A DNA stretch of 36,063 nt from Limnohabitans sp. (GTDB lineage Bacteria; Pseudomonadota; Gammaproteobacteria; Burkholderiales; Burkholderiaceae_C), in contig VEQC01000005.1 in NCBI GenBank assembly GCA_018883455.1, forward strand, positions 1 to 36,063. The letters are read 5' to 3'. A program made the position numbers and the translations under genes. The notes below the pieces were generated by a model, which was not told where the DNA came from, searched no databases, and saw only the letters and a program-made list of their open reading frames with translations. Shown in pieces: positions 1-36,063 of this stretch (within the stretch, counting starts at the first letter, position 1; each line of letters begins with the position of its first letter).

Positions 1-1
1 C

Positions 2-193
2 GTGGGCCTGCGTTTCTTGATTGGCAGCGACGGCAGCGTGCTGCAATCGGAGGTGGTCAAATCCTCCGGCTTTGCGCGCCTGGACGAGGCGGCACGGCAG
101 GCCTTGTCCAAGTGCCAGTTCCGTGCCGGCACGGTCGATGGCAAGCCTGAGGCGAGTTGGGCCAGCATGGAGTACCACTGGCGCTTGGAGTAA
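2..193 (+). CDS. TonB-family energy transducer, C-terminal end (5' partial)
   Basis: This is the 3' end of a gene that begins before the window; the frame is open from the first complete codon to TAA at 191-193. The 63 visible residues have the look of the TonB C-terminal domain: 'GSDGSVLQSEVVKSSG', then 'LDEAARQALSKCQFRAG', then the closing beta strand 'ASMEYHWRLE'. TonB C-domains lie in the periplasm and contact the TonB box of outer-membrane receptors, passing on energy from the ExbB/ExbD proton channel. The N-terminal membrane anchor and proline-rich spacer are outside the window, so a TonB-like protein with another role cannot be excluded. The GTG at 2 is probably an internal valine and not a start. 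A TonB-dependent receptor is present at the far end of the window, but nothing links the two directly. Confidence 0.75.
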   Translation: MGLRFLIGSDGSVLQSEVVKSSGFARLDEAARQALSKCQFRAGTVDGKPEASWASMEYHWRLE

Positions 194-248
194 TCGGGGT
201 GCCCGCGCGCGAGGGCGCAGAAAATGGCCATGCCCGTTTGGTGCGTGG

Positions 249-270
249 AGGGGGTGGATGCCCGCCCCCT
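249..270. terminator. Possible hairpin between convergent tonB-like and kinase genes
   Basis: AGGGGG (249-254) and CCCCCT (265-270) form a perfect 6-bp stem with a 10-nt loop, in the short gap between the end of the TonB-type gene and the stop codon of the opposing kinase gene. There is no clear U-tract on either strand, so this is only a candidate bidirectional terminator. The rest of 194-269 holds nothing recognisable. Confidence 0.3.
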
Positions 271-1676
271 TAGGTTGCAGGCGGGGTGGGCGGGTCAAAG
301 CGCAGACTCACGCGCCAACCGTGCGGCGTTTCGTTGTGAAACGCCAAATGCGCGCGCAGCAGTCGGGCATAGGCGCTCACGATGGCCAAACCCAAGCCTG
401 AGCCTTCGCGGGCCAGATGCCGCTGCTCACCGCGCACCCAGCGCTGGGTCAAACGCTGCCACTGGACATCGCTCACGCCAGGCCCGTTGTCGATGACCGA
501 GAGCACACAGGACTCTCCCCGTGTGTCGATGGCCACAGTGACGCGGCGCGGCTCCTGCGCCGACAGGCCATAGCGCAAGGCGTTGTCGATGAGGTTGTTG
601 AGCACGCCTTCGATGAGCGCGCGTTGCCCCAGCACCGTCACCGATCGCTCAGCCCCTTGCGCGCCCAGGTCAACGCCCAGCGCGTCGGCTCGCCCCAAAT
701 GGCGCAGCACTGCCTCACGCACGAGTTCATCGAGCGGAAGGGGGACGAGCTCGGGCAGCTGACGCGCCTCGTCTGCTAAGGCCAGGGCCAAGAGTTGATC
801 GATGAGATGGCTGGCCCGCCCTTGACTCTCCAAAATGCCCGCCAATTGCTCGCGCCAGACCTGCGGATCACTTTGCTGCAAGCCGTATTCCGCTTGGGCC
901 CGGATACCCGCGAGCGGGTTGCGCAGCTCATGCGCCACATTGCCCGAGAACTCCCGCTGCGCGGCCACGCTCTCGGCAATGCGTTGCAAAAGACCGTTCA
1001 AGGTTTGCGCCAAGTCCTGCAATTCCCGCGTTGAGGGCGTGAGGGGGATACGGGAGAAGTCATCCGCGCGGCGACTCTCCAACGCGCTGCCAAGATTGGC
1101 CAAGGGTTGCAGGTCATGGTCAATGCGACGCAAGAGGGCATTGGCCAGCAACAGCAAGAGCAAGAGCTGCGGGGCCATGGAGTAGGCCAAGAGTTGCTGC
1201 AATGTCTGGTTGCGGCTGCGCGTGGTCTGCCCCATGACCACCCAGTGCTCCCCCGGCTGAGCCCGACGCAAAGCGACGATGCGCAACTCCAGCGCGCCCC
1301 ATTGCAGGGTTTCAAATACGGGTTGATCCAGGGCTTCGGGTAGCTTCTCCGGGCGCAGCCCCTGATGTCCCGCCACCAGACGACCATCGGGCTGCCAAAC
1401 CGAAAAATACAAGGATTCACTGGCGTCGAACAAAATGGCCCGCATCTCTTGCGCAGACAACTCCAGCTGTAACGAATCCTGGTGGGTGCTGACCTCGCGC
1501 CGCACATGGGAGGCCACCAACAAGGCGTCGTCCAACAAAGACCGGTCGTAGGCCTGCTGAATAAAGTGGTGCCCGATGGCGGCGGTGAGAATGGCGCCAA
1601 AGAGCCAGGTGAGTGAGAGCGGCCACAACACCTGATGCAACAAACGGTTGCGCAGTGACGGTAAACGCAGGTTCAC
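270..1676 (-). CDS. Two-component sensor histidine kinase (QseC/TctE-like)
   Basis: A 468-residue inner-membrane sensor kinase. It has a first membrane helix (about residues 14-36), a periplasmic sensing region (about 37-165) and a second helix (about 168-184, very Leu-rich). A HAMP-like linker and dimerisation/phosphoacceptor box 'NVAHELRNPL' follow, with H249 as the likely autophosphorylated histidine. The ATPase domain shows the N box 'NNLIDNALRYG' (about 360-370), the G1 box 'DNGPG' (396-400) and the G2 box 'GSGLGL' (425-430). The start is GTG at 1676-1674. It overlaps the stop codon of the upstream response regulator in a GTGA arrangement, which strongly suggests translational coupling. 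The partner RR and the divergent metal-efflux genes suggest it senses a periplasmic cation, but the sensor region has no obvious Cys/His metal cluster, so the signal is inferred from context only. Confidence 0.92.
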   Translation of the reverse strand: MNLRLPSLRNRLLHQVLWPLSLTWLFGAILTAAIGHHFIQQAYDRSLLDDALLVASHVRREVSTHQDSLQLELSAQEMRAILFDASESLYFSVWQPDGRLVAGHQGLRPEKLPEALDQPVFETLQWGALELRIVALRRAQPGEHWVVMGQTTRSRNQTLQQLLAYSMAPQLLLLLLLANALLRRIDHDLQPLANLGSALESRRADDFSRIPLTPSTRELQDLAQTLNGLLQRIAESVAAQREFSGNVAHELRNPLAGIRAQAEYGLQQSDPQVWREQLAGILESQGRASHLIDQLLALALADEARQLPELVPLPLDELVREAVLRHLGRADALGVDLGAQGAERSVTVLGQRALIEGVLNNLIDNALRYGLSAQEPRRVTVAIDTRGESCVLSVIDNGPGVSDVQWQRLTQRWVRGEQRHLAREGSGLGLAIVSAYARLLRAHLAFHNETPHGWRVSLRFDPPTPPAT

Positions 1677-2365
1677 GTGGCTTCCTCTTCCAGCAGGTAA
1701 CCAATGCCACGCAAGGTGCGAATGCCGGCACCACTGCCCGCGAGCTTTTTGCGCAGGCGAGAAATAAAGGCTTCGAGCGCGTTGTCGGCCAAAGCGGCAT
1801 CGAAATCGGAGAGTTTTTCCGAAAGCACCCGCTTGCTCACGGCTCGCCCCGGGGGGGACATCAGCTCCCAGAGAACTTCGAACTCCCGCGCGGGCAAGAC
1901 CAATTCCGTCTCGCCCACAAACAAACGGCGCTGGGTGCGATCCAGACGAAGCTGTCCCACCACGACCGCTTCGTTGAGGCCAACCGTGCGACGGGTGAGC
2001 GCGCGCAGTCGCGCCTCAACCTCACCCAGATCAAAGGGCTTGCCCAGGTAGTCGTCCGCACCCGCGTTCAAGCCGGCAATGCGTTCTTCGGTGCGGTCAC
2101 GCGCGGTCAAGATCAGCACCGGGGTTTTGTCCCCCCGCGCCCTGGCGGCTCGCAGGAGTTGCAGACCATGGCCATCGAGTTGGTTGGAGCCCTCCTCACG
2201 GGGCAAGTTCAGGTCCAACAGAATGGCGTCGTAAGCCTGCACACGCCAGAGGTGCTCCCCCGCATGGGCGGTTTGGGCACCGTCGACCCGATAACCGGCA
2301 TCGGTAAGCGCTCGCGACATGACGCGTTGCAGCGTTGCATCGTCTTCAATCAACAGGATGCGCAT
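1673..2365 (-). CDS. OmpR/PhoB-family response regulator
   Basis: The ORF track extends this frame to 607 aa, but the real protein begins at ATG 2365-2363 ('MRILLIEDDATLQRV'), giving 230 aa; everything before it is antisense to the efflux adaptor gene. The receiver domain shows the acidic pair 'EDD', phosphoacceptor D51 in 'ILLDLNLP', T87 in 'LTARD' and K109 in 'GKPFD'. The C-terminal winged helix ends in 'TLRGIGYLLE', typical of OmpR-type DNA binding. Between LP (54-55) and the G-L-x-L-L segment there are about eight extra residues ('REEGSNQLDGH'), which shift T and K to higher numbers than usual. It is co-transcribed with the downstream kinase and lies back to back with the RND efflux genes across a 69-nt gap, so it probably controls itself and the pump. 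No clear Shine-Dalgarno precedes this start. Confidence 0.93.
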   Translation of the reverse strand: MRILLIEDDATLQRVMSRALTDAGYRVDGAQTAHAGEHLWRVQAYDAILLDLNLPREEGSNQLDGHGLQLLRAARARGDKTPVLILTARDRTEERIAGLNAGADDYLGKPFDLGEVEARLRALTRRTVGLNEAVVVGQLRLDRTQRRLFVGETELVLPAREFEVLWELMSPPGRAVSKRVLSEKLSDFDAALADNALEAFISRLRKKLAGSGAGIRTLRGIGYLLEEEAT

Positions 2366-2383
2366 GGTCAGGCACTGGTCAGG
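2366..2383. promoter_or_regulatory. Direct repeat GGTCAGG with 11-bp period in the RR/efflux divergent gap
   Basis: GGTCAGG occurs at 2366-2372 and again at 2377-2383, one helical turn apart, directly beside the response-regulator start. OmpR-family regulators commonly bind direct repeats with about this period. The short gap between divergent promoters is where such a site would be expected. It may instead lie in the transcribed leader of the regulator; with two copies only, the call is tentative. Confidence 0.35.
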
Positions 2384-2434
2384 GTAGAAGTGAGACAGTG
2401 CCAAGCATAAGCCATCGCACGCCCAGATTCCGCT

Positions 2435-3631
2435 ATGTCGACCCCCAAACGCCCCTGGTGGCAAAACCCACCCTATTTGCTGCTCGCTGCGGGCGCGCTT
2501 CCCCTGGTTTGGTTGCTGGTGGTGAGCTTCTCGGGCTCGCCCACAGCGGCGCGCCCCCAACAGCCCGAGCCGATCGTGCAAGGCAACCAATTGCGCTTCC
2601 CCGCCGGCCACCCCCAGCTGGCCCTGCTCAGCACCGTGGCCGCAGCCGCGGCCACAGAAGTGCGCATTGAATTGCCGGCGCACATCGTTTGGGATGAATC
2701 GGTCACGCAGCGCGTCTACCCCGCATTTGCCGGCCGCGTCCAGCAATTGAATGCCGATGTGGGCCAGCGGGTTCAGGCGGGCCAGGTTTTGGCCACGCTG
2801 CTCTCGCCTGAGTTCGGGACGGCGCAAGCCGACACCGCCAAAGCCAGGGCCGACGCCTTGGTGGCCAAGCGCGCGGCCGAGCGCATGCAAACCTTGTTCG
2901 AGGCCGATGTCGTCTCCCGCAAAGAGTATGAGCAAGCCCAAGCCGATGCCGAGCGTGCCCAGGCCGAGCTGGCCCGAGCGAGCGCGCGCACCCAGCTCTA
3001 CGGTCACGCCGCAGGGGTGAATCAGGCCCTGCCCCTGCTCGCCCTGGTCAATGGCGTGGTGGTGGAGCGCAACCTCAGCGCGGGCCTGGAGGTGCGACCC
3101 GATGCCAGCGGGGCGCCCCCGCTGTTTGTGATCAGCGACCCCACGCAGTTGTGGGTGCAAATTGATGTGCGCGAGGGTGATGCGGAAGCGGTTCGACCTG
3201 GCACGCGTTTGCAGCTCAACCTCGCCGCGCTGCCCAGCCAAACGTTCACGGCCGAGGTGGTGACCAGCGCGGATCGCATTGACCCGCAGTCGCGCACCTT
3301 CAAAATTCGCGCCCGTCTGCACAACCCGGAGCGGCGCGTGAAGGCGGAGATGCTGGGCACAGCCCAAGCCATCAAACCCATGCCGGCCGGTGTGGTGTTG
3401 CCCGCCACGGCTGTCCAGCTGCGCGGCACCGACCATTGGGTTTATGTGCAAGTGGCTGCGGGCGTGTTTGAGCCGCGCAAAGTCATCTTGGCCCATGAGA
3501 CGCGCAGTGAGGTGTTGGCGGTTGATGGGGTGCGCGTGGGCGAACTGGTGGTCAAGGACAACACCCTGCTGTTGGCGCGTGAGTTCCGCTTCGCCAAGGA
3601 TGCCGCGCCACCGAGTATTCCCGCACCATGA
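2435..3631 (+). CDS. RND efflux periplasmic adaptor (CzcB/CusB-like membrane fusion protein)
   Basis: This 398-aa protein starts with a single membrane anchor/signal segment ('YLLLAAGALPLVWLLVV', about residues 14-30). A barrel-sandwich half ('VYPAFAGRVQQLNADVGQRVQAGQVLATLLSPEF', about 89-122) comes next, then a long alpha-hairpin (about 125-190, rich in Ala, Glu, Gln and Arg). The second barrel half and beta-barrel follow ('LALVNGVVVERNLSAGLEV', 'LWVQIDVREGD'). This is the HlyD/CzcB layout: the protein bridges the inner-membrane pump and an outer-membrane channel. No His-rich or Met-rich N-terminal metal-binding segment is visible, unlike some CzcB and CusB proteins. Its stop overlaps the next gene's ATG by 4 nt. 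ATG 2435 is the first in-frame start; there is no strong RBS before it. No TolC/CzcC-type channel gene is in the window, so an outer-membrane partner must come from elsewhere. Confidence 0.9.
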   Translation: MSTPKRPWWQNPPYLLLAAGALPLVWLLVVSFSGSPTAARPQQPEPIVQGNQLRFPAGHPQLALLSTVAAAAATEVRIELPAHIVWDESVTQRVYPAFAGRVQQLNADVGQRVQAGQVLATLLSPEFGTAQADTAKARADALVAKRAAERMQTLFEADVVSRKEYEQAQADAERAQAELARASARTQLYGHAAGVNQALPLLALVNGVVVERNLSAGLEVRPDASGAPPLFVISDPTQLWVQIDVREGDAEAVRPGTRLQLNLAALPSQTFTAEVVTSADRIDPQSRTFKIRARLHNPERRVKAEMLGTAQAIKPMPAGVVLPATAVQLRGTDHWVYVQVAAGVFEPRKVILAHETRSEVLAVDGVRVGELVVKDNTLLLAREFRFAKDAAPPSIPAP

Positions 3632-6600
3632 AGCGCCTGATTCAGTTTGGGCTCAACCAGCCCTTGTTCATCTTGCTCGGGACCGTGCTCTTTGTCCTCT
3701 CGGGCTTGATCGCTTTTCGCAGCCTCTCGGTCGAGGCTTTTCCCGACGTCACGGACACCCAGGTCACGGTCATCGCCCTCTACCCCGGACGCGCGGCCGA
3801 GGAAGTTGAAAAGCAAGTCACGCTGCCCATTGAGGTGGCGCTCTCGGGCTTGCCGCACGCCATCCGGGTGTTCTCACACACCCAGTTTGGGCTCTCCTTC
3901 ACCGTGGTGACTTACGACGACCAAAGCCAAGTCAATGAAGTGCGACAGCAGGTCAATGAACGGCTACGGGGCATCGAATTGCCCGAAGGGGTGGAGGCCC
4001 ACATGGCGCCCAACGCCACGCCGGTGGGCGAGATCATGCGCTACCGGGTGCGCGGCGATGGCCTCTCGACCACCGAGCTGCGCACGCTCGAGGATTGGGT
4101 GATCGAGCGGCAATTGCGCCAAGTACCCGGTGTGGCCGATGTGGTGGCCATGGGCGGCTTTATCAAGCAATACGAGGTGCAACCCGATTTGCACAAGCTC
4201 AGCCGCTATCAGCTGACCTTGCGCGACTTGGAGAACGCGCTGGGCAGGGGCAATGCCAATGCGGGGGGCAGTTATGTTGCGCAGGGGCATCAGCAGTTCG
4301 CCATTCGCGGGATTGGCTTGTTGCGCACCGTGGACGACATCGGTCAAGTCGTGGTGGCGGTGCGGGGCGTCACGCCCATCTTGGTGCGCGACGTGGCGCA
4401 AGTGCAAGTCGGGGCCGTGCCCCGCTTGGGCACCGTGGGGCAGGATGAAGATGACGACGTGGTCACCGGCATCGTGATCATGCGCAAGGGTGAGAATCCG
4501 AGCGAGGTTCTCAAGGGCGTGAAGGCACGGCTTGACGACCTCAACACCCGCATTCTGCCAGCGGGGGTGCAAGTCGTTCCCTTCTACGATCGCACTTGGC
4601 TGATGGGCAAGACCCTCTCCACGGTGTTTCGCAACTTGGTGGAAGGCGCTTTGCTCGTGGCCTTGGTGCTGTATTTGTTTTTGTCCAACCTGCGCGCCTC
4701 GTTGGCGGTGGTGCTCATCATTCCGCTCTCGCTGCTCGCCACCTTTCTGGGGCTGAAGATCGCCGGCGTGCCCGCCAATTTGTTGAGCCTGGGCGCCATG
4801 GATTTCGGCATCATTGTGGATGGTGCCGTGATCGTGGTGGAGAACATCATGCACCGCCTGGCCGAGCGGGGCGAGGGGATGAATGAGAAAGAGCGGCGCA
4901 CCCTGATCACGCAAGCCACGAATGAAGTGGGGCGTCCCACGCTTTTTTCCATGCTCATCATCATTGCGGCGCACATTCCGATCTTTGCCTTGCAACGGCA
5001 CGAAGGGCGGATTTTTCAGCCCATGGCCTTGTCGGTCACCACCGCCTTGGTGGGCTCGCTCATTTTTTCACTCACTCTGGTTCCCTTGCTGGCGTACTGG
5101 ATGCTGCGCAAAGGCATTCCCCATGGCGACAACCTGCTGGTTGAGCGCGCCAAACGGTTTTACACCCCAATTCTGGACTGGGCGTTGGATCGGCCACGCC
5201 AGGTGGGTGCGGCGGCTTTGGTGGCGTTCCTGCTGGCTTTGGGCTTAGGTTCCCGCTTAGGTTCGGAGTTTCTGCCCGAGCTCAACGAGGGCACCATTTG
5301 GGTGAACGTGCGCCTGCCGGCGAGCATTTCCAACGATGAAGCCGGTAGGGTCATGCACCAAGTGCGCATGGCCTTGCGCAGCGTGCCCGAAGTGCGCACG
5401 ACGGTCTCCAAAGCCGGGCAGCCCGAAGACGGCACCGACCCCAAGACCATCAGCATGGCGGAGGTGTTTGTGGATCTGAAACCTCCCGAGGAATGGCGCG
5501 AGGGCATGACGCGCGAGCAGCTCATTGAGGAGATGGAACGCGCGGTGACGAATCTGCCGGGCATGCAGCCGACTTTCTCCCAGCCCATTCGCGACAACGT
5601 GCTCGAGTCCATCTCCCAAATCGATGGTCAGATCGTGATCAAGGTCTCCGGGGACGACTTGCAGGTGTTGCGTGACACCACGGAGGCCATTGAGGCGCAA
5701 ATTCGTCAAGTGCGCGGGGTCTATCGGGCCGAAATTGACCGACAGGGGGAGCTGCCGCAGTTCCTCATCGAGATCGACCGCGCCCGCGCCGCGCGCCTTG
5801 GCCTCAACATTGGTGATGTGCAGGATGTTGTGGAGACGGCGCTTGCGGGGCGCGCCGCCACTGCCCTGTGGGAGGGGGAGCGCCGCTTCACGGTGGCGGT
5901 GCGCCTACGAGAGGGTGAGCGCGCGCTTGGTCAACTCGATGGCCTGCTGGTACCCACGCCGGCGGGGGGAACCGTGCCCTTGGCGAGCATCGCCACTCTG
6001 CGCGAGGGCAGTGGGGCCATGAACATTGCGCGGGAGGCGGGTCGGCGCACGATGGCGATTGGTATTTTCATCAAGGGGCGCGACATGGGCTCGGTGGTGG
6101 CGGACATGAAAAGTGCTGTGGCGCAGCGCGTGAGCATTCCGCAGAGCTACACCCTCACTTGGTCAGGGGAGTTTGAAAACCAGGAGCGCGCCATGCAACG
6201 CCTCTCCGTGGTGGTGCCCATCTCGCTGCTGCTCATTTTTGTGCTGCTCTTTGACGCCTTCTCCTCGTTCAAGTCGGCCGGGCTCATCCTCATCAATGTG
6301 CCCCTGGCGCTCATTGGGGGCATCGTGGCGCTGTGGCTGTTTCACATCCCCCTTTCGGTTTCGGCCGCAATTGGGTTTATTGCGCTCTCCGGTCAGGCGG
6401 TTCTCAACGGGGTGGTCATGCTCTCCGTGTTCCAACAACTGCGCAACGCGGGCCACCAAGTGCGCGAAGCGGTACGGGAGGGTGCCTTGCAACGGCTGCG
6501 CACCGTGCTGATGACGGCCTTGCTCGCCGCACTGGGCCTTTTGCCCATGGCCTTGAGCCGTGATATCGGCGCTGAAACCCAGCGCCCGCTGGCGATTGTG

Positions 6601-6714
6601 GTCATTGGCGGTCTCTTCACGGCCACCCTGCTCACGTTGGTGGTGCTACCCACCCTGTACGTGGCTTGGTTTGCGCCCAAGGGCGGGGAAGCGGGGCGCG
6701 CTCACAAGGCTTAA
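3628..6714 (+). CDS. Heavy-metal RND efflux pump, CzcA family
   Basis: A 1028-aa proton-driven inner-membrane pump with the normal two-fold RND layout: a helix near the N-terminus, a large periplasmic loop, six-helix blocks and a second repeat. Helix 4 carries 'DFGIIVDGAVIVVEN', starting at D392 and giving D392, D398 and E405, the spacing of the CzcA proton-relay acidic residues. The DFG...DGA form is characteristic of divalent-cation HME pumps (Zn/Co/Cd or Co/Ni classes) and differs from the DAA-type motif of Cu/Ag pumps, so divalent cations are the better guess. The exact metal cannot be read from the sequence. The start ATG overlaps the adaptor's stop (ATGA). The gene lies divergent from a two-component pair that probably induces it. 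Only 28 nt separate its stop from leuC. Confidence 0.92.
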   Translation: MKRLIQFGLNQPLFILLGTVLFVLSGLIAFRSLSVEAFPDVTDTQVTVIALYPGRAAEEVEKQVTLPIEVALSGLPHAIRVFSHTQFGLSFTVVTYDDQSQVNEVRQQVNERLRGIELPEGVEAHMAPNATPVGEIMRYRVRGDGLSTTELRTLEDWVIERQLRQVPGVADVVAMGGFIKQYEVQPDLHKLSRYQLTLRDLENALGRGNANAGGSYVAQGHQQFAIRGIGLLRTVDDIGQVVVAVRGVTPILVRDVAQVQVGAVPRLGTVGQDEDDDVVTGIVIMRKGENPSEVLKGVKARLDDLNTRILPAGVQVVPFYDRTWLMGKTLSTVFRNLVEGALLVALVLYLFLSNLRASLAVVLIIPLSLLATFLGLKIAGVPANLLSLGAMDFGIIVDGAVIVVENIMHRLAERGEGMNEKERRTLITQATNEVGRPTLFSMLIIIAAHIPIFALQRHEGRIFQPMALSVTTALVGSLIFSLTLVPLLAYWMLRKGIPHGDNLLVERAKRFYTPILDWALDRPRQVGAAALVAFLLALGLGSRLGSEFLPELNEGTIWVNVRLPASISNDEAGRVMHQVRMALRSVPEVRTTVSKAGQPEDGTDPKTISMAEVFVDLKPPEEWREGMTREQLIEEMERAVTNLPGMQPTFSQPIRDNVLESISQIDGQIVIKVSGDDLQVLRDTTEAIEAQIRQVRGVYRAEIDRQGELPQFLIEIDRARAARLGLNIGDVQDVVETALAGRAATALWEGERRFTVAVRLREGERALGQLDGLLVPTPAGGTVPLASIATLREGSGAMNIAREAGRRTMAIGIFIKGRDMGSVVADMKSAVAQRVSIPQSYTLTWSGEFENQERAMQRLSVVVPISLLLIFVLLFDAFSSFKSAGLILINVPLALIGGIVALWLFHIPLSVSAAIGFIALSGQAVLNGVVMLSVFQQLRNAGHQVREAVREGALQRLRTVLMTALLAALGLLPMALSRDIGAETQRPLAIVVIGGLFTATLLTLVVLPTLYVAWFAPKGGEAGRAHKA

Positions 6715-6742
6715 AATCGGGGGTTGACCCTGAGGAAAGCCC

Positions 6743-8164
6743 ATGGCACGCACGCTTTACGACAAAATTTGGGACGAACACGTCGTCCACACCGAGGAAG
6801 ACGGCACCGCCGTCCTCTACATCGATCGCCATTTGGTCCATGAGGTGACCAGCCCGCAGGCCTTTGAGGGCTTGCGTCAGGCTGGCCGCGGTCTGTGGCG
6901 CAAAAGCTCCGTGGTGGCCACGGCGGACCACAACACGCCCACCACGGGCTGGGAGCTGGGCTACGACGGCATCACCGACCCCATCAGCAAGGAGCAGGTG
7001 GTCACCCTCGACGCCAACATCGCCCACTTCGGCGCGGCTGCCTTCTTTCCCTTCCTCTCCAAACGCCAAGGCATCGTGCACGTCATTGGCCCGGAAAACG
7101 GCGCCACCCTGCCCGGCATGACCGTGGTGTGCGGTGACAGCCACACCTCCACGCACGGCGCGTTTGGTGCCCTGGCCCACGGCATTGGCACCTCCGAAGT
7201 CGAGCACGTCATGGCCACGCAAACGCTGCTGGCCAAAAAGGCCAAGAACATGCTGGTCCAAGTCGAGGGCAAAGTGGCCAAGGGCGTCACGGCCAAGGAC
7301 ATTGTGCTGGCCATCATTGGCAAGATCGGCACCGCCGGGGGCACGGGCTACACCATTGAGTTTGCGGGCAGCGCCATTCGAGACCTCTCCATGGAAGGTC
7401 GCATGACGGTGTGCAACATGGCCATTGAGGCCGGCGCGCGCGCGGGGCTGGTGGCCGTGGATGAGAAAACCATCGACTACGTCAAGGGACGTCCCCTCTC
7501 CCCCACGGGCGTGGCCTTGGAGCAAGCCATCACCTACTGGCGCACCCTGCACTCCGACCCCGGCGCGCACTTTGACGCGGTGGTCACCCTCGACGCCACC
7601 GCCATTGCGCCCCAAGTGACCTGGGGCACTTCACCCGAGATGGTCCTCTCCGTGCTCGACCGTGTGCCCGATCCGGACAAGGAAAAAGACGCCAATAAGC
7701 GCAACGCCATGGAGCGCGCGCTCAGCTACATGGGGCTTGAGCCGGGCAAACCCATCAGCGACATCACGGTGGACAAAATCTTCATCGGCTCATGTACCAA
7801 TAGCCGCATTGAGGACATGCGCGAAGCCGCCGCAGTGGTGAAAAAACTCGGCCAAAAGGTCTCGCGCAACGTCAAACTCGCCATGGTTGTGCCGGGCTCG
7901 GGCCTGGTCAAGGCCCAAGCCGAGCAAGAAGGCTTGCACGAGATTTTCCGCGCCGCCGGCTTTGAATGGCGTGAGCCTGGCTGCTCCATGTGCCTAGCCA
8001 TGAATGCCGACCGTCTAGAGCCCGGTGAGCGCTGCGCCTCCACGAGCAACCGCAATTTTGAAGGCCGCCAAGGCAATGGTGGGCGCACCCATTTGGTGAG
8101 CCCGGCCATGGCGGCGGCAGCTGCGATTCACGGCCACTTTGTGGACATCCGCCAATTCGCGTAA
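6743..8164 (+). CDS. leuC: 3-isopropylmalate dehydratase large subunit
   Basis: This 473-aa subunit, together with LeuD, isomerises 2-isopropylmalate to 3-isopropylmalate in leucine biosynthesis. The [4Fe-4S] ligands are visible as C351 in 'IGSCTNSR' and C414/C417 in '[10 protein letters not shown]', in the positions expected for LeuC. Other hallmarks are '[29 protein letters not shown]' and '[23 protein letters not shown]'. A good ribosome site (GAGGAAAG) lies just before ATG 6743. It heads leuCDB, with 11 nt to leuD. Because only 28 nt separate it from the pump gene, its promoter must lie inside the end of the pump gene, or it is read through from it. No leader peptide or attenuator can fit in this gap. 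Length and motifs are complete. Confidence 0.98.
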
Positions 8165-8175
8165 GAAGGTAAGCC

Positions 8176-9904
<1,729 letters not shown>

Positions 9905-9926
9905 AGCCACTCCACCGCCTGAGGGC

Positions 9927-9944
9927 GGGGCCAACCCCGGCCCC
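9927..9944. terminator. GC-rich hairpin after leuB, between convergent genes
   Basis: GGGGCC (9927-9932) pairs with GGCCCC (9939-9944) around a 6-nt loop. It lies in the 48-nt gap between the leuB stop and the stop of the opposing transporter gene. On the plus strand it is followed by CCTT and not by a full U-tract. The placement suits a bidirectional terminator; strength is uncertain. Confidence 0.45.
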
Positions 9945-9952
9945 CCTTCGGC

Positions 9953-10864
9953 TTAGGCTTCGTCCACCCCGGCGTGGCGAAATTCGCGCCAGAGCAAATA
10001 CAAGCCGCTGCCCACCACGATACAAGCGCCCAGCACCACGGCGGAGTCGGGCACTTGGCCAAACAGCAGCCAGCCCCAGGCGATCATGTAGAGAATTTGC
10101 TGGTACAAGTAGGGGCCCAAAACGGCGGCAGAGGCATAGCGGTGCGCCTTGGCCATGACCCAGTGGCCCATGCCGCCACACAAGCCCATCACGACAAACA
10201 GCCCCCACTCGAAACTGCTTTCGGGCGCCGTCCACACCGGAATGGCCAAGGGCGCGACCATCAGACAGGCGATCCAGGCGGAGATCAACTGGGTGACGCG
10301 GCTGTCCTCCGAGCCCGCCATGTGGCGCGTCATGATGTTAAAGCTCGCATACAAAATGGCATTGAGCACGGAGAAGAAAATGGCGGGATGAAAGGCCTGC
10401 GAGCCGGGCCGAATGATGCACAACACGCCCACAAAGCCCAGCGCCACTGCGGCCCAGCGACGCGCATCCAGGTGCTCTCCTAGCCACCAAGCCGAGAACA
10501 AGGCAATGAGGATGGGCACCGAAAATTGAATGGCGCCTGTCTCGGCCAATTGCAAGTACTGCAAGGCGGCGAAGTTAAAGAGCGTCATCGTCCCAAGCAT
10601 CAAGCCGCGCAAGAGCTGCAAGCGCGGGTTGCCCCAGCGGGCCTCGCGCATCTGGGGCAAGAGCACAAGGCTAAAGAGCACGGCGTGCACGCCAAAGCGC
10701 ATGAACACCACCTGAAACACGGGAAGGCTTTGCACCAGCCATTTGCCTGTCGCGTCGAGCACGGAAAACAGCAAAGTGGTGAGACAGATGAGCGCAATGC
10801 CGATACGGCGATTGGCGGCAGTGTTGGCGTGCAGCATCGTGGAGTACAACGGAATCGCTGCCAT
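9953..10864 (-). CDS. EamA-family (DMT) transporter
   Basis: This protein of about 303 aa is almost entirely hydrophobic helices and fits the ten-helix, two-repeat EamA fold of the drug/metabolite transporter superfamily. The first repeat opens with 'IGIALICLTTLLFSVLDATGKWLVQSLPVFQVVFMRF' and the second with 'HPAIFFSVLNAILYASFNIMTRHMAG'. Such proteins usually export amino acids or related small metabolites; the substrate here cannot be read. The ORF track starts at 11167, but that part is antisense-like, non-membrane sequence inside the kinase gene. I chose ATG 10864 ('MAAIPLYSTML'); ATG 10837 ('MLHANTAANRR') is an equally possible start. It lies 76 nt downstream of the KDG kinase on the same strand and may share its transcript. 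Confidence 0.85.
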   Translation of the reverse strand: MAAIPLYSTMLHANTAANRRIGIALICLTTLLFSVLDATGKWLVQSLPVFQVVFMRFGVHAVLFSLVLLPQMREARWGNPRLQLLRGLMLGTMTLFNFAALQYLQLAETGAIQFSVPILIALFSAWWLGEHLDARRWAAVALGFVGVLCIIRPGSQAFHPAIFFSVLNAILYASFNIMTRHMAGSEDSRVTQLISAWIACLMVAPLAIPVWTAPESSFEWGLFVVMGLCGGMGHWVMAKAHRYASAAVLGPYLYQQILYMIAWGWLLFGQVPDSAVVLGACIVVGSGLYLLWREFRHAGVDEA

Positions 10865-10940
10865 TATTCCGCAATCCGTGCGATCGCGGGGTCTCGGGTG
10901 CGTCACCGCGCGCCTGCGGGAGCACTCGGGTAGGCTCGCG

Positions 10941-11879
10941 CTAGCGGGCGAGTCGTTGGCGCACGGCGGCCGCGTGTGGGATGGGCTCCACGGCGCCATA
11001 GCCCTCGGTGGACATGGCGGCGGCAACGGCTGCATAGGCACCCGCTGTGGGCCAGTCGTCGCCTTCGCACCAGCGGTGCACCAAGGCGCCCCCAAAGGTG
11101 TCTCCCGCGCCGGTGGCGTCCACGGGCTGGCAAGGCGCGGGGGCAATGCGCCAGCGCTGCTGACCATCGCTGATCAACGCCCCCTCTCGACCATTTTTGA
11201 GGGCGACGACGGGTGCGCCCCATGCATGGCATTGATCGATGATGGCCTCGGGGTCTGACAGCCCCGTGAGCACCGTCATGTCGTCATAGCTGGGCAAGCA
11301 CAGGTCACAGCTGGCAATGGCCGCCTGCGTGGCCGCACGCGCTTCTTGCACCGACCACAGCCGCAAGCGCAAATTCGTGTCGAAGGAAACCCGCACGCCA
11401 GACTCGCGCGCCAAAGCCACCGCAGCCTCGCACGTGGCCCGCGCGGAGGGTGAAATGGCCAAAGAGATGCCCGAGTAATGCAAGACCTTGGCCTGGGCCA
11501 GGAGCGAGCGATCCAAATCCTGCGGTTGCATGCGCGCCGCCGCCGAACCGCTGCGAAAGAAATGGAAGTGGTGTCCCTGCGCATCGTGCGTCACACAGTA
11601 AATGGCTGTGTAGGCGTCGGCAAAGGTGCGTACCCCCCGCGCGTCCACGCCCTCTTCTTGCCACAGACGGCGCAGCATCGCGCCGTACGGGTCGTCCCCC
11701 AACGCACTCAAATACCCCGCATGCGCACCTTGTCGGGCCGCCGCAATCGCGAAGTTCGAGGTATCTCCGCCAAAGCCTTGCAAGAACACCCGGCCATCGC
11801 GCTCGCCGGTTTGGTTGAACTCGACCATGGGCTCGCCCAGGGCCAACACGGTTGGGAAAGGGTGGGGGTGAGAGGACAT
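10941..11879 (-). CDS. kdgK: PfkB/ribokinase-family sugar kinase, likely 2-keto-3-deoxygluconate kinase
   Basis: A 312-aa cytoplasmic kinase of the PfkB family. The N-terminal signature 'GFGGDTSNFAIAAARQG' and the C-terminal anion-hole motif 'DATGAGDTFGGALVHR' (Asp as catalytic base) are both intact. 'YSGISLAISPSAR' and 'VSFDTNLRLRLWS' resemble KDG kinases more than fructokinases or ribokinases, so phosphorylation of 2-keto-3-deoxygluconate to KDPG is the best guess. A 5-dehydro sugar or other keto-sugar acid remains possible. No KDPG aldolase or sugar-acid dehydratase gene is adjacent, so pathway context is missing. The EamA gene follows downstream. ATG 11879 is used; the 94 nt upstream contain the candidate terminator of the preceding gene. 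Confidence 0.8.
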   Translation of the reverse strand: MSSHPHPFPTVLALGEPMVEFNQTGERDGRVFLQGFGGDTSNFAIAAARQGAHAGYLSALGDDPYGAMLRRLWQEEGVDARGVRTFADAYTAIYCVTHDAQGHHFHFFRSGSAAARMQPQDLDRSLLAQAKVLHYSGISLAISPSARATCEAAVALARESGVRVSFDTNLRLRLWSVQEARAATQAAIASCDLCLPSYDDMTVLTGLSDPEAIIDQCHAWGAPVVALKNGREGALISDGQQRWRIAPAPCQPVDATGAGDTFGGALVHRWCEGDDWPTAGAYAAVAAAMSTEGYGAVEPIPHAAAVRQRLAR

Positions 11880-11930
11880 GCGCGGATTATGCGGGTAAAG
11901 GCTTCGGGCTTAGCGGCATTGACTACCGTT

Positions 11931-11958
11931 GGCGCGCCCGTCTCTCGGGGCGGGCGCC
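11931..11958. terminator. Possible hairpin downstream of the YhgE/Pip gene
   Basis: GGCGcgCCCG and CGGGCGCC can pair around the 'TCTCTCGGGG'-region loop with a 2-nt bulge. The site lies between the stop of the YhgE/Pip gene and the start of kdgK, both on the minus strand. No U-tract follows. It may terminate the membrane-protein transcript or only weaken read-through. Confidence 0.3.
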
Positions 11959-11973
11959 AGGTACCGCCACGCC

Positions 11974-13926
11974 TCAGAGGTCGAGTGCAGGGCGCAGCAG
12001 ACGGCTGCGTCGGTAATGCCAGCGCCCCACGCGTGTGGCCAAGGCCGCCGCGCAACACCCGAGCGAAACCGTGAGCGCCCATGGCAGCAACCAATGTCCT
12101 CCGTAGGCGTCAAAAATCACCGCCTTCAAGCCGCGCACCAACCAGGTCATGGGCAGCCACGGGCTGAGCGCAGCGTAGAAGTCGCCACTGAGCTCGACGG
12201 GCATGACGCCGCCCGAGGAGGAGATCTGCAGCGCCAGCAAGAGCATCGCCAAGGCTTTGCCAGCGTCGCCGCCCAACCGCACGAGCAAGAGCAAGACCAT
12301 GGCAAAGGACAGGGCGGCCGTGAGCATGAGCAAAGGCAAGCGCCACGAGCCCTGGGGGGCGAGGCCAAACCAAGCCCACAAGACCACGAGGAGCAAGAGC
12401 GTTTGCAATGTCACCACCACCGCGGGCACGGAGGCTTTGCCCAGGAGTTTGGCGGTGCGCGTATAGGGCCGCGCAAACAAGGAAAGATGGCGACTGCGAA
12501 TGAGGAAAATGGCGATCCCCGCCCCCAGCCAAAGGGCAATCGGAATGACATTGGGCACCATGGCCGCGCCCAAGTGGCGCACGGGCGAGATCACTCGCAG
12601 CTCACTCGCCACCGAATGGGCCAGCCCTTCGGGGCTGCCATCGAGCAGACGCACTTCGGTGGGCAATTTGTTGACCAACCATTCGGTCGAGGCGCTGAGA
12701 AAAACACTGCCCTCGTGCAACTGCCGCAACCCTTGGTCGAGTTGGGTTTGCCCCTTGGTGAGTTCGGCCATGCCGGTTTGGAGAGGGGTGATTTGGTTCG
12801 CCTCCGGCAGCTTCGCAATGGTTTGCTGCAAGCTGCCCCGTAAGTCGCGCACCCCGAAGGCCAAGCTGCGCACGCCCTCGCGCAGTTGCTCGGATGCCTG
12901 GCTGATTTGCTTGTGTCCCTGCTGGGTGCGTTGCAAACCGTCCCGCATCTCGACCAAGCCGGTTTGCAAGGGCTCAACGGGTTCCCCATAGCGCAAGGCG
13001 CCTAAGAACGAGCTGTCCTGCTGCTGGCGGAATTGCTCCACGCCCTGCACGAGCTTGACGCTGCCCGCGTGCAAACTGCCGAGCGCTTTGTCGACCTCTT
13101 GGTGCGCTGCGGCGAGTTCATCGGCGCCGATGCGAATGCGCCGCACGTCCTCCGAAGGGGGCAGTGAAGCCTCTAGGCCGCGCACATACTGGCCGAGCTG
13201 CTGTGCGCCCGTGGCGAGTTTGCCCACTTCTTCCTGCAGTCGCCCACCACCTTGTTGCAGCTTATGGCCCGCCCTGGACGCCTCTTGCAGGCCGGTGCTC
13301 AGGCTTTGGCTGCCCTGGTGAATTTTGCCGATCGCCAAGCGCAGCGCCGCCAAATCGTTCTGGCCGACTTTATCGGTCAGCACGAACTTCCAGCGTTGCT
13401 CGTTGAGCGTTTGGTTGAGGTCGGCGTCGAGATCCTCGGCAAACTTCTTGGCGATTTGAAAGGTTTGGTAGTTATTGCCCGCTGAGGCGAAAACCTCCAG
13501 ACGTCCCTCGTCGGCGGTGCGCCCCGGCAAGGCCAGGGCCGAGAAATCCGGTGGCACGATGATGGCAAAGGCCAAGTCACCCTGGCGCACACCCTCTCGG
13601 GCCTGCGCGATGTCGTCCATGGGGTAGTAGCCAAAGTTTTTTTTCTGCAGCAGCTTGGCGGCGAGTTCGTCCCCAATGTTGACGTGTTGTTCGCGGTAGG
13701 CGTAGCCTTTGTCGAGGTTCACCAGTCCCACGCGCAGAGACTGGGTGTGGGCGTTGGGATCCCACAAGCTGCTGAGGTAAATCAGCACGTACAGCGCGGG
13801 GATGCACACCACCACCGCCAAGGCCGCGACCCAACGCGGCTGTGCGAGCGCGAGCGCGAGTTCGACGCGGGCGATGCGTTGGGCCTGACGCCAGGTTCGG
13901 CCAAAGACGGGCGCGTTTACGTGCAT
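11974..13926 (-). CDS. YhgE/Pip-family membrane protein (ABC-2-permease-like)
   Basis: The start is ATG 13926 ('MHVNAPVFGRTWRQAQRIARVELALAL'), giving 650 aa; the ORF-track start at 14028 would add 34 non-conserved residues. One membrane helix near the N-terminus ('WVAALAVVVCIPALYVLIYL') is followed by 'LRVGLVNLDKGYAY', typical of the YhgE/Pip family. A long extracytoplasmic part (about 70-450) is rich in heptad-like Gln, Leu and Gly repeats such as 'LQTGLVEMRDGLQRTQQGHKQIS', indicating coiled coil. About five C-terminal helices resemble an ABC-2 permease. Relatives include the Lactococcus phage-infection protein Pip and Bacillus YhgE; Gram-positive EsaA-type secretion proteins share the layout. 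No ATPase or type VII secretion gene is nearby, so its job here is unknown. It ends in a basic tail 'RWHYRRSRLLRPALDL'. Confidence 0.8.
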   Translation of the reverse strand: MHVNAPVFGRTWRQAQRIARVELALALAQPRWVAALAVVVCIPALYVLIYLSSLWDPNAHTQSLRVGLVNLDKGYAYREQHVNIGDELAAKLLQKKNFGYYPMDDIAQAREGVRQGDLAFAIIVPPDFSALALPGRTADEGRLEVFASAGNNYQTFQIAKKFAEDLDADLNQTLNEQRWKFVLTDKVGQNDLAALRLAIGKIHQGSQSLSTGLQEASRAGHKLQQGGGRLQEEVGKLATGAQQLGQYVRGLEASLPPSEDVRRIRIGADELAAAHQEVDKALGSLHAGSVKLVQGVEQFRQQQDSSFLGALRYGEPVEPLQTGLVEMRDGLQRTQQGHKQISQASEQLREGVRSLAFGVRDLRGSLQQTIAKLPEANQITPLQTGMAELTKGQTQLDQGLRQLHEGSVFLSASTEWLVNKLPTEVRLLDGSPEGLAHSVASELRVISPVRHLGAAMVPNVIPIALWLGAGIAIFLIRSRHLSLFARPYTRTAKLLGKASVPAVVVTLQTLLLLVVLWAWFGLAPQGSWRLPLLMLTAALSFAMVLLLLVRLGGDAGKALAMLLLALQISSSGGVMPVELSGDFYAALSPWLPMTWLVRGLKAVIFDAYGGHWLLPWALTVSLGCCAAALATRVGRWHYRRSRLLRPALDL

Positions 13927-13978
13927 GCCCGTACTGTAGGGTAATTTCGGGGAGGGGCGCAGATATTTTGAAAATTGA

Positions 13979-14836
13979 TCAATTTTTGTGATCAGCTTGC
14001 AAGCCCCAGGCCGCGCCCATCGAAGCAACCATGATGCAAGCCATGGCCACGAACTGCAACACGCTCAGTGACTCGGCCAAGATCACCCAGCCGGCGAGCG
14101 CGCCAATGACGGGCTCGAGGCTCAGGAGAATGCTAAAGGTGTGGCGCGGCAAGTGATGGAGCGCGTACATCTCCAAGGCGTAGGGCACGGCACTCGAGAG
14201 CAAAGCCACCACCAGCCCTGCCGCCCACCATTGCGGCTCCAGCCATGTCGTGCCGGCCTGCCACGTGCCCAGGGGCACGACCAACATGGCCGCCGCCATC
14301 ATGCCCATGGGAGTGGCATAGCGGCCATGGCGTTGGGCCACTATTTGCCCGACGACGATGTAGGCCGCCCAATACACGGCCGCCGCCCCCGCAAAAGCCA
14401 CACCGGCCGGGTCCAGCGGTGCGTCTGTCTCCAAACCGGTTTGGGGCAACAGTAGGCCCATGCCCGTCGCCGCCAACGCCACCCACACCCCATCGCGCGC
14501 GTGCCGCGAACTCCACAGCGCCACGGCCAAGGGCCCAGTGAACTCAATCGCGATGGCCAGTCCAATTGGGATTCGACTCACCGATTCATAGAACAAAAAA
14601 TTCATCAGCCCCAAGATCAGCCCATAGGCGAGCAAGAGGGGCAGATCCGTCCTGCGCCAACGATGCCGCCAAGGCCGCAAGACCGCGACCAACATCACCG
14701 CGGCCAAGCCGATGCGCAAAGCCGAGACGCCGCCCACCCCCACCTCGTCAAACAAGGTTTTGGCGAACGACGAACCGATGCAAAGAGAGACCAAGGAGCC
14801 CAAAAGGGCCAGCAGGGGCCAGAGATGAACATTCAC
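13979..14836 (-). CDS. EamA/RhtA-like exporter
   Basis: I use GTG 14836 ('VNVHLWPLLALLGSLVSLCIGSSFAKTLFDEVG'), giving about 285 aa with ten hydrophobic segments. The ORF-track ATG at 14959 would add 41 polar residues reaching nearly to the operator at 14977. 'GVSALRIGLAAVMLVAV', 'LILGLMNFLFYESVSRIPIGLAIAIEFTGPLAVAL' and 'SSAVPYALEMYALHHLPRHTFSILLSLEPVIGALAGWVILAE' match the RhtA branch, whose E. coli member exports threonine and homoserine. It acts in the inner membrane. The substrate here is not fixed by the sequence. It is divergent from the catabolic island, and the shared gap holds the palindromic operator, so it could be co-regulated and might export an intermediate; that is speculation. 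Its end lies 52 nt before the Pip-type gene on the same strand. Confidence 0.85.
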   Translation of the reverse strand: MNVHLWPLLALLGSLVSLCIGSSFAKTLFDEVGVGGVSALRIGLAAVMLVAVLRPWRHRWRRTDLPLLLAYGLILGLMNFLFYESVSRIPIGLAIAIEFTGPLAVALWSSRHARDGVWVALAATGMGLLLPQTGLETDAPLDPAGVAFAGAAAVYWAAYIVVGQIVAQRHGRYATPMGMMAAAMLVVPLGTWQAGTTWLEPQWWAAGLVVALLSSAVPYALEMYALHHLPRHTFSILLSLEPVIGALAGWVILAESLSVLQFVAMACIMVASMGAAWGLQADHKN

Positions 14837-14976
14837 ACGGGGATTGTGCCGTTTGCCGTTGGCTGCGGTGCCACAAGTTGCGCTTTCTGTGTCGCCCACC
14901 AAACCCGAGTGTTGCAGTGGGTTTTTCTTGACCCCACTCTCGCCAGGTTCGATGATCACACGAGCATTTCAGGCTG

Positions 14977-15001
14977 GAAACATTGTTTCACTATAGAAAC
15001 A
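14977..15001. promoter_or_regulatory. Candidate IclR-type operator, left copy
   Basis: GAAACA-T-TGTTTC-ACTATA-GAAACA: three copies of one 6-bp half-site in alternating orientation, including a perfect TGTTTC/GAAACA inverted repeat with a 6-bp spacer. It lies 107 nt before the extradiol dioxygenase start and 141 nt before the GTG of the divergent exporter. The minus-strand reading contains TATAGT, close to a -10 box, so it may overlap a promoter. A near-identical element is at 30134-30158. The IclR protein encoded at 24375-25199 is the likely binder (inference). Confidence 0.65.
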
Positions 15002-15107
15002 CGCAAACGGCATGTTGTCCTCCTGCGCACCGCCCCCGCACGCCGTGAGGGCGTTGCCCAGGCCCGGCGGCAAACCGTTAGGATTCCACCGACAACCGAG
15101 ATCAACC

Positions 15108-16073
15108 ATGCGCATTTTGGGTATCGACGAAATCACCTTTGCGGCGACGGATTTGTCCCGCTGCCAGCAATTCTTTGCCGACTGGGGCATGACGCTGGTG
15201 GAAGAAGCGCCCACGCGGCGTGTCTTTGAAACCCTCAATGGCTGCCGCGTGATCGTGGCCGACCCCAGCCACCCGGGCTTGCCCGCAGGCGTGGAGGCCG
15301 ATCCCACGGTGCGTGAGTTGGTGTGGGCCGTTGGCGAAGCGAGCGAATTGGAGGCCATCGCCCAAGCCATGCAGGGGCAACCTGGTTTTGTGCGAACGTC
15401 TGATCGTGTGGGCTGCACAGACCCCAATGGTCTGGCCATTCGGGTGCAGGTCACCCGCAAAAAACCCCTCACCCTGCCCTGCGCGCAAATGAACACGTGG
15501 AACGAGCGTCCGCGCTTGAACCAGCCGAGCCCGGCGTATGAACGGGCTCAACCGGTTGAGGTCGGGCATGTCGTGTTTTTTGTGACTGACTTGCAGGCCG
15601 TCACCGCGTTTTATGAAAGCGTGCTGGGCTTTGTGCTCTCTGACCGCTACCCAGGGCGTGGCCACTTCCTGCGCTGCGCCCCACGCGGGGGGCACCACGA
15701 CCTCTTCTTGTTGCAGACCCCGGAGGCGCGCAGGGGTCTCAACCATGTGGCCTTCACCGTGCGCGACGTGCACGAGGTGTTTGGAGGAGGCCTGCACATG
15801 TCACGCTGCGGTTGGGAGACCGAGCTGGGCCCCGGCCGTCACCCCGTTTCCTCGGCCATCTTCTGGTACTTCAACAGCCCCGCGGGTGCCCTCTGGGAGT
15901 ACTACACCGACGAAGACGAATTGACCGCCGAGTGGCAGCCCCGCGACTTCACGCCCGGGCCCACGGTGTTTGCCGAATGGGCGATCAAGGGCGGTATCGA
16001 TGGCCACACACGGCGGCAACACCTTGCAGCGGCCCCGAGTGGCCAATTCATGACCGACAAACCCAAGCCTTAA
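15108..16073 (+). CDS. Two-domain VOC extradiol-type dioxygenase
   Basis: Starting at ATG 15108 ('MRILGIDEITFAATD'), the protein has 321 aa. It has two vicinal-oxygen-chelate modules (about 1-115 and 150-280), the length and layout of type I extradiol dioxygenases such as catechol 2,3-dioxygenase and BphC. Candidate Fe(II) ligands in the second module are H154 ('VGHVVFFV'), H213 ('LNHVAFTV') and E264 ('LWEYYTD'), matching the His-His-Glu spacing of catechol 2,3-dioxygenase. It probably cleaves a catechol-like or hydroxylated heteroaromatic ring beside the hydroxyls, giving a yellow semialdehyde. It leads the plus-strand operon of the island, 37 nt before the small HTH-like gene, with the operator 107 nt upstream. 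The ribosome site is weak. A glyoxalase or other VOC role is possible but less likely given the complete ligand set. Confidence 0.82.
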   Translation: MRILGIDEITFAATDLSRCQQFFADWGMTLVEEAPTRRVFETLNGCRVIVADPSHPGLPAGVEADPTVRELVWAVGEASELEAIAQAMQGQPGFVRTSDRVGCTDPNGLAIRVQVTRKKPLTLPCAQMNTWNERPRLNQPSPAYERAQPVEVGHVVFFVTDLQAVTAFYESVLGFVLSDRYPGRGHFLRCAPRGGHHDLFLLQTPEARRGLNHVAFTVRDVHEVFGGGLHMSRCGWETELGPGRHPVSSAIFWYFNSPAGALWEYYTDEDELTAEWQPRDFTPGPTVFAEWAIKGGIDGHTRRQHLAAAPSGQFMTDKPKP

Positions 16074-16110
16074 GGCCCCCTCGCCCCTGCGCTGATTGGA
16101 GGACAAGCCC

Positions 16111-16335
16111 ATGCCATCTCGCCCGCTCTACAACGAAACCCATCAACACCGCGACGGTGCCCCCACCGCCTATGAGAGCCTCTTAGGTGATGCCTTGGAG
16201 CGTGCGTTCGCCATGGGCATCCATGACCTCGAGGGGCTGGTGGCCTACCTCAACGCCTCCGGCCCCACGGGCCCCAATGGGCAGGCCTGGACGCCCGCGC
16301 TCTATCAACAAGAAATGGCGCGCTTGGGCGCCTGA
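16111..16335 (+). CDS. Small protein with recombinase-like helix-turn-helix
   Basis: 74 aa starting at ATG 16111, preceded by a strong GGAGG ribosome site (16098-16102); the ORF-track start at 16096 lies before this site. The N-terminus is polar ('PLYNETHQHRDGAP'). The C-terminal half, 'DLEGLVAYLNASGPTGPNGQAWTPALYQQEMARLG', resembles the small helical DNA-binding module of serine recombinases ('...LN..G..T..G..WT...'). No catalytic recombinase part is present. I recall small proteins of this kind being annotated beside ring-hydroxylating oxygenase genes, but know of no proven function. It lies between the extradiol and Rieske oxygenase genes, 37 nt after the former and 24 nt before the latter. 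It could be an accessory regulator or an oxygenase assembly factor. Confidence 0.75.
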   Translation: MPSRPLYNETHQHRDGAPTAYESLLGDALERAFAMGIHDLEGLVAYLNASGPTGPNGQAWTPALYQQEMARLGA

Positions 16336-16359
16336 CCCGCCTTGCCCTTGGAGTTCCGC

Positions 16360-17403
16360 ATGCACACCGCTGTTTTGACCCCACCAGTCGACCCCATCGA
16401 GCAGGTGCTCTCGGTCGGCTTGAAAGACCTTTGGTATCCCATTTGCCCCTCGGGCTTTGTGAAGGACAACCCCGTCTCGCTGCGCCGACTGGGCTACAAA
16501 ATCGTGCTTTGGCGTGATGCGAGTGGCCAAGTCCACGCCTTGGAAGACCACTGCCCGCACCGAGGCGCGCCGCTCTCCCTGGGCGTGATTCTGGGCGACC
16601 GCATGGCCTGCGCCTACCACGGCGTGGAGGTGCGCTGCGATGGCACGGTCATGCGCGTGCCGGGCAGCCCCGGCTGCAAACTCGAGGGCGCACGACCCAC
16701 GCGTCGCTTTTTGACCGAGGAGCGTCACGGGGCTATTTTTCTCTACAACGCCACCGACCCGCACCTCGACAGCGCGCCGCCCCTGGAACTGCCCGAACCG
16801 CTTGCCTCGCCCGAGTGGTCGTCTTTCCTCTGCTACGTCGAATGGGCCTGCGACTACCGCTACGTGATGGACAACGTGATGGACCCCATGCACGGCGTCT
16901 ACTTGCACAAGCAGTCGCACACCATGAGTGAGGGCGACGCGCACGCGGAATTTCAAATTCGCGACTTGCCCGAAATCGAGGGGTTTGTGTTCGAGAAAAA
17001 AGGCCAGCGCGATGTGAACTTCGACTGGACCGAATGGCGCGAAGCCGGCCACATTCACACCATGCGCCTAGAGATCCCCTACCCCAAGACGGGTGGCCCA
17101 GGGGGCAACTTCACGATTGTGGGGTCGTATGTGCCCGCCGAAAAAAATGTGACCGGGGTGTTCTTTTGGCGCTGCCGCAAAGTCAGCGGTTGGCAGCGCG
17201 ACACCTGGCGTTTCCTCTACAAAAACCGTCTGGAGCAACGGCACTGGAACGTGCTCGAGCAAGACCGCGTGGCCATTGAAGCCATGGAGCCCAACGCCAA
17301 CACCCGCGAGTTTCTCTACCAGCACGATTTGGGCATCGTGCGCTTGCGTCGTCGCTTAAAAGCCCTGGCGCAAGCCCAGATCGACCGCAGCACCACGGCC
17401 TGA
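16360..17403 (+). CDS. Rieske non-heme iron oxygenase, alpha subunit
   Basis: The ORF-track start at 16342 is a TTG; ATG 16360 with TTGGAG six bases before it is the better start, giving 347 aa. The Rieske [2Fe-2S] ligands are C65-P-H67 and C84-x2-H87. The catalytic domain has 'NVMDPMHGVYLH', giving D175-x2-H178-x4-H183: bridging Asp plus two iron-binding His, in the spacing of naphthalene dioxygenase. The enzyme should hydroxylate, dihydroxylate or O-demethylate an aromatic acid. The length suits single-component alpha3-type oxygenases of the phthalate/vanillate group. No beta subunit, ferredoxin or reductase gene occurs in the window, so electrons must come from a partner encoded elsewhere. 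It ends the plus operon, 19 nt from the stop of the converging FAD monooxygenase gene. Confidence 0.92.
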   Translation: MHTAVLTPPVDPIEQVLSVGLKDLWYPICPSGFVKDNPVSLRRLGYKIVLWRDASGQVHALEDHCPHRGAPLSLGVILGDRMACAYHGVEVRCDGTVMRVPGSPGCKLEGARPTRRFLTEERHGAIFLYNATDPHLDSAPPLELPEPLASPEWSSFLCYVEWACDYRYVMDNVMDPMHGVYLHKQSHTMSEGDAHAEFQIRDLPEIEGFVFEKKGQRDVNFDWTEWREAGHIHTMRLEIPYPKTGGPGGNFTIVGSYVPAEKNVTGVFFWRCRKVSGWQRDTWRFLYKNRLEQRHWNVLEQDRVAIEAMEPNANTREFLYQHDLGIVRLRRRLKALAQAQIDRSTTA

Positions 17404-17422
17404 GTGCCGGGCGCGCCTGGCC

Positions 17423-18562
17423 TCAAATGGGGGGCAAGGCCACGCCCCAGGCGTCGTAGCCATAGACCCAATCGGCATTGCCCTGGGTTTTGAGCCACTG
17501 ATTGCCGCGCGAGGCGATCTGAATTTTGGCGGTGCGCTCCTGTCTGGCTTGCGCGTAGACCTGCAAAGCTTGCAACGCGCCTGCGCGCGTACTCACCCCT
17601 GCGAGGCACCGGCCCAGTACCACCCCGTCCTCAATCGCCATGCCCGCGCCTTGCGCCATGAAGGGCAACATGGGGTGGCAGGCATCGCCCAGCAAAGTCA
17701 CCGCCTGCATCGACCACTGCGGCAGAGGATCGCGTTCGTACAAGGCGCTCTTGAGCGTGGTGTCACAGGCCTCGAGCAAGGCGCGCGCATCGGGGTGAAA
17801 GTCTTGGTAGAACGCGCGCAGTTCGGCCACATCGCCCGGGCTCGTCCAGGACTCCTCGGTCCAGCTCTCCTGACCGGTGGTGGCAAACACAAAGGTCTCA
17901 CGCCCTTGGCTGAGCGGAAAAGTAACGATCTGGCTCTGCGGATTGGGGCCCCACCATTTGGTAAAGGCCTCGATTTCGGGAACGTGGCGCACCCGCTGCG
18001 TGGGCACCACCGAGCGGAAAGAGACGACCCCGGTAAAGCGCGGGTACTCCTCGCCAAACAAGGCCGCACGCACGCGCGAGTGAATGCCGTCGGCGCCCAC
18101 CACCACATCGAAGTGCGCCTGCGCACCGCCCACGAACTGCAAGTGCACCCCTTGCGCGTCTTGGGTGAGGCGCTCCAAGCGGTGGTCAAAGCGCATTTGG
18201 CTCAAGGGAAACTGCTCGGCCAACGCGGTGATCACATCGGCCCGGTGAATGGTCACTTGGGGTGCGCCATAACGGCGCTCGGCCTCATCGCCCATGGGCA
18301 GGCGCGAGGTTTCGAGCCCGGTGTCCCAATCGCGGCTGATGCGAAACGTGGGCTTGGCCCCCATGCGCCGAACGGCCGGCCCCGCCCCGAGGCCATCGAT
18401 GGCGCGCACCACATTGGGAGTGAGGTTGATATCGGCGCCCACGCGCGCGAAATCTTTGGCCTGCTCGAAGACCGTGACCATATGGCCGCGTTGGTGCAAA
18501 GCGATGGCGGCAGACAAGCCCCCCACACCCCCGCCCACAATGCCGATGTTGAGTCCTGTCAT
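17423..18562 (-). CDS. FAD-dependent monooxygenase (6-hydroxynicotinate/salicylate hydroxylase-like)
   Basis: Starting at ATG 18562 ('MTGLNIGIVGGGVGGLSAAIAL'), the protein has 379 aa; the ORF-track extension to 18676 lies upstream of the FAD fold. It is a group A flavoprotein hydroxylase: GxGxxG (10-15), the 'GADGIHSRVR' motif and 'LLGDACHPMLPFMAQGAGMAIEDGVVL' for FAD/NAD(P)H binding. Several stretches ('ISRDWDTGLETSRLPMGDEAERRYGAPQVTIHRAD', 'WVYGYDAWGVAL') resemble, from memory, 6-hydroxynicotinate 3-monooxygenase NicC. That would imply hydroxylation, possibly decarboxylative, of a hydroxylated aromatic or pyridine carboxylate. Salicylate hydroxylase is the other close family. It is the last gene of the 13-gene minus operon, 19 nt after the SDR. 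No other nic genes (nicX, nicF, nicE) are seen, so a true nicotinate pathway is not supported. Confidence 0.85.
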   Translation of the reverse strand: MTGLNIGIVGGGVGGLSAAIALHQRGHMVTVFEQAKDFARVGADINLTPNVVRAIDGLGAGPAVRRMGAKPTFRISRDWDTGLETSRLPMGDEAERRYGAPQVTIHRADVITALAEQFPLSQMRFDHRLERLTQDAQGVHLQFVGGAQAHFDVVVGADGIHSRVRAALFGEEYPRFTGVVSFRSVVPTQRVRHVPEIEAFTKWWGPNPQSQIVTFPLSQGRETFVFATTGQESWTEESWTSPGDVAELRAFYQDFHPDARALLEACDTTLKSALYERDPLPQWSMQAVTLLGDACHPMLPFMAQGAGMAIEDGVVLGRCLAGVSTRAGALQALQVYAQARQERTAKIQIASRGNQWLKTQGNADWVYGYDAWGVALPPI

Positions 18563-18581
18563 GGCGTGCTTCCCCCTGCGA

Positions 18582-19358
18582 TCAAACACTGTTGAAGGAG
18601 CCGCCATCGAGCAGAAGGTTCTGCCCGTTGATGTACCCCGCGTGCACACTGCACAAAAAAGCACAGGTGTGCCCAAATTCAGAAGGCTGACCCAAGCGGC
18701 GCGCAGGGTGTTTGGCCAAACGGCGCTCGACCACTTGCGCCACGCTCAGGCCCTCGCGCTCGGCTTGGCGCGCAAAGTTGCTCGCCAGCCGGGCCGTGTC
18801 AAAAGTACCCGGCAGCAAATTGTTGATGGTCACCCCGCTCGAAGCCACGCTGCGCGCAAGCCCCGCCACAAAACCGGTGAGCCCACTGCGCGCTCCGGTG
18901 GAGAGCCCTAGGCCCTCGACCGGCGATTTCACGGCACTTGAGGTGATGTTGATGATGCGCCCAAAGCCACGCGCCATCATGCCATCGACCGTGGCCTTGA
19001 TGAGTTCGATGGGGGCGAGCATATTGGCGTCAATGGCCCGCAGCCACGCCTGACGATCCCATTGCCGAAAATCCCCCGGGGGGGGGCCGCCGGCATTGGT
19101 CACCACGATGTCGTAATCGCGCGTGACCGCAAAAATGCGCGCGCGTCCCTCTTCGGTCGTGACGTCGGCACAAATCGCTCGCGCGTGGCCGGGGCCGCTC
19201 GTGTTGAGGCGATCGACGGCCGCTTGTAGCGGCCCCTCGGTGCGCGCGACCATCGTCACGTGCACGCCTTCGGCCACCAAGGCCTGCGCGCAGGCCAGCC
19301 CCAAGCCCGCGCTGGCCCCGCAGACCAGCGCTTGTTTGCCCGAGATGCCAAGATCCAT
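18582..19358 (-). CDS. SDR-family oxidoreductase with non-canonical active site
   Basis: 258 aa starting at ATG 19358, with GGGAG eight to nine bases before it. The Rossmann-fold N-terminus 'ALVCGASAGLGLACAQAL' and 'VTNAGGPPPG' (NAG motif) mark a classical-length SDR. However, where Ser-Tyr-Lys should lie the sequence reads 'NITSSAVKSPVEGLGLSTGARSGLTGF'. The Ser is present (S140/S141), but the YxxxK pair is replaced by S/T and R (around 153-157). Divergent SDR subfamilies with this 'LGLS..AR.GL' form exist and are often annotated as 3-oxoacyl-ACP reductase or glucose dehydrogenase without proof. It could use altered chemistry, or bind rather than reduce its ligand. It sits between the Bug receptor and FAD monooxygenase genes in the minus operon. 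Confidence 0.85.
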   Translation of the reverse strand: MDLGISGKQALVCGASAGLGLACAQALVAEGVHVTMVARTEGPLQAAVDRLNTSGPGHARAICADVTTEEGRARIFAVTRDYDIVVTNAGGPPPGDFRQWDRQAWLRAIDANMLAPIELIKATVDGMMARGFGRIINITSSAVKSPVEGLGLSTGARSGLTGFVAGLARSVASSGVTINNLLPGTFDTARLASNFARQAEREGLSVAQVVERRLAKHPARRLGQPSEFGHTCAFLCSVHAGYINGQNLLLDGGSFNSV

Positions 19359-19383
19359 ACAGGGTGCTCCCGTTGCAGAGGGG

Positions 19384-20409
19384 TTAATCCGCCGTGATGC
19401 GGCGCGCGCGAATCACGCGCGCCCAATCGGCCGTTTCCTTGCGCATGTGCGCGGCGAATTCGCCCGGGCGCATGGGGGTGAGTTGCAAACCTTGGGCCTG
19501 GAGTTTCTCCAGCACTGCGGGTTGCGACAGAATCTCGTGCGCGTCTAGCGCCAATTGCTCGGCCAGCGCGGCGGGCGTGCCCGCCGGGGCGAGCAAGCCG
19601 TACCAAGAGGTGACGATCACCCCGGCCACGCCCTGCTCGGCCAAGGTGGGAATATCCGCCGCCACGGGACTGCGCGTGGTGTCGGTCACGCCCAAGGCCA
19701 CCAGCTTGCCGCTGCGGATAAAGGGCAGCGTAGCGGGCAAGTTGCTAAACATCATGGGCACCACGCCCGCGAGCATGTCGTTGAGCGCGGGGCCTGTGCC
19801 TTTGTAGGGCACGTGCAGGATCTCGGTCTGGGTTTGCGATTTGAACAACTCACCCGCCAGGTGTAAGCCACTGCCCACACCGGGTGACGCATAGGAGAGA
19901 CTATCGGGCTGGCGTTTGGCGCGTGCGAGCAACTCACTCAAGCTCGTGATCTTGGATTGCGGGCTGACCACCAGCACATTGGGCGCTTTGGCCAACATGG
20001 TCACAGGGGTGAAATCACGCTCGACGTTGAACGGGAAATTGGGCATCAAGGTGGGGTTGATGGTGAGGTTGCCCGCAGGCACCACCAGCAAAGTGTGGCC
20101 ATCGGGTTTACCACGGCGCACTTTGTCCATGCCCAGATTGCCCGCCGCACCTGGCAAGTTCTCCACCACGGCGGCTTGGTCATAGCGTTGCGCCAGACCA
20201 TCGGCCAGCAATCGTGAGAGCGTGTCTACAGGCCCGCCGGGCGGAAACGGCGAGATGATGGCAAAGCGCTCCTGGCGCAATTGCTTGACCACGGCCGGGT
20301 CGGGTTGGGCTTGTGCAAGCCCCACCGTGGCCCAGGCGAGCAACACCCCGCCAAGCCAAAGCCTTCTTCCCCAATGCCCTTGACCGACCCGCTTCTTCGC
20401 GTCACGCAT
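19384..20409 (-). CDS. Bug/TctC-family periplasmic solute receptor
   Basis: The start is ATG 20409 ('MRDAKKRVGQGHWGRRLWLGGVLLAWATVGLAQAQ'), preceded by AAGGAG; the ORF-track extension upstream lies inside the ALDH gene. The 341-aa product has a signal peptide (basic n-region, hydrophobic 'LWLGGVLLAWATVGLA', cleavage near AQA). The mature receptor shows TctC/Bug marks: 'FAIISPFPPGGPVDTLSRLLADGLAQR', 'VVENLPGAAGNLGMDKVRRGKPDGHTLL', 'YASPGVGSGLHLAGELF' and 'VPYKGTGPALNDMLAGVVPMMF'. These proteins bind carboxylates, including aromatic acids, in the periplasm. No TctA/TctB membrane genes are near, as is common for the many orphan Bug proteins of Burkholderiales. It lies 20 nt after the ALDH gene within the minus operon, so it probably captures the pathway substrate or a related acid. 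Confidence 0.92.
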   Translation of the reverse strand: MRDAKKRVGQGHWGRRLWLGGVLLAWATVGLAQAQPDPAVVKQLRQERFAIISPFPPGGPVDTLSRLLADGLAQRYDQAAVVENLPGAAGNLGMDKVRRGKPDGHTLLVVPAGNLTINPTLMPNFPFNVERDFTPVTMLAKAPNVLVVSPQSKITSLSELLARAKRQPDSLSYASPGVGSGLHLAGELFKSQTQTEILHVPYKGTGPALNDMLAGVVPMMFSNLPATLPFIRSGKLVALGVTDTTRSPVAADIPTLAEQGVAGVIVTSWYGLLAPAGTPAALAEQLALDAHEILSQPAVLEKLQAQGLQLTPMRPGEFAAHMRKETADWARVIRARRITAD

Positions 20410-20429
20410 GACAGACTCCTTGTTGTACT

Positions 20430-21902
20430 TTAGCCCGCGGCCCAAGGCAGCGGGTTGTCGTTGAGGCCCCAGTAAAAACTTTTTTGCGCGGTGTAGGCCA
20501 GAATCCCCTCGCGCCCCTTTTCTTGGCCGTAGCCACTCATCTTCACGCCCGAGAAGGGCGTGCTGATGGAAAAGAGTTTGTAGGTGTTGACCCAAACCGT
20601 GCCCACTTGCAAGGCCGAGCCGATGCGCCAAGCGGTTTTGTAATCGCGCGTCCAAATGCCCGAGGCCAAGCCATAGAGGTTGTCATTGCATTGCGCGATC
20701 AGGTCGGCCTCATCGCGCCAGGGCAAGAGGGCGAGCACCGGCCCAAAGATTTCTTCCTGACACAGGCGGGTGCGGTTGTCGAGCCCTTCAAAAACCGTGG
20801 GTAGGTAGTAGCTGCCGTGGTCGTAATACCCCCCCGTGGGGCGAGTTCCGCCAGCGAGCAAGCGTCCGCCCTCTTGCAAACCGAGCTCGACGTAACGCTC
20901 CACGCTCGTGCGGTGGGCCTGATTGACCAGCGGGCCCATTTGGGTGTCTTCGCGCGCGGGGTCGCCTACGCGCAGGGCTTGCACGCCTTGGAGCAGTCGC
21001 GCTTTGAATTCGTCGTACACCTGCGCGTGCACGAAGGCGCGCGAGCCCGCCACGCAAGACTCCCCAGAAGAGCTGAAGATGCCGTAGAGGACGCCCGCCA
21101 CCGCGTGGTCGAGGTCGGCGTCGGCACACACGATGGTGGGCGACTTCCCACCCAGTTCGAGCGACGTGGGCATGAGCTTTTCAGCGGCAAGGCGTTGAAT
21201 GCCCATTCCGACCGTGGTGCCACCGGTAAATGCGATGCGTTGAATCAGGGGGTGTCTGACCAAGGCGTCGCCCACCACACTGCCCTTGCCCGGCAATACG
21301 CTCACGATGCCATCGGGCACCCCGGCCTGCTGGCAGATCTTGGCCAATTCAATGGCCATGCGGGGGGTGACTTCAGCGGGCTTGATCACCACCGCGCAGC
21401 CTGCGGCCAGTGCGGGCGCGAGCTTTTGCGCCTCGCTGGCGATGGGGCTGTTCCACGGCGTGATGGCCCCCACGACACCCAGGGGCTCGTGCACACTCAG
21501 GGTGAGGAAGTCCCCCCGCGAGGGGGTGAGGGTTTCTTCCCAAGTCTCGGCCGCGGCAGCAAAGAACTGAAAAGTGCCCGCCGCGCTGGCGACCAAGGCG
21601 CGGCATTCCCGAATGGGCTTGCCGTTATCGAGGCGTTGCAATTGCGCGAGGCCTTCGGCGTTGGCCCGAATGCCCGCCGCGACTCGGTGCAAGAGCGCCG
21701 CGCGCTCATGGTGCTTGAGACGCGCCCAATTGGGTTTCCAGCGCGCGGCCTCGGCCGCTTGCACGGCCTCGTCCACGTCGGCGCTCGTCCCCGCGTGCAG
21801 AGTGGCCACGGTGGAGCCGTCATGCGGGTATTCGGTGGCGTAGCGCGGCCCTGAGGCATCGCGCCATCGTCCGGCGAAAAAGGTTTGCAGGTGTTCGCTC
21901 AT
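20430..21902 (-). CDS. Aldehyde dehydrogenase (NAD(P)+-dependent)
   Basis: 490 aa, the normal ALDH length, with all catalytic residues in place: N151 ('TPWNSP'), K174 ('VIKPAE'), general base E249 ('SLELGGKSP') and nucleophile C283 ('SSGESCVAGSR'). The C-terminal 'EEIFGPVLALLPW' and 'PFSGVKMSGYGQEKGREGILAYTAQKSFYW' are also standard. It oxidises an aldehyde to its acid in the cytoplasm. Within an extradiol cluster it could act on a muconic-semialdehyde-type ring-cleavage product; equally it could take the aldehyde made by the TPP enzyme encoded two genes upstream. It is 7 nt after the aspartate-dehydrogenase-like gene and 20 nt before the Bug receptor gene, so it is surely co-transcribed. The exact aldehyde is not readable from the sequence. 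Confidence 0.93.
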   Translation of the reverse strand: MSEHLQTFFAGRWRDASGPRYATEYPHDGSTVATLHAGTSADVDEAVQAAEAARWKPNWARLKHHERAALLHRVAAGIRANAEGLAQLQRLDNGKPIRECRALVASAAGTFQFFAAAAETWEETLTPSRGDFLTLSVHEPLGVVGAITPWNSPIASEAQKLAPALAAGCAVVIKPAEVTPRMAIELAKICQQAGVPDGIVSVLPGKGSVVGDALVRHPLIQRIAFTGGTTVGMGIQRLAAEKLMPTSLELGGKSPTIVCADADLDHAVAGVLYGIFSSSGESCVAGSRAFVHAQVYDEFKARLLQGVQALRVGDPAREDTQMGPLVNQAHRTSVERYVELGLQEGGRLLAGGTRPTGGYYDHGSYYLPTVFEGLDNRTRLCQEEIFGPVLALLPWRDEADLIAQCNDNLYGLASGIWTRDYKTAWRIGSALQVGTVWVNTYKLFSISTPFSGVKMSGYGQEKGREGILAYTAQKSFYWGLNDNPLPWAAG

Positions 21903-21909
21903 GCAGGTC

Positions 21910-22710
21910 TCACACGGCCACGGGGGCTACACGGTTGTGCAAAAAGCGCAAAGCAGAGAGCACGGTCAAGGCCGAGGTCTTGGGGTTTTCGGCCAGCGGT
22001 TTACCGCGCATGGTCACCCGCATCTCGCCAAAGGCCCCCCGCACCTCATACTCATGAATGTTCTCGCTCACGCTTGGGTCGGCCACCAAACGCACCTGGG
22101 TGCGGTCTAAGCCAATGCCCGCGAGCGAGAGCGTGGCCGCCACGTTGGCGTTCTTGGGATAGAGGCGTGCAGCTTCGCGCGCGCTGGCCTCGAGAATCAC
22201 CGCCGGCGCTGTCAACTGCGCCAAATCAACCACGTCTTCGGCCGGCGTGCCGCGCCAACCCAGCGGGGGCTTGCGTCCGGTGTAAATCAAGGCGTCGATG
22301 CCTTGGTGGCGGGCCGCCGAGATGGCGTCAATCCCGCCAATCGCCCCGGCGAGCAAATGCAACTGCGTACCACCCGCTTGGGCCGCGGCTTCGAGTTCCT
22401 CGGGCAAACCGGCTTGCGCCAACGCACCCACCGAGAGCACGGCGCATTCCACGCCCCGGCGCAAGGCCGGTAGCACATGCGCGACCAAGGCGCTATGGCT
22501 CGCGCACTCCAGCACCAACTGGGCCGAGGGCGGTACGGCGTCCACGGCTTGGGCGTGCGCCCCGAGCTGTGCCTGCACCCGCGCGACGGACGCGGGCGAG
22601 ACCACCACATGCGTGATGCGCAAGGCGCTCTGGCCTTGCAGACGCTGGAAGAGGGTCGAGCCAATGGCCCCAAACCCCACCAACACCACATCTTGTGTTT
22701 TGTTCGCCAT
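21910..22710 (-). CDS. nadX: Aspartate dehydrogenase-like oxidoreductase (NadX family)
   Basis: 266 aa. The N-terminal Rossmann fold ('VVLVGFGAIGSTLFQRL') is followed by the DUF108/aspartate-dehydrogenase catalytic region with 'LLAGAIGGIDAISAARHQGIDALIYTGRKPP', 'YPKNANVAATLSLAGIGLDRTQVRLVADP' and 'HEYEVRGAFGEM'. Characterised members interconvert L-aspartate and iminoaspartate/oxaloacetate with NAD(P)H and may feed NAD synthesis. Here nadA and nadC are absent and the gene is locked inside a catabolic operon (3 nt after the TPP enzyme, 7 nt before ALDH). A role in making or removing an imine or amino acid in the pathway is therefore more likely than cofactor synthesis. No signal peptide, no truncation. 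The symbol marks the family, not a proven role. Confidence 0.85.
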   Translation of the reverse strand: MANKTQDVVLVGFGAIGSTLFQRLQGQSALRITHVVVSPASVARVQAQLGAHAQAVDAVPPSAQLVLECASHSALVAHVLPALRRGVECAVLSVGALAQAGLPEELEAAAQAGGTQLHLLAGAIGGIDAISAARHQGIDALIYTGRKPPLGWRGTPAEDVVDLAQLTAPAVILEASAREAARLYPKNANVAATLSLAGIGLDRTQVRLVADPSVSENIHEYEVRGAFGEMRVTMRGKPLAENPKTSALTVLSALRFLHNRVAPVAV

Positions 22711-22713
22711 CGC

Positions 22714-24378
22714 TTAATCTCCCGCACGTTTGGGGGGGCCTGCAAACTTCACGGCAAAGGGGCCCCAAGACGCCATGTCCACCTCCACCACGCTCGGGCC
22801 AGTGTGCGCCAAGGCCTCGGCCAAGACAGCGTGCGCCTGATCAGCTTGGCTCAAGCGCCAATGGGGCAAGGCCATGCTCGCGCACAAGCCCGCGAAATCG
22901 GGGGTATGCAAGTCGACATAGCAATGGCGGCTGCCGTAGAGATCGTCTTGAATGTTGCGAATCACGCCATAGCTTCGGTCGTTCATCACGATGAACGTCA
23001 CGTTGGCGTTTTCTTGCACCGCGCAGGCGAGCTCGCCCAAGTTGAGCATGAAGCCGCCGTCCCCACACAGGGCCACGGTTTTGCGGCCCAATTGGTGCGT
23101 GGCGTCGGCCACCGCCGTGCCCACGCCCATGGCGAGGCCTTGTCCAATGCCCCCGCCAAGCGCGTGTACGCCTGCACGCGGGTGATTGAGCACGGGCGCA
23201 CGGTTACCCCACATGGTGTTGGACAAGGTGATGTCGCGCACCCACCAAAGCGCTTGACCCGCCACCTCGGCCAGCGCGTCCTTGAGCGCCACATAGGGGC
23301 CTAGCGTGGCATCGACTGCTTGGGCCGCAGCGGCACGGGTTTGTTGCACATCGCGCGCGTATTGCGGGTCGATTTGCATGCGGCCCTCCAATCGATCGGC
23401 CAAGGCATCGAGCGTGAGCTGGGCGTCTCCACACACAAAGTAGGCGCTGTCGTAGGCGCGGTTTTGCGTGAGCGGATTGGCGTCGATGCGGTAACGCGTG
23501 GCGGGCAAGGCCAGCTTATAGGTCAAGGTCTCGTTGCTGCGCAAACGCGAGCCCACCACCAAGAGCGCGTCCACACTGGCATAAAAAGCCTCGGTGGGTT
23601 TTTGCAAGTTGTACGAGCCCAAAGAGGCAGGGTGGTCTTCGGGCAAAACGCCTCGCCCCTGCACGGAGCTCACGACCGCCCAGCCCATGGCCACCAAGCG
23701 GCGTACGGCAGCGCTTGCGCCCCGCGCGCCACCGCCAAGCCACAGCAGGGGCCGACGCGCGGTCATCAGGCGTTGCGCCAAGGCGTCCACGGCGGTGCTC
23801 TGCGGGGCGAGCGGTGCCACGGCCAAGGGCGCGCAATCGGGCGGCAGGGGCAAGGTCATCTTCTGCACATCGATGGGAATTTCAATGCTCACAGGGCCAC
23901 ATGGCGGCGTTTGGGCGATGCGCACCGCCTCGCGCAAAGTGGCCAGCGCGGTTTGCGGATCGCGAATGCGAAACGCCTCCTTGCCCACGGACTTGAGCAT
24001 GGCAAGTTGGGCGGGGTGCTCGTGAATGAAACCCAAATCGCGATCCAGAAACGGCGATTCAATCTGTCCGGTGAGGTGCAGCAAGGGGGTGCCCGCCGTG
24101 AGGGCTTCGACCATCGCGCCCGCGGCGTTGCCGCAGCCCGTGCCGGTGCTGGTCACGCATACCCCCAAGGTGGCGCTCACCCGGGCATAGGCATCGGCCA
24201 TGTTGCAAGCCCCCGCCTCGCCGCGTGCGGACACAAAACGAATCTGGCCACGCCGATGAAAGGCATCCAGGATGGGCATGTTGTGAATGGAGATCACGCC
24301 AAAGGCGGCCCTCACGCCGCACTGCTCCAAAAAGCGCGCGACTAACTCGCCAACGGTGATGGTGGGGGGGGTACTCAT
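22714..24378 (-). CDS. Thiamine-diphosphate enzyme (acetolactate synthase/benzoylformate decarboxylase-like)
   Basis: 554 aa with the three-domain TPP layout: an N-terminal pyrimidine-binding domain with catalytic Glu E54 ('SARGEAGACNMADAYAR'), a central domain (about 190-330) and a C-terminal PP domain. The last has the metal-diphosphate motif 'CGDGGFMLNLGELACAVQENANVTFIVMND'. Enzymes of this group decarboxylate 2-oxo acids to aldehydes or join the resulting acyl unit to an acceptor. With ALDH two genes downstream, a 2-oxo-acid to aldehyde to acid sequence is plausible. The visible sequence does not decide between decarboxylase and carboligase. It lacks an adjacent ilvN-type small subunit, arguing against housekeeping acetolactate synthase. 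Its ATG overlaps the IclR gene's stop by 4 nt, so translation of the two is coupled. Confidence 0.88.
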   Translation of the reverse strand: MSTPPTITVGELVARFLEQCGVRAAFGVISIHNMPILDAFHRRGQIRFVSARGEAGACNMADAYARVSATLGVCVTSTGTGCGNAAGAMVEALTAGTPLLHLTGQIESPFLDRDLGFIHEHPAQLAMLKSVGKEAFRIRDPQTALATLREAVRIAQTPPCGPVSIEIPIDVQKMTLPLPPDCAPLAVAPLAPQSTAVDALAQRLMTARRPLLWLGGGARGASAAVRRLVAMGWAVVSSVQGRGVLPEDHPASLGSYNLQKPTEAFYASVDALLVVGSRLRSNETLTYKLALPATRYRIDANPLTQNRAYDSAYFVCGDAQLTLDALADRLEGRMQIDPQYARDVQQTRAAAAQAVDATLGPYVALKDALAEVAGQALWWVRDITLSNTMWGNRAPVLNHPRAGVHALGGGIGQGLAMGVGTAVADATHQLGRKTVALCGDGGFMLNLGELACAVQENANVTFIVMNDRSYGVIRNIQDDLYGSRHCYVDLHTPDFAGLCASMALPHWRLSQADQAHAVLAEALAHTGPSVVEVDMASWGPFAVKFAGPPKRAGD

Positions 24379-25199
24379 GAATTCATCCTGATTTTGGGAT
24401 GCTCGCTGCCGCTCGTCGGGGCGTGGCGGATGCGATCGGACAATTGCCCCGCGGCGGCACGGACTTGCTCGACCAAGCCGGGGAGAACTGCGTCGTCGAT
24501 GCGTTGGGCCGGCACGGCAATGCTGATGGCGGCGATCACCGCCCCGCGCGCGTTGATCACGGGCGCGGCCACGGTGGAGATGCCCGTCTCGAAACCGCCC
24601 ATGCTCACGCCGTAACCGCGCGCGCGGTCTTCTTCAATCAAGGCCTTGAGCTGCGCGCGGCTCGTGGGGGTGCGCGGAGTGAAGGCTTGCAGGGGTTCGT
24701 CGGGGTATAGGGCTTTGAGCGCCTGCGCGTCGAGATCGGCCATCAAGAGCCGCCCCAGCACGGTGGCGTGTGCGGGCAATCGCGCGCCCACTTGAATGGA
24801 TTGGAACAGCGCACTGCGGCCCGCGGCCTTGGCGACAAACACGACTTGGGTGGCGTCGCGCACCACGATATGGGCCGAGTAACCGCATTGGTCGCGCAGC
24901 GCTTCAATGACCGGTCGGCCATGCTCGGTCAAATCCATCGCCGCGAGCAATTCAAAACCCAAGCGCAACACCGCCAAGCCCAAGCGATAGCTCACGCCAT
25001 CGTCGGCGCGCTCGACAAAGCCGCCTTGCTCCAAGGTGTAGAGCATGCGAAAGACCGACGCGCGGGGCAAGCCCAAGCGGCGCGAGAGTTCGGCGCCGCT
25101 CAGCTCGCGCTCCTCACGACTGAACTGGGTGAGCAGTTGCAAGCCCCGGGCGAGCGCTGGCACGGTGTAGCGGTCGTCGCTTTTGTCGTCCGTGCTCAT
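24375..25199 (-). CDS. IclR-family transcriptional regulator
   Basis: The start is ATG 25199 ('MSTDDKSDDRYTVPALARGLQLL'), which overlaps the hydrolase stop as ATGA; the ORF-track start at 25232 is inside the hydrolase gene. 274 aa: an N-terminal winged helix-turn-helix (about 10-75; 'LSGAELSRRLGLPRASVFRMLYTLEQGGFVER') and a C-terminal effector domain (about 85-260) with 'RARGYGVSMGGFETGISTVAAPVINARGAVIAAISIAVPAQRI'. Members of this family respond to aromatic acids and intermediates, and may activate or repress. Being sandwiched between structural genes with 4-nt overlaps on both sides, it is made whenever the operon is transcribed, which creates a feedback loop. The two matching palindromic elements at 14977 and 30134 are the best candidates for its operators. 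Confidence 0.93.
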   Translation of the reverse strand: MSTDDKSDDRYTVPALARGLQLLTQFSREERELSGAELSRRLGLPRASVFRMLYTLEQGGFVERADDGVSYRLGLAVLRLGFELLAAMDLTEHGRPVIEALRDQCGYSAHIVVRDATQVVFVAKAAGRSALFQSIQVGARLPAHATVLGRLLMADLDAQALKALYPDEPLQAFTPRTPTSRAQLKALIEEDRARGYGVSMGGFETGISTVAAPVINARGAVIAAISIAVPAQRIDDAVLPGLVEQVRAAAGQLSDRIRHAPTSGSEHPKIRMNS

Positions 25200-26047
25200 G
25201 CAACCCGCTCCGATCGTGCAGGCTGATCCCACCCCAAAAGGGTGTGCACCGCCGCGGCCGCCTCAATGGCGCAGGCATGCCCCACGGGCCCGAGGCTTTG
25301 CCAAGTCACCCCCGCGTCCTGCGCCACCGCTTGGCAAGCTGAGGCGGGGGTAATGCCATCGGCCTCACCGCTGGCCACCCAGCGGGGGCACTGCACCTGC
25401 GCGAGATCCCGCGCGAGCACGGCGTTGGCGAGCATGTGGGCGGCCTGGGTGTAACCCGCCACCTGAATTTGCGCCATCGTCGCACGCACGGCCTCGATTT
25501 GCTCGGGGCGCGCGTTTGGCGAGAGCATGGCGTGCGCGCGTTCGGCCGCCATGCCTTCGGGCCCCAAACGCGCGAGCGTCTCGAGGCGGGTGCGTAATTT
25601 TTCTTCGCGCACGGGCGCCGGCGCGTCGCCATAGCCACGCGCGGGCGCGAGCAAAACCAAGCCCTGCACCCGCTCGGGGGCCAAGGCCGCGGCGCTGGCG
25701 GCCATCAAGCAGCCCAAAGAGTGCCCCACCAAAACCACCGCAGACGTGGCGTGCAAGGCATCGAGCCAGGCCCAGAGGTGGCGCGCGTAGTCCAGCGCCT
25801 GGGGCGACGCATTGGCCACGGGGTCACTCTGCCCATAGCCCGGCGCGTCCCACGCCAGCACCCGCAAGTCCTCTCGATCTTGCACCCAGGTGAGTTGGGC
25901 GAGCCAACTGGCCGAACCCGAGCCGATGCCGTGCAAAAGCACGTGCGTGACCGCACTCGCTTGGCCCGATTCGCGCCACTGCACCGCCCCGAAGGGCGTG
26001 CGCACGCGTTGGGCGGGGAAAGCGTCGGTTGAGGCCGCAGCGGTCAT
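25196..26047 (-). CDS. Alpha/beta hydrolase
   Basis: The start is ATG 26047 ('MTAAASTDAFPAQRVRTPFGAVQWRESG'), giving 283 aa. The alpha/beta-hydrolase fold is shown by 'VLLHGIGSGSASW' (oxyanion region) and nucleophile elbow 'VGHSLGCL' (S110). The acid is D230 in 'ASGEADGITP' and the His H257 in 'GPVGHACAIEAA', a complete triad. In extradiol pathways such enzymes cleave the C-C bond of ring-opened keto acids; others open lactones, esters or enamides. The sequence alone does not say which. It does not look, from memory, like the N-formylmaleamate deformylase NicD, despite the NicC-like monooxygenase in the operon. It lies 29 nt after the cupin gene and overlaps the IclR gene by 4 nt. Confidence 0.88.
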   Translation of the reverse strand: MTAAASTDAFPAQRVRTPFGAVQWRESGQASAVTHVLLHGIGSGSASWLAQLTWVQDREDLRVLAWDAPGYGQSDPVANASPQALDYARHLWAWLDALHATSAVVLVGHSLGCLMAASAAALAPERVQGLVLLAPARGYGDAPAPVREEKLRTRLETLARLGPEGMAAERAHAMLSPNARPEQIEAVRATMAQIQVAGYTQAAHMLANAVLARDLAQVQCPRWVASGEADGITPASACQAVAQDAGVTWQSLGPVGHACAIEAAAAVHTLLGWDQPARSERVA

Positions 26048-26076
26048 GGTCGGGTCGGACACGAAGGGCTGGGGCT

Positions 26077-26679
26077 TTAGCGCTTGAGCTTGGCCAGAGG
26101 GGAGTCCGGCGGGTACACCGGGGTGATGGGCTTGGGCGAGCCCAGCATCACGCACATGAGGGCGTCTTCATCGCCAATGTTGTGCTCCTCGCGGTAGACG
26201 CCCGGAGGCACCGAAATCAAATCGCGCTCGCCCAGTACGGCCTCCCAGCGCTGGCCGTCTTTTTCGCAAATGACTTTCATCGCGCCGCGCATGACAAAGA
26301 AAATTTCCTCCACGTCGTAGTGGATGTGCGAGGGGCCGATGTGCCCCGCAGGAATCACCATGGTGGAGAAGGTGAAATGCGCCGCAGGCACGGTGTTGAC
26401 ATCTTTGGCCACGCCGGTTCCGCCGGTGCCCACATAGCGCATTTGCGCACGCCGGTAGCGTGGGTCGTAGTCGGCCTGAAATTTGAGGGCATCCCAGTCG
26501 TAGCGGCGCGTGGACTTGCGCGCCACGCGGCTCTCCATCCATTGCTCAAAACTTTGTCCGGGCTGCTGCATCATGGCCGCCTGAATGTCGGCTTCAGGCG
26601 GGATCTGGGCATCTTGCAAGCCGCGCGCGTTGAAGACGGGTTGGTTGGCGGCGGGGGCTGTTGGGAAAGGGGCATTCAT
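26077..26679 (-). CDS. Cupin-domain protein, possible dioxygenase
   Basis: The start is ATG 26679 ('MNAPFPTAPAANQPVFNARGL') with GAGGAG about eight bases before it, giving 200 aa. The ORF-track extension is antisense to the SDR gene upstream. After a polar N-terminal arm (1-100) comes a single cupin barrel. Motif 1 is 'GHIGPSHIHYDVEEIFFVMRG' with H118, H120 and E124 or E125; motif 2 is 'GERDLISVPPGVYREEHN' with H166. That is a full set of metal ligands. Possible roles are ring-cleaving or side-chain dioxygenase, isomerase, or a sugar/acid-binding cupin; family resemblance alone cannot choose. Its place among catabolic genes, 11 nt after the SDR and 29 nt before the hydrolase, favours an enzymatic step. 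If it is a dioxygenase, the island would hold two unrelated ring-cleavage candidates. Confidence 0.85.
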   Translation of the reverse strand: MNAPFPTAPAANQPVFNARGLQDAQIPPEADIQAAMMQQPGQSFEQWMESRVARKSTRRYDWDALKFQADYDPRYRRAQMRYVGTGGTGVAKDVNTVPAAHFTFSTMVIPAGHIGPSHIHYDVEEIFFVMRGAMKVICEKDGQRWEAVLGERDLISVPPGVYREEHNIGDEDALMCVMLGSPKPITPVYPPDSPLAKLKR

Positions 26680-26690
26680 GCAGGAACTCC

Positions 26691-27440
26691 TCAATTGAAC
26701 ACAAAGCCGCCATTGACCGGCAGCAACTGGCCTGTGATGAAACCGCTCGCACGCGTGAGCAAAAAGAGCGCGGCGGCATTCACATCCTCGGGAACTTGGG
26801 GGCGACGAATGGCGCGCCCCTGCAAATAGTGCGCGTGCCGCTCTTGGGGCACGTATTCGGTGGCCTCGACCAGGGTCAGGCCTGGCGCGATGGCGTTGAC
26901 GGTGATGCCGTCCTCCCCCAGCTCGCGCGCGAGGGAACGTGTCATGGCAATCACCGCCCCTTTGCTCGCCACATAGGCGAGCAAGCGCGGTGGGCCCCAC
27001 AAGGCGGTGTCGGAGGCCAAATTGACCACCCGCCCCGAACCACTCGCCGCCAAATGAGGGCGCGCCTCGCGGGTCACGAGCCAGGTGCCGCGCACATTGA
27101 CGTTCATCACCTGATCAAACACCTGCGGCGAGAGCTCATCCAAGGTCTTGCCGCCGGAGTTGGTGATGGCGGCGTTGTTGATCAAGCCATCGAGCCCTCC
27201 GAGCTGAGACACCGCCGCTGCGACCCCTTCGCGAATGCTCGCCTCATCGGACAAGTCAAGCGGCACATAAGCCGCCGCCTCTCCCAGCGCTGCGGCCAGC
27301 GCGCGGCCGCGCTCATGCAAGACATCGCTGATCACCACTTTCGCCCCCGCGGCCACCAAAGCGCGCGCGAAGCTCTCGCCCAGACCGCGCGCTGCGCCGG
27401 TGACCAGCACCCGGCGGCCTTGGAGTTGGATTTCGGTCAT
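26691..27440 (-). CDS. SDR-family dehydrogenase
   Basis: The start is ATG 27440 ('MTEIQLQGRRVLVTGAARGLGESFARAL'), giving 249 aa; the upstream ORF-track extension overlaps the permease gene. It is a classical SDR: TGxxxGxG (14-21), NNAA motif ('LINNAAITNSGG'), N114, and the full catalytic set S143, Y156 and K160 ('NLASDTALWGPPRLLAYVASKGAV'). It should interconvert an alcohol and a ketone with NAD(P). In a cluster with a Rieske oxygenase it could be the cis-dihydrodiol dehydrogenase that rearomatises the ring, or a dehydrogenase of a side-chain alcohol. It is the first enzyme gene after the ABC importer in the minus operon, 13 nt after the permease and 11 nt before the cupin. Confidence 0.92.
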   Translation of the reverse strand: MTEIQLQGRRVLVTGAARGLGESFARALVAAGAKVVISDVLHERGRALAAALGEAAAYVPLDLSDEASIREGVAAAVSQLGGLDGLINNAAITNSGGKTLDELSPQVFDQVMNVNVRGTWLVTREARPHLAASGSGRVVNLASDTALWGPPRLLAYVASKGAVIAMTRSLARELGEDGITVNAIAPGLTLVEATEYVPQERHAHYLQGRAIRRPQVPEDVNAAALFLLTRASGFITGQLLPVNGGFVFN

Positions 27441-27453
27441 GCGCTTGGGCCCT

Positions 27454-28233
27454 TCATGCACCCATGCGCTCAACGCTGGGCAAATAATGCAACACCCGGC
27501 GCTCGGCCAGGACCACGGCGTAATAGGCCACGATGCCAATCACCGTGAGCGCGCCAATGACGACGAACACCCCCGCGGTATTGCCCTGGCCTTCAAAGAA
27601 GACGAGCAAATAACCCAGGCCCATATTGCCGCCCACCAACTCCCCCACCACCACACCAATGACGGCCAAGGTGCTGGCAATGCGCAAGCCCGAGAACAGC
27701 GGGGGCAAGGTGGTCGGAAACTCGACCATGCGAAAGACCTGAAAGCGCGTGGCGGAGAACGAGCGGGCCAAGTTGATCAGGTCCGCGTCCATCGCCCGCA
27801 TGGCGCTGAGCACATTGATCAGCACCGGAAAGAAGACGATGAGTACCGCAACCAAAATCTTGGGGTAAATGGTGTAGCCAAGCCACATCACAAAAAGCGG
27901 GGCGAACGCGACCTTCGGCGCGATCTGCAACGCCAGCAGATAAGGGGAGAGCACGGCCTCCACCCGGGGCGAGACGCCCAGGGCGTAACCGATCATGGCG
28001 CCCAGCCAAGAGCCCAACACAAAGCCAATGACCACTTCGAGCGCCGTCACCCCCGCATGCCAGAGCAAACGCTCCCCGCCCCATATCCGGCCCAACTCCT
28101 GCACCACCACGCTCGGCGGGGGCAAGACAAATTCCGGCACGCCCAAGAGCGCGGGCACGTACTCCCAGGTCAGGAGGAAGACCAAGAGCACCGCCACACT
28201 CCAGGCGGCCGTGACAAGACGTTCGTTTTGCAT
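27454..28233 (-). CDS. ABC transporter permease (SsuC/TauC/ThiX type)
   Basis: 259 aa with about six membrane helices and the binding-protein-dependent permease signature in the cytoplasmic loop: 'LARSFSATRFQVFRMVEFPTTLPPLFSGLRIASTLAVIGVVVGEL' (the EAA-like loop that contacts the ATPase). The family includes importers of sulfonates, taurine, thiamine precursors, riboflavin and aromatic acids. It works with the receptor (24 nt upstream) and the ATPase gene before it. ATG 28233 is the first start and fits the gene spacing. The substrate is not encoded in any visible motif. Confidence 0.93.
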   Translation of the reverse strand: MQNERLVTAAWSVAVLLVFLLTWEYVPALLGVPEFVLPPPSVVVQELGRIWGGERLLWHAGVTALEVVIGFVLGSWLGAMIGYALGVSPRVEAVLSPYLLALQIAPKVAFAPLFVMWLGYTIYPKILVAVLIVFFPVLINVLSAMRAMDADLINLARSFSATRFQVFRMVEFPTTLPPLFSGLRIASTLAVIGVVVGELVGGNMGLGYLLVFFEGQGNTAGVFVVIGALTVIGIVAYYAVVLAERRVLHYLPSVERMGA

Positions 28234-28257
28234 GGTGGGGGGCGCTGACGTCGGGCT

Positions 28258-29256
28258 TTACTTCGTCACAAACTGATTGGTGTAGAGCTCTTTGACGGGC
28301 ACTTCTTTGGGAACGATGCCATTGGTGACATAGAACTTCTGCAATTCCACCAAGCGCGGCTCGTCCATCATGCCCGGCACCTTTTGGGCCGCATAGACAT
28401 ATTTGTTGTAGAGCTCAAAGGCTTTCTCAATACTGGCCTCCTTGCCCTTGTGCACTGGCACATGGTTGACGTAGGTGGCCACCGCAGCCTTGGGGTTGGT
28501 CATGATGTCTTTCATGCCCTTGAGGGTGGCGCGCACGAGTTTTTGCAGAAGCTGCGGGTTTTTGGCAATGGTTTCATCGGACGCCAAAATGGCTTGGGCC
28601 ATGCTCTTGAAATACAAATCGGCAGGCATGACGTCCACCTGCGAGCCCGCATCCATGGCGCTCACCGTCCAATCGGGCACCCCGGCCATGGCGCTGGCCT
28701 TCTTCGCGGCGAACTGCTGCCACACGCCCGCAGGGCCTGCGGCCTGAATGTTGACGTCGTTTTTCGTCAAGCCCACCTTGCTGAGCATGCCGAGCAAGGC
28801 GTAGTAAGTGGTGTCGGTATAGGCGAGCACGGTCACCGTGCGGCCCTTGAGTTCGCGCGGGCTCTCGATGCGCTCGTCCTTGTGGCTCACGAGTTGGGTG
28901 AGCGAGCCCGCACCCAAGACGGCGACGGCTTTGACAGGAATGCCTTGCGCGCGCGCAATGATGGGGGTGTCTCCAATCGCGCCCCCGATCACGGCATTGC
29001 CCGCGCCAATTTGCTTGGCCACATCCACGCCGCCACGCGCCGTCACGAAATTGACCTTGAGGCCTTCTTGCTCATAGTAGCCCTTGGCTTGCGCCAGCAT
29101 CCAGGGACCAAACGCCGGCAAGGTGCCCGGCGCTGGCAACAAATAGGTGACTTCCTGCAATTGGGCCTGCGAAGCCATGGGCAACGCGAATGCGCCGGCG
29201 GCGAGCAGGGACAGGCACAGGCGGCGGGCAGAGAAAGGGGGCTTGTTTGTTTTCAT
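28258..29256 (-). CDS. ABC transporter substrate-binding protein (NMT1/SsuA-like)
   Basis: The start is ATG 29256 ('MKTNKPPFSARRLCLSLLAAGAFALPMASQAQ'), with GGAG six bases before it. The ATG at 29268 has no ribosome site. 332 aa with a clear signal peptide ending near SQA-Q. The mature protein resembles NMT1/TauA/SsuA receptors: 'GPWMLAQAKGYYEQEGLKVNFVTARGGVDVAKQIGAGNAVIGGAIGDTPIIARAQGIPVKAVAVL' and 'LKGRTVTVLAYTDTTYYALLGMLSKVGL'. It captures the imported compound in the periplasm and delivers it to the permease. The pathway context suggests an aromatic acid or an N- or S-bearing aromatic compound. It lies 42 nt after the ATPase gene and 24 nt before the permease gene. Confidence 0.93.
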   Translation of the reverse strand: MKTNKPPFSARRLCLSLLAAGAFALPMASQAQLQEVTYLLPAPGTLPAFGPWMLAQAKGYYEQEGLKVNFVTARGGVDVAKQIGAGNAVIGGAIGDTPIIARAQGIPVKAVAVLGAGSLTQLVSHKDERIESPRELKGRTVTVLAYTDTTYYALLGMLSKVGLTKNDVNIQAAGPAGVWQQFAAKKASAMAGVPDWTVSAMDAGSQVDVMPADLYFKSMAQAILASDETIAKNPQLLQKLVRATLKGMKDIMTNPKAAVATYVNHVPVHKGKEASIEKAFELYNKYVYAAQKVPGMMDEPRLVELQKFYVTNGIVPKEVPVKELYTNQFVTK

Positions 29257-29298
29257 CGCGGACTCCATGGGTTGGGGTGGGACAGGAAAAAAACGGAT

Positions 29299-30105
29299 TT
29301 AGTGCACATCGGACTGGGCGTCGAGTTTGAGCAGATCCATCAAGTGCGCCACGTACTCGCCCACACGGGGGTGTTTGCGCCGCTGCATGGGGTTCTCACG
29401 CTCGGGGATGTCGATGGGAATTTCCGCCACGATCGTGCCTGGGCGCTCGCTCATGACCAAGATGCGGTCGGAGAGGGCCACGCCTTCGGCGAGGTCATGG
29501 GTGATGAAGAGAACGGTCTTGCCGTGGGCCTTCACGGTTTGCGCCAAGTCCTGTTGCAAGATCATTTTGGTTTGGGCATCGAGCGCCGAAAACGGCTCGT
29601 CCAACAGCAGCACCAGGGGATCCACCGCCAGCGTGCGCGCCATGGCCGCGCGCTGGCGCATGCCGCCCGAGAGTTGATTGGGGTAGTGCTCGCCAAAGCC
29701 CGCCAAATGGCATTGCACCAAGAGTCGGCTCGAAATGGCTTTGCGCTCCGACGCGGGCACGCCGCGCAACTCCAAGCCCAATTCCACGTTTTGCGCAATC
29801 GTGCGCCAAGGCATGAGCAAATCTTTTTGCAGCATGAAGGCGACGTGACGGTTCGGGCCCTTGACCCACTCCCCGCCCACCATGACCCGGCCTTGTGACG
29901 GCGCCGAGAGCCCAGCCCCCATATTGAGCAAAGTGCTCTTGCCACAACCCGAGGGGCCAATGATGGAGACCACCTCACCTGGCGCGATGGCAAAGTTCAC
30001 ATCGCGCGCGGCGAGCACTTCACCGGACTTGCCCCGCGCCGCAAAGCGCTTCTCGACCTCGATGAACTCGATGGCAGGGACGGCCTGATCGGCTTTCGTG
30101 GTCAT
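29299..30105 (-). CDS. ABC transporter ATP-binding protein (SsuB/TauB type)
   Basis: 268 aa with Walker A 'GPSGCGKST', Q-loop 'MLQKDLLMPW', signature 'LSGGMRQR', Walker B 'LVLLLDEPF', D-loop 'SALD' and switch His in 'FITHDLAEG'. It is the nitrate/sulfonate/taurine-type ATPase that powers the permease and receptor encoded next. This is the first gene of the 13-gene minus operon. Its ATG (30105-30103) lies 28 nt from the near edge of the right operator copy, so the operator must overlap or adjoin the operon's promoter. The ribosome site is weak (GAG in 'ACGAGTG'). Confidence 0.94.
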   Translation of the reverse strand: MTTKADQAVPAIEFIEVEKRFAARGKSGEVLAARDVNFAIAPGEVVSIIGPSGCGKSTLLNMGAGLSAPSQGRVMVGGEWVKGPNRHVAFMLQKDLLMPWRTIAQNVELGLELRGVPASERKAISSRLLVQCHLAGFGEHYPNQLSGGMRQRAAMARTLAVDPLVLLLDEPFSALDAQTKMILQQDLAQTVKAHGKTVLFITHDLAEGVALSDRILVMSERPGTIVAEIPIDIPERENPMQRRKHPRVGEYVAHLMDLLKLDAQSDVH

Positions 30106-30133
30106 TCAATGCACTCGTGGTTGTTTTAAATAC

Positions 30134-30158
30134 GAAACAGTGATTCACTTAAGAATCA
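30134..30158. promoter_or_regulatory. Candidate IclR-type operator, right copy
   Basis: GAAACA-G-TGATTC-ACTTAA-GAATCA agrees with the left copy (14977-15001) at 20 of 25 positions. Inside the inverted repeat both arms changed together (TGTTTC/GAAACA to TGATTC/GAATCA), so perfect symmetry with the 6-bp spacer is kept. It ends 28 nt before the ABC ATPase start. On the minus strand a TATTTA box follows it at the right place for a -10, so binding would overlap a promoter. The IclR protein of the operon is the inferred binder. Confidence 0.68.
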
Positions 30159-30350
30159 ATGATAGTGTGCCCCCTCACGGAGAAAACCAATACCCTAGCA
30201 AATTAATCGGGATTCAATGGGTCACCAGAAACACCCGTAAGGCATTCCCCGAGCTCCGAAAAAAATTGATACCGATTTAATTGACAATCATTTAGGGGCT
30301 GTGCAACCCGCCAGCCCTGACGCTCTCTTTGTTTCAGTCGGATACGCCCT
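30159..30350 (+). promoter_or_regulatory. AT-rich intergenic region, likely promoter of the caspase-like gene
   Basis: This stretch is visibly richer in A/T than its surroundings and holds no plausible gene. It contains TTGATA (30266-30271) and a perfect -35-like TTGACA (30281-30286), but no convincing -10 at a normal distance from either. A lone TTGTTTC half-site lies near 30329. I take it as the general promoter area for the gene starting at 30351. Confidence 0.3.
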
Positions 30351-32273
30351 ATGCCTTTGTCAATCGTCCCTTGGAAGAAGCTCCGCCCGATTTTGCGCAC
30401 GACCCACGCTCTGCGCGTGGTCTGCACCGGCCTGTTGTTGACCGGCATGGCCAGCGTGGCGCAGGCGCCCTTGGATGTGCGCGTGGCCTTGGTGATTGGC
30501 AACGCGGCCTACCAAAAGGTTCCGCCCCTCTCCAATTCGGTCAATGACGCCCGGGCCATGTCGCTCGTGCTGCGCAAACTCGGCTTCAAGGTTTTTGACG
30601 TGATCGATGGTGACCGCACCAGCATGGCCCAAGCCATCAGCCGACTGCAAAACGATTTGAAAGGTCAGCAGGCGGTGGCCATGCTCTATTACGCGGGGCA
30701 TGGCTTGCAACTGGACTGGCGCAATTACATGGTGCCGATTGACGCCAACATCGACAAAGCCGAAGACGTGCCCAAACAGACCGTAGACATCGAGCAGGTC
30801 ATCCAGACGTTCAAGGAATCCAAAACCCGCATGAACATCATCGTGCTCGACGCCTGCCGCGACAACCCCTTCGCGGGCAGCGCCAGCGGCAAAGGCTTGG
30901 CCCAACTCGACGCACCACCGGGCACCTACCTCGCCTTTGCCACGGCGCCAGGCAACGTGGCCGAAGATGGCGACGAAGCCACGGGCAACGGCCTCTTCAC
31001 CCACTTTTTGCTCAAAGAGCTGCAACGCCCCGCCAAAATTGAGGATGTCTTCAAGCGGGTGCGCTTGCAGGTTCGCCAAAAAAGCCAAGGGCGTCAAATT
31101 CCCTGGGACTCCAGCAGCTTGGAGGACGACTTCGCCTTCAACGATGGACGCAAGTTCAAATTCACCGCGGAAGACTATCAGCGCGAGATCCAGCAAGCCA
31201 AAGCCCGTGAAGAGCGGCTTCGCCGCGAGGCCGAAGCGGCTGCCGAGCGCGAGCGCCAACTCGCCCAGCTGCGCGAGCAGGAACGCCTGCGCTTGGCTGA
31301 AGCCCAGCGCATTGCGGAGCAAAAGGCGCGCGAGCGCGCCGAGGCCCAAGCCCGAGAGCGCGAGCGCGAGTTGGCGCTAGCCGCCGAAGCGGAGCGCAAA
31401 AAGGCTCAAGCCGCCCAAGAGGCCCTTGCGCGTGCGCAAGCCGAAGAGGCACAGCGCCTCAAGGACTTGGCCTTGGCGCGCGCACAGGCCGAAGAGGAGG
31501 AACAACGCCAACGCCTCTCCGCCGAGGCGGCACGCGAGCAGCAGTTCGCGCAAGAAAAGGCCGAGTGGGATCGGATCAAGGACAGCAAGAACGCGCAGGA
31601 CTTCTATGCGTTTTTGCTCAAATACCCCAACGGTTTGATTTCCGTTCAAGCCTCCGCCGCCATCGAGCGCCTGCAAGTGGCCCAAATCAAACCCCAGGCC
31701 GACCGAAGCGGCTTGGTGCAAGCCATCAACCCCGAGCGCTTCCGCGTGGGGGACAGCTATCACTACGTGCGCCGCGACAACCTCACGGGCCGCGAGATGA
31801 GTCGCTTCACGCGCACCATCACCAAAATTGAAAATGGTCTGGTGTATATCTCTAACGACGGCAATGAAGAAATCAATACCATCGACGGCGCGAAGATTTT
31901 GGTGGTGAGCGCCGTCACGTCCTTTCGTTACGACCCGCCCAAGATGGAAATTCCCACCGACGGACTGGTGGTCGGCAAAAAATGGACCGGGGCCTATGTG
32001 GAGACCGACCTCAAAACCCAGCGCAAGTATTTGCGTGAAGATAAATTCAAAATCCTGCAGCAAGAAATCGTGGAGGTGATCGCGGGCAAATTCAACACCT
32101 TCAAGATTGAGGACGTTTCCTTCAACCAAACGGGCACCCGCGCCTCCCTGGTCTATTGGGTCGACCCTGACTGGGGCTTGCCCGTGCGCACCGACCGAGA
32201 GGTGATCAATGCACGGGCCAATATCCGCATCAGTGAAACCGTGCAGCTGATCTCACGCGCGCGGGGGCGCTAG
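30351..32273 (+). CDS. Secreted caspase-like (peptidase C14) protein with coiled coil and beta-rich tail
   Basis: 640 aa. The N-terminus is signal-like ('LRVVCTGLLLTGMASVAQA'). Residues 42-262 are a caspase-fold domain: 'RVALVIGNAAYQKVPPLSNSVNDARAMSLVLRKLGF', H117 in 'LYYAGHGLQ' and C169 in 'IVLDACRDNPF' form the dyad, and 'GLFTHFLLKEL' is typical of bacterial C14 proteins. Residues about 273-412 are a highly charged Glu/Arg/Ala/Gln stretch, almost certainly a long helix or coiled coil. After a short 'FYAFLLKYPNG' helical segment (416-445) comes a beta-rich C-terminal domain (about 463-640) of unknown type. Such proteins probably cleave after basic or small residues in the periplasm; no substrate is evident. 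It diverges from the catabolic operon and need not belong to it. The ribosome site before ATG 30351 is poor. Confidence 0.85.
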   Translation: MPLSIVPWKKLRPILRTTHALRVVCTGLLLTGMASVAQAPLDVRVALVIGNAAYQKVPPLSNSVNDARAMSLVLRKLGFKVFDVIDGDRTSMAQAISRLQNDLKGQQAVAMLYYAGHGLQLDWRNYMVPIDANIDKAEDVPKQTVDIEQVIQTFKESKTRMNIIVLDACRDNPFAGSASGKGLAQLDAPPGTYLAFATAPGNVAEDGDEATGNGLFTHFLLKELQRPAKIEDVFKRVRLQVRQKSQGRQIPWDSSSLEDDFAFNDGRKFKFTAEDYQREIQQAKAREERLRREAEAAAERERQLAQLREQERLRLAEAQRIAEQKARERAEAQARERERELALAAEAERKKAQAAQEALARAQAEEAQRLKDLALARAQAEEEEQRQRLSAEAAREQQFAQEKAEWDRIKDSKNAQDFYAFLLKYPNGLISVQASAAIERLQVAQIKPQADRSGLVQAINPERFRVGDSYHYVRRDNLTGREMSRFTRTITKIENGLVYISNDGNEEINTIDGAKILVVSAVTSFRYDPPKMEIPTDGLVVGKKWTGAYVETDLKTQRKYLREDKFKILQQEIVEVIAGKFNTFKIEDVSFNQTGTRASLVYWVDPDWGLPVRTDREVINARANIRISETVQLISRARGR

Positions 32274-32283
32274 AGCCCCTGCT

Positions 32284-32298
32284 GCGGCCTCACGCCGC
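32284..32298. terminator. Possible short hairpin between convergent genes
   Basis: GCGGC (32284-32288) pairs with GCCGC (32294-32298) around the loop CTCAC. It covers the 16-nt gap between the stop of the caspase-like gene and the end of the opposing isomerase-like gene. The stem is short and has no U-tract, so termination is uncertain. Confidence 0.25.
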
Positions 32299-32910
32299 CG
32301 CTTGGCGCAGGATTTCCGCCTCCACCTCGCCCAGACGGTCTTTGCCAAAGAAAATCTCGTCGCCCACGAAAAACGTGGGGGCGCCAAACGCGCCGCGCTC
32401 AAAGGCCTGTTGGGTGTTGGCCATGAGGGTGTTTTTCACTTCGGGGGTTTGCGTGGCTTCCATGAGGGCCTTGGCATCCAAGCCATGGCGGCTCAAAACC
32501 GTCGCGATCACTGCAGGTTCGGCCAGGTTCAGGCCCTCCTCCCACATACCGGCGAACATCGCCGCCGCATACGGCTCAAAACAACCCAAGTGCTGCGCCG
32601 CCACCGCGCCCCGCATGATGCCCAGCGTGTTGACGGGGAAATGCGGGTTGAACGTGTAGCGGTCGAGCTGGTGCTTTTGCACAAAACGGCGAATTTCCAA
32701 CATTTCATACGCGAGTTTGTTGGGGATACCGGCAAAAGCTTCGATGGGGGAGCGGTTGTTCGCGAGCTTGAAGAGGCCGCCGAGCAGAATGGGCACGTAG
32801 GTGATGCGCACCCCGGTGCGGGCCTCGATGTCAGGCAAAACCTTGTGGCAGAAATAGGCGTTCGGGCTGCCAAAGTCAAAAAGAAATTGCACGGCGGGCG
32901 ACTTGCGCAT
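32290..32910 (-). CDS. DsbA-fold 2-hydroxychromene-2-carboxylate isomerase-like protein
   Basis: 206 aa starting at ATG 32910 with AAGGA six nt before it. It is a kappa-class GST/DsbA-like thioredoxin fold with no CxxC. The N-terminal 'FLFDFGSPNAYF' replaces the disulfide motif with the S15-P-x-x-Y used to bind glutathione in HCCA isomerase (NahD). Further family marks are 'YVPILLGGLFKLANNRSP', 'FNPHFPVNTLGIMRGAV' and 'AFERGAFGAPTFFVGDEIFFGKDRL'. NahD isomerises the ring-cleavage product of 1,2-dihydroxynaphthalene. It lies outside the two operators, so membership in the island is unproven, but a link to the extradiol enzyme's product is possible. Many Burkholderiales carry several such paralogues of unknown role. 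It follows an SDR gene by 21 nt. Confidence 0.85.
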   Translation of the reverse strand: MRKSPAVQFLFDFGSPNAYFCHKVLPDIEARTGVRITYVPILLGGLFKLANNRSPIEAFAGIPNKLAYEMLEIRRFVQKHQLDRYTFNPHFPVNTLGIMRGAVAAQHLGCFEPYAAAMFAGMWEEGLNLAEPAVIATVLSRHGLDAKALMEATQTPEVKNTLMANTQQAFERGAFGAPTFFVGDEIFFGKDRLGEVEAEILRQAAA

Positions 32911-32931
32911 GGGAGTCCTTTCTGAGTCTAT

Positions 32932-33660
32932 TCACCACGTTTCCATCCAGGGACGGAGTTCCGATTCATGCGTCCACGCATGGCGCGGCTGCTGGTGCAG
33001 TTGCCAATAATGTTCGGCGATGCTCGCAGGATCGACGATGCCGTCCTGCGCCTTGGTGGCGTAGCGTTCTGGAAATTGTTGACGGATAAATTCGGTATCG
33101 ATGGCGCCATCAATAATGGTGTGCGCGACGTGAATGCCCTTGGGCCAGAGCTCGCGCGCCATGCTCTGCGCCAAGGCCCGCAAAGCGTGCTTGGCACTGG
33201 CAAAAGCCGCGAACCCCTCGCGTCCGCGCAAGCTCGCGGTGGCGCCCGTGAAAATGATGGTGCCACGCTGACGGGGGAGCATGACCTTGGCCACTTCGCG
33301 ACCCATCAAAAAGCCGCCAAAGCAGGCCATCTCCCACACCTTTTGGTACACCCGCGCCGTGGTCTCGGTGATGCCAAAGCGCACATTGCCGCCCACATTG
33401 AACACGGCCACCTCGATGGGGGCGATCTCCCGCTCGATGCGCTCGACTAATGCGACCATCTCCGCCTCTTGGCGGGCATCGCTGCCAAAGCCATGCGCCT
33501 GCCCCCCGGCAGCGCGAATGTCGGCCACCAAGGGCGCGAGTTTGTCGGCCGAGCGCCGCGTGACGCAGGCGATATAGCCCTCACGGGCAAAGCGCTTGGC
33601 AATGGCGCCGCCGGTGGCGTCGCCCGCACCCACCACCAAAATGGCTTTGTTCGAACCCAT
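32932..33660 (-). CDS. SDR-family protein with Tyr-to-Phe active site
   Basis: The start is ATG 33660 ('MGSNKAILVVGAGDATGGAIAKRFA'), with GGGAGG about eight bases before it. The GTG at 33678 has no ribosome site. 242 aa. The nucleotide-binding turn is 'VGAGDATGGAIA' and the usual NNAG is 'FNVGGN'. The active-site Tyr is replaced by Phe: 'GREGFAAFASAKHALRAL' gives F153-x3-K157, and the Ser position is also altered ('FTGATAS'). This divergent SDR subfamily is common in proteobacteria but its chemistry is unclear to me. It is the first gene of a two-gene unit with the isomerase-like gene (21-nt gap). The 166 nt upstream (33661-33826) contain a small TGAGC-TTG-GCTCA palindrome at about 33691 and no gene. 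Confidence 0.88.
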   Translation of the reverse strand: MGSNKAILVVGAGDATGGAIAKRFAREGYIACVTRRSADKLAPLVADIRAAGGQAHGFGSDARQEAEMVALVERIEREIAPIEVAVFNVGGNVRFGITETTARVYQKVWEMACFGGFLMGREVAKVMLPRQRGTIIFTGATASLRGREGFAAFASAKHALRALAQSMARELWPKGIHVAHTIIDGAIDTEFIRQQFPERYATKAQDGIVDPASIAEHYWQLHQQPRHAWTHESELRPWMETW

Positions 33661-33826
33661 GGTTTCTGCCTCCCGCACGGTTGCCAGGCTGAGCTTGGCT
33701 CAATTCCTCTTGGTATGGATTAAACCCGAATTTCCAAAAAGCCACAGCCGCCCACCGCAGCCGCCGGCCCAAGACCGCGCCAGGGTTCATTTCGGCTCGC
33801 CTACCCCGCATCCCCCACCTCGCCCA

Positions 33827-34450
33827 TTAATGCGAGTGGGAGGGCGCGGGCGTATGGTGGTGTGGGTGTGAGGCGGGCGCTTTCGCGGCCGGCACGGCCG
33901 GCTTGGCAGGCTCACTGGCGTGGGCCTCATGGCCAGCGGGTGGCGTGATCATGAGGAGTGCCGCCGGCGCTTTGAGGCCTCGGGTGGAGGTTCCCGTCGC
34001 GGGCACCTCCGACCAATCGGTTTGCCCGCCCTCGCACATCTGCAACACCCGCAGCCAGACCGCGCCGGCTTCTTGCGGCAGACGCACCAGAAACGCAAAC
34101 TCGTCAAAGGCGTCGTCAGCCAGTGCCGAAGTCTGGTTCTGGGCCATCCATTGCAGTTGCACCACATCTTCCGTGATGAGCTTGCCGTGGCTGGTGTAGG
34201 GCTGGGCGAGCTTTGCCTTTTGCGTCGTGAGCGTCCAACCCGTTTTGGGCTGGGGCTTCGCCCCCTGAAAACCCGGCGGTAGCGTGACCGCAAGACCCGT
34301 TGTGGCGGCGCCATTGCAACCATGACCCACCCGCAGCGTGGCCTTGTAATAGGTCCCCGCGGGTGCTTTGGGTTCGGCGAGCACGATGTGCGCCAGACTC
34401 GATTGGGCAAGGCCTCCGAGTGTGATGAGCACGATGAATAGTGGTCTCAT
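33827..34450 (-). CDS. DUF1775/YcnI-family copper-binding protein with His-rich tail
   Basis: 207 aa starting at ATG 34450 with GGAG five bases before it. The signal peptide 'MRPLFIVLITLGGLAQSSLA' is followed at once by 'HIVLAEPKAPAGTYYKATLRVGHGCNGAATTGL'. Cleavage after SLA would leave His as residue 1. DUF1775/YcnI domains bind Cu(II) through that N-terminal His amine and a nearby Trp. The domain continues with 'VTLPPGFQGAKPQPKTGW' and 'FLVRLPQEAGAVWLRVLQMCEGGQTDW'. The C-terminus is Ala/Pro-rich and ends in a His cluster 'SHPHHHTPAPSHSH', an extra metal-binding tail. It should be periplasmic or lipid-free secreted. It follows the TonB-dependent receptor by 23 nt, so the pair probably acts in copper or related metal handling. 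Confidence 0.9.
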   Translation of the reverse strand: MRPLFIVLITLGGLAQSSLAHIVLAEPKAPAGTYYKATLRVGHGCNGAATTGLAVTLPPGFQGAKPQPKTGWTLTTQKAKLAQPYTSHGKLITEDVVQLQWMAQNQTSALADDAFDEFAFLVRLPQEAGAVWLRVLQMCEGGQTDWSEVPATGTSTRGLKAPAALLMITPPAGHEAHASEPAKPAVPAAKAPASHPHHHTPAPSHSH

Positions 34451-34473
34451 GGGTACTCCGTGGAAAAGTTGAA

Positions 34474-36063
34474 TCAGTCCAATTTCGCTTCTACGCCTAG
34501 GTACAGCGCGCGGCCTTCACCGGGGTAGTAGTACGCACCGAGTGGTGCTGTGGCGTAACTGGCCGCGATATTTGTGGTGGCGGCGTATTTCTGACGGGTG
34601 AGGTTGCGCGCATCGGCAAACCACGACCACTTCTGGTTTATCGCCTGCCCTGCTTTCAAGCCCAACACCGCATAAGCCTCGTTGTAGAGGGTGTTGGCGT
34701 TGTCCATGGGGGCTTTGCGGGGAACCCACTCGAACTTGGGCCCCACATACGTGGAGGGCGCGCCATGAACCTCCTGACCAAAGCGATACAGCCATTCTCC
34801 GCGCAGGATCAGGGGCGGGAATCCCGGTAAAGCGTTATTCCCGTAGTAAGCGCTGTTGACGAAGCGGAAATCACTGTAGAGCAAAGCCACTCGGGTGTCG
34901 AAGTGCCGGTCGTAGCGGTGGTGCAAGCCCAACTCCAAACCTTGGTGCAGGGTCTTGGGCACATTCGTGGTCGTGGGCGTGGTGCATCCCGCCACCACAC
35001 ATGCGGATACAAAGGCATTGGCGAGTTGGGCTCGGTAGTAGGTGGCATCCCACGCCAGCACATGCTTGCCCCCTTTGCCCTCGCCACGGGTTCCAAACTC
35101 TAGTGTGGTGCCGGTCTGGGCAAGATTGGCTTGGGTGGCGGTTCCGGCCAAGCCGAAAACGGGCGCTTCAAACTGGCGACTCAGACTGGCAAACCATTGG
35201 CTTGTTTCGCTCGCCTCATGGGTCACGCCCAGGCGCGGGCTCCACTGCTCAAACCGGTGGTCGTAGTTGTTGGGCGAGGAAAGAACGTCGACCACTTTGC
35301 GGCGCGCGCGGTCGTACTGAAGGGCAGCCGTCCACACGGTGTGCGCAGAGGCTCGGTATTTGTGTTCCCCGAAAAAGCGCTCATTTGTCGATTGCTGGTC
35401 GTATTGAGAAAACGCCGGGCCAATTGCCGCACCTTGGTGATTGCTGGGCTTGCTCGACCCCAAGGTCGAGCCCGAGTTGGGCAGATAGGCCAGGCTGATT
35501 TGGTGCCGATCCCCGAAGTAAGTGGCTTTGAGGTGCCCACCCTGCGTGCGAGCGCTTTGCTCAACGATGTTGTCGATCGGATGCCACAGACGGGAATGCA
35601 TGGCATAGAGCGCCAATTCGTACACCATAGGACCTTGGCTAAACGTGGTTTTGTTGGCCAGGCGCTGCGTCTCGACATCGCGACGGCGGTTCGCGGGCTC
35701 ACGAAACGGATAGAGGTTGTTGTAAGCGCCCGGACCTCTCGCGCTGCTGGCCATGGCGGGGTTTTGTCTGAGCTCGGCCAGCGTCAAATAACCCGGCAGC
35801 TGACTCAAGCTGCGCACAGCTGCGCCATAAAAACGGGATTCCCAATCGCGACTGAGCTTGACCCCCACATTGGCGATGAGCTTTTGATTGGCCATGGCCG
35901 CATGGTCGCGAAAGCCGTCCTGCTCGGTGAGCGAAGTCGCCACATAGTGATCCCACACCGGACCTGACCCCGAAGGCGATACCCCCGCATGGCTGGCAAA
36001 GGCTTTGTGGTAGCCAAAACTGCCCACTTCAGCGCGGGCAACACCGCCCGTCTGGGTATACCC
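34474..36063 (-). CDS. TonB-dependent outer-membrane receptor, C-terminal barrel (partial)
   Basis: The frame stays open to the window edge (the last bases read '...GYTQTGGVARAEVGSFGYHKAF' in this frame), so the GTG at 36027 is internal and the gene is 5'-truncated by the window. About 529 residues are visible, all in the alternating pattern of a beta-barrel: 'YHKAFASHAG', 'GVKLSRDWESRFYGAAVRSLSQLPGYLTLAEL', 'RVALLYSDFRFVN', 'WFADARNLTRQKYAATTNIAASY' and the closing strand 'EGRALYLGVEAKLD'. The plug domain and TonB box are outside. Its downstream partner is a DUF1775 copper-binding protein, so uptake of a copper or other metal complex is the best guess; siderophores or other ligands cannot be excluded. 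Confidence 0.9.
   Translation of the reverse strand, partial: GYTQTGGVARAEVGSFGYHKAFASHAGVSPSGSGPVWDHYVATSLTEQDGFRDHAAMANQKLIANVGVKLSRDWESRFYGAAVRSLSQLPGYLTLAELRQNPAMASSARGPGAYNNLYPFREPANRRRDVETQRLANKTTFSQGPMVYELALYAMHSRLWHPIDNIVEQSARTQGGHLKATYFGDRHQISLAYLPNSGSTLGSSKPSNHQGAAIGPAFSQYDQQSTNERFFGEHKYRASAHTVWTAALQYDRARRKVVDVLSSPNNYDHRFEQWSPRLGVTHEASETSQWFASLSRQFEAPVFGLAGTATQANLAQTGTTLEFGTRGEGKGGKHVLAWDATYYRAQLANAFVSACVVAGCTTPTTTNVPKTLHQGLELGLHHRYDRHFDTRVALLYSDFRFVNSAYYGNNALPGFPPLILRGEWLYRFGQEVHGAPSTYVGPKFEWVPRKAPMDNANTLYNEAYAVLGLKAGQAINQKWSWFADARNLTRQKYAATTNIAASYATAPLGAYYYPGEGRALYLGVEAKLD

Follow-up and report, generated by a model that had tools for sequence, protein, structure and literature searches.

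Comparative sequence evidence that HTH_62, a small recombinase-like helix-turn-helix protein, is probably an accessory component of one Rieske-oxygenase clade

The beta subunits of Rieske dioxygenases of the alpha3beta3 type are NTF2-like proteins of about 170 aa. Serine recombinases (PF00239, PF07508) combine an N-terminal catalytic Resolvase domain (PF00239) with a C-terminal helix-turn-helix (HTH). The Pfam entry PF20552 (HTH_62), whose members are named "recombinase-like helix-turn-helix domain-containing protein" in RefSeq, is a domain name alone, and no paper on this family or its function was found in the open-access literature searched. In the NdmCDE N7-demethylase complex (caffeine), NdmE is a GST-like structural protein; its postulated role is to bring the Rieske cluster of NdmD into line with NdmC, a protein that has no Rieske cluster of its own (PMC4408171).

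The locus analysed here lies in a window, meaning the whole stretch of DNA studied, of 36,063 nucleotides. An earlier note on this DNA had described a 74-aa ORF with a strong ribosome site, located between a ring-cleaving and a Rieske gene, and both points were confirmed. The features used below are the following:

15108-16073, + strand: two-domain VOC / extradiol-dioxygenase-like gene (PF00903, E 3e-18), directly 5' of the HTH_62 gene
16098-16103, + strand: ribosome-binding site GGAGGA, 7 nt 5' of the HTH_62 ATG, read directly in the sequence
16111-16335, + strand: HTH_62 gene, ATG at 16111, TGA at 16333-16335, encoding a protein of 74 aa (P0001)
16141-16203, + strand: stretch specific to the HTH_62 family, residues 11-31 (56-row alignment)
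16249-16332, + strand: recombinase-like segment of HTH_62, residues 47-74 (LN..G...GxxWT followed by helix 3, at the recognition-helix position)
16360-17403, + strand: Rieske non-heme iron oxygenase, 347 aa (PF00355 and PF19112 VanA_C), the proposed partner of HTH_62

P0001 is a full-length member of PF20552: the profile search aligned its residues 5-74 with model positions 3-72 of 72 (106.5 bits, the curated cut-off being 27 bits), and a chance match is excluded by the E-value of 7.1e-31. Comparison with eight relatives (Nei-Gojobori) gave dN values of 0.14-0.25 and dS values of 1.0-2.4 (dN/dS about 0.1-0.2), the oxygenase values being much alike; since dN is low against dS, the HTH_62 gene is under constraint at the protein level. 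The ORF at 16111-16335 is a genuine protein-coding gene, and it is present as a single copy in the genome from which the window comes.

The HTH core pattern LN..G....W was common to P0001 and serine recombinases, and the PF20552 model also reports the C-terminal HTH of true, Resolvase-domain serine recombinases. Weak PF20552 matches found outside oxygenase clusters in genome sweeps were mostly serine recombinases, and nine of the ten that were scanned together carried a Resolvase domain with a C-terminal HTH of the PF20552 type, as did two further loci (L018 and L142). The Resolvase domain PF00239, which true recombinases have, gave no match in P0001 (Pfam). The proposals that the C-terminal half is serine-recombinase-like and that the catalytic part is missing were thus both borne out.

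Charge separates the two groups. Over the C-terminal 45 residues, net charge averaged -2.7 in HTH_62 proteins encoded in operons (range -7 to 0, n = 122) versus +3.7 in recombinase HTHs (range +1 to +6, n = 21); the ranges do not overlap, and the basic HTH of recombinases was not found in the operon proteins. Entire HTH_62 proteins had net charges of -1 to -10, every member being acidic. In the third helix, position 7 is Arg or Lys in 60% of recombinases and mostly Ala, Gln or Glu in the HTH_62 family, whereas position 8 is Val or Leu in recombinases and Glu in 68% of the family; the first turn of this helix is acidic in HTH_62, and Arg at position 11 is kept in both groups. The Arg-Gly-Gly loop of recombinases is replaced by Asn-Gly or Ser-Gly in the HTH_62 examples read. 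HTH_62 no longer has the positive charge that such a domain needs to hold on to DNA, and a DNA-binding role is disfavoured.

In the 56-row alignment, residues 11-31 form a tail (HQxR..PT) followed by helix 1 (YExLLGDxxER), with Q12, T19, E22, L24, L25, G26, D27, E30 and R31 invariant; L47, N48, G51 and W60 are invariant in the core common with recombinases. The tail and first helix are the family-specific part, and residues 11-31 are a candidate partner-binding surface. The AlphaFold2 model (mean pLDDT 86.9) was all-helical, with three helices at residues 20-34, 40-50 and 62-73; pLDDT exceeded 90 across most of residues 21-70 and confidence was low in the conserved tail. A tail that is conserved yet poorly predicted would fit a segment that becomes ordered on a partner. 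Neither the comparison of the model with PDB folds (best E 1.0) nor a profile search of PDB sequences gave a significant match.

For a less biased test of linkage, the Pfam HTH_62 model and the oxygenase protein were both searched in one set of 399 genomes sampled across the phylum, using thresholds of at least 40 bits for a strong HTH_62 and at least 45% identity for a clade oxygenase. Each was present in 15/399 genomes, and these were the identical 15 genomes, all 15 pairs lying in one locus with the two genes adjacent or about 2.6 kb apart. By hand calculation (the inverse of the number of possible 15-genome subsets of the 399), the chance of identical sets is about 1e-27, a value that assumes independent genomes; they are not fully so, but they span Alpha-, Beta- and Gammaproteobacteria. 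Oxygenases at 37-39% identity (partial matches) in further genomes were without HTH_62.

The same association was found in a scan of genome contigs with a family alignment: in 79 of 80 loci (L020-L099) the HTH_62 gene is followed immediately, on its own strand, by a homologue of the window oxygenase, these loci being the best 80 of 179 confirmed relatives, picked by conserved peptide and leaning to close relatives. At the eightieth (L046) the contig ends 12 nt past the HTH_62 gene, and the gap between the two genes was 1-247 nt where start codons were resolved. Among 13 clade oxygenases sampled at the order level, 12 came with HTH_62, either encoded in their cluster or joined to them as a fusion. 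The remaining one was an oxygenase at 55% identity with no HTH_62 nearby (G692:C17; L184, 27000-43000); two more oxygenases are encoded in that genome, one of them in a cluster that includes HTH_62 and the other bearing a degenerate HTH_62 fusion. Among plasmids the clade was discrete, with identities of about 46% and above over 90% of the length, followed by values of at most 29% over comparable length. The inspected clade plasmids have the small gene, including those of Klebsiella and of three Alphaproteobacteria in which HTH_62 has diverged beyond the reach of tblastn; it was not found in the two inspected plasmid records from outside the clade. The earlier note had named the lack of a conserved association with oxygenase genes as what would count against its proposal, and the association proved to be near absolute.

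HTH_62 is conserved in Alpha-, Beta- and Gammaproteobacteria and in one Streptomyces record, and annotated neighbours display the same gene association in Caballeronia, Klebsiella, Acinetobacter, Novosphingobium, Pseudosulfitobacter, Paracoccus and Nitratireductor. No HTH_62 was found in viral contigs, and PHROGs and NCBIfam had no matching model. Two "phage" matches lie in contigs with the label Acinetobacter phage, and both contigs contain the bacterial operon; the public record L107 (CAKLQH020000010.1, labelled Acinetobacter phage MD-2021a) has the bacterial catabolic operon together with pga genes and is probably bacterial DNA filed as phage. In some PLSDB "plasmid" records (L149, L156 and similar ones) the cluster adjoins chromosomal genes such as speA/speB; these records may be fragments of chromosomes.

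Natural fusions of the two genes were also observed. In one genome (G398, locus L016), a single 427-aa protein comprises three domains that each exceed the Pfam cut-off, namely HTH_62 (78 bits), Rieske and VanA_C; the fusion is in frame and lies inside the same pathway cluster, in the order SDR-cupin-ThDP-AspDH-ALDH-VOC-[HTH_62-Rieske] (L165). The second fusion (G692:C21; L125/L161) is degenerate, its N-terminal HTH_62 segment scoring 21.7 bits, below the cut-off of 27. In the window, the HTH_62 and oxygenase genes share one reading frame, in which one TGA is the only stop that separates them (16333-16359), and the oxygenase starts 24 nt past this stop, so that fusions of the kind observed need just one stop to be lost. 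When the two were modelled as one chain, using rows translated through the HTH_62 stop (AlphaFold2), the oxygenase and HTH domains were well predicted and the linker between them was of low confidence, so that the model bears on the two folds rather than on their docking. Evolutionary distances of HTH_62 and oxygenase were correlated with r = 0.92 over 82 pairs, a value that partly reflects common descent of the cluster; correlations of HTH_62 with other cluster proteins were lower (0.38-0.83).

The window oxygenase is distant from all solved structures. Its top sequence match was 7qwt (E 2e-18), a Rieske protein that the fold search lists as a guaiacol O-demethylase; dicamba, ketosteroid and saxitoxin-pathway oxygenases ranked next. 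The recurrent cluster (15108-27539 in the window; also L182 and L183) encodes the Rieske oxygenase, an SDR, an extradiol-type VOC protein, an alpha/beta hydrolase, a cupin, a ThDP enzyme, AspDH, ALDH and IclR, and it recurs in Klebsiella pneumoniae and Acinetobacter baumannii; most annotated clusters include IclR regulators. In the window (1-36063), unlike in Klebsiella and Acinetobacter, neither a ferredoxin nor a reductase gene was recognised for the oxygenase, and the electron donor is presumably encoded elsewhere. Nothing on this cluster composition was found in the open-access papers searched. Kynurenate degradation was considered as the pathway, but this was a guess to which the literature search gave no support, and it was rejected. 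In A. baumannii, A1S_0956-0958, annotated as L-aspartate dehydrogenase, betaine-aldehyde dehydrogenase and acetolactate synthase, were up 2.2-2.4-fold with mucin (PMC5757984). Matched by name and order alone, these genes probably make up the distal portion of this cluster, and their response to mucin is a weak indication that it is expressed.

Judged from these sequence comparisons, HTH_62 is probably an accessory subunit, or a tightly bound assembly factor, of one Rieske-oxygenase clade, derived from a recombinase HTH; the role as accessory subunit is favoured because of the distance correlation together with the fusion. The more specific proposal, that a recombinase DNA-binding domain with inverted charge was recruited to a distinct oxygenase clade as its obligate non-catalytic subunit, has somewhat better than even chances of being correct. 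The ancestral HTH, a DNA-binding domain from the C terminus of a serine recombinase, would have lost its basic DNA-contact residues, and the HTH_62 tail and helix 1 would dock on the oxygenase. Once docked, HTH_62 may either stabilise or assemble the oxygenase oligomer or shape the docking site of the ferredoxin or reductase, and full oxygenase activity would then need both proteins together. HTH_62 is thus seen as probably an unrecognised working part of the oxygenase rather than a gene switch. The earlier suggestion that the domain could be reused for contacts with the oxygenase is supported by comparative evidence, namely the near-absolute association and a natural fusion; the physical contact itself is predicted.

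Co-occurrence, adjacency, fusion and co-evolution could also be accounted for by a maturation factor or chaperone dedicated to this oxygenase clade, which would help to insert the Rieske cluster or iron, or fold the oxygenase, and then not stay in the active enzyme; the small size and acidity of HTH_62 agree with this. Such a role is nevertheless considered unlikely, as a covalent fusion is easier to explain with a stable subunit, and the alignment has no conserved Cys, and no conserved His except H11, to bind metal. Less probable again, at about one chance in ten in our judgement, is the auxiliary regulator that the earlier note had offered, a small DNA-binding protein of the catabolic operon using its HTH as recombinases do. 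Its ancestry in a DNA-binding HTH and its position in catabolic operons would suit that role, which is disfavoured by the acidity of every member, the recognition helix with Arg/Lys largely replaced by Ala, Gln or Glu, and the IclR regulators already present in most annotated clusters; a fusion to the N terminus of the oxygenase would also be odd for a regulator.

HTH_62 might alternatively act on another cluster protein (ferredoxin, reductase or transporter) and not directly on the oxygenase, since its gene lies between the ferredoxin and oxygenase genes in Klebsiella and Acinetobacter, and precedes three ABC-transporter genes that separate it from the oxygenase gene in some Alphaproteobacteria (Rhodobacterales-type clusters). 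This is a slightly poorer prospect than the regulator, because the oxygenase is the constant neighbour while ferredoxin and transporter genes are not constant, and because it is the oxygenase that is the fusion partner and gives the highest distance correlation. That HTH_62 is a functionless recombinase relic beside the oxygenase would accord with its derivation from a family of larger proteins whose catalytic part it no longer has, but is very improbable in view of the purifying selection, the retention across three proteobacterial classes and in the Streptomyces record, and the near-perfect co-occurrence with the oxygenase clade.

What is new beyond the annotation of HTH_62 is its co-occurrence with the oxygenase, its fusion to it and the inversion of its charge. 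If the accessory-subunit reading is true, the protein represents a subunit type of which the literature searched yielded no description and which Klebsiella pneumoniae and Acinetobacter baumannii encode as well. The usual Rieske oxygenase assay combines oxygenase, ferredoxin and reductase; if the clade needs HTH_62, attempts to assign a substrate could fail when no protein but the oxygenase is used. HTH_62 would, moreover, exemplify cleanly how a DNA-binding domain is turned into a protein-protein module, of which separate, fused and degenerate forms exist.

Among known systems, P0001 has in common with serine recombinases the LN..G...(G)G.W and third-helix pattern; unlike them, it has no Resolvase domain, is acidic, and has the Arg/Lys residues of the loop and recognition helix largely replaced. 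Like the beta subunits of alpha3beta3 Rieske enzymes, it is a small non-catalytic protein encoded beside the alpha subunit, but at 74 aa and predicted all-helical it differs from them, and Pfam returned HTH_62 alone at E up to 10, with no match to a beta-subunit family profile. NdmE, although its family is unrelated to HTH_62, is a precedent in that it is a structural protein of non-canonical type partnering a Rieske-type oxygenase (PMC4408171).
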